From: Spirochaetia bacterium
GTDB taxonomy: Bacteria; Spirochaetota; Spirochaetia; Sphaerochaetales; Sphaerochaetaceae
Reading direction: 5' to 3'
Assembly (NCBI GenBank): GCA_022482625.1
Contig: JAKVOU010000001.1
Coordinates: 1,970,784 to 2,034,783 of the forward strand
Length of the DNA stretch: 64,000 nt
A program made the position numbers and the translations under genes. How positions within the stretch are numbered: the first letter of the stretch is position 1; each line of letters begins with the position of its first letter. Below are positions 1-64,000 of this stretch, in pieces. The notes below the pieces were generated by a model. That model saw only the letters and a program-made list of their open reading frames with translations. It did not search any database and had not been told where the DNA came from.

Positions 1-40
1 TCCTGCTGAAATGGACAATATCTTTGCCCATCAATGGTAA
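1..40 (+). CDS. C-terminal end of an unidentified upstream gene (partial)
   Basis: The second reading frame is open from the window edge and ends with a TAA at 38-40, giving the tail PAEMDNIFAHQW. It stops five bases before the -35 of the next gene. Too little is visible to name the product, and it may not be a real gene. Confidence 0.35.
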   Translation, partial: PAEMDNIFAHQW

Positions 41-44
41 GCCT

Positions 45-73
45 TTGCCATACAAGGCATACCGGAGTATAGT
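45..73 (+). promoter_or_regulatory. Promoter of the YigZ-family gene, leaderless geometry
   Basis: TTGCCA (45-50), a 17-base spacer and TATAGT (68-73) are followed by exactly six bases and then the ATG at 80. The predicted transcription start is therefore the A of the start codon. A GGAG lies at 64-67, but it is inside the promoter and would not be in this transcript. Confidence 0.6.
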
Positions 74-79
74 AAATAT

Positions 80-679
80 ATGAAAGTTCCCATAGATACG
101 GCCAGAGCAAACCTGGAAATAAAAAAATCAAAATTCATAGCAATTGCCTATCCTTGTACAACCTTGCAGGAAGTCAAGCAACTGGTTACAGAAACAAAAG
201 CAGCATATCCGGATGCTACCCACGTAGTCCATGCTGCAATAGTCGGCCCTACAGGAACAAGTTTTTCCTTCAGTGATGACCATGAACCTAAAAATACGGC
301 AGGACGGCCTGCTTTTGAAGTCTTGAGAGGAAGTGGCATCACGGACATTGCCGTCATGATCATCCGATACTTCGGCGGGACTTTGCTGGGTACCGGTGGC
401 TTGGTAAGGGCTTACGGAGACAGCATGAAGGCTGTATTGGAAAAAACAAAGACTGAAGAATTGGTCCTGAAGAAAAATTTTTCCCTGCAGACCTCATATG
501 ACCTGTTCGAACCAATCAAGGCATTGCTTGAACAAGCCGGATGCACCATTGCTGAAGAAACCTTTACTACGACAGTAGATTTTTCCGGTTCAATACCAGA
601 AACAGCATGTATGGAACTGGTCCGACAGGTTTCCGAACTTTCAAAAGGAAAGGATACTATCATTTTCTCATCAGTCTGA
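80..679 (+). CDS. YigZ / IMPACT family protein (UPF0029)
   Basis: This 199-residue protein has the usual length for bacterial YigZ. Residues 96-113 carry the family signature (RYFGG followed by a Gly-rich GTGGLVRAYG stretch), and the C-terminal part matches the second, DUF1949-type domain. Human IMPACT and yeast YIH1 regulate translation through GCN2; the bacterial role is unknown, with a link to ribosome or RNA function only suggested. The gene is convergent with the peptidase gene, with five bases between the stop codons, so there is no room for a separate terminator. It is probably leaderless (promoter at 45-73). Family assignment is firm; function is not. Confidence 0.9.
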   Translation: MKVPIDTARANLEIKKSKFIAIAYPCTTLQEVKQLVTETKAAYPDATHVVHAAIVGPTGTSFSFSDDHEPKNTAGRPAFEVLRGSGITDIAVMIIRYFGGTLLGTGGLVRAYGDSMKAVLEKTKTEELVLKKNFSLQTSYDLFEPIKALLEQAGCTIAEETFTTTVDFSGSIPETACMELVRQVSELSKGKDTIIFSSV

Positions 680-684
680 CTGTT

Positions 685-2109
685 TTAATCTTTCTTGGTA
701 AGCTTATGGATATCCAATTCAGGAAAAGAGACTTCATCCTCATCTGTTTTTGCATCCAAAATGATTTCCTCTTCGTCAAACCGACCTTCATCAACGATCT
801 GGCACAGTCGTATAGAAAGCGAAATTGCTTTTTCCAACGCATGGATATCAATCTTATCCAGGGTATCTTCTTCAGTATGATAGTACTGATGACTTCTGCC
901 CTCACAGGAAACTCCCATCAGCGTACAGGCTTCTATACCGGCACGATAGCCTTCTGCAGCATCAGTTCCACCACAAAACATCGGAAGGGGGCCTGTTTTT
1001 ACTTTATATCCCATTGCCTGCGCAATCTGTTTGCATTTACCGGCAAATTTGACTGAAAGCTGTTGTGTACCATTGATATCTGTATCAAGAAAAATCAGCT
1101 CAGAACTATCATACAGGCAGTCAAAGTTCAGTTGTAAGCCATGTTTCAAAAGAGAACTGTATTTGTCGAACCATGCACGGGAACCTCTGAGGCCTTCTTC
1201 TTCTCCATCAAAAGATGCAAAGATCACACGGGTATGCTTCAAAGCTTTCCCGTTTTCTTTTCTCCAATGAAAAAATCTGGCAAGCTCGATTTCCATGGCA
1301 ACTGAAGCAAGATTATCTCCTGCACCAGGAGAAAACTCATCAGAAAAAAACTTCTTCAGAGGAAGCAGCAAAGGAAAACAAACCAAGAAAATTACCAAGA
1401 ATACTACCGAGCCAACAGGAGGAAATCCTATGGCAAACAACCGACCTGTAAAAATTTCAACAAACAGCTGTACCAATAAAAGTATTCCTATCATGAAAAA
1501 AAGCCCGAATGGAACAAGAACCTTGACTAGATAATCCTTCTTACTTGTTCTGCTGAATGCCGAAATAGGGGCACTGTCATGGTGCGCAGAGAACAAGACA
1601 GTATGTGTGACTTCTTCTTCAGGTTCTATGATACCATGGACATTGCGGCCTTTTTTTCCTTTGAAACGTTTTTCCATCCAAGATATCGGACGGTATAAAA
1701 TGAATTGCCTGATTACCATAAAAGCAAAAAAGACATATATCAGACCTGCAGTAACAGGAAAGCCAAAAAAAAGTAAGATAATGACGAGAAGATACACATA
1801 AGGCATCTGTCCAATCCACGATATATATCCATCTCCATGATGGATAAAATCCTGTTGCGTAGTGATATCACAGTATCGGCTGAACAAATCCTTGATTTTT
1901 TCCGCAGCCTTCAGACAACTTTCGGAACCGCTGGGACGAGGCCCGAATAAGGTCAGTATGTGCTTTGTAACCTCCAATGCCTTCTGAGCCAATACTCCGG
2001 CTTTGAGCGTTTCAACATCTTTTTGACGAGAACTATATATATGTTTGGAAAGCAAGGCATCATTGCCCTTTCTCTTCTCCCTTTTCCTAAAAAGTTTTTT
2101 CAGTTCCAT
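685..2109 (-). CDS. Membrane-associated M28 family metallopeptidase
   Basis: A zinc aminopeptidase-like protein of 474 residues. The binuclear metal site is complete: HHD in SAHHDSAP, Asp in GAGDN, the Glu pair in DGEEEG, Asp in GGTDAAE and His in YYHTEEDT. Two hydrophobic blocks, one near residues 105-145 and one near 205-265 (just after the HHD motif), suggest membrane anchoring with an inserted helical region. The frame is open further upstream to a TTG at 2154, but I chose the ATG at 2109 because a TTGACA-17-CATCTT promoter ends six bases before it and would remove the upstream codons from the mRNA. Substrate unknown; probably turnover of exported or membrane peptides. Confidence 0.85.
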   Translation of the reverse strand: MELKKLFRKREKRKGNDALLSKHIYSSRQKDVETLKAGVLAQKALEVTKHILTLFGPRPSGSESCLKAAEKIKDLFSRYCDITTQQDFIHHGDGYISWIGQMPYVYLLVIILLFFGFPVTAGLIYVFFAFMVIRQFILYRPISWMEKRFKGKKGRNVHGIIEPEEEVTHTVLFSAHHDSAPISAFSRTSKKDYLVKVLVPFGLFFMIGILLLVQLFVEIFTGRLFAIGFPPVGSVVFLVIFLVCFPLLLPLKKFFSDEFSPGAGDNLASVAMEIELARFFHWRKENGKALKHTRVIFASFDGEEEGLRGSRAWFDKYSSLLKHGLQLNFDCLYDSSELIFLDTDINGTQQLSVKFAGKCKQIAQAMGYKVKTGPLPMFCGGTDAAEGYRAGIEACTLMGVSCEGRSHQYYHTEEDTLDKIDIHALEKAISLSIRLCQIVDEGRFDEEEIILDAKTDEDEVSFPELDIHKLTKKD

Positions 2110-2115
2110 ACAGGA

Positions 2116-2144
2116 AAGATGGCGCTGTCTGGAAAATATGTCAA
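2116..2144 (-). promoter_or_regulatory. Promoter of the M28 peptidase gene, leaderless geometry
   Basis: On the minus strand TTGACA (2139-2144), a 17-base spacer and CATCTT (2116-2121) are followed by six bases and the ATG at 2109. The -35 is perfect and the -10 is weak. No Shine-Dalgarno sequence precedes the ATG. Confidence 0.45.
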
Positions 2145-2318
2145 GAAACAACAATCAATTGTCTGAGAACTTTTTATTGAGACAATAACGAACAAACAAG
2201 CAGCAAAAAACCTGCTGAGCAGGCAAAAAGGAAGCAAATAAGCCCAGATGTCAATCATCCGCTTGACATTCAGCTTATGTAACCACTATATTAGCACTTG
2301 CTGAAAACTAATATTTAT

Positions 2319-2403
2319 GGAGAGATGGCCGAGGGGTCGATGGCGGTTGTCTTGAAAACAACAGAGGGGAAACTCTCCGGGGGTTCGAATCCCTCTCTCT
2401 CCG
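2319..2403 (+). tRNA. tRNA-Ser (anticodon TGA)
   Basis: The seven-base acceptor stem GGAGAGA pairs with TCTCTCC, the anticodon loop is CTTGAAA within TTGTCTTGAAAACAA, a long variable arm is present and the T loop contains GGTTCGAATCC. The length of 85 nt is typical of a class II serine tRNA. The 3' CCA is not encoded. Confidence 0.95.
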
Positions 2404-2429
2404 TAGCATATTCGTTATCCTTGGCAAAT

Positions 2430-2516
2430 GGAGAGGTGCGAGAGCGGCCGAATCGGGCTCCCTGCTAAGGAGTTGACCTGGTAACGGGTCCGGGGGTTCG
2501 AATCCCCCCTTCTCCG
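2430..2516 (+). tRNA. tRNA-Ser (anticodon GCT)
   Basis: GGAGAGG pairs with CTTCTCC with one G-U pair, the anticodon arm is CTCCCTGCTAAGGAG, a long variable arm follows, and the T loop is GGTTCGAATCC. It has 87 nt and no encoded CCA. It lies 26 bases after the other serine tRNA, and the two are probably one transcript ending at 2563. Confidence 0.95.
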
Positions 2517-2526
2517 AAATAAAAGA

Positions 2527-2563
2527 AACAAGTCTAGGGAAATACCTTGGACTTGTTTTTTTT
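2527..2563 (+). terminator. Rho-independent terminator of the tRNA-Ser pair
   Basis: AACAAGTC and GACTTGTT form the stem, with an inner AGG/CCT pairing, followed by eight T residues. Confidence 0.8.
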
Positions 2564-3063
2564 GAAAAATGATGGGTCTTGTATTTCAGTTTCAAAAAAG
2601 GCCCTGGGGAACTACAGTCTGTCTTTACTGCTTTGAGAACTGTATTTCCCTGGAATTTTCGTGAATATCCGATCCAACCTTTTCTGTCCTTATTTCAAAA
2701 AAATCAGCAAAAATAAGTGGATATGAAATAAAATCATCCGTAAAATAAGCTATTTAAAAATTACTTAAACCAATTAATTCAAAGAACTTCACAAGTTTTC
2801 TTATCAAGGTATTTGTTTCAATTTTTCTATAAATGGAATTTATTTACTTATTCATATTATAGTTATTTCCTTATTATCAAATGCACCAATTATATATTGC
2901 TTTGCAATTTTACTTCAGAACGCAAAATCCTCATATATAAAAATCAAATACTAATATATGAAATAAATAGATGAGAATATATAATTGACAGTTTGATATA
3001 CTCCATTAAACTGCAATTATAAATAATAACTGTGTTTTTAAAACCACAGATAAGGAGTATAAA
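2564..3063. other. AT-rich intergenic region upstream of the aldolase operon
   Basis: No gene is visible. An imperfect inverted repeat (GGGGAACTACAGT at 2606-2618 against ACTGTATTTCCC at 2639-2650) could form an RNA hairpin, though no T-run follows. A TTGACA lies at 2985 but no convincing -10 is at the right distance. A clear ribosome binding site (AAGGAG) precedes the ATG at 3064. Confidence 0.5.
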
Positions 3064-3861
3064 ATGATTAAAGAAAACTTATTAAGAAAGGCATTGGATA
3101 CACATAAACCGACTGTAGCAACAAGAATCTGGAGTACGTGGCCTACGGTCGTAGAAGCCTGTGCTGCTTCCGGTAATTTTGATTATGTAGAATTTGTTGC
3201 AGAATATTCTCCGTTTGACCAACATGATTTGGAAAATTGGGTACGGGCATGTGAACTTGGCGGCATTGCATCAATGATCAAGGTCGATTTCCAAAACAGA
3301 AACTATGTTGCTCAGAGAGCTTTGGCTTGTGGATTCCAATCCATTATGTTCACTGACCATAAGACTGCAGAAGAAGTTGAGGCAACTTTGCATGCCATCA
3401 GCCCGGACAGCAAGCAATATGGAGGCCGCTTCGGTTATCCCAATGCCCGATGGATAGGCTACCAGCCTCATTTGAGTCAGACTGAGTATGCCAAGATGGT
3501 ACACTCTGCCGTAAAATCATTCATGATTGAAAAAAAAGAGGCAATGGACAATATTGAAGAAATCTGTTCTATCAAAGGTGTTGATATGGTACAGTTCGGG
3601 CCTTCCGATTATAGTATGAGCCTGGGTTGGGATGCAAAGGACCATAAGGAAGATATACGTAAGGTAGAAGAAAAAATGATACGTACAGCCCTTGACCATG
3701 GGGTTGCTCCCCGCTGTGAATGTGATTCAATTGAAAAAATGCAATATTATATGGATCTTGGTGTCAGGAATTTCTGTATAGGAGACCAATTCCGCATTCT
3801 TGATGCTTATTGGAAAGGTACATGCGGTAAAGCCAAAGACCTTGCAGCGACCCTGAAATAA
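3064..3861 (+). CDS. HpcH/HpaI family aldolase
   Basis: A class II, metal-dependent pyruvate-type aldolase of 265 residues. The IEKKEAMDNIEEI segment supplies the metal-binding Glu and the following FGPSDYSMSLG segment the metal-binding Asp, in the family's usual spacing. Relatives cleave 2-keto-4-hydroxy acids such as 2-keto-3-deoxyglucarate or 4-hydroxy-2-oxoheptanedioate into pyruvate (or a close relative) and an aldehyde. It is first in an operon with two D-2-hydroxyacid dehydrogenases and a GntP permease, which suggests cleavage of a sugar-acid-derived keto acid followed by reduction of a product. The exact substrate cannot be read from sequence. Confidence 0.85.
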   Translation: MIKENLLRKALDTHKPTVATRIWSTWPTVVEACAASGNFDYVEFVAEYSPFDQHDLENWVRACELGGIASMIKVDFQNRNYVAQRALACGFQSIMFTDHKTAEEVEATLHAISPDSKQYGGRFGYPNARWIGYQPHLSQTEYAKMVHSAVKSFMIEKKEAMDNIEEICSIKGVDMVQFGPSDYSMSLGWDAKDHKEDIRKVEEKMIRTALDHGVAPRCECDSIEKMQYYMDLGVRNFCIGDQFRILDAYWKGTCGKAKDLAATLK

Positions 3862-3875
3862 AAGAGGAAAGACCA

Positions 3876-4838
3876 ATGAAAAAAATACTACTTACTTATC
3901 CTGTACCGGCACAGACACTTGACCAATTCACAAAAGATTTCAGCCTTACCGTTGCAGACCACAAATTAAGTCACGAAGAAGTTGTCTCAGCTGTTAAGGA
4001 ATACAACGGACTGTTTGTTTTTGGAGTCAAGGCTGACAGACAAGTCATGGACGCCGGGAAGAAACTCGAAGTCATAGCAAATTTTGGTGTCGGTTATGAC
4101 AATATCGATTGGAAATATGCGACAGAAAAAGGAATTGCAGTAGTCAATACACCTACTCAGGTTACTGATGCAACAGCAGAACATACCCTTGCCTTGATCA
4201 TTTCCACCATGCGCGATATTGCTGGTTATGACCGGGAATTGCGACAAGGTGTCTGGAAAACTCCCTTGTTTTCAGATCGGGCAACAGAGCTTACTGATCG
4301 GACACTGGGCGTTATCGGTTTTGGCCGTATAGGAAAGGCAGTTGCAAAGAAAGCTACAGGAATCGGTATGAATGTCATTTATTATGATGTATACCGCGCA
4401 CAACCGGAACTTGAAAAAGAATATAAGGTTACCTATATGGAATTTGACAAAGTCCTTGCCAATAGTGATTGTATTACGTTGCATATGCCCTTTACAGAGA
4501 AAAACCGACATCTGTTCAACCTTGAAACTTTCAGAAAAATGAAAAAAACAGCTTATTTCATCAATTGTGCACGAGGTCCGATCGTCAATGAAAAAGATCT
4601 GGCAAGGGCCCTGCAGGAAGGTATCATAAAAGGAGCAGGATTGGACGTCTTTGAGAATGAGCCGCATCCTTCACCCGAATTATTACAGTTAAGTAATATT
4701 ACGCTGACTCCACATGTGGCAAGTTCTACGATGAAAGCCCGTCTGGGAATGGCAAAGGAAGCACTTTCAGGCATTGCTGCTGTATTGAAGGGAAATATCC
4801 CTTATAATGTCATCAACCCTGAAGTATTGAAAAAATAA
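3876..4838 (+). CDS. D-2-hydroxyacid dehydrogenase (first of two)
   Basis: A 320-residue NAD(P)-dependent dehydrogenase of the D-isomer-specific family. The Rossmann motif GFGRIG is at 148-153 and the catalytic set is complete: Arg233 in CARGPIV, Glu262 in FENEP and His280 in TPHVASS. It starts 14 bases after the aldolase stop behind an AAGAGGAAAG ribosome binding site. Candidate reactions are glyoxylate/hydroxypyruvate or tartronate semialdehyde reduction, or oxidation of a D-hydroxy acid. The next gene encodes a divergent member of the same family, so the two probably act on different substrates. Confidence 0.85.
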   Translation: MKKILLTYPVPAQTLDQFTKDFSLTVADHKLSHEEVVSAVKEYNGLFVFGVKADRQVMDAGKKLEVIANFGVGYDNIDWKYATEKGIAVVNTPTQVTDATAEHTLALIISTMRDIAGYDRELRQGVWKTPLFSDRATELTDRTLGVIGFGRIGKAVAKKATGIGMNVIYYDVYRAQPELEKEYKVTYMEFDKVLANSDCITLHMPFTEKNRHLFNLETFRKMKKTAYFINCARGPIVNEKDLARALQEGIIKGAGLDVFENEPHPSPELLQLSNITLTPHVASSTMKARLGMAKEALSGIAAVLKGNIPYNVINPEVLKK

Positions 4839-4848
4839 GGAGAGACAG

Positions 4849-5817
4849 ATGGACATAGTTATTTTGGACGGTTATACGGAAAATCCTGGAGACTTGTCTT
4901 GGGATGGGATGAAAGAGTTGGGGTCCCTTACTGTATATGACAGGACGTCATTGACAGATAAAGCCGAAATCATCAAACGAATCGGCAATGCAGGTATCAT
5001 CATCACAAACAAGACTCCGATTGACCGTATGGTCTTTGATGCCTGTCCCTCAATCAAATACGTAGGGCTGCTTGCAACCGGATATAATGTAGTTGATGTT
5101 GCATATGCAAAGGAAAAAAATATCCCTGTTACAAATATCCCGACCTATGGTACTGCCGCTGTCGGCCAATTTGCCATCGGACTACTACTGGAAATCTGTC
5201 ATCATATAGGCCATCACGACCAAGCAGTCCATGAAGGACGCTGGGAACAAAATCCTGACTGGTGCTTCTGGGACTATCCCTTGATTGAGTTGGCCGGCAT
5301 GAATATGGGAATCATAGGTTTTGGCAGAATCGGACAGACCACAGGCCGGATTGCCCAAGCATTGGGCATGAAGGTCCTCGCCTATGATGCATACAGAAAT
5401 CCTGCATTGGAAAGCACGACTTGCAAATATGTTGAGTTGGATACACTTTTTTCACAATCTGATGTCATTTGCCTCCATTGTCCTCTGTTCCCGGAAACAA
5501 AAGGTATAATCAATAAGCAGAATATTGCAAAAATGAAAGATGGAGTAATCATAATCAACAATTCCAGAGGTCCGTTGGTTGTTGAAAAGGACCTGAAAGA
5601 AGCATTGGACAGTGGAAAAGTTGCAGCGGCAGGAGTCGACGTCGTTTCAACGGAACCAATAAAAAAGGACAATCCGTTGCTATCGGCAAAGAACTGTATC
5701 ATTACCCCGCACATATCTTGGGCTCCGAAAGCTTCGCGGCAAAGACTTATGGATATTGCCGTAAACAATGTCAGGGCATTTCTTGCAGGAAAACCGGTGA
5801 ATGTAGTCAATAAATAA
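4849..5817 (+). CDS. D-2-hydroxyacid dehydrogenase (second of two), glycerate dehydrogenase-like
   Basis: 322 residues with the Rossmann motif GFGRIG at 157-162 and catalytic Arg240 (NSRGPLV), Glu269 (VSTEP) and His288 (TPHISW). The Trp- and His-rich stretch near 130-145 (RWEQNPDWCFWDYP) is typical of the HprA/glycerate dehydrogenase branch. The gene begins 10 bases after the previous stop with AAGGAGAG in front. In this operon it most likely reduces hydroxypyruvate or a related aldolase product. It shares only the family core with its neighbour, so this is not a recent duplication. Confidence 0.85.
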   Translation: MDIVILDGYTENPGDLSWDGMKELGSLTVYDRTSLTDKAEIIKRIGNAGIIITNKTPIDRMVFDACPSIKYVGLLATGYNVVDVAYAKEKNIPVTNIPTYGTAAVGQFAIGLLLEICHHIGHHDQAVHEGRWEQNPDWCFWDYPLIELAGMNMGIIGFGRIGQTTGRIAQALGMKVLAYDAYRNPALESTTCKYVELDTLFSQSDVICLHCPLFPETKGIINKQNIAKMKDGVIIINNSRGPLVVEKDLKEALDSGKVAAAGVDVVSTEPIKKDNPLLSAKNCIITPHISWAPKASRQRLMDIAVNNVRAFLAGKPVNVVNK

Positions 5818-5954
5818 GTTTGTTTTGCAAAACAACAAAAACATAGAGACAATAGGAGATTTTATTCCAGCAAATAGTTAGTTTATAAACATTTTTATGT
5901 TATGAACCTATCTCAAAGAGGCATCTAGAAAAACAATACAAAAGGAGGTTTTGT

Positions 5955-7361
5955 ATGGGTCGTTTTTTCCTTGTGCTTGTACTTGCTGTTGTCGTACTTG
6001 TCTTGCTGATTGTCAAATTCGGAGTACATCCTGTCATTTCATTGTTCATAGGAGGCATGATTGCAGGAATGGGCTTCGGTTATGGACTGAAAGGAACCAT
6101 CACTACATATACTGCAGGTTTTGGTTCAACATTAGGTGGCATCGGCTGTACCATAATATTCGGTTCAATCATTGCCCAGGGAATCAGAGATACGGGCTCT
6201 GTCAAGTCATTGGTCAATTTCTTTACCAGACTGTCAAAAGGTAAAAATATGGAATTGTCTACAGGACTTTCTTCATATATCATGTCAATACCCGTCTTCG
6301 GCGATATAACGGAAGTGCTGATGGCACCTTTGGCTTCTTTGATTTCAAAAAGAGCCAATAAATCGATGTCAACTATGGCAGGCTATACTATGCTCGGTTG
6401 TTCCCTGACACATTCTATGGTGCCACCGACACCAGGCATCCTTGCCGTAGCACTCCTTCTGGGCGCAGATTTGGGTATTGTCATTACCATGGGTATTATC
6501 ATCACTGTCATTGCATTTTTTCTCACATGGTTACTTACCCGGAACTGGGTCGCAAAAGAATATATTCCGCCCCGTTCAGATTATGTCATCGGTGTCGAAA
6601 AAATGAAAGGGAACGACTATCACGAGTTGTTGGTCGTCGAAGACAGATTGCCTGGTATCCTTGCTGCAGCTTCTCCGATCCTGGTCCCAGTCATTCTTAT
6701 TGCAGCTTCTTCCTTCGCCAACATGAACCTTGCAAAAGACAATATCGTACGACAAATCCTCAATGCCATAGGAGAAAGAAATATAGCATTGTTCATCGGT
6801 GTTATCATAACTTTCATTCTGGGTGCAACATATAAAGATAAAGTTTTGAAAAACCGGAAACAGTATAAAGGTGAGCAAGCAGGCATTTTCAAAACCATGG
6901 CTTTCAGTTGGGTCAATGAAGGCTTGGAAGTCGCATTGTTACCTTTGATCATCACAGCAATGGGCGGTGGACTAAGTGCCATAATAAAGGCTTATCCTAA
7001 TATCAAGGAACTTGGAAATCTGATTGCCAACGTACATTTTCCTGCAGCACTTGTACCTGTACTTATCGGTACCATCATGATGGTTTCCGTCGGTTCAAGA
7101 ACTACTGCAGGCATGACTGCTGCAGCAATCTGTGCACCTATCATGACCATCATGGGGTTGTCTCCCGTTGCAACGACCATTCTGATTGGCAGCGGTACAA
7201 TGATTGGCTCTCATGTCAGTGACAGCGGTTTTTGGATCGGGACATCTTTGTTTAATCTGAATACAAAACAAGGGCTCAAATATATTACATTACTGCAAGC
7301 TATCTGTGGTATTTTCTGTATTCTTTTGTCCCTTTCTTTTCTAAAGATCGGATTATTCTAA
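5955..7361 (+). CDS. GntP family gluconate/sugar-acid permease
   Basis: A 468-residue hydrophobic protein with many membrane segments. The conserved GntP region includes SIPVFGDITEVLMAPLAS, the HSMVPPTPG motif, and near the C-terminus GSRTTAGMTAA and GSHVSDSGFW. GntP transporters import gluconate, 2-keto-3-deoxy acids, D-glycerate or related hydroxy acids with protons or Na+. It follows the dehydrogenases after 137 bases and has its own strong AAAGGAGG. It probably brings in the hydroxy acid that the upstream enzymes metabolise. Confidence 0.9.
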   Translation: MGRFFLVLVLAVVVLVLLIVKFGVHPVISLFIGGMIAGMGFGYGLKGTITTYTAGFGSTLGGIGCTIIFGSIIAQGIRDTGSVKSLVNFFTRLSKGKNMELSTGLSSYIMSIPVFGDITEVLMAPLASLISKRANKSMSTMAGYTMLGCSLTHSMVPPTPGILAVALLLGADLGIVITMGIIITVIAFFLTWLLTRNWVAKEYIPPRSDYVIGVEKMKGNDYHELLVVEDRLPGILAAASPILVPVILIAASSFANMNLAKDNIVRQILNAIGERNIALFIGVIITFILGATYKDKVLKNRKQYKGEQAGIFKTMAFSWVNEGLEVALLPLIITAMGGGLSAIIKAYPNIKELGNLIANVHFPAALVPVLIGTIMMVSVGSRTTAGMTAAAICAPIMTIMGLSPVATTILIGSGTMIGSHVSDSGFWIGTSLFNLNTKQGLKYITLLQAICGIFCILLSLSFLKIGLF

Positions 7362-7406
7362 CTCCGCACTTCCTTTGGAACAATCAAGGACATCACCATA
7401 CGGTCT

Positions 7407-7444
7407 GCTCTTCGTGGAAAGCCAATTTCTCCGAAGAGCTTTTC
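7407..7444 (+). terminator. Terminator after the GntP gene
   Basis: GCTCTTCG (7407-7414) pairs perfectly with CGAAGAGC (7432-7439), followed by TTTT. It closes the 3064-7361 operon before the AraC gene. Confidence 0.7.
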
Positions 7445-7505
7445 TTGATTGACTTACACAAGTTCCCCTCAGATAATATATACAAAGAGGGAGGAAATAA
7501 CACAG

Positions 7506-8405
7506 ATGGAAAATGATTATCCCAAACTGGTCTCCAGGGAAGCAAAGCTCATCAAGGAACATGGCTTTGCCATTCATTTCCATAACGGAGGTCCGACAGG
7601 TTCTTGTTTTTATCATTTCCATGATTATTACGAAGCAAATTTATATCTCGGCAACAAAGAGCTAAACTACATTGCAAAGGGTACCATATATCCTCTTGTC
7701 AGAGGAGACATAGTCCTATGCAATATTTTTGAACCCCACTATTTCCAAACCCCAGAAAGTAAATATTATGAAAGGCTCAGCATCGGGGTCGATGCAAATT
7801 ATTTGCTCCGATATTCTACAGAAACAACAAACCTCCTGGCACTATTCAACCCTTCGCAAAAGCAGTATCCCATCTTGCATCTTCGCTATGACGGTTTGGA
7901 ACGGTTCTTGGAAATCCTCAGGCTTCTGCAAACCACAGAACAAGCAATAGACAGACAGTTGACAGAAGAAGCTCTGGCACATTTCTTTTTTGCTGTACTC
8001 TATGATGAATATGCAAAAGAAGATGAAAGCATTGCAACAGTGAAAAGCAACAATCGATACTTCAAAATCATTGGGGAATTGATTTCTTATATAGAAATGC
8101 ATCTTCAGGAGAAAATCTCACTTAAGGAATTATCGGGTGCAGTAAACTACAGTCCACAGTACATTTCGAAACTATTCAAGGAAATAACAAATTATTCGAT
8201 TGTAGAATACATTGTGGACAAGAGAATATCCCTTGCAAAGAAATTGCTCCGCGAAGACAACTTGATAACAAATATTGCAGCTCAATCTGGATTCAACAAT
8301 TACAGCTATTTTTACAAAGCATTTAAAAGACATGTAAAAATGAGTCCAGAAGAATATAGGCAACTTTGCCTTTCTGAAAAGAACAATAAAGAAGAAAAAA
8401 TATAG
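7506..8405 (+). CDS. AraC family transcriptional regulator
   Basis: 299 residues. The N-terminal half resembles a cupin-type sensor (FHFHDYYEANL and later PHYFQTPES), and the last 100 residues form the double helix-turn-helix of AraC proteins (ISLKELSGAVNYSPQYISKLF, then NLITNIAAQSGFNNYSYFYKAFKR). The start at 7506 is chosen because GGGAGG lies 11 bases upstream; the frame is open further back without a signal. Being directly downstream of the aldolase/dehydrogenase/GntP operon and on the same strand, it is the likely sugar-acid-responsive activator of that operon. Confidence 0.88.
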   Translation: MENDYPKLVSREAKLIKEHGFAIHFHNGGPTGSCFYHFHDYYEANLYLGNKELNYIAKGTIYPLVRGDIVLCNIFEPHYFQTPESKYYERLSIGVDANYLLRYSTETTNLLALFNPSQKQYPILHLRYDGLERFLEILRLLQTTEQAIDRQLTEEALAHFFFAVLYDEYAKEDESIATVKSNNRYFKIIGELISYIEMHLQEKISLKELSGAVNYSPQYISKLFKEITNYSIVEYIVDKRISLAKKLLREDNLITNIAAQSGFNNYSYFYKAFKRHVKMSPEEYRQLCLSEKNNKEEKI

Positions 8406-8607
8406 AATCCTTCATTCTGATATCACCGTCCTAAGTTTTTTCCTCAAACTGTAGCAGATAGACAAACATTGTTTTTTCTTGAAAAATGACAGCCATTTTT
8501 ATTTCTACTCGACCAGAAAAGAGCCTCAAAAATAATCTTGACAAAAAGCAACTATTATCATAAAAATATATTTATAATATTAATATGATATCATAGGAGA
8601 GTATATC

Positions 8608-9630
8608 ATGCCTGAAAAAAATGAAGTACAGACTTCTGCATATGAAGAAGAAAGGCCTGTCGCAAATCCGCACAATGGCATAGCATTCCTTTTGGCAAAC
8701 AGCTTGATTATCATTCTGGGAATTTTGGGATTCATCATAGCTGTAGGTTCTTGGGATTTCTATATTTCGATTTCGTTGAGAATATTTCTTGGCACCATAT
8801 CAGGAGCTTACAGTTTCGTCATCGGCCCTCTCCTCTATATGGGCTTGAAAACAGTCAAACCGAACGAAGCAATCGTCCTTACTTTGTTCGGCAAATACTA
8901 CGGTACATTGAAGAAAGAAGGACTCTACTTCGTCAATCCTTTTGCTACAGCATTCAACCCCGCATCCAATACAGAACCGACAACCGCAGATCCACAACCA
9001 ACGAAATCAAGACGCAACGGCTCCGGTGCCTATGTACCAAGCAAAAAGATTTCCCTCAAGGCCATGACACTCAACAATCAGAAGCAAACCATCAATGATG
9101 CCCTTGGAAATCCGATTATCATAGGCGTTGTTGTCATATGGAAAGTCATAGATACTGCAAAGGCCGTTTTCAACGTTGACAATTATGTAGAATTTCTTTC
9201 TATACAATGCGATTCTGCTCTTAGGAATGTCGTCAGGAAATATCCCTATGATGCTGCAGAAGGAGAAGACGAGTTATCCCTGAGAGGCAGCAGCCAGGAA
9301 GTAGCTGAGAAATTGACACAGGAACTTCAGGAAAAGGTCAATATCGCAGGTTTACAAATCATTGAAGCCAGGATAACACACCTTTCCTATGCTCCTGAAA
9401 TTGCAGCTGTCATGCTCCAGAGACAACAAGCTTCAGCAATCATTGCTGCAAGACAAAAGATTGTAGAGGGAGCTGTAAGCATGGTCGAAATGGCACTGAA
9501 TCAACTTAGTGAAAACCATATCGTTGAATTGGATGATGAAAGGAAAGCAGCCATGGTAAGCAATCTTTTGGTTGTACTCTGTGGAAACAAAGACGCCCAA
9601 CCTGTTGTCAACAGCGGCTCAATATATTAA
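8608..9630 (+). CDS. SPFH/band-7 domain membrane protein
   Basis: 340 residues. Two hydrophobic segments near 26-48 and 55-80 anchor the N-terminus. A band-7 domain follows (KPNEAIVLTLFGKYYGT, then the KISLKAMTLNNQKQTINDALG strand region), with an Ala/Glu-rich helix near 270-310. Relatives in spirochaetes and actinobacteria are annotated only as SPFH proteins, presumed to form membrane microdomains or scaffolds. It has an AGGAGAG ribosome binding site and sits in a two-gene unit with the small Arc-like protein behind it. The Thr/Pro-rich stretch near 115-140 is an insertion in the band-7 fold. Confidence 0.85.
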   Translation: MPEKNEVQTSAYEEERPVANPHNGIAFLLANSLIIILGILGFIIAVGSWDFYISISLRIFLGTISGAYSFVIGPLLYMGLKTVKPNEAIVLTLFGKYYGTLKKEGLYFVNPFATAFNPASNTEPTTADPQPTKSRRNGSGAYVPSKKISLKAMTLNNQKQTINDALGNPIIIGVVVIWKVIDTAKAVFNVDNYVEFLSIQCDSALRNVVRKYPYDAAEGEDELSLRGSSQEVAEKLTQELQEKVNIAGLQIIEARITHLSYAPEIAAVMLQRQQASAIIAARQKIVEGAVSMVEMALNQLSENHIVELDDERKAAMVSNLLVVLCGNKDAQPVVNSGSIY

Positions 9631-9657
9631 GTTGATACAAAAGAAAGGATCTGACTA

Positions 9658-9888
9658 TTGGAACCAAAAGACAAAGAAAAAGGTAAGAAACAGCTGTTGC
9701 TCAGGCTTTCTCCGACGTTATGGAAAGAACTTGCCATCTGGGCAGAAGATGATTTCAGATCTATAAACGGCCAGATTGAATACCTTTTGACTGAATGTGT
9801 CCGAAAGCGAAGAAAAAAAGATATGGACAATTCTGAAGGAACGGATACCGTATCCTTGAAAGATACTTCAAATCCTTTAAAAAAATAA
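9658..9888 (+). CDS. Small Arc-like ribbon-helix-helix protein
   Basis: 76 residues. Residues 10-45 (KQLLLRLSPTLWKELAIWAEDDFRS, described in part) fit the ribbon-helix-helix fold of Arc repressor, with a basic end (RKRRKK) and a polar tail. The start codon is TTG at 9658 with AAAGGA in front; no ATG is available before the RHH core. It begins 27 bases after the SPFH gene and is probably co-transcribed and functionally paired with it, possibly as regulator of the unit. Confidence 0.7.
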   Translation: MEPKDKEKGKKQLLLRLSPTLWKELAIWAEDDFRSINGQIEYLLTECVRKRRKKDMDNSEGTDTVSLKDTSNPLKK

Positions 9889-9924
9889 CCGTTGCTCCGT
9901 TATCAACAGAATTAAAATAAACAT

Positions 9925-9960
9925 TTAGCGGTCAAGGCAGAATATTGTCTTGGCCGCTAA
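9925..9960 (+). terminator. Terminator hairpin after the SPFH/Arc unit
   Basis: A 15-base stem starting TTAGCGG and ending CCGCTAA, with two G-U pairs, is followed by a moderately T-rich stretch. Confidence 0.65.
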
Positions 9961-10194
9961 GTATTTTCTGATTTATTGAATTGATTTTGCAACTTCTCCG
10001 ACGACCTTAATATCTTATTATTTTTCTTGCAATATTATGTATCTCTATCGCAACAAAACAATAATTAAAATAAATTTAGTATTTTTTGCAATTAATTATC
10101 AAATTTTTTCTGCAACCAGAAAAAAAATATATCAAATAGAAATAAAAATATTTATTTATACAATTTATAATTATATTTTAAATAATTATTTTTC

Positions 10195-10223
10195 TTGACA
10201 GGATAATTGTTTAAAACTATCAT
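10195..10223 (+). promoter_or_regulatory. Promoter of the AfuA/FbpA-type ABC operon
   Basis: TTGACA (10195-10200), a 17-base spacer and TATCAT (10218-10223). The remainder of 9961-10321 is very AT-rich and carries no gene. Confidence 0.7.
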
Positions 10224-10262
10224 AATAGATAAAGTGATGGTTGGAAAAATTTTCAATATTTG

Positions 10263-10289
10263 TTGCAATTTTGCAAAAATAAATTGCAT
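10263..10289 (+). promoter_or_regulatory. TTGCAA repeats, probable LacI-family operator
   Basis: TTGCAA occurs at 10263 and 10271 and TTGCAT at 10284, about 40 bases after the -10 and ahead of the ribosome binding site. The same hexamer is repeated in front of the lacI gene that ends this cluster (16985-17022), so both are probably bound by that regulator. Confidence 0.45.
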
Positions 10290-10321
10290 GCATCTCTCAT
10301 AATCAAAAGGAGGAATTTGAT

Positions 10322-11353
10322 ATGAAGAAAGCTATCTGTGCCATAGGCATCTTGGCAATGGCAACGGCTGCAGTATTTGCCCAGGGAAATACAGAAAACG
10401 GTATGACAGGAACAAAGGAAGAAAAACACGAAACCCTGCAGATGTATACGGCCCTTGATACCGAAGAAGCAAAATACTACATCGATGAATTCACAAAACA
10501 GACAGGCATCAAGGTTGAATTCGTTCGATTGAGCGCAGGGGAAGTTTTGGCTAGGGTCGAAGCAGAAAAGACAAATCCACAGGCTAGTGTCTGGTTCGGC
10601 GGATCAAGTACAGACCATATAAATGCAGCAGCCAAGGGTTTGCTTGAACCCTACAAGCCCAATGTTGACTTTACATTGGCTGACAACCTCCATGCTTCGG
10701 ACAACAGTTGGAACGGTTTCTATACCGGAGCCATCGGTTTTGTTTCGAATACGGACTTCCTGAAGAAAAATGGACTTGAAGCTCCCACAAGCTGGGATGA
10801 TTTGTTGGACCCGATATATGTAGGACAAATAGAAATGGCTTATCCTTATACATCTGGTACAGCCTATACGACATGGGCAACACAGATCCAAAGATTGGGT
10901 CTGGACGGCGCCCTTGATTGGTGGGCAAAATTTGACAAATCCATACATCAGTATACAAAATCCGGTACTGCTTGCATCGCACGGGCAGGACTTGGTGAAT
11001 GTGCCGTAGGCCTTGCATTTTCCCACGACATCCTGGCAAAAGGTGTAAATATGGGTTATCCATTGGTAATGTCCTTCCCGAAGGAAGGAACCGGTTACGA
11101 AGTAGGTGCTGTCTCCTTGATCAAAGGCGGCAAGCAATCTAAAGAAGCCAAGTTGTTCATCGACTGGTGTTTCAGCGTAGAAGCACAGAATCTCTTCCAG
11201 AAATACTGCAGGTTACCGGTTAATCCAAAGGCTACGGTCGGAAAGGGCGCAATCAAACTTACCGACATCAAACTTATCAATTATGATGCCGTCAAGATGG
11301 GTCTGAACAAAGACACCTATGTAAAGGCTTGGAGAGATAGGATCGGAAAATAA
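10322..11353 (+). CDS. ABC transporter substrate-binding protein, AfuA/FbpA type
   Basis: 343 residues with a signal peptide ending near residue 20 (AAVFAQG). The family 1 binding-protein core reads LQMYTALDTEEAKYYIDEF, then RVEAEKTNPQASVWFGG and NGFYTGAIGFVSN. Closest architecture is the AfuA/FbpA/phosphonate-binding group, whose members bind ferric iron, hexose phosphates or 2-aminoethylphosphonate. The operon also contains a PfkB kinase and a sugar isomerase-like protein, so a sugar or sugar phosphate is more likely than iron. AAAGGAGG precedes the ATG. A hairpin follows the gene, as after the other binding-protein gene at 55685. Confidence 0.85.
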   Translation: MKKAICAIGILAMATAAVFAQGNTENGMTGTKEEKHETLQMYTALDTEEAKYYIDEFTKQTGIKVEFVRLSAGEVLARVEAEKTNPQASVWFGGSSTDHINAAAKGLLEPYKPNVDFTLADNLHASDNSWNGFYTGAIGFVSNTDFLKKNGLEAPTSWDDLLDPIYVGQIEMAYPYTSGTAYTTWATQIQRLGLDGALDWWAKFDKSIHQYTKSGTACIARAGLGECAVGLAFSHDILAKGVNMGYPLVMSFPKEGTGYEVGAVSLIKGGKQSKEAKLFIDWCFSVEAQNLFQKYCRLPVNPKATVGKGAIKLTDIKLINYDAVKMGLNKDTYVKAWRDRIGK

Positions 11354-11379
11354 GGTATACACAGTTTTTGCATTCTCAA

Positions 11380-11406
11380 ACAGCAGCCCCGGAGGGGAGC
11401 TGCTGT
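11380..11406 (+). terminator. Intercistronic hairpin after the binding-protein gene
   Basis: ACAGCAGC pairs with GCTGCTGT and an inner CCC pairs with GGG; a pyrimidine-rich run follows. It lies between the binding-protein and permease genes and would lower permease expression or protect the upstream mRNA. Confidence 0.6.
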
Positions 11407-11430
11407 CCTTCTTTCCTACAGGATTAACAC

Positions 11431-13113
11431 ATGAATAAAAAGTTTACAGAAAACATGCAGGATGTGAAGAAAATTGCAAAGGAACCTTTTATCCTTTTGT
11501 CAATTATAGTCATATTCTATTTATTGATAACATTTGTCATCTTCCCGATTTTCCAAGTATGCAAGACCAGTCTATCTGTCGATGGCAGTTTCAGTCTCAA
11601 GAACTTTTCGGAAGTACTGAGCAAATCATACTATATTGAACCGCTTGCAAACAGTTTGTTGCTTGGGTTTCTAGTTGCTACTATCGGAACCTTCTTCGGT
11701 TTTGTTTTTGCTTACGCAATTACCAGGACCCCGATGAAAGGCAAAGAAGCTTTTCGCCTGGTTGCAACGTTTCCTATGGTTTCGCCTCCTTTTGTAGTAG
11801 CCTTGGCTTGCATTTTACTATTCGGAAGAAGCGGTGTCTTTGCAGGAGTCTTGGGCAATATCTATGGAATAACTGGATTGACCATCGTAGAAGTCATTGC
11901 CTACACTCCTACAGCTTTCCTTGCATTGGTAGGTATTCTCCAGTCAATTGATCCCGCCTTGGAAGAAGCTGCAATGGATCTCGGAGCTTCAAGGACCAAA
12001 GTCTTCAGGTCTATAATATTTCCCCTGTCAACTCCTGGAATTGTAAGTGCATGGTTGCTTGTCTTTATCCAGTCGCTGGCAGACTTCGGAAATCCAATGA
12101 TAATCTCCGGAGATTTTTCAGTACTGTCGGTCCAGGCATATCTGCAGATTACAGGTATGTATGACCTAGCCAGAGGCTCAACATTGGCAATACTGCTCCT
12201 AGTACCGACATTGGTAGCATATTATCTACAACGTTATTTGCTCGCCAAAAAATCCTATGTAACTGTCACTGGCAAACCGACGGCTTCCACCATCAAGAAC
12301 TTGGAATGGTATATCAAGCTACCTGTTTATTTTTTCTGCTTCCTTTTTGCTTTTGTCGTGATTCTGTTCTATGGAATGGTCATATGGGGCTCTTTCCAAA
12401 AACTATGGGGTGTTGATGCTTCCTTTACGCTCAGAAATTATCAACAGATGTGGAGTGTCGGTTCAGAATATATCAAGGACAGCTTGATTATCGCAGTAAT
12501 TGTTACACCGATTACAGGTTTGCTGAGTATGTTCATATCTTTCCTTGTAACTAGAAAGAATTTTCCAGGAAAGAACCTGATGGAAGTTTCAGCCATGCTG
12601 ACTTTCGCCGTGCCAGGAACCGTCGTCGGCATAGGATACATCCTTGCTTTCAACAATCCCTCAGTCCTTATGCCTGCCACATTGACAGGAACTGCGGCAA
12701 TTATCATTACGTTGCTGATTTTCAGAAATTTGCCCGTAGGTATCAGGAACGGTATAGCTGCCCTTAATCAGATTGATCCCAGTATCGAAGAAGCCTCAAT
12801 CGACTTAGGGGCTGATAGCGGTACCACTTTCAAGAAAATTACCTTGCCGATGATAACGCCGGCCTTGTTCTCTTCCTTGGCAAACAGCTTTGTACGGTCA
12901 ATGACTGCCATAAGTGCAATCATATTTGTTGTTTCTGGCCGCTGGAATCTGATTACTGTAGCAATACTTGGTTTCGTGGACAACAGCCAGTATGCACAGG
13001 CAGCAGCCATGAGCCTGTTGCTTGTCGTCATCGTACTTATTGCACTTGGCATCATGCGGTTGATAACAGACAGAATCGGCCGTGGTATGAAGTATTCGAA
13101 CATTGAAGGATAA
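11431..13113 (+). CDS. ABC transporter permease, fused two-domain FbpB/ThiP type
   Basis: 560 residues with two copies of the binding-protein-dependent permease domain, so one chain supplies both membrane halves. The ATPase-contact (EAA) loops read EEAAMDLGASRTKVFRSIIFP near 185 and EEASIDLGADSGTTFKKITLP near 460. About twelve membrane segments. This layout is typical of iron, phosphonate and hexose-phosphate importers. It lies between the binding protein and the ATPase gene, which starts five bases after its stop. Confidence 0.9.
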   Translation: MNKKFTENMQDVKKIAKEPFILLSIIVIFYLLITFVIFPIFQVCKTSLSVDGSFSLKNFSEVLSKSYYIEPLANSLLLGFLVATIGTFFGFVFAYAITRTPMKGKEAFRLVATFPMVSPPFVVALACILLFGRSGVFAGVLGNIYGITGLTIVEVIAYTPTAFLALVGILQSIDPALEEAAMDLGASRTKVFRSIIFPLSTPGIVSAWLLVFIQSLADFGNPMIISGDFSVLSVQAYLQITGMYDLARGSTLAILLLVPTLVAYYLQRYLLAKKSYVTVTGKPTASTIKNLEWYIKLPVYFFCFLFAFVVILFYGMVIWGSFQKLWGVDASFTLRNYQQMWSVGSEYIKDSLIIAVIVTPITGLLSMFISFLVTRKNFPGKNLMEVSAMLTFAVPGTVVGIGYILAFNNPSVLMPATLTGTAAIIITLLIFRNLPVGIRNGIAALNQIDPSIEEASIDLGADSGTTFKKITLPMITPALFSSLANSFVRSMTAISAIIFVVSGRWNLITVAILGFVDNSQYAQAAAMSLLLVVIVLIALGIMRLITDRIGRGMKYSNIEG

Positions 13114-13118
13114 ATAGT

Positions 13119-14210
13119 ATGAAAGAAGGATATTTGACCCTTGAAAATTTGACAAAGACATTCGGAAATGGAAACAATCTGTTTACTGCCGTTGACCATG
13201 TAAACCTCCAAGTCAAGGAAGGTGAACTCGTAACTTTGCTCGGACCATCAGGCTGCGGAAAAACCACAACATTAAGGATGATTGCCGGGTTTCATGTTCC
13301 CAGTAGCGGAAAAGTATTGATTGATTCTCTGGATATGAGCAGCGTACCGCCTAATAAAAGACCGACTGCCATGGTATTTCAGAATTATGCTTTATTTCCC
13401 CACATGACAGTCAAAAAAAATATTTCCTATGGTCTTGAAATCATGAAACTACCTAAGCAGACCATTGAAAACAAAACTCATGAGATCATCCAGATGATCG
13501 GCCTGAGCGGTCTTGAAGACAGACAACCCAGACAATTGTCAGGAGGTCAGCAACAAAGAGTAAGTCTTGCCAGAGCCATGGTCATGGAGCCGAAAGTCTT
13601 GTTGTTTGATGAACCATTGTCAAACCTTGATGCAAAGTTAAGAGTATCTACCAGACTGGAAATCAGACACCTGCAGCAACGGGTTGGAATTACAAGCGTC
13701 TATGTTACTCACGATCAGGAAGAAGCAATGACCATTTCAGACAGAATTGTCATAATGAGCCAAGGCAAGATACAGCAGGTTGATACTCCACAGGAAATCT
13801 ATGCCCATCCCACAAACCGTTTCGTAGCAGATTTTATAGGAAAAGTAAATTTTCTTGATGGAACAGTCACTGGAATCGAAGATAATCAGTTGATCATCTC
13901 CTGTCGAGACAAACAAATTGCAGCACCATATTTCAATAAATCCATCAAGCAGAATGATAGGGTTCTCTTGACTATCCGACCAGAATCAATTGAATTATGC
14001 AAGCCGGAAGAAGGTATAGTGGAAGCGCGGGTAAGCAATGCAATTTATTTTGGCTCACAGGTGATATACAACCTGAATCTTGATGACGGCCAGGAATTGA
14101 ATGCAGAAGTGGCCGACCCACAGTTCCATCCGATATTTGCACAAGGCAGTAAAGTCAGCCTGAAATTCAAAAACGCATCCCTGCATGTTTTACCATATGA
14201 GGAGCTATAG
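13119..14210 (+). CDS. ABC transporter ATP-binding protein, FbpC/PotA type
   Basis: 363 residues. Walker A GPSGCGKT near 43-50, the ABC signature LSGGQQQR near 138-145, Walker B VLLFDEP and the switch His in VTHDQEEAM are intact. The C-terminal 120 residues form a TOBE-like regulatory domain, as in FbpC, PotA and MalK. It energises the permease encoded just upstream. Its stop codon is directly followed by the kinase start codon at 14211. Confidence 0.93.
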   Translation: MKEGYLTLENLTKTFGNGNNLFTAVDHVNLQVKEGELVTLLGPSGCGKTTTLRMIAGFHVPSSGKVLIDSLDMSSVPPNKRPTAMVFQNYALFPHMTVKKNISYGLEIMKLPKQTIENKTHEIIQMIGLSGLEDRQPRQLSGGQQQRVSLARAMVMEPKVLLFDEPLSNLDAKLRVSTRLEIRHLQQRVGITSVYVTHDQEEAMTISDRIVIMSQGKIQQVDTPQEIYAHPTNRFVADFIGKVNFLDGTVTGIEDNQLIISCRDKQIAAPYFNKSIKQNDRVLLTIRPESIELCKPEEGIVEARVSNAIYFGSQVIYNLNLDDGQELNAEVADPQFHPIFAQGSKVSLKFKNASLHVLPYEEL

Positions 14211-15107
14211 ATGCCAAAACAGTACACGATACTTATGGTCGGCCATATTTCCAAGGATATCATGGTCGACTACAAGGGCAATGAAGTACGGTTGAACGGA
14301 GGAGCAGTATCCTATGCTTCGACGGCCATGGCCAGTACAGGAATTGATTCTTGCATCCTTGCAAAGCTATCAAAAGACCAACAATCTCTGAAAGAAACAT
14401 TGAGCTGCAAAGGTGTTGACTGGAAGTTCGATGAAACTCCATGCATGACAAGCATGAAGAATATCTATCTGACACCCGATAAGGAGCGACGTGAAATTGA
14501 GATAATTTCAGTAGGGCAACCATTTACATTAGAAGAAATTGAAAACATCAATGCAAAGATCTACTACCTGGCAGGATTATTTGTCGGAGAGATTCCTGAT
14601 GATTTCATTCTTCCTCTGAGCAAGAAAGGAAAAGTTGCCGTAGACGCCCAGGGACTTATCAGGGATATAGATGGAAACAGGCATATATTCTTTCATGATT
14701 GGAAAAGAAAAAGAGAATTGTTACCAGCGATACATTACCTGAAAACAGATGCGGCCGAAGCTCAGGTCCTTACGGGATATGAAGACCGCAATAAAGCTAT
14801 CGAAGAACTTGCCTCTTATGGTGCTAAGGAAGTCATGCTGACACATAATACTGAAGCATTGCTTTTCTGTGACGGAAAACTTTACCGTTCTCAGTACACA
14901 AACACCAACAACAGCGGAAGGACCGGAAGAGGTGACACGACCTTTGCCGCTTATCTCGCATGGCGCGTACATCATGGCATACAGGAATCTCTTGATTATT
15001 GTACGGCTCTCTGCAGCCTGAAAATGGAAAGTCCCGGAAGATTTGCGCTTGATAAGGAAGCCGTCTTAGACAGAATGAAGGAAAAATATGGGTATCCCCG
15101 ATCTTAG
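14211..15107 (+). CDS. PfkB family carbohydrate kinase
   Basis: 298 residues. The N-terminal substrate Gly pair is seen in LNGGAVSYAS and the C-terminal anion-hole/catalytic motif is GRTGRGDTTFAAY, which replaces the common DTTGAGD form. It phosphorylates a sugar or nucleoside-like substrate with ATP; which one is not clear. It begins immediately after the ATPase stop codon and overlaps the next gene by 20 bases, so the transporter, kinase and isomerase are translationally coupled and probably act on the same imported compound. Confidence 0.85.
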   Translation: MPKQYTILMVGHISKDIMVDYKGNEVRLNGGAVSYASTAMASTGIDSCILAKLSKDQQSLKETLSCKGVDWKFDETPCMTSMKNIYLTPDKERREIEIISVGQPFTLEEIENINAKIYYLAGLFVGEIPDDFILPLSKKGKVAVDAQGLIRDIDGNRHIFFHDWKRKRELLPAIHYLKTDAAEAQVLTGYEDRNKAIEELASYGAKEVMLTHNTEALLFCDGKLYRSQYTNTNNSGRTGRGDTTFAAYLAWRVHHGIQESLDYCTALCSLKMESPGRFALDKEAVLDRMKEKYGYPRS

Positions 15108-15948
15108 GCTTGGTGTCAAATTTCCTGCCTCGTTTACACAAATCCAAGAACTTAAGGACATCGGTTATGAGTTCTTGGAACTGAATACAGATACATTCCC
15201 CTTCATTATTGAGGGAAGTCTATGTGAACCCGTCGTCAACTGCATAAAGCAAAGAATGAAAAGTACGGGGATACACCTCACTATCCATTCCAGCTATGGC
15301 ATGGATCTTTGGGCCGAAGATTCGGAGCTCCAAGAAAAAGTCTTGGCTTCATGCATAAGACTGGCTTCCCTGCTTCAAGCCTCCGTGGTTGTCCTGCACT
15401 ATGAATGCCAAAGCAATGACCTGCGGAAAAGGAAAAAGGTAGAAGATTTATGCAGGAAAGGAGCTGACCTTGCACAAGAAGCAGGTATTTTGCTTTGTCT
15501 TGAAAATATAGAGATAGAGCTGGTTGAACCTGTCATTGAATTGGTTGCAAAAATAAATCATCCGAATTTCAAGATGACATTTGATACCGGACATGCTTTT
15601 CTTGCCTCACGTTTCCTGCATTTCGATTTTCTGCAATCTCTTAAGGATGCAAGACCTTACCTTGGTCATGTGCATATAAATGACAATACAGGTACATTCC
15701 AGCAACTTCGCATTGAAAACAAACTCCTCTATGATACTCTTTCCATCGGCACAAGAAGAGCGTTCGGGCAAGGTGATATACACCTTCCTCCTTATTTCGG
15801 AAAAGTACCGTTGGATGAATGTTTCAAGATATTGAAGGGCTATACGGGCCGAATGCTACTTGAATACAAATTCGGGACATTCAATGACCTAGACTCATTC
15901 ATCTACAACAATACAAAGGATAGAATCCGCAGCATCTGGCAGAAATAG
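15088..15948 (+). CDS. Sugar phosphate isomerase/epimerase (AP endonuclease 2-like TIM barrel)
   Basis: 286 residues. The metal-site motifs of the family are present: LCLENIEIE (Glu), FKMTFDTGHA (Asp/His), HVHINDN (His) and LLEYK (Glu). Enzymes of this fold isomerise or epimerise sugars, inososes and keto-sugars using a divalent metal. The ATG at 15088 lies inside the kinase gene, in another frame. No closer identity can be given. It is the last gene of the importer operon and converges with the lacI gene eight bases away. Confidence 0.8.
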   Translation: MGIPDLRLGVKFPASFTQIQELKDIGYEFLELNTDTFPFIIEGSLCEPVVNCIKQRMKSTGIHLTIHSSYGMDLWAEDSELQEKVLASCIRLASLLQASVVVLHYECQSNDLRKRKKVEDLCRKGADLAQEAGILLCLENIEIELVEPVIELVAKINHPNFKMTFDTGHAFLASRFLHFDFLQSLKDARPYLGHVHINDNTGTFQQLRIENKLLYDTLSIGTRRAFGQGDIHLPPYFGKVPLDECFKILKGYTGRMLLEYKFGTFNDLDSFIYNNTKDRIRSIWQK

Positions 15949-15956
15949 GGAAACGA

Positions 15957-16943
15957 TCAAGTCGTTTGTCTGATGACAAGCCGCCCTTTCATCTCAACTT
16001 TGATTGTCGGAGTCCCGTGACCATCCAAGAGATCAATCATTCGTATGGCGGCAATACGGGCCATCCCTTTGACATCTACATGGGCTGTAGTCAATGCCGG
16101 GTGCGACAATGTAGCCCATGGGATATCATCAAAGCCTGCAATTGCAAAATCATTTGGCGCATATAATCCGGCCTTCTTTGCTTCATCAAGGAATCCGATA
16201 GCCATAGCATCATTGACAAAAAAAATGCCGGCACCTTTCAGCATGTTGCCATACTCAAGGAAAGCATCCCTTCCGGTCCTAAGCGTAGTATCCTTCATAT
16301 TCAGAATCTCAGGTTTCATCCTGCATTGGGACAATGCCTGGCGATAGCCGTTGATCCTCTCACTGTTGTTGTACCAGTTTTTCGGACCTGTTATGTGAAA
16401 TATACGAGTATAGCCCTTGGCAATCAAATGCTCGGTCATGCTACAGGCCAACTGACGGTTATTGCACCTTATACTGTCCAACTCAAAGTTTTCATTGTCA
16501 TTTTCCAACAAAATGATCGGAACATTATATCTCTGCAAAGAGGCAATACATTCGGTCGGAATTGATTGTCCTCGAAGGATAAAACCTTGGAACCTTTCTA
16601 CGGCTATAGGAGAATTTTCAAAGGAGAGACCTTTCTCATCGGTATAGACCAACGGAATGGAAATGATATTATGCTTGTTCAGTTCAACTTCACATCCTTG
16701 TATGGAAGTCTGATAAAAAATATTATCCTGTTCTTCCCCTCTGGCCCTGACGATAAGTCCGATAAACCGTGCATCACTTCCTGCCTGTTTCACTTTCCAT
16801 GTACTGGAATGCATGCCTTGCTCTTTCAAGGCTTCAAACACCCTGTTGCGGGTCCTCTCACTTATTCCAGGCTTATTGTTCATTACTCTGGAGATTGTAG
16901 ACGGTGATACGTGTATCTTCTCAGATAAATCTTTTAGTGTCAT
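15957..16943 (-). CDS. LacI family transcriptional regulator of the 10322-15948 operon
   Basis: 328 residues. The N-terminal helix-turn-helix (LSEKIHVSPSTISRVMNN) is followed by a periplasmic-binding-protein-like effector domain. I start it at the ATG 16943 because AAAGGA lies seven bases upstream; the frame is open further back without a signal, and an ATG at 16949 is also possible. TTGCAA repeats occur both in its own upstream region and in front of the transporter operon, supporting local regulation and autoregulation. Confidence 0.88.
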   Translation of the reverse strand: MTLKDLSEKIHVSPSTISRVMNNKPGISERTRNRVFEALKEQGMHSSTWKVKQAGSDARFIGLIVRARGEEQDNIFYQTSIQGCEVELNKHNIISIPLVYTDEKGLSFENSPIAVERFQGFILRGQSIPTECIASLQRYNVPIILLENDNENFELDSIRCNNRQLACSMTEHLIAKGYTRIFHITGPKNWYNNSERINGYRQALSQCRMKPEILNMKDTTLRTGRDAFLEYGNMLKGAGIFFVNDAMAIGFLDEAKKAGLYAPNDFAIAGFDDIPWATLSHPALTTAHVDVKGMARIAAIRMIDLLDGHGTPTIKVEMKGRLVIRQTT

Positions 16944-16984
16944 TGCCATATCCTTTTGCACAGTGTAAAGCATCAGCAGGCGTG

Positions 16985-17032
16985 TTGCAACATTATTTTG
17001 CAATTTTTTGCAATTTTTGCAATATTGTGCAA
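16985..17032 (-). promoter_or_regulatory. TTGCAA direct-repeat array upstream of lacI
   Basis: TTGCAA occurs at 16985, 16998, 17008 and 17017, the last three spaced 10 and 9 bases apart, about one helical turn, followed by a TGTGCAA at 17026-17032. Probable operator array for the LacI protein, shared in motif with 10263-10289. Confidence 0.45.
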
Positions 17033-17143
17033 AATATAGTTTTTAATAATCTCAGAAAAATTCATATCGACAATAATTCCAGCTCTTCATGTTACATCGA
17101 AACATTCTAGAAAGAGTTTATATAACTTCTTTTCTTATTATAC

Positions 17144-17172
17144 TTTACAATAATAAAGTTTCTTTGTATCAT
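17144..17172 (+). promoter_or_regulatory. Promoter of the TSUP permease gene, leaderless geometry
   Basis: TTTACA (17144-17149), a 17-base spacer and TATCAT (17167-17172), then six bases and the ATG at 17179. No ribosome binding site is present. Confidence 0.6.
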
Positions 17173-17178
17173 TATAAA

Positions 17179-17925
17179 ATGATACCTGAAATCGTCACAA
17201 ATCATCTTGGGCTAATTGCTCTCTCAGGCATACTCCTGGGACTGGACAAGGGAGGCCTAAAGCCTCTGAGTGTACTAGCAATGTATTTTATACTGAAGGT
17301 ATTTGAACCAGCAATGATGCTCTCCATATTTGCACCGTTGCTATTGGTGGGAGAATTATATCCTGCCTATTATTATAGGAAAAGTGCAAACAGACCGGTC
17401 TCAAACAAGCTCTTGGTATGGATGCTTGTCGGCCTCGTCCTAGGAACACTGGTAGGTACTCACATAAACCAGGCAATTTTCTGTATCCTGATAGGTATTT
17501 TTGTCATTGCAATGGGAGTAATCAATATCATTCTGGAACGAAAAGAAATCAAAATAAAGCCTACGATTGCCATAATAGGTATCTTAGGTAGCTTGGCAGG
17601 ATTCGGTTCCATCATAGGAAACGCAGCCGGAGGCATAACAAACATCTATTTTCTTTCACAGACAAAGAACAAAAGGGAATTGCTCGGCAGTTCTTCTTAT
17701 TTGTATATAATTGTCAACAGTGCAAAGCTTCTGCTCTATATATTTATCTGGAAAATCTTCAGCACAGACACTATTGTCATTACAATCAGCTTGGTTCCTT
17801 TCCTGCTGATAGGCGTAATTCTTGCTACAGCAATCATAAAAATAATGCCTGAAGTCGTCTTCAAGGCAATATTCTATTTCTCCGTCTTCTATGCAGGTCT
17901 TTCTCTTCTGATAGGAAATCTATAA
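17179..17925 (+). CDS. TSUP (TauE/SafE) family membrane transporter
   Basis: 248 residues with seven or eight predicted membrane helices. The two-fold repeat of the TSUP family shows as GILLGLDKGGLKPLSV near the N-terminus and GFGSIIGNAAGGITNIYFLS in the middle. Members export sulfite, sulfoacetate or other small organic anions, but substrate cannot be predicted here. The frame is open from 17089; the ATG at 17179 is chosen because the protein similarity begins there and a promoter ends six bases before it. It converges with the larA-like gene and shares a bidirectional terminator with it. Confidence 0.8.
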   Translation: MIPEIVTNHLGLIALSGILLGLDKGGLKPLSVLAMYFILKVFEPAMMLSIFAPLLLVGELYPAYYYRKSANRPVSNKLLVWMLVGLVLGTLVGTHINQAIFCILIGIFVIAMGVINIILERKEIKIKPTIAIIGILGSLAGFGSIIGNAAGGITNIYFLSQTKNKRELLGSSSYLYIIVNSAKLLLYIFIWKIFSTDTIVITISLVPFLLIGVILATAIIKIMPEVVFKAIFYFSVFYAGLSLLIGNL

Positions 17926-17958
17926 AGGGTATCCGGCCTGCGAAAGCCTTTGAATATA

Positions 17959-17990
17959 ATCGGATGTCATCATCCTGACATCCGATGTTT
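17959..17990. terminator. Bidirectional terminator between the TSUP and larA-like genes
   Basis: ATCGGATGTCA (17959-17969) pairs perfectly with TGACATCCGAT (17976-17986), followed by a short T-run on the plus strand. Confidence 0.8.
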
Positions 17991-17992
17991 TC

Positions 17993-19231
17993 TTATCCAA
18001 TCTTCGGAACAGTCACACATCCATCGGTAAGCACCAGGATGGAAGCATCCTTTCCTTTGACAGTCCTGGCTTGTTTCACAGCTTCTTCCAAGGAAGAAAA
18101 CCTTGTTATGAAAATTTTTTCCCAAATATCCTTATCGAGTTCACTGACACAATAGATGTCTGCCCATTTCATGACCTCGGCCATCTTCCCCGCCTTATGA
18201 TAACCAAGCTTATATTCACGTTCAATATTTTCAAGCACCTGCTGCGGGGAATCCGAGCTTGAAAGCAAATCATAAAAACTCTTTTCACCGGTTCCATCAA
18301 GACAAGCAGCCACAAGGATCAGGATACCACCGGTTTTCAATGCAAGTTTTGCATTGTCAATGGCTTTCTGACTTTGGTATAAATCCAAATCCATCGGAGC
18401 CTTGGCAATTGAAATGACAATGTCCGCCTTATGTGCAATGTTGACGGCAAAGACTTCATCAGCAGCGCTGACAGCAACATTGAAACTCTTAATTATATCT
18501 CCGGCATATACTTTATATACTTTATGTTCGCTGTCCATTACCGTCTGGATGGAAAATATGCTTTTCCCTTTCAACAGACTCAATACATCAACCATATCCT
18601 GATGTACAGGATTGTCATCCAAGTTCAGGGCCTTGGCCTCAGGTCTCAATGCCAATTTATGGTTCATCTGAATTGAAATATATCCGGCAACTCCCGGCAT
18701 AATTGCCTTCCGTCCCCCGGTATACCCGGCAAAGTAATGAGGTTCGACACTTCCGATTATCAATATGGCATCATTTTCAACGACAGCTTTGTTTACCTTA
18801 AGTACGGTACCGTTGCGGCTTTCCCCAAGATACACCAAAGAACTCTCATCCCTGCTGTCATGGCTGGTAATACATCCAGAATAGGCTGCATATGTAGTGC
18901 CAAGGATCCTACGAATCTCCTTATCCCTTGCACCACGATGGCAACCTGTTGCAATAAGCAAAGACACTTTGTGTCCTCTAAGCAAAGGTTCTATTGTCTC
19001 AAGGACGGAGGCTGTAGGAGTCGGCCTTGTTCCATCATTTACAATAACAAGAATTCGTTCCCGCCCCTTAAGGAAACTTTCAAGGCTTTCACATCCTATC
19101 GGATGAGAAAGGGCAGAGGAAATTTCTTGGCTGGCATCAGCAGCCTGCACCTTGTTGGGAGTTATTACCTGTGTGTTTTCAGGTAAATCAATATCCAGAT
19201 CCTTGCCATTGTACTGGTAGGTTACCTTCAT
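17993..19231 (-). CDS. larA: LarA family nickel-pincer racemase/epimerase homologue
   Basis: 412 residues. All four key residues of lactate racemase are present with nearly the spacing of the Lactobacillus plantarum enzyme: His98 (ATGCHRG), His165 and Lys175 (EPHYFAGYTGGRKAI) and His191 (MNHKLAL). The Lys would carry the nickel-pincer nucleotide. Family members racemise or epimerise lactate, malate, gluconate and other 2-hydroxy acids, so the substrate is open. The start at 19231 is set by GGAG eight bases upstream. The cofactor genes larB, larC and larE are not in the window. It lies downstream of, and on the same strand as, the lone gap copy and could be co-transcribed with it. Confidence 0.85.
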   Translation of the reverse strand: MKVTYQYNGKDLDIDLPENTQVITPNKVQAADASQEISSALSHPIGCESLESFLKGRERILVIVNDGTRPTPTASVLETIEPLLRGHKVSLLIATGCHRGARDKEIRRILGTTYAAYSGCITSHDSRDESSLVYLGESRNGTVLKVNKAVVENDAILIIGSVEPHYFAGYTGGRKAIMPGVAGYISIQMNHKLALRPEAKALNLDDNPVHQDMVDVLSLLKGKSIFSIQTVMDSEHKVYKVYAGDIIKSFNVAVSAADEVFAVNIAHKADIVISIAKAPMDLDLYQSQKAIDNAKLALKTGGILILVAACLDGTGEKSFYDLLSSSDSPQQVLENIEREYKLGYHKAGKMAEVMKWADIYCVSELDKDIWEKIFITRFSSLEEAVKQARTVKGKDASILVLTDGCVTVPKIG

Positions 19232-19243
19232 CAGCTTATCTCC

Positions 19244-19286
19244 TTTTAAAGGGATAGGAGAACAACGCCTCCTGTCCCCTTTAAAA
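19244..19286 (-). promoter_or_regulatory. RNA hairpin directly upstream of the larA ribosome binding site
   Basis: On the minus strand an AAAGGGGACAGGAG arm can pair with CTCCTATCCCTTT, and the stem ends at the AAGGAG used for larA. The CTCCT of the 3' arm could instead pair with AGGAG and mask the ribosome binding site. It might also act as a weak terminator after gap, but no T-run follows. Confidence 0.35.
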
Positions 19287-19381
19287 AACAATTATCAAAC
19301 CTAGGAATTTGCCACTAGAAACCATGATGCCTTTTGTATGTCAGACATGTTATAGCCTTTTCAAGGCCAAAGCAAGTCTGT

Positions 19382-20410
19382 TTATTTCTTAATCATCCCC
19401 AGGTACCGGTTGGTCATCGACGTGCCTTCCTCCCTGCTCAGCTGCATCCTCATCGCTGCCCTTATCGCGTCCATGTTCTCGGGGATCACCACCGCCTCCT
19501 GCGGGATGTTGATCGCAAACATGATGTCCCGCCCGCTCTTCACTATCGACTCGTCCCATGCAGCTATCTCGTACATGTCACCCCTCGGGTGCCCAAGGTC
19601 CCTGGCGTACTTGAACAGCGACGCGTTGCCAAGGAACCCGTCCGCAAGCCGCACCACCCGGATCCTCGGGTGCGCCCCGAACAGCTCCAGCAGCTCCGGC
19701 TTGTCTATGTCGTCCTTCGGCGTCACCACCGCCGTGATGATGTGCCCGTGCGTCACCGGCGTGTGCACCAGGATCCCAGTCGCCTGCACGTGCGGCATGA
19801 TCGTCATCAGGTCAAGCGCCTGGTGGCTGGGCGCAGGCGCCACCTGCAGCGCGTTCGTCAGCCCCCTGTGGTAGTCACCCGGGTCAGCCACCCGCCGGAT
19901 GATCGTCACCGCAACCTTCTCCACCCCCACCGCACGGTCGATGCAGTCGATCGCACGGATCAGCCCCGTCGTGTTGCACGAGGTCAGCTTCAGGTAGTCC
20001 GCACCTATGCCCTTCTCGTAGTTCGCGTACCCGTGGAAGAAGATGTCAGCCACGTCGTTCTTCTCCCCTCCCTGGAACACCGCCTTGCGCCCGTACTTCT
20101 GGTACAGCTTCTTGTTCTGCGCACCTATGCCCGCGTTGGTCGCGTCCAGCATGATGTCCACCTTCCGCACCAGGTCCTCTAGCGTCCCGCTCACCGGGAT
20201 CCCCTTCTCCTCAAGCAGCCCCGCCTTCTCCGGCGCCGCCGTGTACAGGTCGTAGGGCATCCCCTTCTCCTTCAGCGCCAGCACCGGCAGCGTCGGCGCC
20301 ACGTCAGCCACCCCAACAAGCTCCATGTCGCCCTGCAGCGCCACCCCGTCGGCCAGCCGCTGCCCTATCGTCCCGTAGCCCGCTACGCCTACTCTCACTT
20401 TCCTGTCCAT
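19382..20410 (-). CDS. gap: Archaeal-type (type II) glyceraldehyde-3-phosphate dehydrogenase, copy 1
   Basis: 342 residues, the length of archaeal GAPDH. The Rossmann motif GYGTIG is near residue 11, catalytic Cys145 lies in TSCNTTGL, and HTPVTHGH supplies the catalytic-His region. The enzyme oxidises glyceraldehyde 3-phosphate to 1,3-bisphosphoglycerate, and archaeal-type enzymes often accept NADP. The gene is about two-thirds GC (43 of 60 bases at 19621-19680), far above its flanks. It duplicates the gene at 25636 with one silent difference; only the end differs (MIKK here, MAKK there). A separate promoter and operator lie upstream (20583-20598), and an AGGAGG ribosome binding site differs from that of copy 2. 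Confidence 0.93.
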   Translation of the reverse strand: MDRKVRVGVAGYGTIGQRLADGVALQGDMELVGVADVAPTLPVLALKEKGMPYDLYTAAPEKAGLLEEKGIPVSGTLEDLVRKVDIMLDATNAGIGAQNKKLYQKYGRKAVFQGGEKNDVADIFFHGYANYEKGIGADYLKLTSCNTTGLIRAIDCIDRAVGVEKVAVTIIRRVADPGDYHRGLTNALQVAPAPSHQALDLMTIMPHVQATGILVHTPVTHGHIITAVVTPKDDIDKPELLELFGAHPRIRVVRLADGFLGNASLFKYARDLGHPRGDMYEIAAWDESIVKSGRDIMFAINIPQEAVVIPENMDAIRAAMRMQLSREEGTSMTNRYLGMIKK

Positions 20411-20415
20411 GTTAT
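19394..20415. repeat. 1,022-bp direct repeat, copy 1 (gap coding region)
   Basis: Matches 25648-26669 at a constant offset of 6,254 bases. I find a single mismatch, T at 20126 against G at 26380, silent in an Ile codon. Similarity stops abruptly three codons before the gap stop and a few bases before its start codon. Confidence 0.93.
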
Positions 20416-20582
20416 TTCCTCCTTAATATAATAGACTTCACACTTTAAAAAATAAAACAGTTGTTTTTCATAACTACTTTTCATCTGGAAAAAATCCATG
20501 CTCTTCCAGGGACCAATCATTTTCTCTTTCTATCATATTGTTTCCAGACCTGTTTCTAAGAATTCAAAGCACTTACATTGTT

Positions 20583-20598
20583 TGAAAACGATACCAAT
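20583..20598 (-). promoter_or_regulatory. LacI-type operator in front of gap copy 1
   Basis: TGAAAACGATACCAAT, matching the consensus TGAAAACGnTACCAAT. On the minus strand a TTGACT with TACAAA 17 bases later lies just upstream, so the operator follows the -10, as at the other sites of this regulon. Confidence 0.65.
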
Positions 20599-20690
20599 AT
20601 ATTTGTATATTCATTCACTGTTTTAGTCAAGTTCATATTTTAGTATAGTAACACTCTATTTATAATATAGGAAATAAATTGATAATTCAT

Positions 20691-20737
20691 TTGACAAAAC
20701 TTTACTCTGATGCGATTATAATATGGTATCGTTTTCA
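20691..20737 (+). promoter_or_regulatory. Promoter and LacI-type operator of the oxidoreductase/isomerase pair
   Basis: TTGACA (20691-20696) has GATTAT 17 bases later (20714-20719), or TATAAT at a 20-base spacing. GGTATCGTTTTCA (20725-20737) is the reverse complement of the regulon consensus and covers the start site. The rest of 20411-20937 holds no gene; about 200 bases of leader separate this promoter from the ATG at 20938. Confidence 0.6.
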
Positions 20738-20937
20738 ATAGTTTATTGTAAAACAAAATATGTAGGAATATTTCTGGCTCCTATCCACTCAGCAAGGAAC
20801 CAGATCTGTCAAAACAAAATGCCGCATCCGGCCCTTTCCTGAAGGTTTCTGTATCGGTAGCAGAATTGCAAACAAAAAACCTAAGGAAAATTTGAATTCC
20901 AAAAAGACCAGATGCGGACATAAAATCAAAGGAGAAT

Positions 20938-21939
20938 ATGATGATTGGAATTGGTCTCATCGGAACAGGTGCAATGGGTGCACAGCATGCAAGAGACATT
21001 GCCAAAATGGCCGGAGCACAAATTGTTGCAATTGCAGATCCAAATAAAAAAAGTGTTGAAGAATTAGCCAATGATTTAGGAAACATCAAGCAATTCACAG
21101 ATGGAAATGAACTTATTGATGACAAAGCCATCGATGCTGTGATTGTTGCTTCACCTGACCGCTTCCATGCCGGCTATGTATTGAAAGCCCTTCTGAAAGG
21201 AAAATTCGTTTTCTGTGAAAAACCTCTTGCCGATACCCCTGACGAAGCTTGGAAAATTGTCGAAGCAGAAAAGAATACAGGCAAACATTTAGTTTCCGTA
21301 GGTTTCAACAGACGTTTCGATCCACGTCATCTGGCAGTCAAAGAAAAAGTTGACAGCCAATTTTATGGGCGGCCCTTGCTTTGGAAGGGATTTCACCATA
21401 ATGCAAGTGCCATGTATGATACGGATGGTTGCTTTATCCTTAACAACTCAGCCGGGCATGATGTTGACAGTGCCTCATGGATACTTGGTTCACACGTCAG
21501 GGCTGTCAATGTCAAAGGGTTGCGTTCACATGAAAATCTCGACAAGGATGCCAGGGACCTATTGGTTGTCAACATGGAAATGGAAAATGGAACACTTGCC
21601 GTTGCTGAGGTCTATGTAAATTGCCGTTACGGCTATGAAGTCGGTTTGGACGTAGTTTGCCAAGATGGTGTCATTTCCTTCCAACCGAAGGAACTTGTGA
21701 CTATTCGGCACAGCGATTCAAACTCTTTGCTCATGAGTGATGATTTCCGAGGATATTTCATTGAATCATACAGGACAGAAATGGAAAAATGGATTGAAAG
21801 CATGGAAAAGGGAATTAGGTTCCCAGGTGCCAGTGCCTATGATGGATATCTTGCCATAGCAACGACATTTGCAGCCGGCAAATCCCTGATATCTGGAAAA
21901 CCTGTTGAAGTCAAGCCAAGGGAATTGGAGGAAATTTGA
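20938..21939 (+). CDS. Gfo/Idh/MocA family oxidoreductase, inositol 2-dehydrogenase-like
   Basis: 333 residues. The NAD-binding motif GLIGTGAMG is at the start, the EKP motif (FVFCEKPLADT) near residue 95, and the active-site Asp-His pattern appears as NSAGHDVDSASWI. The family oxidises polyols or sugars such as myo-inositol to 2-keto-inositol. It is one of three such proteins here; each sits under an operator of the same type, which points to different inositol isomers or steps. AAAGGAG precedes ATGATG at 20938-20943, and either ATG could be used. Its TGA overlaps the next ATG by one base. Confidence 0.85.
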   Translation: MMIGIGLIGTGAMGAQHARDIAKMAGAQIVAIADPNKKSVEELANDLGNIKQFTDGNELIDDKAIDAVIVASPDRFHAGYVLKALLKGKFVFCEKPLADTPDEAWKIVEAEKNTGKHLVSVGFNRRFDPRHLAVKEKVDSQFYGRPLLWKGFHHNASAMYDTDGCFILNNSAGHDVDSASWILGSHVRAVNVKGLRSHENLDKDARDLLVVNMEMENGTLAVAEVYVNCRYGYEVGLDVVCQDGVISFQPKELVTIRHSDSNSLLMSDDFRGYFIESYRTEMEKWIESMEKGIRFPGASAYDGYLAIATTFAAGKSLISGKPVEVKPRELEEI

Positions 21940-22871
21940 TGAAATTAGGTCTCGTTACTGATTCACTGGGGGAACTTTCATTTCCCCTGATGGTAGAAAA
22001 AGCGGCCTCATTGGGTATCGAATCACTTGAAATACCGACAGGTGGCTGGTCCCAGGCTCCACATATCGATATCGACAGCTTGCTTGAAAGTAAAAAGGAA
22101 AGAGACACCTATCTCCAAGTCATCCATTCAAATGGCTTGGAACTAGGTACACTCAACTGCTCGGGAAACCAACTTGCTCCGAACCCAAAAGGCAAAGAAC
22201 ACAATGAAAATATTGAGAAAACCTTTCAGCTGGCAAACTTGCTGGGAATAGAAAAAATCGTCATGATGAGTGGCCTTCCTGGAGGTTCTCCCCAGGATAC
22301 CACAGCCACATGGATTACTACCAGCTGGCCTCCGGAAAACATACAAATCGAACGATGGCAATGGGAAGAAAGGATCCTACCATATTGGGAAAAACTTTCC
22401 AAGAAAGCAGAACAACTTGGAATTACACAGATTGCCCTTGAAAACCATGGTTGCCAAGCGGTGTATAATGCAGAAACATTGCAAAGGCTAAGAAAGGCAA
22501 TCGGTCCCATAGTTGGAATGAACCTTGACCCAAGCCATCTGTTCTGGATGGGAGGAGACCCAATCCAAATGGCATATAATCTCAAAGGCATGATTTATCA
22601 TGTCCATGCAAAGGATGTCAGAATTGAAACAGGAACGGCGACAGGCAATGGCCTTCTTGATACAAAGCCAATCGACAAATGGGCCCAAAGAAGCTGGAAT
22701 TATGTTGCTGTCGGATATGGACATGACCAACTTTGGTGGAATACTTTCTTCACGGCTCTGAAAAAAGTCGGTTATGATGGCATGGTTTCGTTGGAAATGG
22801 AGGATATGTCAATGCCCCCTCTGACTGGAATTGAAAAATCCCTTGCAACAATAAAAGCAGCCATGCCGTGA
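21939..22871 (+). CDS. Sugar phosphate isomerase/epimerase family protein (inosose isomerase-like)
   Basis: 310 residues, TIM barrel of the AP endonuclease 2 family. Probable metal ligands are Glu in IALENHG, Asp/His in NLDPSHL, His in HVHAKD and Glu in SLEMED. Within an inositol regulon and coupled (TGATG) to an inositol-dehydrogenase-like gene, it is a good candidate for an inosose isomerase or for the dehydratase step of a different inositol isomer. The exact reaction is inferred from context only. The true start is the ATG at 21939, not the TTG one codon before. Confidence 0.8.
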   Translation: MKLGLVTDSLGELSFPLMVEKAASLGIESLEIPTGGWSQAPHIDIDSLLESKKERDTYLQVIHSNGLELGTLNCSGNQLAPNPKGKEHNENIEKTFQLANLLGIEKIVMMSGLPGGSPQDTTATWITTSWPPENIQIERWQWEERILPYWEKLSKKAEQLGITQIALENHGCQAVYNAETLQRLRKAIGPIVGMNLDPSHLFWMGGDPIQMAYNLKGMIYHVHAKDVRIETGTATGNGLLDTKPIDKWAQRSWNYVAVGYGHDQLWWNTFFTALKKVGYDGMVSLEMEDMSMPPLTGIEKSLATIKAAMP

Positions 22872-23225
22872 TTGCCTTTTGATTAAACATCCGTACCCGT
22901 TCAGTATCTGTATTCCCAATGGAAACATATAGAATCCATTTACGGCTTGCAGATATTGATCGGAACAAAATACTACCCGCTTCTTGATAAGAAACATAAT
23001 AACAGATAGACAAGACTGATGATCAAGGAAAATTTTTAGTTGGACGTCCTAGACATACAAAAGCCAAGATAGCAAACCCAGTTTATAGATTACCAGATAT
23101 CAGTTTCCACAGAAAATAAAATACAGACAGAATGATATTTTCGTTTTTGACATACCTTTCCCCTGTTACAAACCGGAATGCATATAAGCTGAAAAGAGCT
23201 TGCCTTACCTTTCTTTTTAAGATTA
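22872..23225. other. Intergenic region with no visible gene
   Basis: AT-rich sequence between the isomerase and lacI genes. I see no convincing terminator, RNA gene or repeat. The lacI promoter begins at 23226. Confidence 0.5.
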
Positions 23226-23269
23226 TTGGCATTTAAGTTAAGATGGTATATGATGGGAACGATATCACG
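23226..23269 (+). promoter_or_regulatory. Promoter and probable autoregulatory operator of lacI (23295)
   Basis: TTGGCA (23226-23231), a 17-base spacer and TATGAT (23249-23254). TGGGAACGATATCACG (23254-23269) begins at the last base of the -10 and matches 11 of 16 positions of TGAAAACGnTACCAAT, counting the open position as A. Confidence 0.55.
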
Positions 23270-23294
23270 ACAAATGCTTTAGTAGGATAGAAAA

Positions 23295-24299
23295 ATGGTA
23301 AGTATTAGGGACGTAGCCAAGCAAGCAGGGGTTTCTGTTTCAACGGTATCACGGGTCATCAACAAAAAATCATGTGTAAGCACGGAAAAAAGGAATAAAA
23401 TCCTTCGGATAATAAAGGAAACAGGCTACGTACCTAACCGAGCGGCAAGGGATATGGTATTGAAACAGACATCTACCATTGCCATTGTACTTCCAGCCAC
23501 TTTCAATTTGTTTCAAAAGCAATTGTTTGCAGATATTGCCCATAACTTGGAAAAATTCGGATATCGCACCAGCTTCTATTTCGTCGAACAGAATCAGGAA
23601 GGAGAATCTACCTGTTTGCATAGGCTCAAGGGAGAGCGTCTGGATGGTATTATCCTTTTGAATGAGATTGCTCATCCAGAATTTCATGACTATTTGTCAA
23701 AAAACAATATTCCCACAGTAATCGTCACTTTTGAAAAGCCAGAATGGGAAGTAACAAGTATTCATATAAGTGAAGAAGATGCTGCTGATGCTGTAGTCAG
23801 CTACCTTATCAAACAAGGACATCGGAAAATTGCCTTGCTATGTGGCAGGAAATATTCTTTTGCTATCCAACGTCAACGTGGTTACTGCAGGGCATTAAAA
23901 AAAGCTGGTATTCCATATGATGAGAATCTTATTGTCTACATAGATTCATATAGCGTTTCCGACGGAATGGCCGGTATGAAAAAACTTCTTGATGAAAAAA
24001 GGGAATTCACGGCTTTATTTGCTATGACAGATGAATTGGCAATAGGTGCAATTCGACAACTGAAAGATGCTGGTTATGCAGTTCCCAAGGATATTTCAGT
24101 AGTTGGCTTCGATGGTATTGACATATCAGCCTACAGTATTCCCCGTCTGACGACTATTTTACAGCCTTTAAAAGAAATGGGTCAAATGTCAGCCACACTG
24201 ATACATTCGCTGATTTGTAATAAAAAGCAACTGAATGTAAATATCGTCCTGCCTTTTACTTTGCGAGAAAGCGAATCAACAGCACCATTAGTTCATTGA
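23295..24299 (+). CDS. LacI family regulator, likely inositol regulon repressor
   Basis: 334 residues with an N-terminal helix-turn-helix (VSIRDVAKQAGVSVSTVSRVIN) and a periplasmic-binding-protein-like ligand domain ending at VLPFTLRESES. It has AGGA seven bases before the ATG. A degenerate copy of the regulon operator overlaps its own -10, and the better copies stand in front of the iol operon, the inositol ABC operon, gap copy 1 and the 20938 pair. It lies between the two gap repeats. That it is the protein binding those sites is inferred from position; the LacI protein at 37756 is the alternative. Confidence 0.88.
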   Translation: MVSIRDVAKQAGVSVSTVSRVINKKSCVSTEKRNKILRIIKETGYVPNRAARDMVLKQTSTIAIVLPATFNLFQKQLFADIAHNLEKFGYRTSFYFVEQNQEGESTCLHRLKGERLDGIILLNEIAHPEFHDYLSKNNIPTVIVTFEKPEWEVTSIHISEEDAADAVVSYLIKQGHRKIALLCGRKYSFAIQRQRGYCRALKKAGIPYDENLIVYIDSYSVSDGMAGMKKLLDEKREFTALFAMTDELAIGAIRQLKDAGYAVPKDISVVGFDGIDISAYSIPRLTTILQPLKEMGQMSATLIHSLICNKKQLNVNIVLPFTLRESESTAPLVH

Positions 24300-24318
24300 A
24301 AATATTCTAATCCAACCA

Positions 24319-24364
24319 AAAAGGAGGATAGAAAGCCCCTACAGCTCTCCATCCCCCTTTTTTT
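24319..24364 (+). terminator. Terminator after lacI
   Basis: AAAGGAGGATAGA pairs imperfectly with TCTCCATCCCCCTTT, followed by seven T residues. Because pgk converges from the other strand, it may act on both. Confidence 0.6.
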
Positions 24365-24394
24365 GCCTTGGGATATTCATGGCACAGCAGGTGC

Positions 24395-25639
24395 CTACCT
24401 CTTTGCATGTTCCATGGCTTCGATCAGGGGCAGCTTCTTCCCTGACAGGAAGCGCACCATCGCACCCCCTGCCGTGCAGATGTACCCGATCCTGCTCATG
24501 TCAGTGAACCTTGCAGCTGCAGTCACCGAGTCGCCGCCGCCTATCACCGTGAAGCCCCTGCTTTCCTCCATGGCCTTCCACAGCTCCCGTGTCCCGTCCT
24601 CGAACCCGGCCTTCTCATAGATGCCCGCAGGCCCGTTCACGAACACCGTGCCGCTTCCGGCTATGGCTTTCCTGTACCGTGCTATCGTACGCTGCCCGAT
24701 GTCGATGAAGTCCTCTTCCACAGGCAAATCGGCAACACCTATCTCCTGCCGTTTCCCTTCGCACTCATAGGCAAGGTCCTCCGGCACCTCGATCTTTCCG
24801 CCATACTTGCCCAGCAGGTCCTTCGCCTCGTCGACGAAGCCCAGCAGCCCCCTGTCAGACAGGAACTGCATCATCTTCCCGCCAAGGTCCTTCCCTCCGG
24901 CCATCAGGAACACCTCTCCCGTCACCCCGCACGTCAGGATGCGGTCGGCGCTCCCAGTCTTCAGCACCTGCCCCATCATCCCGAACGCGTCCGAGATCTT
25001 CGCGCCTCCCAGCACGAACGTCGACGGGTGCGCGGGGTGCTCCATGATCCTCGTCAGCGTGCTCACTTCCCTGAAGAACAGCGGCCCCGCCGCACTGGGC
25101 AGCAGCCGCTGGAACGCCACCATGCTCGGGCATTTCCTGTGCGCAGCCGAGAACGCCTCGTTCACGTACAGGTCGAAGTGCGGCGCAAGCGACCGCACCA
25201 GGTAGGTGCCCGCCATCTGCTCCGGCTCCAGCTTCACCACCGTCTCGAACACGGAGACCTCCTCGGTCAGGTAGCGCAGGTTCCCCAGCAGCACCGCTTC
25301 CCCGTCTTCCAGGGCCTCTACCTTCGCTATGGCAGCCGGCCCGCATACATCATCTATGTACGCCACAGGCCGCCCCAGCTTCTGGCTCAGCTTCTGCGCA
25401 TGCTCCGCCATCGGGATCAGGTCCTGGTAGTCCAGCGTGTCCCCCTGGTGCGCGATGATACCTACCCGCGCCCCCTGCTCCAGCAGCCATCGCAGCGTCG
25501 GCACCGTCTTGTCCAGGCGGTTCTCGTTCACTATCCTCTTGGTCTCCGGGTCGATGGGGCTGTTGATGTCGCACCTCAGCAGCACCCGCCTGCCCTTCAC
25601 CTCCATGTCCTCCATCGATGCAAAGCCCAGGCCGCTCAT
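24395..25639 (-). CDS. pgk: Phosphoglycerate kinase, distant from the usual bacterial form
   Basis: About 414 residues. Substrate-binding motif LLRCDINSPID near 20-30, the FVLGGAKISDAF region mid-protein, and the nucleotide-binding GGGDSVTAA near the C-terminus are intact. It catalyses 1,3-bisphosphoglycerate + ADP to 3-phosphoglycerate + ATP, the step after GAPDH. The frame stays open upstream into gap, but the real start is the ATG at 25639, overlapping the gap stop as ATGA. GC content is high, as in gap. It is the last gene of the seven-gene iol operon. Its divergence suggests partnership with the archaeal-type GAPDH and not the housekeeping pair. Confidence 0.9.
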   Translation of the reverse strand: MSGLGFASMEDMEVKGRRVLLRCDINSPIDPETKRIVNENRLDKTVPTLRWLLEQGARVGIIAHQGDTLDYQDLIPMAEHAQKLSQKLGRPVAYIDDVCGPAAIAKVEALEDGEAVLLGNLRYLTEEVSVFETVVKLEPEQMAGTYLVRSLAPHFDLYVNEAFSAAHRKCPSMVAFQRLLPSAAGPLFFREVSTLTRIMEHPAHPSTFVLGGAKISDAFGMMGQVLKTGSADRILTCGVTGEVFLMAGGKDLGGKMMQFLSDRGLLGFVDEAKDLLGKYGGKIEVPEDLAYECEGKRQEIGVADLPVEEDFIDIGQRTIARYRKAIAGSGTVFVNGPAGIYEKAGFEDGTRELWKAMEESRGFTVIGGGDSVTAAARFTDMSRIGYICTAGGAMVRFLSGKKLPLIEAMEHAKR

Positions 25640-26664
25640 TTCTTTGCCATCCCCAGGTACCGGTTGGTCATCGACGTGCCTTCCTCCCTGCTCAGCTGCA
25701 TCCTCATCGCTGCCCTTATCGCGTCCATGTTCTCGGGGATCACCACCGCCTCCTGCGGGATGTTGATCGCAAACATGATGTCCCGCCCGCTCTTCACTAT
25801 CGACTCGTCCCATGCAGCTATCTCGTACATGTCACCCCTCGGGTGCCCAAGGTCCCTGGCGTACTTGAACAGCGACGCGTTGCCAAGGAACCCGTCCGCA
25901 AGCCGCACCACCCGGATCCTCGGGTGCGCCCCGAACAGCTCCAGCAGCTCCGGCTTGTCTATGTCGTCCTTCGGCGTCACCACCGCCGTGATGATGTGCC
26001 CGTGCGTCACCGGCGTGTGCACCAGGATCCCAGTCGCCTGCACGTGCGGCATGATCGTCATCAGGTCAAGCGCCTGGTGGCTGGGCGCAGGCGCCACCTG
26101 CAGCGCGTTCGTCAGCCCCCTGTGGTAGTCACCCGGGTCAGCCACCCGCCGGATGATCGTCACCGCAACCTTCTCCACCCCCACCGCACGGTCGATGCAG
26201 TCGATCGCACGGATCAGCCCCGTCGTGTTGCACGAGGTCAGCTTCAGGTAGTCCGCACCTATGCCCTTCTCGTAGTTCGCGTACCCGTGGAAGAAGATGT
26301 CAGCCACGTCGTTCTTCTCCCCTCCCTGGAACACCGCCTTGCGCCCGTACTTCTGGTACAGCTTCTTGTTCTGCGCACCGATGCCCGCGTTGGTCGCGTC
26401 CAGCATGATGTCCACCTTCCGCACCAGGTCCTCTAGCGTCCCGCTCACCGGGATCCCCTTCTCCTCAAGCAGCCCCGCCTTCTCCGGCGCCGCCGTGTAC
26501 AGGTCGTAGGGCATCCCCTTCTCCTTCAGCGCCAGCACCGGCAGCGTCGGCGCCACGTCAGCCACCCCAACAAGCTCCATGTCGCCCTGCAGCGCCACCC
26601 CGTCGGCCAGCCGCTGCCCTATCGTCCCGTAGCCCGCTACGCCTACTCTCACTTTCCTGTCCAT
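25636..26664 (-). CDS. gap: Archaeal-type (type II) glyceraldehyde-3-phosphate dehydrogenase, copy 2
   Basis: 342 residues, identical to copy 1 except Ala for Ile three residues from the end. Catalytic Cys145 and the other motifs are the same. This copy sits in the iol operon, 12 bases after the cytidylate-kinase-like gene, and is translationally coupled to pgk by a four-base overlap. Its last three codons before the stop, and the stop itself (TGA, against TAA in copy 1), are where the duplication breaks. GC content again far exceeds that of the upstream iol genes. Confidence 0.93.
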   Translation of the reverse strand: MDRKVRVGVAGYGTIGQRLADGVALQGDMELVGVADVAPTLPVLALKEKGMPYDLYTAAPEKAGLLEEKGIPVSGTLEDLVRKVDIMLDATNAGIGAQNKKLYQKYGRKAVFQGGEKNDVADIFFHGYANYEKGIGADYLKLTSCNTTGLIRAIDCIDRAVGVEKVAVTIIRRVADPGDYHRGLTNALQVAPAPSHQALDLMTIMPHVQATGILVHTPVTHGHIITAVVTPKDDIDKPELLELFGAHPRIRVVRLADGFLGNASLFKYARDLGHPRGDMYEIAAWDESIVKSGRDIMFAINIPQEAVVIPENMDAIRAAMRMQLSREEGTSMTNRYLGMAKK

Positions 26665-26669
26665 GTTAT
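25648..26669. repeat. 1,022-bp direct repeat, copy 2 (gap coding region)
   Basis: Partner of 19394-20415 in the same orientation. Recombination between the two would delete 6,254 bases carrying the oxidoreductase/isomerase pair, lacI and pgk. Confidence 0.93.
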
Positions 26670-26676
26670 AGTCTCC

Positions 26677-27324
26677 TCATTCACTTGATAAAATTTTCTC
26701 AACAAAACCAGCCAATATCGAATCTGTCTTGATATCTTTCAGATGTTTTGAATTCTCATTACGTCCAAACTTCAACAAATTACGATAAGCTCCTACTACA
26801 GCATCCGTAGCAAGATCCGGGAGTACCACACCAGTATTCAGCACAAGATCAAATTCCATAGCCGGTGAATAGGCAGACCCCATCTCTGTTTCAAGGAAAG
26901 CCTTTCGAACCTTGTCATTTTCCTTAATCCGCTTCTGAGCTTCTTCCAAACTGATGTTGTGTTCAGCTTTCTTTCGCTTGACTCTTACATCAAAAGGTGC
27001 CGTCATCCGTACATTGAGTACATCGGCAAAGTCATTGAATATTTCAAAGCCACCACGGCCTACGATGACCACATTGTCATGTGCCCCAAGTGCTTCGACT
27101 GTCTTTACCAAAAAACTCAATGTCTGGAACCTCATGTTGTCATACCGTTCCCAAAATCCGGGATATTCATTGTAGATTTCCGTATAACGGCTAAAGCCAT
27201 ATTCCCTCATGATTGTGGAAATGGTCTCTTTCCCGACACACTTCATGCCAAGTTCCTTGGCAACTTGCCCGGCAATCAGTGTACCCAAACTTCCCATCTG
27301 CCTTGAAATCGTGATTACTCCCAT
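26677..27324 (-). CDS. Cytidylate kinase-like family protein
   Basis: 215 residues of the cytidylate-kinase-like P-loop family. The N-terminus MGVITISRQMGSLGT corresponds to the ISRQ-GSGG loop, but the usual following Lys/Arg is absent (GSLGTLIAGQVA), so phosphate binding may be altered. A family-type motif VVIVGRGGFEIF is near residue 90 and a basic lid RVKRKKAEHNIS near 125. Members often sit in operons of unrelated function and their substrates are unknown. Here it lies between iolG and gap in an operon that has no iolC kinase. Confidence 0.75.
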   Translation of the reverse strand: MGVITISRQMGSLGTLIAGQVAKELGMKCVGKETISTIMREYGFSRYTEIYNEYPGFWERYDNMRFQTLSFLVKTVEALGAHDNVVIVGRGGFEIFNDFADVLNVRMTAPFDVRVKRKKAEHNISLEEAQKRIKENDKVRKAFLETEMGSAYSPAMEFDLVLNTGVVLPDLATDAVVGAYRNLLKFGRNENSKHLKDIKTDSILAGFVEKILSSE

Positions 27325-27333
27325 TGGGTCCTC

Positions 27334-28362
27334 CTATTTGATATATCTAACCTCACTTACGGCAACAGGACGGCCTTCTTTCAACGATTTCGTTGCTGCC
27401 AGCGCTATTTCCACAGGTCGGATGGCATCATCGATACCGCATAGGGTCGGTTTGTCCCCAATTACCGAAGCCACAAAATCGCCCACTTCCCTTGCATAGG
27501 AATCCATATATCTGTCCAAGAAGAAATACAACGGCTTTTCACTGCTCACTGTATCTTTCGTACTTACTTCTACCAGGCTGGGCCTATCGTTTCCAACCAT
27601 CGCGCAACCTTTCTCACCGAATACTTCCGTACGTTGATCATAGCCATACACAGCCTGTCTGGAGTTGTCTATTATGGCCAGTGCACCACCGGAAAGCTTC
27701 ATGCTTACTACTGCAGTATCAACATCTCCGGCTTTGCCGATTCCTTCATCGATAAGGACTGCTCCGGTAGCATATACTTCTTCCACTTCCTGTCCGCTCA
27801 AATATCTGACCATGTCAAAGTCATGAATCATCATATCAAGGAAGATACCTCCGCTTACAGCAACATATGCAGGAGTCGGAGGAGCTGGATCCCTTGAAGT
27901 CACCTTTACAATATGAACCTTGCCGATCGTCCCGTTTTCAACCTGCTGTCTTACTGCCATATGGTTATGGTCAAAGCGCCTGTTAAATCCAATCTGGAAC
28001 TTTACTCCGGATTTTCTGACAACTTCCATCGTCTCCGCTATGCGCTTCAGATCCGTATCTACCGGTTTTTCACAGAAGATATGCTTGCCGGCCTTTGCCG
28101 CTGCCTGAATCAACTGTGAGTGTGTATTCGTCGGAGAACAAATCAATACTGCATCAATATCCGAGGACTTGATGATTTCCTCTGGATCTGTAGGGGTATT
28201 CATGATACCCATGCCATGGCACCAATCCCTCAGCTTGTCATTCATGAACTTGTCTGCCAATGCAACGACCTTTGCAGACGGTACTCTTGTCGTGATGCTC
28301 GTGGCATGGACCTTGCCGATCCTGCCCCCTCCTATGATTCCTATCCTTAATGTTTCAGACAT
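27334..28362 (-). CDS. iolG: Inositol 2-dehydrogenase
   Basis: 342 residues. NAD-binding GIIGGGRIGKVHA at 8-20, the EKP motif (HIFCEKPVDTD) near 97, and the active-site IHDFDMVRYL with the conserved Asp/His spacing. It oxidises myo-inositol to 2-keto-myo-inositol with NAD, the first step of the Iol pathway. It lies between iolE and the kinase-like gene with about ten-base gaps, which supports a single transcript. The context makes the assignment stronger than for the other two family members in this window. Confidence 0.9.
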   Translation of the reverse strand: MSETLRIGIIGGGRIGKVHATSITTRVPSAKVVALADKFMNDKLRDWCHGMGIMNTPTDPEEIIKSSDIDAVLICSPTNTHSQLIQAAAKAGKHIFCEKPVDTDLKRIAETMEVVRKSGVKFQIGFNRRFDHNHMAVRQQVENGTIGKVHIVKVTSRDPAPPTPAYVAVSGGIFLDMMIHDFDMVRYLSGQEVEEVYATGAVLIDEGIGKAGDVDTAVVSMKLSGGALAIIDNSRQAVYGYDQRTEVFGEKGCAMVGNDRPSLVEVSTKDTVSSEKPLYFFLDRYMDSYAREVGDFVASVIGDKPTLCGIDDAIRPVEIALAATKSLKEGRPVAVSEVRYIK

Positions 28363-28371
28363 ATTTTCCTC

Positions 28372-29265
28372 CTATAGCTGTGTATATTTCCGTATATACT
28401 TTCTTGCTTTCATAGCATATTCCAATGGATTGGCCTTTGCAGGATCCTGTTCTGCTTCGACAACCATCCATCCTTTGTAATCATGTGCTTCAAGAATCTT
28501 GAAAATCGATGGAAAATCAATCATTCCATCCCCAGGCACCGTAAAGGCTCCGGCTCTGACAGCTCCAAGGAAACTCAGGTGCTCCTTGTGTACTTTTTCG
28601 AGCATATCCTTCCGCACATCCTTCAGATGCACATGACCTACCCTACTGACAAAGCGTTCAAGGGCCTTGACGGGATCTTCTCCCGAGAAAGCGAAATGAC
28701 CTGAATCGTAAAGGAGATATACATAGTCCGGATTTGTTGCATCAAGCAATCTTTCTGTCTCTGCAACCGTCTGGCAACCTGTACCCATATGATGGTGATA
28801 GCACAGCTTGAATCCTCTGTCCTTGGCAATCTTGCCGAGTTTGTTCAATCCTTCGGCAAGACGCTTCCATTCTTCAACAGAGAATGTCGGCTTTCCTTCA
28901 AAGATAGGAACATCCTGCTTTCCCTGGATGGTATTGCCCTGCTCAGCAGGACCGATGACATGGGCTCCCATTGCTTCAAGAAAATCCAATTGGCTTACAA
29001 AAGCCTTTTCGACCTCTCCATAGGACTGTGTCGTCAGATAAGCACTGAACCATTGGTTACAGATCTGCAGCCCCCGTAAATCCAACATAGGTTTGAGTAC
29101 CTTTGGATCCTTCGGATATTTGTTACCGACTTCTGATCCGGTAAAACCTGCCAATGCCATTTCAGACACGCATTGTTCAAATGTATTTTCACCACCCAAA
29201 TCCGGCAAATCGTCATTCGTCCATGCGATAGGGGCAATTGCCAGTTTTACTTTCTTTGCATCCAT
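28372..29265 (-). CDS. iolE: Inosose dehydratase
   Basis: 297 residues, the usual IolE length. The start [20 protein letters not shown] and the metal ligands in [29 protein letters not shown] and MVVEAEQDP match the family. It dehydrates 2-keto-myo-inositol to 3D-(3,5/4)-trihydroxycyclohexane-1,2-dione, using Co or Mn. It begins 12 bases after iolD with AGGAGG in front. Confidence 0.93.
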
Positions 29266-29277
29266 GATGCCGACCTC

Positions 29278-31158
29278 CTAGAATTTCCTAGCCTTGGCTA
29301 TTTCACGGTCCATAGCCCGACGGGCATCTGTAACCGACTTCTTGTCACTTACCTGAGGCGTTCCGACACGCCACCATGAACCATAGCTACCTGTCATGGA
29401 ATTTTCGTCTACTTTGATTTCTATCAAGGTAGACTTGTCTGACTCCTTGGCTTCCTTGAAAGCCTTCCTCACCTGCTCGCTGTCAGTACATCTCCATGCA
29501 TTGCATCCATAGCCCTCTGCAATCTTTGCATAATCTACAGGTACAATCCTTCCGCCTGCATCAAGCCTGCCTGTCTCCGGGCTTCTGTAAGCAAGAGTAC
29601 AGCCGAATTGAGGGATTCCCTGTGAACGTTGCAAATTATCTATACAACCGAAACTTGAGTTGTCAAAGAGTACAACATTAATTTTGATGCCATTTTCCAG
29701 AGCCGTCAGCAATTCACTGTGGCCCATCACAAAGGCCCCATCACCAACCAAAGCATACACCTCAACATCAGGACGCGCAATCTTTACTCCGACCGCAGCA
29801 TTTATTTCATACCCCATGCAGGAGTAACCATACTCCATATGATAGGTATCAGTCTTCCGAGTCCGCCATACGCGCTGCAGATCTCCGGGCAATGATCCGG
29901 ATGCACCGACTACGATTGCTTCTTTGTTCAGCAACTCTTCATTCATCAGGCCCAAAGCCCTCAGTTGCGAATAGCCGCCGCTGCCACCGGTTTCTGTGCT
30001 GTACAGACGGTCAACCTCATGCTCCCATTCCGCACGGGCTTCAGTTATCTCATCAGTATAGCTACTGTGATAACCTTTCTTCGAAAGCAATTTGTCCAGT
30101 CCGACAAGAGCCAGCTTTGCATCAGCCTTCAATATGTTCGCATTCATCTTGTACAAATCAAAATCACACACATTGATTGAAAGCAGTTTCATGTCGGGAT
30201 TCTTGAATAGCCATTTTGAGGATGTAGTAAAATCTGTCAATCTAGAACCTACAGATATGACCAGGTCCGCTGCACTGGCAATTTTGTTTGCAGCAGATCC
30301 TCCGGTCACTCCCAGTCCACCGAGATTCATCGAATCATCCCAAACCACAGAAGATTTTCCTGCCTGGGTCTCACCGAACGGAATACCGAAGGTATTTGCA
30401 AATCGCGAAAATTCCTTGCCGGCTTCTGAATATTTTACACCGCCGCCACAAATCAACATCGGTTTTTTTGAGGCAGTGATTAGAGCCGCTGCGCGCTCAA
30501 GAGCACTTTCTGACGGAATGGTACGTTCAATATGATGTATTCTCTTTTCAAAGAACTCAACAGGATAATCATAAGCCTCTCCCTGTACATCCTGAGGTAA
30601 GGCAAGGCATACGGCACCGGTATCGCTGGGAGAAGTCAATACTCGCATTGCATTGAGCAACGCAGTCATTGCCTGTTCTGGGCGTGCAATCCGATCCCAA
30701 TATCTGCATACAGCCCTGAATGCATCGTTTGTCGTTATATTGCAGGAATCAAATTGCTCTATCTGCTGCAAAACAGGATCAGGTTGTCTACAGGCAAATG
30801 TATCTCCCGGCAGCAGAAGTACCGGTATCCTGTTTGTCGTTGCGAGTGCTGCTGCCGTTACCATATTGGCAGCACCGGGTCCCACAGAAGTGGTCACCGC
30901 CATAATTTTCCTGCGATGGTTCTGTTTGGCATAGCCAATAGCGGCATGTGCCATTCCTTGTTCATTGCAGCCTTTGTAAAAGTTCAGCCCATGGTTCTTT
31001 TCCTGCAGAGCTTCTCCGATTCCCAGTACACATCCATGTCCGAAAATACCGAAGACTCCCGTTACGAACTTGGTTACCTCACCATCAAATTCCACATATT
31101 GGTTGTCCAGGAATCTTACGACTGCCTGTCCCATAGTAAGTCTGATTGTGTCGCCCAT
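29278..31158 (-). CDS. iolD: Trihydroxycyclohexane-1,2-dione hydrolase
   Basis: 626 residues, a thiamine-diphosphate enzyme of the acetolactate synthase fold. The TPP/Mg motif GDGAFVMGHSELLTALENGIK begins near residue 475, and the N-terminal Pyr domain shows FGHGCVLGIGEAL. It hydrolyses the cyclic dione to 5-deoxyglucuronate, opening the ring. It follows iolB by 10 bases. GC content is near 50% (30 of 60 bases at 30001-30060), between the GC-rich iolB and the window average. Confidence 0.93.
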   Translation of the reverse strand: MGDTIRLTMGQAVVRFLDNQYVEFDGEVTKFVTGVFGIFGHGCVLGIGEALQEKNHGLNFYKGCNEQGMAHAAIGYAKQNHRRKIMAVTTSVGPGAANMVTAAALATTNRIPVLLLPGDTFACRQPDPVLQQIEQFDSCNITTNDAFRAVCRYWDRIARPEQAMTALLNAMRVLTSPSDTGAVCLALPQDVQGEAYDYPVEFFEKRIHHIERTIPSESALERAAALITASKKPMLICGGGVKYSEAGKEFSRFANTFGIPFGETQAGKSSVVWDDSMNLGGLGVTGGSAANKIASAADLVISVGSRLTDFTTSSKWLFKNPDMKLLSINVCDFDLYKMNANILKADAKLALVGLDKLLSKKGYHSSYTDEITEARAEWEHEVDRLYSTETGGSGGYSQLRALGLMNEELLNKEAIVVGASGSLPGDLQRVWRTRKTDTYHMEYGYSCMGYEINAAVGVKIARPDVEVYALVGDGAFVMGHSELLTALENGIKINVVLFDNSSFGCIDNLQRSQGIPQFGCTLAYRSPETGRLDAGGRIVPVDYAKIAEGYGCNAWRCTDSEQVRKAFKEAKESDKSTLIEIKVDENSMTGSYGSWWRVGTPQVSDKKSVTDARRAMDREIAKARKF

Positions 31159-31168
31159 GCTTTTTCTC

Positions 31169-31975
31169 CTATTGTTTTTCGTACTTTCGCTCCGGCCAGA
31201 CCTTCACGTCCTTCTCCAGCAGCCACTGGTGCTCCTTGCGGTAGTAGCGCGTCGTCGGCAGCCAGCGGTCGTCCTTCAGGTGCGGGATCATCCAGATGTA
31301 GTACATCGCATACCCCGGCGCAGCCACCTGCGAGTGCGTGTGCCCCGGGTAGATCAGCGACGTGTCCCCGTCGTGCACGATCGTCGCCTCGTCCTCAAGC
31401 AGCGACACCCCGAAGCCCTGCCTCGGGAACATCCGGTAGTAGTACACCTCAGGCTGCGGGTGGTCGTGCGGCGGGTAGGAGGACCACTTGCCAGGGTGGT
31501 TGATCACCTCCCCTAGCACCATGTTCGAGTACGGCGCGCTCTGCCCGTCGAACACCGTCCGCACCGACCTTCTGGAGGTGTCCCCCAGCGTCCCCTCACC
31601 GAAGATGTCCGTACGTATGTCCTCCGGCTTATAGAGCACCGACGGGAACCGCTTTTCGTTCTCGCACCGCTCCACGCACACCTCGCTGTCCTCCAGCGCC
31701 ACAAGCTTCACCGCAACCCCGGCGGCCACCTGCAGGCATATGGGCGCCTGGTCGAACGGCGAGCTCCTCTCCGCCGTGTACACCCGGTCCTCCCATGCGT
31801 AGGTCAGCTTCCCTTCCACCAGCATGAACGCCCGCTCGCGCCCCAGGCTGCAGCTGTACTCCTCCCCCTTGCCAAGCTTCAGGATCCCGAAGTCCAGCAT
31901 CAGCTCACGGTAGGCCCCGTCCAGCTCCGTGATCGGGTTGTACCCCCCGTGCATCTCTTTCTTCTTTATCACCAT
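31169..31975 (-). CDS. iolB: 5-deoxyglucuronate isomerase
   Basis: 268 residues. The C-terminal bicupin motifs (YPPHDHPQPEVYYYR and the later PGHTHSQVAAPGYAMYY) match IolB. It converts 5-deoxyglucuronate to 2-deoxy-5-keto-gluconate. It is the first gene of the operon, which runs iolB-iolD-iolE-iolG-kinase-like-gap-pgk. Base composition stands out: 39 of 60 bases are G or C at 31381-31440, like gap and pgk and unlike iolG and iolE. A GAGG lies seven bases before the ATG. Confidence 0.93.
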   Translation of the reverse strand: MVIKKKEMHGGYNPITELDGAYRELMLDFGILKLGKGEEYSCSLGRERAFMLVEGKLTYAWEDRVYTAERSSPFDQAPICLQVAAGVAVKLVALEDSEVCVERCENEKRFPSVLYKPEDIRTDIFGEGTLGDTSRRSVRTVFDGQSAPYSNMVLGEVINHPGKWSSYPPHDHPQPEVYYYRMFPRQGFGVSLLEDEATIVHDGDTSLIYPGHTHSQVAAPGYAMYYIWMIPHLKDDRWLPTTRYYRKEHQWLLEKDVKVWPERKYEKQ

Positions 31976-32030
31976 AACTCTGCCTCGAAAATATATATTT
32001 ACTGAATCAATAGCTTAAGTTCCAATTTTA

Positions 32031-32078
32031 TGAAAACGGTACCAATTAAATCATAAACCCCAAAAGCTCATATTACAA
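32031..32078 (-). promoter_or_regulatory. iol operon promoter and operator
   Basis: On the minus strand TTGTAA (32073-32078), 17 bases, and TATGAT (32050-32055), followed after three bases by the operator ATTGGTACCGTTTTCA (32031-32046). A repressor there would block the start site. The rest of 31976-32346 contains no convincing gene. Confidence 0.7.
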
Positions 32079-32346
32079 GATAAAAATTCAGCTTATTTCG
32101 AATTTGTAACTGATACTTAGTTTGCCGTTTTACCTATAATTATTGGAAAGGTTTTCAAACGCTTTATCCAATAAATCTGCTTCTTTAAGAATCTATTGCC
32201 TTCTTTTTCACAACATAGCAACCAAAGCTACATTTAATTTACTCTATCATAGAAAAGAAACTTCCAAAAATGAAAATTCCTGCAGAAATGCCGATAGCAG
32301 ATATCATCACCACCAGCGTTCAACAGGCATTTTTCAAATAGAATAA

Positions 32347-32374
32347 CCAGTGGAAAGCCAAGACCTTCCACTGG
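32347..32374 (-). terminator. Terminator of the inositol ABC operon
   Basis: CCAGTGGAA (32347-32355) pairs perfectly with TTCCACTGG (32366-32374), just after the binding-protein gene. The trailing T-run is weak. Confidence 0.7.
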
Positions 32375-32387
32375 TAAAACTCACCAT

Positions 32388-33353
32388 TTATTTCTGAAGT
32401 TTGTCCAAAGCTGCCTGTGCATTTTCCTTGGTAATGATTTCTATGCCAGAATCAATAGTTTTGTCAAACTTTTCGCCTTTAATAGCCTTGACGGCATATT
32501 CAATGCCAAGTTTACCCATTGCTTCCGGTTTCTGAGCAACTGTTGCAAACATTTCGTCTTTGAGAATGGACTGAATGGCAGATTTGTTGCCATCAAAACC
32601 GACGACCTTGGCAGGAACCTTGGCCTGTGCACATGCTCTCTGGGCTCCAAGAGCCATTTCGTCATTGGCACAGAATACAATATCAACATTGCTGGTAGTC
32701 TGAAGGACATTCTGCATGACATTGAAGCCTTTTTCTTTGTCAGAATATCCTGGCTGGCGAGAAACAATCTTGAAGCCGGCTTTCTTGAAGACTTCTTCAG
32801 CACCATTAGCGCGATCAGTACAAGTCGGATTGCCAGGAGCACCTTCAATAATCACAACACTACCGATCTTACCGTTCATCTGCTTGACCATGAATTCAGC
32901 ACCTTCCTTACCTGCTTCATAGTTTGCAGTTCCAATGAAACAGTTATAGTTTGTGAAATCACTGGGCATAGGGGAATCGATGATAATTACCGGAACACCA
33001 TTGCTCATGGCCTTGTTTATAACCCGTTCGGCCGTTGTCGGCTGTGAAGGTGAAAACACCAATGCATCCGGCTTATTTGCCAAAGAATCTTCAACCATGT
33101 TGATCTGCTGGACGACAGCATCTTCAGTCGGAGGACCAAGCTTGGTTACCTCTACGCCTAATTCCTTTGCTGCATCATCACATCCGGACGCTACACGTTG
33201 CCAATACTCACTGCTCAGAGTTTTCAGAACGACAGCGACCTTCAGGGTCTTCTGACCTTCGCTACCTGTTGCAGACTCTTCACTGCCCTGGGCAAATGCC
33301 ACCGATGGTACCAAAAGTGCCAAAGACAACAAAACCATACCTACCTTTTTCAT
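32388..33353 (-). CDS. ABC transporter substrate-binding protein, RbsB-like (probably inositol)
   Basis: 321 residues with a signal peptide (start to SVAFAQG near residue 22) and a Ser/Glu-rich linker. Periplasmic-binding family 4 motifs include LKTLSSEYWQRVASGCDDAAKE and DIVFCANDEMALGA. It should bind a monosaccharide or polyol; inositol is inferred from the regulon operator upstream of the operon and the iolG-like gene inside it. It is the last gene of its operon, unusual for a binding protein, and ends at a terminator. AGGAGG precedes the ATG. Confidence 0.88.
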   Translation of the reverse strand: MKKVGMVLLSLALLVPSVAFAQGSEESATGSEGQKTLKVAVVLKTLSSEYWQRVASGCDDAAKELGVEVTKLGPPTEDAVVQQINMVEDSLANKPDALVFSPSQPTTAERVINKAMSNGVPVIIIDSPMPSDFTNYNCFIGTANYEAGKEGAEFMVKQMNGKIGSVVIIEGAPGNPTCTDRANGAEEVFKKAGFKIVSRQPGYSDKEKGFNVMQNVLQTTSNVDIVFCANDEMALGAQRACAQAKVPAKVVGFDGNKSAIQSILKDEMFATVAQKPEAMGKLGIEYAVKAIKGEKFDKTIDSGIEIITKENAQAALDKLQK

Positions 33354-33421
33354 TTCATTTCCTCCTTCATGTAGTTGAAATGACTATTTTCCTTCGGTAT
33401 TACATACCGAAAAACTTATTC

Positions 33422-34411
33422 TTATTTTTTCTCGCTCATATGCTTGAGAACATCGACATATACCGCCAGGATGATTACGCCGCCGATGACAACGGTCTGC
33501 ATGTTTGCATTGACATTGAGCAAATTCAAACCGTTGCGAAGCACAGAGATGATAAGCACACCAATCAAAGTATTCTGGATTTCACCGACACCTCCGGCGA
33601 AAGAAGAACCTCCGATGATTACTGCAGCAATTGAATCAGTATCATAGTCCTTGCCTGCAAGAGGATAAGCGGAATCAACTCGGCCTACCAAGACGATACC
33701 AGCAAGTGCAGCAAAGAAACCGGACAATGAATAAACGGTCATAAGCACTCTTCCAGTATTGATACCTGAGAGCCTCGCTGCTTCAATATTACCACCTACA
33801 GCATATATATACCTGCCAGTTTTAGTCCTATTCATAAAAAGATACATAATTACATAGACTACTATTACGAGAATAACAGACACAGGAAGCAAACCCAGAG
33901 ATGTTTCACCAAGGAAAAGTACAGGCTTCGGGAATCCATTTATAGGCAATGTTCCCGTAACCAAAAGAGCCAAGCCTGCACCTATCATCTTGGTACCGAT
34001 AGTTGAAATGAAAGGATGGGGCAATCTCAGTTTGGTCAGCAATACTGCGTTGAAAAAACCAAACAAAGTACCCATTCCCAAGCAAGCCAACATAGCAATG
34101 AAGGGATTTGCCTGCAGGTTGACGGCAACGATACCCATAATCATGATTGACAATGCCAAACAGGAACCAATGGACAAATCGATGCCGGCTGTAAGAATAG
34201 CCAGGAACTGCCCAACCGAATAAATTGCAATAAGGGACGCCTGGGACAGTACATTGCTCAAATTTGAAAGTGATAAGAATCTCGGGGTAGCAATTGCAAT
34301 AACGACACATAGCAGCAAAAGGCTCATCAAGATACCCATATTACTGCCCTTTTTCAGAATTTTCCTTATTACAGAAGTGCCCCCTGTTGCCTTCTTTTCC
34401 TCCGTTGCCAT
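33422..34411 (-). CDS. ABC transporter permease, RbsC-like
   Basis: 329 residues with about nine membrane helices. The conserved AGIDLSIGSCLALS and VIIGGSSFAGGVG motifs identify the ribose/xylose/inositol permease family. It forms the membrane channel with the ATPase at 35435 and binding protein at 32388, probably as a homodimer because no second permease is present in this operon. Confidence 0.92.
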   Translation of the reverse strand: MATEEKKATGGTSVIRKILKKGSNMGILMSLLLLCVVIAIATPRFLSLSNLSNVLSQASLIAIYSVGQFLAILTAGIDLSIGSCLALSIMIMGIVAVNLQANPFIAMLACLGMGTLFGFFNAVLLTKLRLPHPFISTIGTKMIGAGLALLVTGTLPINGFPKPVLFLGETSLGLLPVSVILVIVVYVIMYLFMNRTKTGRYIYAVGGNIEAARLSGINTGRVLMTVYSLSGFFAALAGIVLVGRVDSAYPLAGKDYDTDSIAAVIIGGSSFAGGVGEIQNTLIGVLIISVLRNGLNLLNVNANMQTVVIGGVIILAVYVDVLKHMSEKK

Positions 34412-34422
34412 ATCATATCCTC

Positions 34423-35424
34423 CTAAAGCACGACCGGCTGATTTTTTTTCAACGATTCATTTATAGCCTTTGCAATTGCCATGGAAGCAACACCATCAGC
34501 TACTCCTACTCTGGCCTCTTTCTTACCAGCCAGCACATCAGTGACAAAAATTTGCATTTCATTCAAATAAGCATCCCTGAAGCGTTCAAGGAAACCGGGG
34601 AGTGTATTGACTGACATAGCATGGGGGGACAGGACAACTGTTGGATCCTGCTTAAGCTGTCCGACAAAAGTCGCCCCTTGCTCACAGACTATTTCAGTCC
34701 GTATATCATAACCATAGCTTGCATTTCTGCTCACTTCCAGAGTTGCAATCTTATCATTCTCAAACAAAATGGATATTGAAGCATGGTCAATATCACCGAT
34801 TTCTCCCAATTGTGGATAAAGGAGAACCCCACCTCTTGCATAGACTTCTTTTGCTTCACAACCAAAAAACCAACGGCAAAGGTCTATGTCATGGATTGCC
34901 ATATCAAATACCAATCCTCCTGAATGTTTTGCAAATTCAATCGGAGGACAACCGGGATCCCGGCCAATAGCCAAAATTGAAATAGGAGCTCCCAGTTTTC
35001 CACTTTCAATAGTCTTTTTAGCAGTCATATAACCTGCATCAAACCTTCTCATGAACCCCAATTGGACAAAAGCTTGCTTTTCCTGCTGAAGATCCTGCAA
35101 AGCTTTTGCTTCTGCCAAATCCAGAGAAAGAGGTTTCTCACAGAAAATCTTTTTACCAGCAAGTATTGCATCTCTCAGGCAGATAGCATGCATCGAGGTT
35201 GAAGAAGCAATGCAGACTGCTTCAATTTCCTCATCCGCGAGCATTTCCTTATAGTTTGTATAGGCCTTCACTTTTGGAAAAACTGATACAAACTTGTCAA
35301 GGGCTGCCGTCGACACATCAGATACGGCAACAAGTTCAGCTTCTGGAATATTTGCTGCCAAATTCGTTGCATGACGAGTCCCCAATCTTCCCAGACCGAT
35401 TACGCCACATTTAACCTTTTTCAT
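34423..35424 (-). CDS. Gfo/Idh/MocA dehydrogenase in the inositol ABC operon
   Basis: 333 residues. NAD-binding GVIGLGRLGTRHA near 7-19, EKP in KIFCEKPLSLD near 95, and MAIHDIDLCRWF with the conserved Asp/His. It resembles IolG and probably oxidises the imported inositol or an isomer. Placed between the ATPase and permease genes with about 10-base gaps, it is clearly in the same transcript. With 20938 and 27334 this makes three paralogous dehydrogenases under one operator type, suggesting myo-, scyllo- or chiro-inositol specialisation. Confidence 0.88.
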   Translation of the reverse strand: MKKVKCGVIGLGRLGTRHATNLAANIPEAELVAVSDVSTAALDKFVSVFPKVKAYTNYKEMLADEEIEAVCIASSTSMHAICLRDAILAGKKIFCEKPLSLDLAEAKALQDLQQEKQAFVQLGFMRRFDAGYMTAKKTIESGKLGAPISILAIGRDPGCPPIEFAKHSGGLVFDMAIHDIDLCRWFFGCEAKEVYARGGVLLYPQLGEIGDIDHASISILFENDKIATLEVSRNASYGYDIRTEIVCEQGATFVGQLKQDPTVVLSPHAMSVNTLPGFLERFRDAYLNEMQIFVTDVLAGKKEARVGVADGVASMAIAKAINESLKKNQPVVL

Positions 35425-35434
35425 TTATTTCCTC

Positions 35435-36940
35435 TTATTTTGCTTTCAAACCTGATGCTGCATACATGATTTTTTCTTGGGTAAATTCAGGACGAGCAAA
35501 TTTACCTGTTATTGCTCCCTCATGCATAACAATAATTCGGTCCGCCATCCCCATGCATTCATCCATTTCAGAACTGACCATAATCACAGCCTTACCACTT
35601 TCAAGCAATGCATTGATAAGGTTGTAAACTTCAATTTTTGCTCCGACATCAATGCCACGGGTAGGTTCATCAATAATGAAAATATCTGCATGTGAAAGAA
35701 GCCATTTTGCAATAACGACCTTTTGCTGGTTACCACCGGAAAGGGAACTGGCAAGCGTATCTATCTTCGGAACCTTGATTCTCATATCCTTGACAGCTTT
35801 TTCCGTATCCTTGCGACATTTTTCAACATTGAGCCACCCTTTTTTTGTATAGCTAGGCAAAGCAACCAACGTCGAATTGAACTCAACAGAACGGAGAAGA
35901 ATCAAGCCTTGGGCTTTTCTGTCTTCAGTCAAAAAGGCAATCCCTGCCGATATAGAATCCTTTGGGTTCTTAATCTTTACTTTTTGTCCTCTGACAAAAA
36001 CTTCTCCGGATGTAATCAGATCTGCTCCGGTGACGCCTCGCATTACTTCTGTTCTGCCAGCTCCGACAAGCCCTGCAAAACCAAGCAATTCACCTGCATA
36101 TGCCGTAAAACTGACGTCATGGTATACACCCTTATGGGTCAACCCCTTGACTTCCAACAATGGTTCTCCCTTTGTAAAAGTTTTCTTTGGATATTTCTGT
36201 TTGATGTCATGGCCAACCATCATGGAAACCATCTGGTCAATACTTACTTCAGAAATAGGAATGGAATCCTTGACAAGGCATCCATCCCGCAGGACAGTCA
36301 GACTATCGCAAACGGATTTTATCTCTGCCAACCTATGGGAAATAAAGATAATAGTAACCCCCATCTGTTTCAGTTTACCAATGATCTTAAACAATTCGGA
36401 AGTTTCTTTTTCAGAAAGAGCAGCTGTCGGTTCATCCATGATGACCAATTTTGCATTGGTTCGTACCGCTTTGCAAATCTCTATCATCTGTCTGGTTCCG
36501 ACTCCGAGTTTTCTTAATTCAGTACGGGGATCTACATGCAAATTAAATTCTTTAAGAAGTTCAACAGCTACTTCCAATTGCTTTTCGCGATTGATAATAC
36601 CTTTCTGTAGCTCAATTTCCCTTCCCAAAAAAAGATTTTCCATGACTGACATATAAGGAACCTGTTGCAATTCCTGATAAATACAGGCAATACCCAATTC
36701 CATTGATTTTGCCGGAGTCAGGGAAGAAAAACTCTGCCCATTAAAAATGATTTTTCCTGAAGTCGGGGCATGCGCTCCTGCCAGTGCTTTTATGAGAGTA
36801 GATTTCCCTGCACCATTTTCTCCGATGAGACCTCGGACTTCACCTTCTTGAACCTTGATACTGACCTTATCCAACGCTGTAACACCTGGATAAATTTTTG
36901 TAATTTCATCAAGTTCAAGCAATGTCTTACCACTACTCAC
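35435..36940 (-). CDS. ABC transporter ATP-binding protein, RbsA/MglA type
   Basis: 501 residues with two ABC domains. Domain 1 has Walker A GENGAGKS and VIMDEPTAALSEKE; domain 2 has LSGGNQQKVVIAKWL and IDEPTRGIDVGAK. It powers uptake through the RbsC-like permease. The start is a GTG at 36940 with AGGAGGAGG just before it; the frame runs on to a TTG at 36985 but has no signal there. It is the first gene of the operon ATPase-dehydrogenase-permease-binding protein. Confidence 0.92.
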   Translation of the reverse strand: MSSGKTLLELDEITKIYPGVTALDKVSIKVQEGEVRGLIGENGAGKSTLIKALAGAHAPTSGKIIFNGQSFSSLTPAKSMELGIACIYQELQQVPYMSVMENLFLGREIELQKGIINREKQLEVAVELLKEFNLHVDPRTELRKLGVGTRQMIEICKAVRTNAKLVIMDEPTAALSEKETSELFKIIGKLKQMGVTIIFISHRLAEIKSVCDSLTVLRDGCLVKDSIPISEVSIDQMVSMMVGHDIKQKYPKKTFTKGEPLLEVKGLTHKGVYHDVSFTAYAGELLGFAGLVGAGRTEVMRGVTGADLITSGEVFVRGQKVKIKNPKDSISAGIAFLTEDRKAQGLILLRSVEFNSTLVALPSYTKKGWLNVEKCRKDTEKAVKDMRIKVPKIDTLASSLSGGNQQKVVIAKWLLSHADIFIIDEPTRGIDVGAKIEVYNLINALLESGKAVIMVSSEMDECMGMADRIIVMHEGAITGKFARPEFTQEKIMYAASGLKAK

Positions 36941-37033
36941 AACCCTCCTCCTTTTATTTCCAACAAACCGGGCTCTGAAGTACAAACCTCAAAGCACATT
37001 TTAAAAGTCCAGTTCTACACCTCCGAAAAAAAC

Positions 37034-37085
37034 TGAAAACGTTACCAATAATCATATATTTACCCCAGAAATCCGAAGTCGTCAA
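37034..37085 (-). promoter_or_regulatory. Promoter and LacI-type operator of the inositol ABC operon
   Basis: On the minus strand TTGACG (37080-37085), 17 bases, TAAATA (37057-37062), then the operator ATTGGTAACGTTTTCA (37034-37049), the same order as at the iol operon. Confidence 0.65.
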
Positions 37086-37677
37086 GAAAAAATTAAAAAA
37101 TCTTTTTTATCGATAATAAATTATCTTATTTTTTAAAAATATGTATTTTACAAAACATAAGGCAGAAAAAAAATTTATAATACTTTTATTAAGCAATTAA
37201 AAAGAATACATATATAGCGTGTAAAAGTTGATTAATATTTTGCTTTCATATTTTGTATTCTAAGACAAAATTTCTCAATATTGTTGTTAAAAATACTATA
37301 TTCAAGTTTCATTTAAAATATGAAATCTTATTCAATAATATTTATATCCATTATAATATACATATAATTATAAATTTTATATGAAATTATTTTTTTAAAT
37401 AAAAATTTAAAAATAACAAATTCATATATAAGGAAAATAAAGAATTATTTTCTCTTTATGACAAATTATCACACATTACAGAAAATAACATAAGCCCATA
37501 GTAATTCAATTCATTTGGTATACATCTACGATACCACTACATATAGTGTTAATAAATATCTCTTCTTTTTTACATTTTATTGTTTTGTCTTTTTCATATA
37601 TTTTTTTTTGCAAAAAAACATTTATTTAAAATCCTAATACAAACACAGAAATCCTTGAAATTTTCCCTTTTTTCTCT
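37086..37677. other. Extremely AT-rich intergenic region
   Basis: About 590 bases of mostly A and T with long homopolymer runs between two divergent units. No gene, RNA or clear repeat is visible. Confidence 0.5.
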
Positions 37678-37749
37678 TTGGAACCGTTTCTATTTTTTCT
37701 TGAATTCTTGCTTTATTTTCTTTACCACAGGATTATTTTCGGCTATCAT
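37678..37749 (+). promoter_or_regulatory. Promoter of the lacI gene at 37756 with a possible upstream operator
   Basis: TTTACC (37721-37726), 17 bases, TATCAT (37744-37749), then six bases and the ATG, so the mRNA should be leaderless. TTGGAACCGTTTC (37678-37690) upstream looks like a LacI-type operator and partly resembles the inositol regulon site. Confidence 0.5.
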
Positions 37750-37755
37750 AGCAAC

Positions 37756-38790
37756 ATGAAGCAGATTACAATAAAGGACATTGCGAAGCAGGCCGGTGTA
37801 AGTATATCGACGGTTTCACGGTGTCTGAATGATAGCCCGATGGCGAACAGCAAGACAAAGGAACGTGTATTGCAGATTGCTGATGAACAGGGTTTTGAAT
37901 TCAATGCAGGAGCCCGTTCCCTGGTAAAATGTGAAACAAAGACAATCGGCATAGTCTTGCCAAAAAACTTCAGCGACATTTCTGTCAACGTCTATCACAG
38001 CCAGTTGCTCAACGACATACAGACAAATATCCAAGAAAAAGGTTTCGATCTGCTCCTTACCTATGAGTTCAATGATATCACGGGCAAAAATAATATTATC
38101 AGACTTGTGTCGACCAACAAAGTTGACGGTCTGATCATGGTAGTCGAAACTTTGGATAAAAAAACCAAAAAATTCCTCGAATCTGCCGATATTCCCATAG
38201 TCTATTGTCATTATCCACCGAATCCGGAAGAGGATACGAAGAGAGATATGATTTACACTGACCACTTCCACGGAGGGTATCTGGCAGCAACAGCACTTAT
38301 CAGAAACGGTTGTACGAGCCTTACTTTTATCGGAGATATCGACGATCATATCGAATTCAATTTGCGATATGAAGGTTTCATGGCAGCAGCAAACAAATAT
38401 CATTGCAAGGTACTTGCCTTGGAATGCAAAAGGACACAGGAAGATGCAAAGCAACTGGTTCTTCATGAATATAAACGAATCATGGAAACACAAGCTGTTT
38501 TTGCCATCAGTGACCTTCTGGCAATAGGAGCCATGACCGCCTTGCAACAAAAAGGAATCAATATACCGCAGGATATCAGTATCCTTGGTTATGATGACAG
38601 TGAATTCTGCAGGATGTTTACGCCTATGTTGTCCACCATACACCAACCAAAGGAAGATTTGGCCTTCATGACCTGTGAACGTCTGTTCTTTCTGATAAGA
38701 AAAAACAAAAAAGGAGAGTCTTCCCGGCCGAAACATATAAGCATCCAACCTATTTTGGTCGAAAGGCAATCAACAGCAAAAAGAAATTGA
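37756..38790 (+). CDS. LacI family transcriptional regulator
   Basis: 344 residues. The helix-turn-helix (ITIKDIAKQAGVSISTVSRCLN) starts at residue 4 and is followed by a ligand-binding domain (TIGIVLPKNF, AISDLLAIGAMTAL, DISILGYDDSEF). The frame is open upstream to 37678, but those residues precede the family N-terminus; the ATG at 37756 has no ribosome binding site and lies six bases after a -10. Target genes are uncertain: it stands between the inositol ABC operon and an amino acid ABC operon. Confidence 0.88.
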   Translation: MKQITIKDIAKQAGVSISTVSRCLNDSPMANSKTKERVLQIADEQGFEFNAGARSLVKCETKTIGIVLPKNFSDISVNVYHSQLLNDIQTNIQEKGFDLLLTYEFNDITGKNNIIRLVSTNKVDGLIMVVETLDKKTKKFLESADIPIVYCHYPPNPEEDTKRDMIYTDHFHGGYLAATALIRNGCTSLTFIGDIDDHIEFNLRYEGFMAAANKYHCKVLALECKRTQEDAKQLVLHEYKRIMETQAVFAISDLLAIGAMTALQQKGINIPQDISILGYDDSEFCRMFTPMLSTIHQPKEDLAFMTCERLFFLIRKNKKGESSRPKHISIQPILVERQSTAKRN

Positions 38791-39043
38791 CAATTACTCC
38801 TTTTATTGCATCGGCCGAAGGGTAATTATGGAAAATTTATAGTAACCGATTTTGATATTATTAAAAAAAACATGCAATATGGAGAGCATCTGACCAGTTT
38901 TTTTACAACTCAATTGAATTATATTTGTCATAAAGTACGTATAATCAGTAGTTATAGACGAAAATTTGCAATATCAAAAATTTTGTTATAACTTCCTGTT
39001 TCTGCTCCTTGAAAAAACTCTCCAAAACAAATCTAATGGTAAG

Positions 39044-39096
39044 TGGATAAGACAACGGTGTCTGCTAACAGGCAAATACCGTTGTTTTTTTATCCA
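39044..39096 (+). promoter_or_regulatory. Attenuator-like hairpin in the leader of the amino acid ABC operon
   Basis: CAACGGT (39053-39059) pairs with ACCGTTG (39078-39084), with an inner GTCTG/CAGGC stem, followed by seven T residues: a good intrinsic terminator, yet it lies between the leader and the ribosome binding site of 39110. The arms extend as TGGATAA (39044-39050) and TTATCCA (39090-39096). CCTGTT at 38995-39000 could pair with AACAGG in the hairpin as an antiterminator. The rest of 38791-39043 has no gene and no known riboswitch I can recognise. Confidence 0.55.
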
Positions 39097-39109
39097 AGGA
39101 GCATCAGCA

Positions 39110-39853
39110 ATGGGAAACATTATCAGTTTTGAACACTTGAATATGCGTTATGGAGACTTGGAAGTACTCAAGGATATTACGCTCTCTTTGGCAGAGGGCT
39201 CAAAAACTGTCATTATCGGACCTTCAGGATCTGGGAAAAGTACAATGCTCCGTTGCATGAATCTCTTTGAAAGGCCACAGAAGGGAAAGGTAATCGTCGA
39301 TGGTGTCGATCTGATGAACCTGAAATCAAAACAATTATGCCAAGTAAGACAATCAATGGGAATGGTATTTCAATCCTTCAACCTTTACCCACACCTGACT
39401 GTATTGGATAACTTGACCCTTGCATGCAGGATTTTGAAAAAAGAAAAAAAGGAACAGGCAGAAAAACGGGCCATGCAACATCTTGAAGCCGTTGGATTGG
39501 CTGAGAAAAGGGACAGTTATCCTTCCCAGCTTTCAGGAGGACAACAGCAAAGGGTCGCCATTGCAAGAGCACTGACTATGGAACCTAAAGTACTGTTATT
39601 CGACGAACCGACCAGTGCGTTGGATCCTGAAATGATCAGTGAAGTGCTGGATATCATGCAGAAGGTTGCACAACAGAACATCACAATGGTTGTGGTAACC
39701 CATGAAATGGGTTTTGCCTCAAATATTGCAGATAGGGTCCTTTTCTTGGATCAGGGTGTCATATCTGAAGATGGAACCCCTGAAGAAGTTTTTAATCATC
39801 CAAAGCATGAAAGGACAAAACAGTTCCTGTCAAAGATTCTTAAAAGCGCGTAG
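39110..39853 (+). CDS. Polar amino acid ABC transporter ATP-binding protein, GlnQ type
   Basis: 247 residues. Walker [10 protein letters not shown] near 35-43, ABC signature [15 protein letters not shown], Walker [15 protein letters not shown] and the switch His in [10 protein letters not shown]. The family imports glutamine, glutamate, aspartate, arginine, histidine or cystine. The frame is open from 38966, but the ATG at 39110 has AAGGAG at a proper distance and matches the family start. It is the first gene of a four-gene operon. Confidence 0.92.
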
Positions 39854-39905
39854 TAAGGCTGTCTTTTCAAGACAGACAAGTCAATACCTTAGGAGAGGGA
39901 AAAAT

Positions 39906-40697
39906 ATGAAAAAAATCATTGCAATCGGAGCGATGGCTCTGCTGTCAGCAGTAGCACTTTTTGCAAACGGAACAACCGAAACAGCACCAAAAACCGAAGT
40001 TGACAAAATCAAGGCCAGGGGCGTCTTTACTGTCGGGTGTAAGGAAGATGTACCTAATTTCGGATATAAGAATATCCAGACCGGCAAGGTAGAAGGATTT
40101 GAAATAGACTTGGCAAACAAGATCGGTGAAAAGATTCTTGGGCCAAATCCAAAGATTGATTTTGTCGGAGTTACAGCAAAAACGAGAGGGCCTTTGCTTG
40201 ATACAGGTGAACTCGATGCAGTCGTAGCAACTTTCACGGTGACCGATGAAAGAAGGAAAAGCTGGGATTTCTCTGATATCTATTATGTCGATTCCGTTGC
40301 AGTCATGGTAAAGAAAAGCAATGGATTTAAATCCTTCAAGGATCTTGATGGAAAAACAATAGGTGTTGCCCAATCCTCAACGACCAAGAAAAGCTTGGAA
40401 GCAGAAGCACAGAAAGAAGGCATTACACTCAAGTATAGCGAATTTGCCACATATCCTGAAATCAAAGTTGCCCTTGACTCTGGAAGAATTGATGCCTTCA
40501 GCGTTGATCTTTCGATCCTTGCAGGTTATATGGAAGATTCCTGTATGTTGCTTCCAGAACGTTTTGCACCCCAGCAGTATGGTGCAGCTGTCAAGAAGGG
40601 TAATGCAGCATTGCTGAAAGTAATCAATGATACAATCGAGGAACTCAAAGCAAGCGGAGAATTGGACAAGATGCAGGAAAACTGGCATCTCAAATAA
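39906..40697 (+). CDS. Amino acid ABC transporter substrate-binding protein
   Basis: 263 residues with a signal peptide ending ALFANG near residue 19 and a Thr-rich linker. Family 3 binding-protein features include the start of the domain GVFTVGCKEDVPNFGYKN, FEIDLANKIGEK and VVATFTVTDERRKSWDFSD. Resembles PEB1/GltI-type proteins that bind acidic or other polar amino acids. The upstream frame extends back into the ATPase gene, but GGAGAGG and the signal sequence fix the start at 39906. Confidence 0.9.
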   Translation: MKKIIAIGAMALLSAVALFANGTTETAPKTEVDKIKARGVFTVGCKEDVPNFGYKNIQTGKVEGFEIDLANKIGEKILGPNPKIDFVGVTAKTRGPLLDTGELDAVVATFTVTDERRKSWDFSDIYYVDSVAVMVKKSNGFKSFKDLDGKTIGVAQSSTTKKSLEAEAQKEGITLKYSEFATYPEIKVALDSGRIDAFSVDLSILAGYMEDSCMLLPERFAPQQYGAAVKKGNAALLKVINDTIEELKASGELDKMQENWHLK

Positions 40698-40729
40698 ACT
40701 GTCCGTCATAAGCAACTGAGGGGATTCGT

Positions 40730-41398
40730 ATGTTCAGACTTTGGATGTGGCAAGAACTCTTTGCCCACTTCGATATATTTTTGTCAGGCTTTGCCAAGAC
40801 CATCTTGATTTCTGTCTTGGCATTGCTATTGACCTTTGCCATCGGGATTCTGGTAGGACTACTGAGAGTAAGCGGCAAGAAAGCTGTCAAAACTATCTGC
40901 CAAGGCTATATCAGTTTCTTCCAGAATACCCCGTTGGTCGTACAGGTATTCTTTTTTTACAATGTACTACCTAGGTTGGGCATCATGCTCTCACCTTTTA
41001 TTCTTGGATGCATTTCCCTAGGACTGTACACAGGTGCTTTTGCTGCTTCTATCGTTGAAGCAGCAATCCAAGCTGTTCCCATAGGACAGATGGAAGCGGC
41101 GGCCTCGCAGGGGTTTCCTTTTCTCACTGCAATGCGATTGATAATCCTTCCGCAGGCTCTCAAGATTGCCATGCCTCCGATGGCAAACCAGTCTGTAAAC
41201 TTGATCAAGAATTCTTCAGTTTTGGCGCTTATAGCCGGTGGAGAACTTATGTACAGATCTGACAGTTTTGCAGCTGATGCATCAATTTATGGCCCTACTT
41301 TCATTGTAGTCGGTGTTCTTTATCTGATTATCTGCCTACCTTTATCCACTTATGCACGGAACATGGAAGAGCGGCTCAAAAAGGGAGCAGCAAAATGA
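40730..41398 (+). CDS. Amino acid ABC transporter permease (first)
   Basis: 222 residues with five or so membrane helices. The HisM/GlnP family EAA loop reads GQMEAAASQGFPFLTAMRLIILPQA near 120-145. The four-base overlap with the next permease (ATGA) indicates coupled translation and a heterodimeric channel. Confidence 0.9.
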   Translation: MFRLWMWQELFAHFDIFLSGFAKTILISVLALLLTFAIGILVGLLRVSGKKAVKTICQGYISFFQNTPLVVQVFFFYNVLPRLGIMLSPFILGCISLGLYTGAFAASIVEAAIQAVPIGQMEAAASQGFPFLTAMRLIILPQALKIAMPPMANQSVNLIKNSSVLALIAGGELMYRSDSFAADASIYGPTFIVVGVLYLIICLPLSTYARNMEERLKKGAAK

Positions 41399-42066
41399 AT
41401 CTTTTCTCACCCTATACACTGCCTGAAGTTCTTATATTCCTGCTGAAAGGTCTGCGGATGACTCTTTTCATAGCAGGCATATCCATAGGTTTGTCTTTCG
41501 TTTTCGGTGCCATACTCGGAATCGGCAGGCAAATGGGAAAAGGCATCTTCCATAAGATTTGTGCCTTGTATATTGAATGTGTAAGAAACATGCCGCTTCT
41601 TCTTTATATTCTTGCATTCAGATTTACGATGCCGACTTATATCGGTAACTATAAGATTCAGAATAAACCGGTTGCCTCGGCAATCCTTGCCATGACAGTC
41701 TTCACTTCTGCCATGGTTGCAGAAATTATCAGGGGTGGATTGAATTCAATCCCAAAGGGCCAATGGGAAGCTGCTGCATCACAGGGATTCACAAGAAGTC
41801 AGACCTTGATTCATATAATACTACCTCAGGCTGTGCGGAACATCCTCGTCCCCATGGTCGGTCAATTCGTGACCTGTATCAAGGATACATCGTTCTGTGC
41901 TGTTGTCGGTATCGGAGAATTGATGATGAACACGACAATCATCATGGGAAAATTCAAGTTCGCAGACCAAGTCATAGTACTTTATGCTATTACAGCTTTT
42001 ATCTACTATCTGATCAATATACTTCTCATGCATGTTTCACAAAGACTATTCAAGAAACCTTGTTGA
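41395..42066 (+). CDS. Amino acid ABC transporter permease (second)
   Basis: 223 residues, paralogous to the previous protein, with EAA loop KGQWEAAASQGFTRSQTLIHIILPQA, described in part, near 120-145. Completes a GlnQ/GltI/GlnP-type importer. Ends ahead of a strong terminator. Confidence 0.9.
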   Translation: MNLFSPYTLPEVLIFLLKGLRMTLFIAGISIGLSFVFGAILGIGRQMGKGIFHKICALYIECVRNMPLLLYILAFRFTMPTYIGNYKIQNKPVASAILAMTVFTSAMVAEIIRGGLNSIPKGQWEAAASQGFTRSQTLIHIILPQAVRNILVPMVGQFVTCIKDTSFCAVVGIGELMMNTTIIMGKFKFADQVIVLYAITAFIYYLINILLMHVSQRLFKKPC

Positions 42067-42093
42067 TCAAGAGGGTTACCTCTTTATGATATT

Positions 42094-42133
42094 GCAGGCA
42101 GACTGAAACGAATCCCCGGTCTGCCTGCTTTTT
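42094..42133. terminator. Terminator between the amino acid permease and KDPG aldolase genes
   Basis: GCAGGCAGAC (42094-42103) pairs perfectly with GTCTGCCTGC (42119-42128), followed by TTTTT. Probably serves both converging genes. Confidence 0.85.
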
Positions 42134-42135
42134 AT

Positions 42136-43098
42136 TTATTTCCTGACCAGATGAATTGCAAACCCTGCAATTTCCTGTTCAAGGTATGCTACCGTCGTCG
42201 CGCCCTTTCCATCTTTCCTGATGGACTCCTGACGAGGTGTAAACCCAAACTGTGCAAGGTAATGGATAGAACGGTCAACATCAATGCAAGAGAAACCCAA
42301 ATGTCCGTTGGCTCCATAAAAAGAAGTATGCATCAATTCAATCTTATCATCCATGAAGGTAGAAGATTTGCCGATTTTCTGGACCATACCAAAAGCTTCA
42401 AAGCTCTTTGCCGCCTTTGATGCAAGTTGTTCATCTGCATTGTTGATTCCGACATGAACCAAAGAAAAACCTTGCAGAGCCAATTCTGCATCCTTGGATT
42501 TCTTTGTTATTTCTTCCCAGTTGCCACTGCTGATCAAATCAGATTTGACCATCCAGGAACCACCTACACAAAGTACGTTCGGAGCTTTTGCATAATCGGT
42601 AACATTCTGAAGTCCGATACCACCGGTAGGCATGAACTTCAATGAAGGAAATGGTCCTCCCAAATTCTTCAGCATATTGACCCCGCCGCTTGCCTCTGCA
42701 GGGAAAAATTTCAAAACAGATAATCCTGCAGCAATTCCCTTCTGGATATCAGAGGGCGTACAGACACCAGGACAAATAGGTATGCCTTTGCCAAGGCACC
42801 ATGAAACAAGTGTTTCATCATATCCGGGAGATACAATGAAGCGAGCACCGGCTGCGATAGCCTTTGCCGCATTCTCAACAGAAAGTACTGTCCCTGCCCC
42901 AACCAGCATCTCCGGATAAGCTTTACAGATCCGTCGTATTGCTTCTTCCGCAGCAGCCGTACGGAAAGTAACTTCTGCAGCAGGGATTCCACCTTTGATC
43001 AAAGCTCCGGCCAAGGCTTCTGCATCTGCTGCATCATCAATCTTGACAACAGGAATGATTCCAATTTCATGCACTTTCTGATAGAAATCTTCAAACAT
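42136..43098 (-). CDS. kdgA: KDPG/KHG aldolase fused to a C-terminal VOC-like domain
   Basis: 320 residues, against about 210 for ordinary KDPG aldolase. Residues 1-205 contain Glu42 (AEVTFRT) and Schiff-base Lys130 (VLKFFPAE), matching Glu45 and Lys133 of the E. coli enzyme; it splits 2-keto-3-deoxy-6-phosphogluconate into pyruvate and glyceraldehyde 3-phosphate. Residues from about 206 (FSLVHVGIN) to the end (IAGFAIHLVRK) look like a glyoxalase/VOC domain with possible His ligands in LVHVG and NGHLGF. Its role is unknown. AAGGAG precedes the ATG at 43098. It is divergent from kdgK with a shared control region. Confidence 0.88.
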   Translation of the reverse strand: MFEDFYQKVHEIGIIPVVKIDDAADAEALAGALIKGGIPAAEVTFRTAAAEEAIRRICKAYPEMLVGAGTVLSVENAAKAIAAGARFIVSPGYDETLVSWCLGKGIPICPGVCTPSDIQKGIAAGLSVLKFFPAEASGGVNMLKNLGGPFPSLKFMPTGGIGLQNVTDYAKAPNVLCVGGSWMVKSDLISSGNWEEITKKSKDAELALQGFSLVHVGINNADEQLASKAAKSFEAFGMVQKIGKSSTFMDDKIELMHTSFYGANGHLGFSCIDVDRSIHYLAQFGFTPRQESIRKDGKGATTVAYLEQEIAGFAIHLVRK

Positions 43099-43117
43099 AC
43101 TGACTCTCCTTAAAAAA

Positions 43118-43168
43118 ATGAAACATTGTTCCAAAAATATTGACAATGGAAAGAATACACCCTAACAT
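43118..43168. promoter_or_regulatory. Divergent kdgA/kdgK promoters with a KdgR-like box
   Basis: Plus strand: TTGACA (43140-43145), 17 bases, TAACAT (43163-43168) for kdgK. Minus strand: TTGTCA (43141-43146), 17 bases, TTTCAT (43118-43123) for kdgA, so the two -35 boxes overlap almost completely. TGAAACATTGTTCCA (43119-43133) is one base away from the enterobacterial KdgR palindrome and covers the kdgA -10. Confidence 0.6.
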
Positions 43169-43174
43169 TAAGAA

Positions 43175-43272
43175 AAGCAAGTTCCTGTTGCTTTTTCTTT
43201 TACAAGTTTTTGCAACAGAACCAATCTCTTACGCAAGGAGGAAACAAGGCCTCACGGACCTTGACACAAAAC
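43175..43272 (+). other. Structured kdgK leader
   Basis: The predicted mRNA starts near 43175. GTTCCTGTTGC (43181-43191) can pair with GCAACAGAAC (43212-43221). A strong AAGGAGG lies at 43235-43241, 31 bases before the ATG, and CAAGG (43245-43249) can pair with CCTTG (43259-43263), which would bring it within about 12 bases. A TTG at 43261 in frame is an alternative start. Confidence 0.35.
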
Positions 43273-44307
43273 ATGAAAAATGAATTCATTACATTCGGTG
43301 AAATCATGCTGAGACTGAAGTCTCCACAGCATGAACGTTTCTTTCAGTCTCCGGCTTTGGAAGCTACTTTTGGTGGCGGGGAAGCAAATGTAGCTGTATC
43401 ACTTGCAATCATGGGCAAACAGGTAAAGTTTGTTACTGCAGTTCCTGACAATGCAATAGGAGAAGCTTGCATCAGAGAAGTCAGAAAATATAATGTTGAT
43501 ACTACAGACATCAAGAAACAAGGGAATAGACTTGGAATCTACTATCTGGAAACAGGTGCAAATCAAAGAGCAAGCTCTGTCGTCTACGATCGGGCAGGTT
43601 CTTCTTTCAGTGATGCTGAAGCAAAAGACTTTGACTTCCCTGCAATCATGAAAAACGCCAGATGGTTCCATATTACAGGAATCACTCCTGCAGTCAGTCA
43701 GAAAGCTGCAGATTGTGCCCTTGCCGCAGTCAAAGCTGCAAAAGAACAGGATGCAACAGTTTCAATTGATCTGAACTTTAGGAAAAAACTATGGAAATAT
43801 GGGAAGGATGCACCATCCGTCATGCGGGAACTTGCAAAATTTGCAGACGTAATCATTGCAAATGAAGAAGATATCCAAAAATGCCTTGGCATTGATGCAG
43901 CAGTTGATGTTGCCAGCGGCAAATTGGACACGGACGTCTACAAACAGCTGACAAAAGAAGTCAAACGACAGTTCCCAAATGTCAAGGCTGTGGCAGTGAC
44001 CCTCAGGGAAAGCAAAAGTGCCGACCATAATGGCTGGAGTGCAGCTCTGGACGGCAAAACAGGATTCTATCTTTCCAAACATTACGAAATTACCGATATC
44101 ATCGATAGAGTCGGCGGTGGTGACAGCTTTGCTGCCGGAATCATCTATGGCCTGAGTGAATATGGCAATGATGAGCAACACGCAATAGATTTTGCCGTTG
44201 CTGCCTCGTGCTTGAAGCACAGCATAAGCGGAGATTTCAATCTTGCAACAAAGCAAGAGATAGAAGCCTTGGCAAACGGCAATGGTTCAGGAAGGGTCCA
44301 GCGCTGA
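43273..44307 (+). CDS. kdgK: 2-keto-3-deoxygluconate kinase (PfkB family)
   Basis: 344 residues. N-terminal [12 protein letters not shown] and the Gly pair in [14 protein letters not shown] are typical of KdgK, and the catalytic motif is [15 protein letters not shown] near residue 280. It phosphorylates 2-keto-3-deoxygluconate to KDPG, which the divergent aldolase then cleaves; together they form the lower branch of hexuronate or modified Entner-Doudoroff catabolism. The family N-terminus fits the ATG at 43273. Confidence 0.9.
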
Positions 44308-44353
44308 TTATTGCGCCACAAGGATCCTGCAAATTTTTATAGCTCTCTCATTT

Positions 44354-44389
44354 GTCCCAAAAGGAGTTACACACCTTTGGGACTTTTTT
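44354..44389 (+). terminator. Terminator after kdgK
   Basis: GTCCCAAAAGG (44354-44364) pairs with CCTTTGGGAC (44374-44383) with one unpaired base, followed by six T residues. Confidence 0.85.
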
Positions 44390-44504
44390 ATGGACATAGC
44401 CATCAAAGGAAAACAAATTTTATTATGCTTGATTTTCTTGTCTGGGTTTATTCAACTGCCGTATTGGGGTATGATGAGGCTGATTTTATGTAAGAGGAAT
44501 GACA

Positions 44505-45458
44505 ATGAAATACATTGAAACCTTCAAGGAAGGTGAAAAAGTCAAAGGCGTATACCTTTGCAAAAAAAGAATTTCTGCAACGACAAAAGCTGGCAAACAG
44601 TATGAAATCCTGTTGCTTCAGGACAAAACAGGAACCGTAGATGCAAAGATATGGAATCCAGGGACCCCTGCTTTCGATGATTTTGCCCCAATGGATTATA
44701 TCAGTGTGCTTGGTGAAGTAACGACATTTCTAGGAAGCCTGCAATTCAATCTGCTCAGGGCAACAAAAGCTCTTGATAATACTTTTGATCCATCAGACTA
44801 TATGCCGACATCAGAATTTCCGATTGAAGACATGTTCAGTCAATTGATGCAAATCATGGATTCTGTCAAGAATCCGTATCTCCAGCAACTGCTCAAGTCT
44901 TTTTTTGTTGATGACAAGGAATTTGTCACAGAATTCAAAGTACATTCTGCAGCAAAATCAGTCCACCATGGTTTCAGGGGTGGTCTCCTTGAACATACCT
45001 TAGGTGTAACAAAACTTGCAGACACCTTTTCAACGAACTATCCAATCCTCAATAGGGATTTATTGGTTACGGGAGCAATCCTACACGATATCGGCAAAGT
45101 TGAAGAATTGTCCCAGATGCCGGAAAATGACTACACTGATGTAGGTAACTTGCTTGGGCATCTTGTCATCGGTTCTGAAATGATCGGGAACAGAATCAAA
45201 ACAATTGAAGGTTTCCCAAAAGAGCTGGGACTCGAACTGCAGCACTGCATACTCTCCCATCACGGAGAACTTGAGTATGGTTCACCGAAGAAACCGGAAC
45301 TGGCTGAAGCCGTAGCGTTGCATTTTGCAGACAATGTAGATGCTTCCATGGAAACGGTCAAAGAACTGCTCAGGGCGGAACCACAGTCTGGCAACTGGAT
45401 GGGATACCAAAAGCTCTTTGATTCCAACTTCAGAAAAACTACAACAGGCGAAAAGTAA
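44505..45458 (+). CDS. YhaM-like 3'-5' exoribonuclease (OB fold plus HD domain)
   Basis: 317 residues. The N-terminal OB-like region (GEKVKGVYLCKKRISATTKAGKQYE, in part) resembles the nucleic-acid-binding domain of YhaM. The HD phosphohydrolase domain follows with His in HHGFRGGLLEHTLGV and the metal HD pair in GAILHDIGKVEEL. YhaM trims RNA ends and DNA in Bacillus. GAGGA seven bases upstream favours the ATG at 44505 over the one at 44499. It is a single gene between two terminators. Confidence 0.88.
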   Translation: MKYIETFKEGEKVKGVYLCKKRISATTKAGKQYEILLLQDKTGTVDAKIWNPGTPAFDDFAPMDYISVLGEVTTFLGSLQFNLLRATKALDNTFDPSDYMPTSEFPIEDMFSQLMQIMDSVKNPYLQQLLKSFFVDDKEFVTEFKVHSAAKSVHHGFRGGLLEHTLGVTKLADTFSTNYPILNRDLLVTGAILHDIGKVEELSQMPENDYTDVGNLLGHLVIGSEMIGNRIKTIEGFPKELGLELQHCILSHHGELEYGSPKKPELAEAVALHFADNVDASMETVKELLRAEPQSGNWMGYQKLFDSNFRKTTTGEK

Positions 45459-45481
45459 ACACAGACTTCCACACCAAGAAA

Positions 45482-45510
45482 GCTCCTGCCTGACGGCAGG
45501 AGCAATTTTT
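45482..45510. terminator. Terminator after the YhaM-like gene
   Basis: GCTCCTGCC (45482-45490) pairs perfectly with GGCAGGAGC (45495-45503), followed by AA and five T residues. Confidence 0.85.
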
Positions 45511-45568
45511 GTACCCATACACGAACTTTTCTCAAAGAAAAGGAAAGCTACCCTTTATCGTAACGTAC

Positions 45569-46054
45569 TCATGAATCAGTCCATGTCAAGAAAGTTATAG
45601 GAGTGGCAGTACTTAAATCAATCTCTTCATTGCCGACAAATTTATAGACCAAGGTATCATATGGATGATATATATCAAAGACAAAGGTCAAAGTATCAGC
45701 ACCAGGTTTTGTGCATACCAGCGTATAGATGCATGTCCCAGACAACTCCTGATATGCGTCATCAAGCGTATATCCTGCAACCAAAAGATCTCCTGTATCA
45801 ATCTCACGGGCACCGTCCTGAAATTCCCTTTCAGAAGCATCAGCAGAATTCTCGGTAATGGTTATATCAATCTCGTCATCAGTAACGCTGACGTCTCCTA
45901 GTGACGGTGTATAATTTATATATTTTACCGTTTTCAGATTTCCCGGAATATCATCTATGTTATTTCCGACACCATCAGTTCCAATATTACAACCAATAAA
46001 AAAAGAGGCCACAAAACAAAGCAAGCATGTCATTTGAACATTACCTTTCTTCAT
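45569..46054 (-). CDS. Hypothetical lipoprotein
   Basis: 161 residues. A basic start, a hydrophobic run and the lipobox FFIGC give a lipoprotein signal with Cys22 as the modified residue. The mature part is acidic (DDEIDITITENSADASERE) with no domain I recognise. GGAGG lies six bases before the ATG. Not in an operon; function unknown. Confidence 0.7.
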   Translation of the reverse strand: MKKGNVQMTCLLCFVASFFIGCNIGTDGVGNNIDDIPGNLKTVKYINYTPSLGDVSVTDDEIDITITENSADASEREFQDGAREIDTGDLLVAGYTLDDAYQELSGTCIYTLVCTKPGADTLTFVFDIYHPYDTLVYKFVGNEEIDLSTATPITFLTWTDS

Positions 46055-46250
46055 GAAAAACCTCCGATATTTTCAAACCTGTAACAGTCGTTGCCAATAT
46101 ATCCGCACGGTAAAGCCACCTGCGAATAATTGACTACGAACTATTACATACCACAAACATTGACTGCAAACCATTTGGTCCAGAAATACTACCTACTGGT
46201 TCAGTATACATTGAAAGACAATCTACACAAGGAAATAACATCAGTTGTCA

Positions 46251-46310
46251 TTGCCAAAGATATTGGCAACATCATGCCAACTTGGCAAATACAATAAATA
46301 ACGATATACT
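46251..46310 (+). promoter_or_regulatory. Promoter with two palindromic operators for the HTH gene at 46317
   Basis: TTGGCA (46282-46287), 17 bases, TATACT (46305-46310), six bases, ATG: leaderless geometry. Two palindromes are present, TTGCCAA-AGATA-TTGGCAA (46251-46269) and TGCCAACTTGGCA (46275-46287). The second contains the -35, so a bound protein would block RNA polymerase; autoregulation is likely. Confidence 0.65.
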
Positions 46311-46316
46311 ATCTAT

Positions 46317-47720
46317 ATGTTTAGTCACAAACTAGATTTTCTGATGAGATTGACAGGAACATCCAATTCTATTTTTTCAAAAAAGGTCCCTCTTTCTCCT
46401 TCGTACATAAGTAGATTGAGAAATGGAAAAAGACCTCTTCCGAATCAGCCTACGTTCTTGCCACAACTAGCACAATATTTTTCTCATCAGCTGAACAACG
46501 AAGATTGGGAACTCCTTGGCTTCTCAAATATTCCAAAAGACAAGGTAACGACCTTGTTAGGCTGGCTGACATCTGCACAATCTGGCAAACTGACATTTCC
46601 TTTAGCGGAAAATAAAAGCAAATCAGAATTTTCATGTCTGTTTGGCAATGACGGAAAAAGAACTTTGGTTATCAGATTTTTCAAGACAATATTGAATGAA
46701 AACAAAAAACAGACATTATTGCTATATAGTGATGAAAATATGGATTGGCTGAAAGAAGACCAATCCTTTGCCTTACAATGGAAAACATATCTCAGGCAGA
46801 TCCTTGAATCTGGACACACCATAAAAATCATCCATACGCTCAACAGGAATCTTGATGAAATGTTTACAGCAATCCAAAAATGGTTGCCTTTGTATATGAC
46901 AGGACAGATTGAACCTTTCTATTGTCCAAAAATCCGTGACGGTCTATTCCAGCAAACTCTTTTTATTGCATCTTCAAGTTGTGCAATTGTCTCTTCAAGC
47001 ATCACATATGATTCAGAATATATGCCAAATTACTTTTTCTCAAATAAAGAAATAATTTTTTCACTGCAAAAAGAATACAATAACTTGCTGAAACTTTGCA
47101 AACCTATCATCACAAAGCATACTCAAATAGACAAAGGACTCTTTCCACAGATTTCATCCTTTGTAAGTCCTGAAAATCCTGTCATTACTGCCCAACCCGG
47201 TTTACCATGGACAACACTTCCCGATGCTACCGCAATAGGAATCTCTTCAGAATATGGAAAGATACACAAAAAATTTTCCTCACATCTGTGTGCTTTGCTT
47301 GAATCACAGGAAATGACTGAAATCATAACCTTACCGACACCGGAAGATCTTGAAAAAGGCCTTTTGATACCCTTCACAGGCCTCCTGGGTATAACTGAAA
47401 GAAAATATTATACAAAGGATCTGCTATTGCAACACTTTGACAATACCATCAGATACATCAGAAAACATAAAAGTTATATGCTCGTCATACTGCCTGAAAG
47501 AAATTTACAAGAAACCATTTACATCAAACAAGACAACATACTGTTTAGCCAAGACAACAAGACGTCTTCCTATCTTTTTTCTGCAGTCCAAGCCAATCTC
47601 ATACAATCCTTCTGGACCTACCTTTCCTCCTTCAGGCAATACAATGCCATGGGTCAGGAAACAATCATCGAAGAACTTGAAAGGACAAAAGAAATGTTTG
47701 CTAAGGAAAGCAACAATTGA
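46317..47720 (+). CDS. Large XRE-like helix-turn-helix protein of unknown function
   Basis: 467 residues. The first 60 residues resemble an XRE/Cro helix-turn-helix (LTGTSNSIFSKKVPLSPSYISRLRNGKR, in part), and the protein therefore begins at the ATG at 46317, which has no ribosome binding site. The remaining 400 residues show no domain I recognise; they are mixed alpha/beta in composition with no membrane segments. Paired palindromes overlap its promoter. It converges with the helicase-nuclease gene 136 bases away, and both are AT-rich, but a functional link is not shown. Confidence 0.7.
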   Translation: MFSHKLDFLMRLTGTSNSIFSKKVPLSPSYISRLRNGKRPLPNQPTFLPQLAQYFSHQLNNEDWELLGFSNIPKDKVTTLLGWLTSAQSGKLTFPLAENKSKSEFSCLFGNDGKRTLVIRFFKTILNENKKQTLLLYSDENMDWLKEDQSFALQWKTYLRQILESGHTIKIIHTLNRNLDEMFTAIQKWLPLYMTGQIEPFYCPKIRDGLFQQTLFIASSSCAIVSSSITYDSEYMPNYFFSNKEIIFSLQKEYNNLLKLCKPIITKHTQIDKGLFPQISSFVSPENPVITAQPGLPWTTLPDATAIGISSEYGKIHKKFSSHLCALLESQEMTEIITLPTPEDLEKGLLIPFTGLLGITERKYYTKDLLLQHFDNTIRYIRKHKSYMLVILPERNLQETIYIKQDNILFSQDNKTSSYLFSAVQANLIQSFWTYLSSFRQYNAMGQETIIEELERTKEMFAKESNN

Positions 47721-47856
47721 CTTGAAAACACAAATATGCCAATTTCGACGGACTGGGGGAGGTGAAAAGTAAACAGCTTCAAATAACTGCACTTAGGAAA
47801 ACAAGAAGAAAATGATGCTATAACAACTTTCACCAATTATTCGTTCAAGAATGAAT

Positions 47857-50607
47857 TTATCTGTATGTTTTCTCATAGTGTTTTACTGCTTGCTCAATCT
47901 TTTCCTTTTCACCACTTCCGATTGTCGGGAAACGCAGCAGTGGAATATGATAGAGCTCAAAAATATGGTCTTTCATTCTATCCCGTTTTTTCTGTCGTGT
48001 ACCATCTTTGTGGTAGTGGAAACCATCCACTTCAATTGCAAACACCGGTTTTTTACTAATTCTGTTATAAATCAAAAAATCTACATGAGTAGCAGTATTC
48101 ATAGCATATTTACGTTCTTCGTCACTTAAATATTTAGGATTACGAATTAACATATTAAGTGATTGGTGGCAAATAACGTTTAATGACAAGGCAGGATAGC
48201 AAGCCAAAATATCTACTATTGTTCCATACATCAAGTTTTCAGAATCATAGCGTGATACTTGCTTATATTTCTCTAAAAATTTCATTCTTTCCATAGTATA
48301 TTGCTGATAAAGATAATCAAAAACCGAATAGATTTCACTTTGGACAATTTGAAAGTTGTTATATTCAATATAAGAAATCAAATCTCCGATATTGCTGTCA
48401 GCAGGTTGGTCATTACCAGATACGACAAGATAAAAACGCTTCTTTGCACGTGATACTGCCACATTCAAAAGATAAGGATTATCTGAAAATTCCGTTACTG
48501 TATCGTCCACAGAAGTCAAGATGATTATATCTTTTTCGCGTCCCTGAAACTTGTGCACTGTTGCTACCTCAATTGTATCCAAGTTAAGTTGTTCTTTTAT
48601 TGCCTTGACCTGTGCATTATATGGAGCAATGATTCCTATATCGCTTTGGGAACATGATTGCAACTTCGGTAGTATTTCTTTGCAAATCACATCAATCTGA
48701 CGTTGATTGAAATGTTCCCGCTCATGGTTCCCTACAAGTGTTTTATATACTGACAAACTTTCAGGTTCATCATTGTCTTTCGTCATGATAATCAGGCTGT
48801 CATCATAAAACTTTTGGTTGCAAAACCCGATGATTTTTGGATGGCAACGGTAATGCTCCCGAAGCAATACCCGCGGTACATCAGGTAATATGCTACAGAT
48901 TGATTTCAGGCAACTATTATTGGCAAATGAATATCCATCGGGAAACTTATAGGACTTAAAAATGGCCTCAGCCTGCTTTTTCATATCATCTTTTACAACA
49001 TTGGGAAGTTGTTTGAGGTCTCCGACAATGACAGCATTCTTCGCACAGGATAAAGCAAGTGCACCAGTTGCTATATCAACTTGGGAGGCTTCATCCATGA
49101 TCAAGTAATCATACACTGCGGCTTTGCCTAAGCTACTAAGAGAAGAAAAGGTAGTACTTAAAACAACAGGGTACTCTTTCGTAAATTTATTAGGCTGTTG
49201 CCACAAGTCATCAGATGTAAACACAATACGGTCAGAATGACCACCATACTTTGCAAACAATCTGGCTTGCACATACTCCATAGATGCTTTCTCCAATTCA
49301 TCAAGTTTTTGTTCAGCATTTGCAACTTTCAGTGTATTTACCAGAAACGTAATTTCAGTATTTAGCTCAGACCTTTTTGCTTTATAAAATAGATTTTGCA
49401 AGAGTGCAATAATTGTTGGCAAACCGTTTCTATAGAAATTCCAGTTCGATATTCCATAAATCAGAGCACTTTTTACCTTAAACCAAAAAGAGACAGAACA
49501 ATTCTTCTCAGTAAATTCACAACATTCTTGCCACAACTCCATAAGTTCCCCGGGTGTTAGAGAATGACGAGGAGTAATTCCATCAACAGCAATACATGCT
49601 TCTGTACAGTATTGCCTAAAGTATTTAATTTCCAATTCAAGGGATTTCAGTTCTTGGCGTAATGTTGCAAGACGCTCTTGCCTTGCAAATACATCTGTAA
49701 GATCCTGGATGAGCTTTTTAATGTTTCCATATAGACTTTCTTGCTTTTCAGTACTTTTTTCCCACTCGGACAACACAGGATATTTGCCTGTCTGATTCTT
49801 AATAAATTCAGCTTTATTATTTGCATTCCCAAGGGATGCAACAAGAAAAGCCATCCCACACTTAGAAAAAGATAGCTTTTCAAAAATATTAGCTATAGCT
49901 GAGTTATTATTTGAAACTACTTGCACTGTTTTGCCCTGGACCAACAAATTTGCTATGATGTTAAGAATTGTTTGCGTCTTACCCGTCCCGGGAGGTCCCT
50001 GTATAACGCTAATTTGATTAGTCAGTGCATTCTGAACTGCTTTAAATTGGCTGGCATTTCCTCCAAAAGGAAAAATAAAATCATTATTCTGATAAGACGC
50101 CGGTTTATGGCTTTGAGGATTCAAATATACAGCCAATGCACTATCTCTTTCTACAAAGTCCAAACGTTCATACTGCCTTTGCAATAACATGATGCCATCT
50201 TCTGAACGAAGTTCATTTATTTCGGCAAGTTGTCGTAAGTAATTCATGCAGTCTCGGGAACCCTTTTCACTTAAGCAAGAAAACTCGACAGCTAAGTTCT
50301 GCCGATCATAACTACGTTCACTTTTATTCGAAAAACAAATGCGCCAATAATCTGTTAATGCACCATGAAACACATATATTGCCTGAATGTCAAACAGCTC
50401 TTGTTCTCCATGCTTGATACGTACCAGAGAAGGATTTAATACTTTAGGACTTTTTAACCAAACAATTGACAGGCAATTGTATGAGTACGTCTTTTCACTT
50501 TGAAAAGTGATATCATATTTTCCTGTATCCAAGTTATATTTGCAAAACCTGATATCTGCAGTAATGTCTTGGCCATTGTGCAAAATCATATGCTTGCTTG
50601 TATTCAC
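47857..50607 (-). CDS. Superfamily 1 helicase with C-terminal PD-(D/E)XK-like nuclease domain
   Basis: 916 residues. Walker A GPPGTGKT at about 204-211, Walker B LIMDEASQVD, the later motifs LLREHYRCHPKI, TVHKFQGREKD and LNVAVSRAKKR identify the AAA_11/AAA_12 (Upf1/Dna2-like) helicase group. The last 150 residues contain HVDFLIYN, then FAIEVDGFHYHKD, fitting a DUF2726/Vsr-like nuclease fold with Asp and Glu-x-Asp. The frame is open to a TTG at 50634, but GGGAG precedes a GTG at 50607. Similar helicase-nucleases act in DNA repair or phage defence; which applies here is not known. It is a lone gene, with lower GC than the sugar operons. Confidence 0.85.
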   Translation of the reverse strand: MNTSKHMILHNGQDITADIRFCKYNLDTGKYDITFQSEKTYSYNCLSIVWLKSPKVLNPSLVRIKHGEQELFDIQAIYVFHGALTDYWRICFSNKSERSYDRQNLAVEFSCLSEKGSRDCMNYLRQLAEINELRSEDGIMLLQRQYERLDFVERDSALAVYLNPQSHKPASYQNNDFIFPFGGNASQFKAVQNALTNQISVIQGPPGTGKTQTILNIIANLLVQGKTVQVVSNNNSAIANIFEKLSFSKCGMAFLVASLGNANNKAEFIKNQTGKYPVLSEWEKSTEKQESLYGNIKKLIQDLTDVFARQERLATLRQELKSLELEIKYFRQYCTEACIAVDGITPRHSLTPGELMELWQECCEFTEKNCSVSFWFKVKSALIYGISNWNFYRNGLPTIIALLQNLFYKAKRSELNTEITFLVNTLKVANAEQKLDELEKASMEYVQARLFAKYGGHSDRIVFTSDDLWQQPNKFTKEYPVVLSTTFSSLSSLGKAAVYDYLIMDEASQVDIATGALALSCAKNAVIVGDLKQLPNVVKDDMKKQAEAIFKSYKFPDGYSFANNSCLKSICSILPDVPRVLLREHYRCHPKIIGFCNQKFYDDSLIIMTKDNDEPESLSVYKTLVGNHEREHFNQRQIDVICKEILPKLQSCSQSDIGIIAPYNAQVKAIKEQLNLDTIEVATVHKFQGREKDIIILTSVDDTVTEFSDNPYLLNVAVSRAKKRFYLVVSGNDQPADSNIGDLISYIEYNNFQIVQSEIYSVFDYLYQQYTMERMKFLEKYKQVSRYDSENLMYGTIVDILACYPALSLNVICHQSLNMLIRNPKYLSDEERKYAMNTATHVDFLIYNRISKKPVFAIEVDGFHYHKDGTRQKKRDRMKDHIFELYHIPLLRFPTIGSGEKEKIEQAVKHYEKTYR

Positions 50608-50866
50608 TTGATGCTCTCCCTGGTGCAACGTCAATGATTCTATTTAAAAATCATAAGCAATAGTTTTTAGAAGATTTACTTGGTTTTTACCATAACACTT
50701 TTGAATAAAAAAAGGCATTTATATTACTGCACATACACCAATCTCCGGTTTCACCATGTTTCATGGGTAACCAAACATCTAAGGAAAAATCCCTGAAACA
50801 GCACTTCTCTATCCCCATGCCAATCAAGTTATCAGCATATTGAATGAATCACCATGCTCTGAAAGA

Positions 50867-50917
50867 AAACAAGTATAAAGAAAATACCGAAGATTCAGGT
50901 TTCTTCTTGTTTTTTTT
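50867..50917. terminator. Terminator-like hairpin upstream of the helicase gene
   Basis: AAACAAG and CTTGTTT form the outer stem, with an inner TACC/GGT pairing, followed on the plus strand by a run of T residues. No plus-strand gene ends nearby, so its role is unclear. The rest of 50608-51100 has no visible gene. Confidence 0.45.
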
Positions 50918-51100
50918 AAGCCAAAACAAAGATAAACCATCGTAGCATATAGTTATGGCCATTAGTAAATATTGTATCTTCCATTACCTCAAAAAGATAC
51001 TTTAGCGAATAACGATACACTTTGTTTCATTTCGGATATTATATCTCTTTACCGTCATTCTTACATCACTAGAATTCAATCATAAGATAGAAAATAGAAC

Positions 51101-51134
51101 GAGTCCCTTGAAATGCAGTAATTTTAAGGGACTC
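51101..51134. terminator. Terminator of the ketose epimerase/ABC operon
   Basis: GAGTCCCTT (51101-51109) pairs perfectly with AAGGGACTC (51126-51134). It lies 85 bases after the stop of the last operon gene; the T-rich tail is modest. Confidence 0.6.
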
Positions 51135-51219
51135 TGTTGTTATGATTGTTTTGACAACTTTTTATGGCTAATTTATTGCATCAATAACGATTCTTCACTT
51201 ATTATCACATGTTTTGTAG

Positions 51220-52080
51220 CTATGCCAGATACTTTTTCATGTAAGCGGCGGAAACCTTTGCCATCTCGTCCAAATCTGCATGCTTTACAATATCTCGCCA
51301 GACGGCAATATCCTGGCCAACCTGTCCTCCGGGAAGCAGGAAAGGCTCCTGGACCAAAGAACCCGCATATGAAATGGCATCAAGAGCTCCTTTGATTGCC
51401 TTCCAGTCCATATTGCCATAACCGACAGGCTTCCGGTTGTTTTCTCCCAAATGGAAACCTCCCAATCTTGAACCGGCCAACCTGATGGCATCGGGAATGG
51501 AATCTTCCTCAATATTCATATGGAACGTATCCAACAGTATCTTGCAGAAAGGTGAATCAACCTGATCAACATAATCCACAGCCTGTTCACAGGTATTTAT
51601 CAGAAATTGCTCAAACCTATTCAAGCTCTCACAAAGAAGCGTCACACCTTCATCTTCTGCAACTTTTACAAGCTCCCTCATGGAAGCCAAACTTTTCTCA
51701 AGATATCTTTCACGGGAGTCACCCTTGGGAAGTTTCTTCGGCCATGTACTGTATACAGTGCCACAGATAGTCTTGCCTCCCATTGCAGCTACGACATGGA
51801 TCATATCCTTCATGAAAGCAATACCATTCCTGCGAACATCTTCATCCAAGGAAGAAACATCATGTTCGGCTGTCAGCCCTATTCCAAAAGATAAGATAAT
51901 TCCTTGATCAATAGCTTCTTTGGTCAGTCTTTCTCTTTGCCCAGCAGAAAGCAATACGACAGTCCCACCGTTGATTTCCAATTGGTCATAGCCAAGTTTC
52001 TTTACTTTTGCAATAAAGGGAAAAAAATCCACATCCCATTCATGACACCAATATGCATAATATATACCTACCTTTCTCAT
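51220..52080 (-). CDS. Ketose 3-epimerase (D-tagatose/D-psicose 3-epimerase family)
   Basis: 286 residues. The four metal ligands are Glu151 (CESLNR), Asp184 (LLDTFHM), His210 (GGFHLGENNR) and Glu245 (VQEPF), each one position from those of Pseudomonas cichorii D-tagatose 3-epimerase. It interconverts ketoses at C3, for example fructose/psicose or tagatose/sorbose. AAGGAG fixes the start at 52080; the frame extends further back without a signal. The start overlaps the permease stop by four bases. Last gene of an eight-part uptake operon. Confidence 0.88.
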   Translation of the reverse strand: MRKVGIYYAYWCHEWDVDFFPFIAKVKKLGYDQLEINGGTVVLLSAGQRERLTKEAIDQGIILSFGIGLTAEHDVSSLDEDVRRNGIAFMKDMIHVVAAMGGKTICGTVYSTWPKKLPKGDSRERYLEKSLASMRELVKVAEDEGVTLLCESLNRFEQFLINTCEQAVDYVDQVDSPFCKILLDTFHMNIEEDSIPDAIRLAGSRLGGFHLGENNRKPVGYGNMDWKAIKGALDAISYAGSLVQEPFLLPGGQVGQDIAVWRDIVKHADLDEMAKVSAAYMKKYLA

Positions 52081-53084
52081 TGCACAGCTCCTTTCCGTTT
52101 TAGTCCAGATGAAAATTTCCCAGCGATTTCCCTTCCAAACAAAACAATGATGATTATAGCACCCCAAGTGGCAGTTACCATAAAAGGATCAAGTCTCATC
52201 AAGTTCAAGCCTGTTGAAATAATCTGCAGGATTATCGATGCCAAAACAGTACCAAGCAACTTGCCGAAACCCCCGGCAGGATCTACACCACCCAAGAAAC
52301 TGGCCAAGACGGCTATCAGGAGATAAGAATCGTAATAGGTTGCTTTTACCGAATTCATTTGGCCGATCATGATCAACGAACAGACGTAGGCAAAGAATGC
52401 AGACAACATGTATTCCTTGATGATTACTTTATTTACATTGATATTGGAAAAACGGGCAGCAACAGGATTTGCTCCTGTAAAATACAACTGCTTTCCAAAA
52501 ACTGTCTTATCAAGGATGATATGGACAATAATGCAGACTGCAACAAATATTATCAGGGACATCGGTATCCCAAGTACGCTTCCACCTCCTAAGAAAGTCA
52601 ATGAATCAGGAAAATCCGAAATAGTATAACCTTGTGTAATGACCAGGGAAATTCCTTTCAGCAAAGTCATCATGCCCAAGGTCTCAAGCAATGCCGGTAT
52701 ATTCCAGGCCGCAATCAGATAGCCATTCAGGGCACCGATAAGCATTGTCATAAGAAAAGACAGAACAAGTGCAAGGATAAACTGCCCCCCGTTTGCAGCC
52801 ATCATATTGCCCTTTGTAAGAGCATTGAGGACTACATAGATAAAAATACCATTGAAATTTGCATTTGCAACAATAGAAAGGTTGATGCCACCTGAAAGTT
52901 CACTGACCATCATACCCAGTGCCAGCAGACCGATCATCGGCATCTGATAAGTCATCGCAGAAACATTGTCCCATGAAAGGAATTTCCTTCCGTTTACCAA
53001 AGACATCAGGATAAACAGGATAATGATGGTAACATATAGTGGATAATTTTCACTCTTGGAAAATCTTGTCTTTTTCATTTTCAA
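52077..53084 (-). CDS. Sugar ABC transporter permease (second of two), RbsC-like
   Basis: 335 residues, about nine membrane helices, with SELSGGINLSIVANANFN and VLASFLGGVDPAGGFG as the family motifs. Overlaps both neighbours by four bases (ATGA), so translation of permease, permease and epimerase is coupled. Pairs with the 53081 protein to form a heterodimeric channel. Confidence 0.9.
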   Translation of the reverse strand: MKMKKTRFSKSENYPLYVTIIILFILMSLVNGRKFLSWDNVSAMTYQMPMIGLLALGMMVSELSGGINLSIVANANFNGIFIYVVLNALTKGNMMAANGGQFILALVLSFLMTMLIGALNGYLIAAWNIPALLETLGMMTLLKGISLVITQGYTISDFPDSLTFLGGGSVLGIPMSLIIFVAVCIIVHIILDKTVFGKQLYFTGANPVAARFSNINVNKVIIKEYMLSAFFAYVCSLIMIGQMNSVKATYYDSYLLIAVLASFLGGVDPAGGFGKLLGTVLASIILQIISTGLNLMRLDPFMVTATWGAIIIIVLFGREIAGKFSSGLKRKGAVQ

Positions 53085-54109
53085 ACCTCCTGCATCTCGA
53101 CTTTCACCCTTACCTTCTGCCTAAGGTGACGCCGTTCCTGCAATGCATTGACAAAGATACTCAGCAGGATAACACCGCCGATAAAGACGTTGTACCAACT
53201 GGAAGAAATCTGCAGAAGTGTCAGGCTGTTGTTGATGAGGGCAAAAAGCAGGACACCAAGGATTGTTCCAAATACACTTCCTGTTCCGCCTGTTATGGAG
53301 GCTCCACCAAGCACAACGGCAGCAATCGTATCCATTTCCGTCCCGACGATGGAATTCGGTATGACAGTCATGATAACTGAAATATGAGCAATGGCAGCAA
53401 TTCCGGCAATTCCCCCGCCGATACCATAGATCATGAGTGTCGAATGTGTCATGTTGATACCGATTCTTTCCGCTGCAGTGGCATTGCCACCGATAAGATA
53501 GATGCTCCGTCCCTTCATTGTATACCGCAGGAAGAAGGCAACGGCCAAGGCAAGTGCAAACCACAGGATAGTTACTCCGCTGATCCCATAGGCAGCTCCG
53601 TTTTTCGCCGTTGCTGCAAAAATCTTCATGTTTGACATCTTGCCAAGGTAATCAGGCACTTCATAGAGAAGCCGACCTTTCGTCACTACATACATGATTC
53701 CATAGAACAGATTCTGAGTTGAAATAGTGATTATGATTGCAGGCATCTTGAAATGATCAATCAGGAAACCATTGAACAATCCCATAAGGGTCCCGACTAA
53801 AATTGCCATAAGAAAAGCCACAAGCAAATTGCCATGCACATACCTGAGCAACAGCCATACGACCAGATATTCAGAAACCTGGGCAATGGCTACAAAAGAC
53901 ACATCAAAGCCACCGGAAATGGTAATGACAAGGACCCCTAGGGAAAATATTCCGACGATACTGCAGGCCTTCAATACATTGGCCAAGTTTTCATAAGTAA
54001 GGAATGACGGTGCCCGGACCTGAACCAGCAGGGAAAGGACTACAATGATCGCCAATAGCAGTACTTCCCTTTTCTTGAGAATGTCCATTATTCTTCTATT
54101 CATTGTCAT
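53081..54109 (-). CDS. Sugar ABC transporter permease (first of two), RbsC-like
   Basis: 342 residues with the motifs TISGGFDVSFVAIAQ and VVLGGASITGGTGS of the ribose-type permease family and about ten membrane helices. Its start overlaps the ATPase stop by four bases. Two distinct permeases, as in Lsr or Rhi-type systems, differ from the single-permease inositol importer at 33422. Confidence 0.9.
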   Translation of the reverse strand: MTMNRRIMDILKKREVLLLAIIVVLSLLVQVRAPSFLTYENLANVLKACSIVGIFSLGVLVITISGGFDVSFVAIAQVSEYLVVWLLLRYVHGNLLVAFLMAILVGTLMGLFNGFLIDHFKMPAIIITISTQNLFYGIMYVVTKGRLLYEVPDYLGKMSNMKIFAATAKNGAAYGISGVTILWFALALAVAFFLRYTMKGRSIYLIGGNATAAERIGINMTHSTLMIYGIGGGIAGIAAIAHISVIMTVIPNSIVGTEMDTIAAVVLGGASITGGTGSVFGTILGVLLFALINNSLTLLQISSSWYNVFIGGVILLSIFVNALQERRHLRQKVRVKVEMQEV

Positions 54110-55611
54110 ACCACCCTTTTCTGCTCATTGAGAAGCTGCTGTATATAGGCATCATCTATTTCCTCGGGGGTGGTCAACTCCCTTGATATCCTGCCGTTTT
54201 TCATAATCAGAATCCGATTGCAATTGGATGTCAGTTCCCTGATTTCATCAGAAATCAAAATCACAGACATGCCTGATTTTTTTACCATTTCATTTATTGT
54301 CTGGAAAATTCCAGCCTTCGCACCTATATCTACCCCAACCGTCGGCCCGTCAAGAATCAACAGCCTGGGATGCATTTCCAGCCACTTTGCAATCACAAGT
54401 TTCTGCTGGTTTCCACCTGAAAGTGTCCTCGCCGTCTTGAAGATATCATCGGTTTTTACTCCGATTTCCTTCGTCCAGTAATTGGCAACTTCCGTAATTT
54501 TTGCTTCGTCCACAAAATGTCTTGCCGTAATCAGCTCCGGTAATTTAGGTGCTACGATATTATCCCTCTGCGGATAATTGAGAACCAAACCCTGTGTCAA
54601 CCTATCTTCCGGTACGTAAGCAATTCCATTTTTTACGGCATCATTGACACAAGAAATATGAACTTCTTCCCCATTGATGAATATCTGCCCTGAATCACAT
54701 GGTGCAATACCAAAGATTGCAGTAGCCAGTTCGGTTCTTCCGGAACCCAACAATCCGGAAATACCCAAGATTTCGCCAGCTCCAAGTGTAAACGAAATAT
54801 CCCTGAAATTATTACGTTTCGACAAATGCTTTACTTCAAGCAACAGCTGTTCGAATTTTTTCCCACAAGCCTGACATTTCATATATTCAAGGCTTTTTCC
54901 TACCATAAGCTGCTCTATTTCCGTAATGCTGAGTTCTTTTTTCCGCCTCGTTGCAATAAGGTGTCCATCCCTCAGGATAGTGACTGTATCACAGATTTCC
55001 ATGACCTCATCCAATTTGTGGCTGATGAATATGATCGAAATACCACGGCCTCTCAGATTATTGATCAACACAAACAACTTATTGATTTCTTCTCTCGTCA
55101 AAGCTGTCGTAGGCTCATCAAAGATCAGCAGCTTTGAGTCAATCATGAGAGCCCGGGCAATAGCGACAAGCTGCTGTTTTGCAATCGGCAATTCTCCCAA
55201 GGTATCTTCAAGATCAACATCAATATCAAGCTCATCTATCAATTTCAAGGCATGGTCAGTATACCTTCGCTTGTTTACGAGACCTTTGCTGACCTTCACT
55301 TGGTCAGCAAGACAGATATTCTCAAGTACCGTCAGATTCGGAAACAGTGAAAGATCCTGATAGATGACGCTGATTCCCTGGACCAATCCTACCAAAGGCC
55401 CCCAAGTCTCGACAGACTGCCCCAATATCGAAATATCTCCGGCGTCGGCCTTAAGGGAACCTGCCAATATCTTGATCAACGTAGATTTTCCGGAACCATT
55501 CTCTCCTATAAGTCCTCTGATTTCTCCTTCTTCAATAGCAAAGGAAACATCGGACAAGGCATGGACCCCTCCAAAGGACTTGTAGCAATGCTTGATATCT
55601 ATATAGTTCAT
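54106..55611 (-). CDS. Sugar ABC transporter ATP-binding protein, RbsA type
   Basis: 501 residues with two ABC domains: Walker A GENGSGKSTLIK and LIFDEPTTALTREE in the first, LSGGNQQKLVIAKWL and LDGPTVGVDIGAK in the second. In the latter, the Walker B Glu is replaced by Gly (LILDGPTV), consistent with the second domain being a degenerate site, as in other RbsA-type proteins. A Cys pair (CQACGK) in the linker is unusual. GGAG precedes the ATG at 55611. Confidence 0.9.
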   Translation of the reverse strand: MNYIDIKHCYKSFGGVHALSDVSFAIEEGEIRGLIGENGSGKSTLIKILAGSLKADAGDISILGQSVETWGPLVGLVQGISVIYQDLSLFPNLTVLENICLADQVKVSKGLVNKRRYTDHALKLIDELDIDVDLEDTLGELPIAKQQLVAIARALMIDSKLLIFDEPTTALTREEINKLFVLINNLRGRGISIIFISHKLDEVMEICDTVTILRDGHLIATRRKKELSITEIEQLMVGKSLEYMKCQACGKKFEQLLLEVKHLSKRNNFRDISFTLGAGEILGISGLLGSGRTELATAIFGIAPCDSGQIFINGEEVHISCVNDAVKNGIAYVPEDRLTQGLVLNYPQRDNIVAPKLPELITARHFVDEAKITEVANYWTKEIGVKTDDIFKTARTLSGGNQQKLVIAKWLEMHPRLLILDGPTVGVDIGAKAGIFQTINEMVKKSGMSVILISDEIRELTSNCNRILIMKNGRISRELTTPEEIDDAYIQQLLNEQKRVV

Positions 55612-55641
55612 ACATGCTCCATTTCACAACTTTCTAAAATA

Positions 55642-55664
55642 CCAGCCGGATCATTCCGGCTGGC
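55642..55664 (-). terminator. Intercistronic hairpin after the binding-protein gene
   Basis: CCAGCCGGA and TCCGGCTGG pair perfectly around a four-base loop, followed on the minus strand by a short T-run. It would reduce downstream transcription or stabilise the binding-protein mRNA. Confidence 0.7.
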
Positions 55665-55684
55665 AAAAACACGTTCTACTAGCT

Positions 55685-56689
55685 TCAGAAGCTGTAATTA
55701 TCACAATTGCTGGCATCTACGATAAGAGGATGGTCAAACAGTATGTTCATTCCATTTACAGTTGGTTTGCCGATGCCCGGAATTTCCATACCTGTCTTGA
55801 TTTCATCTTTGTGTCCATCAAGGATAAGCTTGGCAATATAGACCATTGCATAAGAAGCATCACCGCTGGACCACAAGACACACAGATCCATCGAACCATC
55901 TTTCAGGAATGGAGCAGCTTCTTTCGGGCTGGTTGTTCCTATGACCGTGACATTATCCGTAAGGCCCTTGTCCCTCAACGCCTGTCCAGCACCAGGACCA
56001 CCCTGGGAACCGAAAGCAAGGATACCCTTGAGATTCGGGTGGACAGTAAGCAATTCCAAAGTCTTCTGCCGTGATGCATTTCTGTCTTCTGATACCGGGA
56101 ACTTGGTATCGACCATCTTCATTTCCGGGTATTTTTCCTTCTGCCTGGCCAAAGCTGCATCAGCCCAGATGTTATGGGCAGGGACTGTAAGAGAACCGAC
56201 ATAAATACAATATTCCCCTTTCTCTCCCATGCGGGAAGCCAGTTCATCCATGGCTTTTGCACCGAACTTGATATTGTCGATCATTTCAATATCATAATCG
56301 GCTTCAGGTTGATTTGGAGATTCATGCGTCAATACGACAATTCCCTTTTCCCTTGCTTTCTTAAAGGCAGGGACACAGGAATTGGCATCATTGGGAACGA
56401 CAAGCAAGGCATTTACACCTTGGTTGATCGAATCTTCGATCAGACGTACCTGCTGAGCTTCATCAGCAGCGGCAGGAGCCTGCATATATACTTCGCAACC
56501 AAAGTCCTCCCCTGCCTTCTTGCTATCCTCATCGTAGGGGATAAACCATGCTGCCTTCAGTTTAGGAATCGTAACCATAGTATATTTTGCAGCCTTTGTA
56601 CCCTCTCCGTTTTCCGTTTGTCCTTGGGCAAATATAGCTCCTGAGCCAAGAACAAAAGCAATCAATACAATTGATAAAAACCTTTTCAT
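55685..56689 (-). CDS. Sugar ABC transporter substrate-binding protein, LsrB/RhaS type
   Basis: 334 residues with a signal peptide ending GAIFAQG near residue 22. Family motifs include TIPKLKAAWFIPYDEDSKKA, in part, and LLVVPNDANSCVPAFKKAREKGI. Closest in layout to autoinducer-2 or rhamnose binding proteins, but the ligand is probably a ketose or keto-sugar given the epimerase. AGGAGG lies before the ATG. Confidence 0.87.
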   Translation of the reverse strand: MKRFLSIVLIAFVLGSGAIFAQGQTENGEGTKAAKYTMVTIPKLKAAWFIPYDEDSKKAGEDFGCEVYMQAPAAADEAQQVRLIEDSINQGVNALLVVPNDANSCVPAFKKAREKGIVVLTHESPNQPEADYDIEMIDNIKFGAKAMDELASRMGEKGEYCIYVGSLTVPAHNIWADAALARQKEKYPEMKMVDTKFPVSEDRNASRQKTLELLTVHPNLKGILAFGSQGGPGAGQALRDKGLTDNVTVIGTTSPKEAAPFLKDGSMDLCVLWSSGDASYAMVYIAKLILDGHKDEIKTGMEIPGIGKPTVNGMNILFDHPLIVDASNCDNYSF

Positions 56690-56714
56690 TGAAACCTCCT
56701 TGTGCTTTCTTCCA

Positions 56715-57197
56715 TTATTTTTCTTCGGGATAGTGTCTCAGAGGCTCAGGAATCCTTCCTGCATTGCCTATTTCAATCACACACCCGATAGCATTTTCCG
56801 TTGACAGATAGTAAAATTCGTCTTCTCCTACCCGACCGCTCTGTATGACCTTGTAACCCTTTGTTTCCAACCGATGTATGGCTTCCTGGCAATCCTTGTA
56901 GTAAATCTTAAAATGCTGCAATCCACTTTTGGAACCCGTCTTCTCAAGAAATTCATTGTAGATGCTATAGCCATCCAACGGCTCCATCAGTTCATACTGT
57001 ATAGGTCCGACCCAGCAGACAGCGAGCTTATAATGCTGCATGTTCGGCTTTCCCCTGTAAAAAGAATCCCGTACAAATTCGGGGCCATATTCATAAATAT
57101 CCCATGGCCCGATACCAAAATCCTCATATAAATGCTTCATAGTCGCATCAAGGTCAACGACAACCTCGGCAATCTGGCAGATATCACCATCTTTCAT
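56715..57197 (-). CDS. VOC family protein (first)
   Basis: 160 residues, one glyoxalase/methylmalonyl-CoA-epimerase-like fold. Candidate metal ligands are Gln in ICQIAEV (where many relatives have His), His in LQHFKIYY and Glu in CVIEIGN. The start is the ATG at 57197, nine bases after GGAG; the one at 57206 is too close. It lies between the SIS protein and the binding protein. Paralogous to 57949. Likely an isomerase or epimerase of a keto-sugar, but unproven. Confidence 0.75.
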   Translation of the reverse strand: MKDGDICQIAEVVVDLDATMKHLYEDFGIGPWDIYEYGPEFVRDSFYRGKPNMQHYKLAVCWVGPIQYELMEPLDGYSIYNEFLEKTGSKSGLQHFKIYYKDCQEAIHRLETKGYKVIQSGRVGEDEFYYLSTENAIGCVIEIGNAGRIPEPLRHYPEEK

Positions 57198-57211
57198 GCA
57201 ATCCATCTCCT

Positions 57212-57787
57212 TTATTTTCCGGCAAAAGCTTGTTCCAATCCCTCCAGATTAGTATGCCTGTCGTGCATTTTTTCAATATCTATATGATTTCGTTCAATAA
57301 TCATTTTTACTACGATATCGCAGAAAAGAAACATGGACTGTTCCAGCAAGGTTGCCATGGGCTGTATCGAAGCTACTTCAAGCTCACCTCCGAAAATCTG
57401 GCCAGGAACCCTGACAGTAAAGTCTGCCAGTTTGCCTTGTTTGTTTTCCGGATGGGGCCCGACGATTCCGATACGGGCTCCGGCTTTCCTTGCACATTCA
57501 ATGATGTTCATTTCAACATTGGTAACCCCGCACAGGTCCAGCAGGAGATCTCCTTTCCCGATGCAAGGCGTAATAGTGTCATAGACGATATATGCATCAA
57601 AACCCATATGTTTGAGCCTCATGGCAAAACCTCTCATCGAAAGACCCATACGCCCCATAGCATAAAGCTGGATAGTTTTTGCCTTGTTGATTTCTTGGAT
57701 AAGGACTTCAATTTCTTTTCTGTCTATTTTTTGAAGTACAGTTCTATTTTCTTCCATCACAGCTTCAACAATCTGTAGATATTCCAT
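57212..57787 (-). CDS. SIS-domain sugar isomerase, 6-phospho-3-hexuloisomerase-like
   Basis: 191 residues. SIS-fold motifs include LYAMGRMGLSMRGFAMRLKHMGF near 36-58 and a long Asp/Gly-rich region LLDLCGVTNVEM. HxlB converts 3-hexulose 6-phosphate to fructose 6-phosphate; related proteins handle other ketose phosphates. The start at 57787 has GGGGGGA four bases before it; the upstream ATG at 57799 has none. First gene of the operon, promoter at 57807-57836. No hexulose-phosphate synthase is visible. Confidence 0.78.
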   Translation of the reverse strand: MEYLQIVEAVMEENRTVLQKIDRKEIEVLIQEINKAKTIQLYAMGRMGLSMRGFAMRLKHMGFDAYIVYDTITPCIGKGDLLLDLCGVTNVEMNIIECARKAGARIGIVGPHPENKQGKLADFTVRVPGQIFGGELEVASIQPMATLLEQSMFLFCDIVVKMIIERNHIDIEKMHDRHTNLEGLEQAFAGK

Positions 57788-57806
57788 ACTTCCCCCCATG
57801 TGATAA

Positions 57807-57836
57807 ATATTAGCAATACGATTTTAAATTTGTCAA
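57807..57836 (-). promoter_or_regulatory. Promoter of the SIS/ABC operon
   Basis: On the minus strand TTGACA (57831-57836), 18 bases and TAATAT (57807-57812), about 20 bases upstream of the first start codon. Confidence 0.65.
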
Positions 57837-57842
57837 TAAAAA

Positions 57843-57877
57843 AAACAAATAGTTTTAACTTCAAACATTATTTGTTT
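57843..57877. promoter_or_regulatory. Perfect inverted repeat between divergent operons, possible DeoR operator
   Basis: AAACAAATA (57843-57851) and TATTTGTTT (57869-57877) are exact reverse complements, 17 bases apart, between the SIS operon and the VOC/DeoR operon. Confidence 0.45.
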
Positions 57878-57948
57878 ATTTTATTGACTTTTTAGTTAAT
57901 ATAAATGAAAATTAAAAAAAATGTTTATAGTTTTATAAGGATCTCATC

Positions 57949-58452
57949 ATGGAAAGTTATGATTTGTTAGAGCAATCAATCGGCCAAATTGCCTTCGTTA
58001 CACCTGATTTAGAAAAAAGCATCAAAGCTTATACTACGACTTTCAAAACCAATTGGACAATCTACACCTATGGTCCTGAAATACTTTCAACAATGCGTTA
58101 TCATGGAAAAGATTCTCCTTTTTCAATTCGTATCGGTTTGTCTTACTTTGGAAAAACCCGCATAGAATTCGTACAACCCTTGGGAGGAAAGACAATACAC
58201 AGAGATTTCCTTGATAAAAAGGGATACGGCATCCAGCATCTGGGAATCTATGTCGAGAATATGGAAAAGGAAATCAAAAAAGCAGAAAAGGCCGGCATAG
58301 CAATCATAATGGAAGGGGCCGGTTTCGGTCTTGATGGAGATGGAAGATTTGTTTATCTTGATACATTGAGCGAATTTGGAGTTACCTACGAGTTGATTGA
58401 AAGGCCGAAGCAACGCAGACCCCCTGAAGCTACGATTTTTACAGAAGGATGA
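57949..58452 (+). CDS. VOC family protein (second)
   Basis: 167 residues. Similar in length and pattern to the 56715 protein (IGQIAFVTPDL, IQHLGIYVEN, YELIERP). Has Gln in the first ligand position, then His and Glu. AAGGA precedes the ATG at 57949. Divergent from the SIS operon and coupled to deoR, so it is regulated with the pathway. Reaction unknown; two paralogous VOC proteins at one locus suggests two related isomerisation steps or a heteromeric enzyme. Confidence 0.75.
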   Translation: MESYDLLEQSIGQIAFVTPDLEKSIKAYTTTFKTNWTIYTYGPEILSTMRYHGKDSPFSIRIGLSYFGKTRIEFVQPLGGKTIHRDFLDKKGYGIQHLGIYVENMEKEIKKAEKAGIAIIMEGAGFGLDGDGRFVYLDTLSEFGVTYELIERPKQRRPPEATIFTEG

Positions 58453-58454
58453 AT

Positions 58455-59225
58455 ATGAATAGCAGACAACAAGAAGAAATGAAAATGCTTAAGAAGAACC
58501 ATTTCTTTTCCGTAAGGCAATTATCTGCCCATTTCGGTGTTTCAGAAATGACAATCAGAAGAGATATACAATATCTCGACCAGCAACATTTGGCGAAACA
58601 GGTCTTTGGCGGGATAACAGAAAGTGATGTCGATAACATAAAAAACTATGATCACATGACCGAAAAGACAAAGCATTCCCCACAAAAGGATGCGATTGCA
58701 AAAGTCGCTGCGTCACTTATCCATAACGGCGATGTCATCTTCATGGATTCAGGGTCAACCATCCAAAGGATTCCAGATTATATTCCCGAGGACATGGAAT
58801 GCACGTTCATTACTTCCTCACTTCCTGCCATCAACAATCTGCGAAGGTTAACGAAGTCTGCCATCATTGTGTGCGGAGGCCGTTATTCACAGAAATCAAA
58901 TTCATTCCTGAATAATTCCCACAAGCTGGAATTTGATGAATATCGGGCAATGATTGCTTTCATAGGAGTAACTGGTTTTGACAAAGAGCTGGGGCTTACT
59001 TGCAGCTACATTGAAGAAAAAGCATATAAGCAGTCCTTGATAAAAAACAGCATGAAGAGAATCATTGTCACAGATTCCAGCAAATTTGCAAAAGTCAGTA
59101 CGGCCTGCTTTGCAGACATCAGCCAGTTCAACATAGTCATTACGGATAAAGGGATCAGCAATGAATATAAAGACTACTTGGAAAGTCAAGATATCCAGCT
59201 GCTAATTGCAGACCAAGACTTATAG
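58455..59225 (+). CDS. DeoR family regulator of the ketose operon
   Basis: 256 residues with an N-terminal winged helix (FSVRQLSAHFGVSEMTIRRDI) and a C-terminal sugar-phosphate sensor fold (DVIFMDSGSTIQRIPDYI, in part). The ATG at 58455 follows AAGG by six bases. Another ATG at 58449 overlaps the VOC stop. Phosphorylated sugars usually act as effector. Ends with its stop overlapping the converging FSA-like gene by six bases. Confidence 0.88.
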   Translation: MNSRQQEEMKMLKKNHFFSVRQLSAHFGVSEMTIRRDIQYLDQQHLAKQVFGGITESDVDNIKNYDHMTEKTKHSPQKDAIAKVAASLIHNGDVIFMDSGSTIQRIPDYIPEDMECTFITSSLPAINNLRRLTKSAIIVCGGRYSQKSNSFLNNSHKLEFDEYRAMIAFIGVTGFDKELGLTCSYIEEKAYKQSLIKNSMKRIIVTDSSKFAKVSTACFADISQFNIVITDKGISNEYKDYLESQDIQLLIADQDL

Positions 59226-59897
59226 TTGGAAAATATTCTTTGTCCCATACATCCTTTGCCATGCAGCTGCGAAGGTCGCCATTGTCTTTTGTGTAGACAT
59301 TGAAGACACACAATCCAACAGGATTGAAGGAGGCAAGGAACAGGAACCGGCTCCGTTGGAACAAGCAGAAAAAACCTGGTTGATATTTTTAAAAGACGTA
59401 GCCAATACCTGTGCACCGCTATAGGTGCTGGAAAGCAACCGGGACAAATCAAATATGGTCTCAGTCGCATTGGCCCCAAATTCCTCAAGTTCGTTGTAAT
59501 ATACAGCAATTGCCTTGGCTCCTGCATTGGCAGCAAGGAGCCCTTGCATTACTGAAAAAACTGCCGTAGCCGTAACTTTGAAGCCTTCAATGGATAATTC
59601 ACCGATAACAGCCAAACCATCCTTTGTCACAGGAACCTCTACATGGATGTCTTTTCCAAGTTCAGCAACCAATCTCTCTGCATCCTTGATCATTCCTTCC
59701 TTGTCCGCTGCCACTACCTGCACATGCAATTCCCTGTCATAACCTATCAACTTCCTTATATCAGACAGCAATCGGAAGAATTCATCCCTTCCCTGTGCTT
59801 CTATCATCACAGGATTTGTCACCACACCATCAAGAGGACACCAGGCAAAGATATCTTCTATCAAATTCACATCCGCACAATCCAATAATATTCCCAT
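59220..59897 (-). CDS. Fructose-6-phosphate aldolase/transaldolase family protein lacking the catalytic lysine
   Basis: 225 residues. Alignment to E. coli FSA by eye gives Asp6 (LLDCAD), Asn28 (VVTNP), the TATAVFSVMQGLLAANAGA strand and a Tyr near 133, all as in FSA. The Schiff-base Lys85 position (VVKVPVT in FSA) is Glu87 here (HVEVPVT), from a GAG codon. Without that lysine the usual aldolase mechanism is impossible, so it is a different activity, a sensor, or it uses another lysine. Starts four bases after the kinase stop with GGAGGAG. Last gene of the rhamnulose-type operon. Confidence 0.8.
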   Translation of the reverse strand: MGILLDCADVNLIEDIFAWCPLDGVVTNPVMIEAQGRDEFFRLLSDIRKLIGYDRELHVQVVAADKEGMIKDAERLVAELGKDIHVEVPVTKDGLAVIGELSIEGFKVTATAVFSVMQGLLAANAGAKAIAVYYNELEEFGANATETIFDLSRLLSSTYSGAQVLATSFKNINQVFSACSNGAGSCSLPPSILLDCVSSMSTQKTMATFAAAWQRMYGTKNIFQL

Positions 59898-59901
59898 AGT
59901 A

Positions 59902-61347
59902 TTACTCCTCCTGATACGGTGTATAAGTTATCCGACCTTTGTCTTCTCCCAAAAGTGACAAGCCTTCGCTTACAGAAGCTATTTCTCCCGATGCCTTCAT
60001 CTGTTGTATGACATTCCCTACGGAAGAAGCTTCCGCAGGACCTGCAATGACTTTCAGATTGCATCTATCTGCAGTCCATTGATCCAATATGCGGTTCTTT
60101 GACCCACCACCTATGATATGGACTGTGTTGAAACTCTTCCCTGTCAGAGATTCAAGTTCTTTAAGTGAATCACAATAAGCAGCAGCCAAGCCTTTGTAAG
60201 TGGCAACCATGAACTGCCCTTTGTTGGAAGGAACCGACATCCCGTGTATTCTGCACCACCGGCTTATTCTCTCCGGCATCGGACCTCCCAAGGAATTGGG
60301 CAACATAAAGCTGTCATCCAAAGGATCTATTGCAGAAACAAAATCCCGTTCCCTCCATGTAGCTTCATCGAGAGCCTGCAAAGATATGGCGGCATGTTCC
60401 TTTTCCTCCCAAGCGTGCAGACATTCGTGTTGTATCAACATTCCCATGATGTTGCGCAGGAACGTAATCCTGCCTGAAGCCGCAACTTCATTGGTAAAGC
60501 GTTTGTCATAGGCAGCTTTCGTCGTCAAAGGAACATCCAGAAGACAGCCCACCAAAGACCAGGTCCCGCTTGAAATGAACATTGTATGCCCATCCGTTTC
60601 TCCGGCAATTGTGGAAACAGCCGAGGCGGTATCATGTTCTGCACTGTTTATAAAGACAACATGCTTACCACAGCCTATTTCCTTTTGTACGGAAGGGAGC
60701 AGATTGCCCCTTACCGTACCGGACGAAACAATAGGAGAGAAGATATCCTCATTGAAGCCTAGCTTCTTCATCAAGGTCCGGTTCCAATCACCGGAAAAAG
60801 GGTCATAGAGCTGGGTAGTACTGGCGTGGGTCCTTTCACTTTCCATCACACCGGTAAACCAATAGCCGAAAAGGTCAGGAACAGACAGGTAATGGGCGAC
60901 AGTGCCGAAGATTTCAGGACGGTTTTTCTTTGTTTCATACAGTTGGTACACCGTATTGAAAGACTCTTTGTCTATTCCCGTGGCCTTATAGATTGTCTCC
61001 TCTCCCCCTGCTTTTTCAAGGACTTCATCGATGACGGAAAGAGTCCTGGGATCCCTGAAATGATAGGGTAATCCAATCAACTGACCGGTTCTGTCAAGCA
61101 GGCCGTAGTCGACACCCCACGTATCAAACCCCATGGATACTATATCATCCCCATATTTTGCAAAAGCAACGCCCAGTCCTTTCTTTATATTCTGGAACAT
61201 CCCTAGGATTTCCCAATAAACATTCTGTCCTATGACTCCATAGCAAGTCTGGAATTCATATACCTTTTCAAGGGGATGACCGGCACCTCCGACAAACAAA
61301 CGTCCATGAGAACCTCCCAGATCTACCGCCACATGAAGTTTTTCCAT
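59902..61347 (-). CDS. rhaB: Rhamnulokinase-like FGGY sugar kinase
   Basis: 481 residues. The start HVAVDLGGSHGRLFVG, MGFDTWGVDYGLLDRTG, FISSGTWSLVG, and IIGGGSKNRILDQWTAD are typical of rhamnulokinase. Phosphorylates L-rhamnulose, or a related ketose such as fuculose, at C1. Starts two bases after the deoR stop. The product fits the class II aldolase at 62246. Substrate choice between rhamnulose and similar ketoses is inferred. Confidence 0.85.
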   Translation of the reverse strand: MEKLHVAVDLGGSHGRLFVGGAGHPLEKVYEFQTCYGVIGQNVYWEILGMFQNIKKGLGVAFAKYGDDIVSMGFDTWGVDYGLLDRTGQLIGLPYHFRDPRTLSVIDEVLEKAGGEETIYKATGIDKESFNTVYQLYETKKNRPEIFGTVAHYLSVPDLFGYWFTGVMESERTHASTTQLYDPFSGDWNRTLMKKLGFNEDIFSPIVSSGTVRGNLLPSVQKEIGCGKHVVFINSAEHDTASAVSTIAGETDGHTMFISSGTWSLVGCLLDVPLTTKAAYDKRFTNEVAASGRITFLRNIMGMLIQHECLHAWEEKEHAAISLQALDEATWRERDFVSAIDPLDDSFMLPNSLGGPMPERISRWCRIHGMSVPSNKGQFMVATYKGLAAAYCDSLKELESLTGKSFNTVHIIGGGSKNRILDQWTADRCNLKVIAGPAEASSVGNVIQQMKASGEIASVSEGLSLLGEDKGRITYTPYQEE

Positions 61348-61349
61348 CC

Positions 61350-62123
61350 CTACGCTCCTCCTCTCATAGCTTCTACCAGACGGACCTCAATTCCCTTCTC
61401 TCTTACTTGATGAACAAAATCAGACGGACAACCGGAATCAATGATGAGACAGTCCAACTCATCAAGTGAAAGTATCCTATAGATTCCTTTCTTGTTCAGT
61501 TTTGAAGAATCAGCAAGAAGTACCTTTTTCCCGGCATGCGAAGCCATATGCTTGAAAAGAGCAACATTTTCTTCAAGGATAGTCGAGACTCCGAAGTCAG
61601 CAGAAAGTCCGTCAGCTCCCATAAAAAAAGTATCAACATAGTAATCATCAACCTGGTCAACCACATGGCTTCCCAAGGTCGCATCCAACAACGGGTAGAA
61701 CTTACCACCCAAGATGGTCACTTCAAGGTTTCTATTGCTTCTTGCCAAATCAAGTATCAAAGTAGAATTGGTGACTATTTTAAGCTTATAATCAGAATCC
61801 AGATAATTCACCAGCATGGAACAGGTACTCCCATGGCAGATAAGCATGGACTGGTTGTCGCTGACAAGAGTTGCTGCTTCCTTTGCAATGGCAGTCTTCT
61901 CCGCCATATGGGTATTGAAGCGGAAACGAATCGGCAAACAGACATTGCTATAGACACAGCCACCGCTGCGATATACCAAGTTTTCCCTTTCCAAGGACCT
62001 TAGCTCACTCCTGATTGTAACCGCAGAAACATGAAGCATTTCGCCTAGTTCAGTGACTTTGATCCCATTGGGATTTTCCACAAGATCCAATATCATTTTC
62101 TGCCGTTGGGTCAAATCATTCAT
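61350..62123 (-). CDS. DeoR family regulator of the rhamnulose-type operon
   Basis: 257 residues. N-terminal winged helix (LTQRQKMILDLVENPNGIKVTELG, in part; HVSAVTIRSEL) and C-terminal effector fold with LICHGSTCSMLVNYL and FFMGADGLSADFGVS. GGGGA lies seven bases before the ATG. Placed inside the operon between aldolase and kinase, so it probably represses its own transcript until a sugar phosphate accumulates. Confidence 0.88.
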   Translation of the reverse strand: MNDLTQRQKMILDLVENPNGIKVTELGEMLHVSAVTIRSELRSLERENLVYRSGGCVYSNVCLPIRFRFNTHMAEKTAIAKEAATLVSDNQSMLICHGSTCSMLVNYLDSDYKLKIVTNSTLILDLARSNRNLEVTILGGKFYPLLDATLGSHVVDQVDDYYVDTFFMGADGLSADFGVSTILEENVALFKHMASHAGKKVLLADSSKLNKKGIYRILSLDELDCLIIDSGCPSDFVHQVREKGIEVRLVEAMRGGA

Positions 62124-62245
62124 TGTCTTTCCCCGAAATTTTTCGTTATGTTAAGCAGTCGGAAATATATTGTAAGCAACTTTTGTGTCCGGGCAAGATG
62201 AAATACAGCCCCTCGATTTCAGAAAAAGGCCTGCCCCCTACAAAC

Positions 62246-62881
62246 CTACGGCCAATTCCTCAGTACTTCACATTGTGCTTCAGTCAGCGTCCTGCTACCT
62301 GGGATACTCTGACAGATAATCTGCATCTGGGCTGCCCTCTCCAGCAATTCCATTTTATCGAAAGCATTCAGAAGGGATGTCCCTGCAGCTATTGCCCCGT
62401 GATTCTGCATCAGCATCACAGTATGTTTCTTGGCTTCCTGTGAAACAGCGACAGCCAGTTCCTTGCTTCCCATAAGTTGATAAGGAACATTCACAATATC
62501 CCTTATGACCCAATATGCCTCAGCTGTATATTTGCTTGTAAGTTCCGTTTCCATGGAAGAAGCGAAAGCACAGGCATAGACAGGATGCGCATGGACTATA
62601 GCCTGCATATCCGGCCGTGCCAAAAGTATCATCCGATGCATTCCTGTTTCGATACTGAGCTTGAGATCCGGAGTCATATTAGTGCCATCAAATTTCACAA
62701 TAGCAATCTGATCTTTTTCGAGATTTCCTTTATCAAGAGCTGATGGTGTAATGCAAAAATAATCAGAATTCAGCCTTAATGAAATGTTTCCTCCACTGGC
62801 AGTAGTCAGATGCCTGTCATAGAGCCGTACCATGTAATCAGCAACCATTTTCCTTTCGGAATCAAAATTTTTTATATTCAT
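62246..62881 (-). CDS. Class II aldolase, L-fuculose/rhamnulose-1-phosphate aldolase-like
   Basis: 211 residues, typical for the FucA/AraD family. Zinc ligands are the His pair in AIVHAHPVY and His in MLMQNHGAIAAG; a catalytic Glu is in LSIETGMHRM. Phosphate-binding TTASGGNISLRL near residue 26. It splits a ketose 1-phosphate into DHAP and lactaldehyde or glycolaldehyde. First gene of the operon. It has no ribosome binding site; a promoter ends six bases before the ATG. Confidence 0.85.
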   Translation of the reverse strand: MNIKNFDSERKMVADYMVRLYDRHLTTASGGNISLRLNSDYFCITPSALDKGNLEKDQIAIVKFDGTNMTPDLKLSIETGMHRMILLARPDMQAIVHAHPVYACAFASSMETELTSKYTAEAYWVIRDIVNVPYQLMGSKELAVAVSQEAKKHTVMLMQNHGAIAAGTSLLNAFDKMELLERAAQMQIICQSIPGSRTLTEAQCEVLRNWP

Positions 62882-62887
62882 AAGAAA

Positions 62888-62915
62888 AGTATATCACGTA
62901 AAAACAGAAAGACAA
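62888..62915 (-). promoter_or_regulatory. Promoter of the class II aldolase operon, leaderless geometry
   Basis: On the minus strand TTGTCT (62910-62915), 16 bases, TATACT (62888-62893), then six bases and the ATG at 62881. Confidence 0.6.
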
Positions 62916-63021
62916 TGAAAATTTTGAAAATATTTATTCAGAAAAATGAAATAAACGAAAACAATACGGCAACTATGACAAAATAAATGAATAAAAGTAC
63001 AATGAAACCCAAGGCAAAATT

Positions 63022-64000
63022 TTAAGATGAAGATAATAAATTGACCTTTCTGACATCTATAATTGAAACCACAATGGCCAAAATAAAAGCCAATCCATCA
63101 GCAACAGGTCCTGCCCAAAGAATTCCATCAATACCCAAGAATTTAGGAAGTATAAGTACCGCAGGTATCAAAAAGACAATTTGTCTTGACAAAGACAGGA
63201 TCATTGCAGAAACAGGTCTTCCTATTGCCTGCACAAAGATACTGGACACCGTTTGGAATCCATCCAGGATGCAGAAAAGCAGGAATATGCGAAAACTTTT
63301 GACAGCAAACTCGTTGTAAAGACTACTTTCAGAGCCAAAAAGAGAAACGATGCTCATCTGTGCAAACTGAAATACAAAAAATGCTGCCGTAGCTGCACAA
63401 GTAGCGTTGATAAAAGTCAGCCAAAAGGCTTTCATTACCCTTTTTATTTTTCCTGCCCCATAATTGAAACTGATTGCCGGCTAGGCTCCCGTGGCAATAC
63501 CGACGACTACAAAAATAAATATCTGGTTGACTTTCAATGTAATTCCCATTGCAGCCAAAGGAATATCAGTTCCGTAGCGGGATAGACTGCCATATTTGAC
63601 CAGCATGTTATTTATAACTGCCATCATGATGACGGTTGCCATTTGATTGATGAAACTGGAAACGCCAAGTAGCACAATAGACTTGCAATGTCTTGGACTG
63701 AAATGGAAATTTTTCCGTTGCAAGCTGACTGATTTCCATTTATGCATATAGGAAAGAGAAACAAAAAAAGCAACAATCTGCCCGATGATAGTAGCGAATG
63801 CAGCACCCTGTACGCCCCAGCCAAGGACAAAAATAAATATCGGATCAAGAATCGTATTGAGTACGGCACCGAAAGCCAAAGAGATCATGGCAAGTTTAGG
63901 GTTTCCATCTGCTCTTATAATGGAATTCAACGTAGTGGATATCATGACAAACGGAAAACCGATCAGCACGATGCTTCCATAACCCAATGCATAAGGTTCG
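63022..64000 (-). pseudogene. MATE family efflux transporter interrupted by an in-frame TAG (partial)
   Basis: The frame is open to the right edge and reads ...VVGIATGA, then TAG at 63481-63483, then PAISFNYGAGKIKRV and on without any frameshift to the stop at 63022. MATE proteins usually have Gln at this place (GAQPxxSFNYGA), and CAG to TAG is a single C-to-T change. The part seen holds the C-terminal two-thirds, with membrane segments throughout. It is either a recent pseudogene or a sequencing error; readthrough is less likely. The start lies outside the window. Confidence 0.8.

Follow-up and report, generated by a model that had tools for sequence, protein, structure and literature searches.

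The 64,000-nucleotide stretch of spirochaete DNA analysed here (the window) carries an operon for an ABC-type amino-acid importer, consisting of an ATPase, a substrate-binding protein and two permeases (Table 1), and upstream of it on the same strand a LacI-family gene that ends at 38790. Relatives of the ATPase were found at 80 loci, mostly from other phyla. We take the structure closest to the substrate-binding protein, 2v25, to be PEB1a, a binder of aspartate and glutamate, in agreement with the protein's NCBIfam name PRK11917 (below cut-off); the substrate is likely to be an acidic amino acid or glutamine, which would make the transporter one of the glutamate/aspartate/glutamine type. Two tRNA genes lie on the + strand of the window at 2319–2403 and 2430–2516.

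Table 1. Predicted elements of the importer leader and genes of the operon, in window positions.
Feature	Position	Strand	Basis
Candidate −35, TTGAAA	39009–39014	+	Top promoter score in the 140 nt 5' of the hexaloop; consensus match only
Candidate −10, TCTAAT	39032–39037	+	Spacer of 17 nt; 13 nt from its end to the hexaloop core; consensus match
Intrinsic terminator hairpin	39044–39096	+	Predicted fold; incompatible with the hexaloop fold
ANTAR-type hexaloop (P2), AGAC[AACGGT]GTCT, A1 and G4	39050–39063	+	Scan; kept in 5/5 close orthologs
T7 run of the terminator	39085–39091	+	Sequence
Shine–Dalgarno AAGGAG	39096–39101	+	Sequence; terminator directly 5' of it
ABC importer ATPase (GlnQ/ArtP type)	39110–39853	+	Pfam ABC_tran above cut-off; NCBIfam amino-acid importer ATPases below curated cut-offs
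Substrate-binding protein	39906–40697	+	Closest solved structure 2v25 'major cell-binding factor', E 1.3e-68
Importer permease 1	40730–41398	+	
Importer permease 2	41395–42066	+	

The original prediction had placed a terminator-like hairpin with a T7 run ahead of the importer, and the folding analysis bears this out: In the predicted structure, 39051–39061 pair with 39076–39086 in an upper stem and 39044–39050 with 39090–39096 in a lower stem, the free energy amounts to −26.8 kcal/mol (z = −6.9), and none of 200 shuffled sequences is equally stable. The view that every transcript of the operon must pass this terminator is likewise supported, while the AAGGAG had been misplaced to 39110, where the ATG of the ATPase gene stands. 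The lower stem (TGGATAA/TTATCCA) spans the U tract, starts at the predicted transcription start and can form in readthrough RNA only. Rfam models yielded nothing above the gathering threshold in the leader, in line with the earlier statement that no known riboswitch was recognisable. A comparison of the leader DNA with 41 genomes returned its own copy as the only good match, and no further strong copy was found in its own genome; the notion of a repeated element was abandoned, as GGATAAGACAACGG with up to two mismatches gave 32 matches there and a control 47. A leader peptide was also rejected, as the proximal start would leave no space for it 5' of the terminator, and so was a 295-aa frame crossing the leader, which begins 5' of the best-scoring promoter.

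RNA made from this promoter, TTGAAA-N17-TCTAAT, would start at about 39043–39046. The weak point of its −10 element is the C at position 2, where an A is usual; TCTAAT is also the best −10 hexamer of L253, one of the gltB leaders described below. More distal candidates in the window, TTTGCA-N16-TATAAC with a −10 that ends at 38992 and a TATAAT at 38940–38945, would add about 50–100 nt of leader with a degenerate AATGGT loop, and in the ortholog L109 the best promoter is distal as well (56 nt).

According to Ramesh 2012 (PMC3369931), an ANTAR target consists of two hexaloop hairpins, of which the second overlaps an intrinsic terminator, mostly before nitrogen genes. In the window, a hexaloop that starts with A and has G as its fourth base (A1 and G4) sits on a 4-bp stem (at least three pairs being required) and overlaps the terminator's 5' arm; the loop bases pair with the 3' arm of the terminator and covary with that arm across sites, so that the two folds are mutually exclusive. 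Further attributes of such a target are an ANTAR gene in the same genome, detected as a single PF03861 match, and a nitrogen-metabolism gene downstream, here the amino-acid importer and at other sites gltB, glnA and asnB. A first hexaloop (P1) is lacking: No A1/G4 hexaloop with at least three pairs occurs between 38838 and 39050, the next one upstream of 39050 being at 38824. Across the whole window, four A1/G4 hexaloops overlap a terminator, compared with zero to six for nine other loop identities, and the site alone would therefore not stand out without comparison; it is the conservation across orthologous leaders, not the anatomy, that gives the element its weight.

Orthologs were sought with the binding protein in 139 genomes of the family, which yielded five close ones (L105–L109, 63–71% identity) and two at about 50% (L110, L111). 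Their leaders, to which the original prediction had looked for a test of the hairpin, gave a split answer: In all five close orthologs, promoter and gene are separated by a terminator-like hairpin that opens with the common GACAANGNNGTC, and all five show the same overlap of hexaloop and terminator, whereas neither distant ortholog does; the hairpin of these two is a different one and lacks a T run. The search revealed no close importer ortholog in the three further species of the window's genus that were compared, where the best matches to the binding protein have 24–32% identity. When the eight leaders (window plus seven orthologs) were scanned for hexaloops that share sequence with the terminator's 5' arm, with the loop positions free beyond the identity tested, A1/G4 overlapped in six and each of the 15 other position-1/4 identities in none. 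The conserved alternative fold to the terminator is the A1/G4 hexaloop, the recognition element of ANTAR antiterminator proteins.

The single ANTAR match of the genome (PF03861, G000:C1:1850491–1850649, E 8.5e-15 in the profile search) belongs to a gene (L183 8087–8668) that encodes a protein of REC plus ANTAR architecture. On its 5' side and on the same strand are genes that match GATase_2, Glu_synthase, Fer4, Pyr_redox_2, GXGXG and Gln-synt, it comes after glnA, and it is followed by a gene that matches CTP_synth: The ANTAR gene sits in a glutamate synthase / glutamine synthetase / ANTAR / CTP synthase cluster. Its product aligns with Rv1626, EutV (6wsh, E 8e-10), NasR and AmiR. Among the EutV residues named in Walshe 2022 (PMC8934654), K143, K147, M172 and R175 are kept in the alignment, while E, D and N stand in the places of R168, N173 and R177, respectively. 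An Asn takes the place of the phosphorylated Asp54 of EutV. At this phospho-acceptor position, 25 non-duplicate ANTAR proteins have Asn in 21 cases, Asp in three and Lys in one (hand count); the full alignment of 30 rows with duplicates (L163–L191) has 25 Asn, four Asp and one Lys.

The hexaloop terminator recurs in the window's own genome. Its gltB leader, which heads the operon that contains the ANTAR gene, has two hexaloops, aagac[AATGGT]gtctt and gtagac[AAGGAC]gtctgc, 40 nt apart and the second on a terminator, and single-hexaloop terminators precede genes that, on reading of the sequence, are asnB (C1:1837591, minus strand), a BMP-type ABC permease (C1:2422734, plus) and a BMP-family binding protein (C1:2447825, minus). 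The searches behind these sites are noisy: GACAANGNNGTC plus a T run gives four matches in this genome and six for the control, that is, not above control, although two of the four (the gltB leader and the window) precede genes and form terminators; one of the others, L195 (the same place as L245), falls within an open frame. A wider pattern gives 21 raw matches and 19 for its control; of these, we retained only sites that form a terminator and are followed by a gene, and regarded the others as chance matches, leaving out L227. In the 139 genomes, the pattern search found a site in 16 and a control match in eight (hand count), with L154 and L157, which look like chance matches, excluded from the counts. 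In other genomes of the family, the genes that the element precedes read like gltB and asnB, two kinds of glutamine synthetase, CTP synthase and a symporter of the sodium-solute type, names which were given by reading or by likeness to Pfam-tested genes where one exists. The element also lies 5' of a gene (L304) whose product reads like a circularly permuted ATP-grasp-like protein.

The scan of loop identities was also run on the gltB leaders of the family: 77 of 87 passed with A1/G4 and zero to four with nine other identities, counts that are not independent because the leaders are related. Four failures (L286, L290, L293, L295) possess the motif and failed on the T run or the stem; six leaders (L225, L261, L262, L265, L274, L288) lack the core motif. 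The genomes of L262, L265 and L274 encode the ANTAR proteins L170, L171 and L174, which have Thr and Cys at the places of EutV R168 and R175, where the family has Glu and Arg. The element also co-occurs with its presumed reader: RACAADGRCGTY plus a T run occurs in 74 of the 87 genomes with ANTAR and in 16 of the 52 in which no ANTAR was detected (Fisher p 1.1e-10, a guide only because the species are related), compared with 31 of 87 and 25 of 52 for the reversed pattern (p 0.16; hand tallies throughout); the remaining 13 ANTAR-positive genomes have no site with this pattern. Finally, 107 sites (74 distinct 18-mers) show covariation in both folds. In the hexaloop stem, the third pair is G–C in 35, A–T in 34 and G–T in five cases, with no mismatch. 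In the terminator, which was detected at 106 of the 107 sites, the pairs at loop position 3 are A–T (60), G–C (33), C–G (3) and G–T (2), and those at position 5 G–C (57), A–T (42) and G–T (5). The invariance of loop positions 1, 2 and 4 is not evidence, because the collecting motif fixed them; the scans of the gltB leaders and of the eight importer leaders left these positions free beyond the identity tested.

The gltB leaders also bear on the number of hexaloops. In 74 of the 81 that have the core motif, the −10 of the best promoter ends 7–19 nt before the hexaloop core, compared with about 13 of 81 for mononucleotide shuffles. Owing to this spacing, which the window shares with its 13 nt, most such RNAs should begin at the hexaloop itself and there would be no room for an upstream P1. 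A second A1/G4 hexaloop (at least four pairs, within 90 nt upstream) is missing from 65 of the 77 passing leaders; in the other 12, four look like true P1 hairpins (L196, L197, L198 and L208, all of the window's genus), one is a mis-call (L221) and seven are unrelated loops. The linkers of the four dual-hexaloop leaders measure 25–40 nt, compared with 5–12 nt in eut leaders. The importer leader hence seems to represent ANTAR attenuation with one recognition hairpin where known examples need two, a claim which for the window rests on its relatives.

Throughout the class, ANTAR is found in 32 of 248 genomes from four families including the window's. Around 13 ANTAR genes outside this family, the A1/G4 scan, which here required a downstream frame of at least 90 codons, gave 21 matches, compared with two to seven when any of the 15 other identities was used. 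Some of the A1/G4 matches look like chance; others are single hexaloops behind promoter-like sequences, and the genes that follow read as ammonium transporter, glutamate synthase, carbamoyl-phosphate synthase, CTP synthase and glutamine synthetase. In another spirochaete family, a tandem pair of single-hexaloop terminators lies 5' of an ammonium-transporter-like gene (L343 12850–12970, L344, L345). Judged by the genes behind the element, the regulon would be one of glutamine/ammonium assimilation, comprising glutamate synthase, glutamine synthetase, asparagine synthase, CTP synthase, and the uptake of amino acids and other compounds.

Taken together, the hairpin very probably serves as a transcription attenuator with which the importer mRNA begins, under the control of the one ANTAR protein that the cell has. 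In the default state, the polymerase would reach the conserved terminator structure about 45 nt after the start and presumably stop there. The active ANTAR protein, for which nitrogen limitation is the putative signal, would bind the 14 nt at the base of the terminator and hold them as a short A1/G4 hexaloop hairpin, in which state the terminator could not form and the importer genes would be transcribed. We infer this readthrough step, and with it the direction of control, because the hexaloop is conserved, the two folds exclude each other and the genome has an ANTAR gene. With moderate confidence, we extend this reading to a glutamine/ammonium regulon of Spirochaetia run by 5'-terminal single-hexaloop ANTAR attenuators: The sole binding hairpin would be made right after promoter escape and a recruitment hairpin would for this reason be unneeded, and the receiver-like domain, mostly devoid of a phospho-acceptor, may sense nitrogen via a protein partner or a ligand and not via a kinase.

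The alternative closest to this reading is a classic dual-hexaloop target, in which transcription starts at about 39000 or 38952 and the degenerate TCT[AATGGT]AAG near 39032–39043 serves as P1. Distal promoters are possible, AATGGT is also the P1 loop of the own genome's gltB leader, and L109 likewise has AATGGT upstream of P2; however, the AATGGT of the window overlaps the predicted −10, no A1/G4 hexaloop with at least three pairs lies between those at 38824 and 39050, and most relatives have no space for a P1, which makes this variant unlikely. A longer leader is also presupposed by the antiterminator of the original prediction, CCTGTT (38995–39000) with AACAGG (39067–39072) in a leader drawn at 38946–39040. 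The two motifs are indeed complementary, the 170-nt leader is more stable than its shuffles (z −6.3), and the upstream TGCTCCTTG (39003–39011) is the perfect complement of CAAGGAGCA (39095–39103) around the Shine–Dalgarno sequence, a pairing which by fold prediction could mask the ribosome site only if the transcript starts farther upstream. Nevertheless, such pairings are not seen in orthologous leaders and involve sequence upstream of the start predicted for the best promoter, so that the CCTGTT/AACAGG antiterminator probably lies outside the transcript, and we consider a long leader of this kind extremely improbable.

That the attenuator is run by a small molecule or a protein had been left undecided in the original prediction; the attenuator itself stands, probably under the control of a protein. 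A riboswitch or T-box that senses an amino acid or tRNA directly would suit a terminator that precedes an amino-acid importer, but Rfam contains no match above threshold, conservation is limited to hexaloop and terminator, and the proximal promoter leaves an aptamer no space; we therefore give it very little credence. Equally implausible is a plain unregulated terminator, for example that of the LacI-family gene, which does lie upstream on the same strand: The position of the hairpin relative to the importer is kept in all five close orthologs and the loop identity is specific, whereas the LacI gene precedes the importer in the window's own genome only, within the limited flanks compared.

Among characterised ANTAR proteins, AmiR of Pseudomonas aeruginosa has a receiver-like domain that is not phosphorylated, and is held by AmiC. 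AmiR (PDB 1qo0) resembles the spirochaete protein in that the two align; it differs in its partner, as no AmiC-like gene was seen adjoining the spirochaete ANTAR gene. Among the main texts of open-licence PMC papers, only Walshe 2022 (PMC8934654) was found on single-hexaloop ANTAR motifs; on ANTAR antitermination in spirochaetes, four texts were found, each of which mentions ANTAR one to three times, and for Sphaerochaeta combined with ANTAR no title on the subject was among the matches listed. The main text of Ramesh 2012 (PMC3369931) contains neither 'Spirochaet' nor 'Treponema', and its Tables S1/S2 may list spirochaete matches. In the same main text, glutamate synthase and further nitrogen genes in the Desulfotomaculum regulons are preceded by ANTAR sites, as in our set, but these sites are described as dual-hairpin motifs, unlike the single hexaloop of the importer leader.

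A further close counterpart is the EutV/EutW system of Enterococcus faecalis, whose eut leaders share with the importer leader the A1/G4 hexaloop and the placement of the second hairpin on the 5' arm of the terminator, and which also combines nitrogen-related targets with an ANTAR protein in the genome (PMC3369931, PMC8934654). It differs in that EutV is phosphorylated at Asp54, where the spirochaete protein has Asn, and in that eut leaders need two hexaloops 5–12 nt apart, whereas the importer leader has one, at its predicted 5' end. According to Walshe 2022 (PMC8934654), a dimer of EutV touches a single hexaloop at any one time; antitermination nevertheless needs both and is abolished by 20 extra linker nucleotides, and further work is called for on the role and extent of use of single-hexaloop motifs. 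Natural single-hexaloop attenuators throughout a family, within about 20 nt of the promoter, would make this question directly testable. They would also provide a group of spirochaetes with a mechanism of nitrogen control and, in dispensing with the upstream hexaloop P1 of known ANTAR targets, offer a simpler regulatory part composed of a promoter, one hairpin and a terminator.
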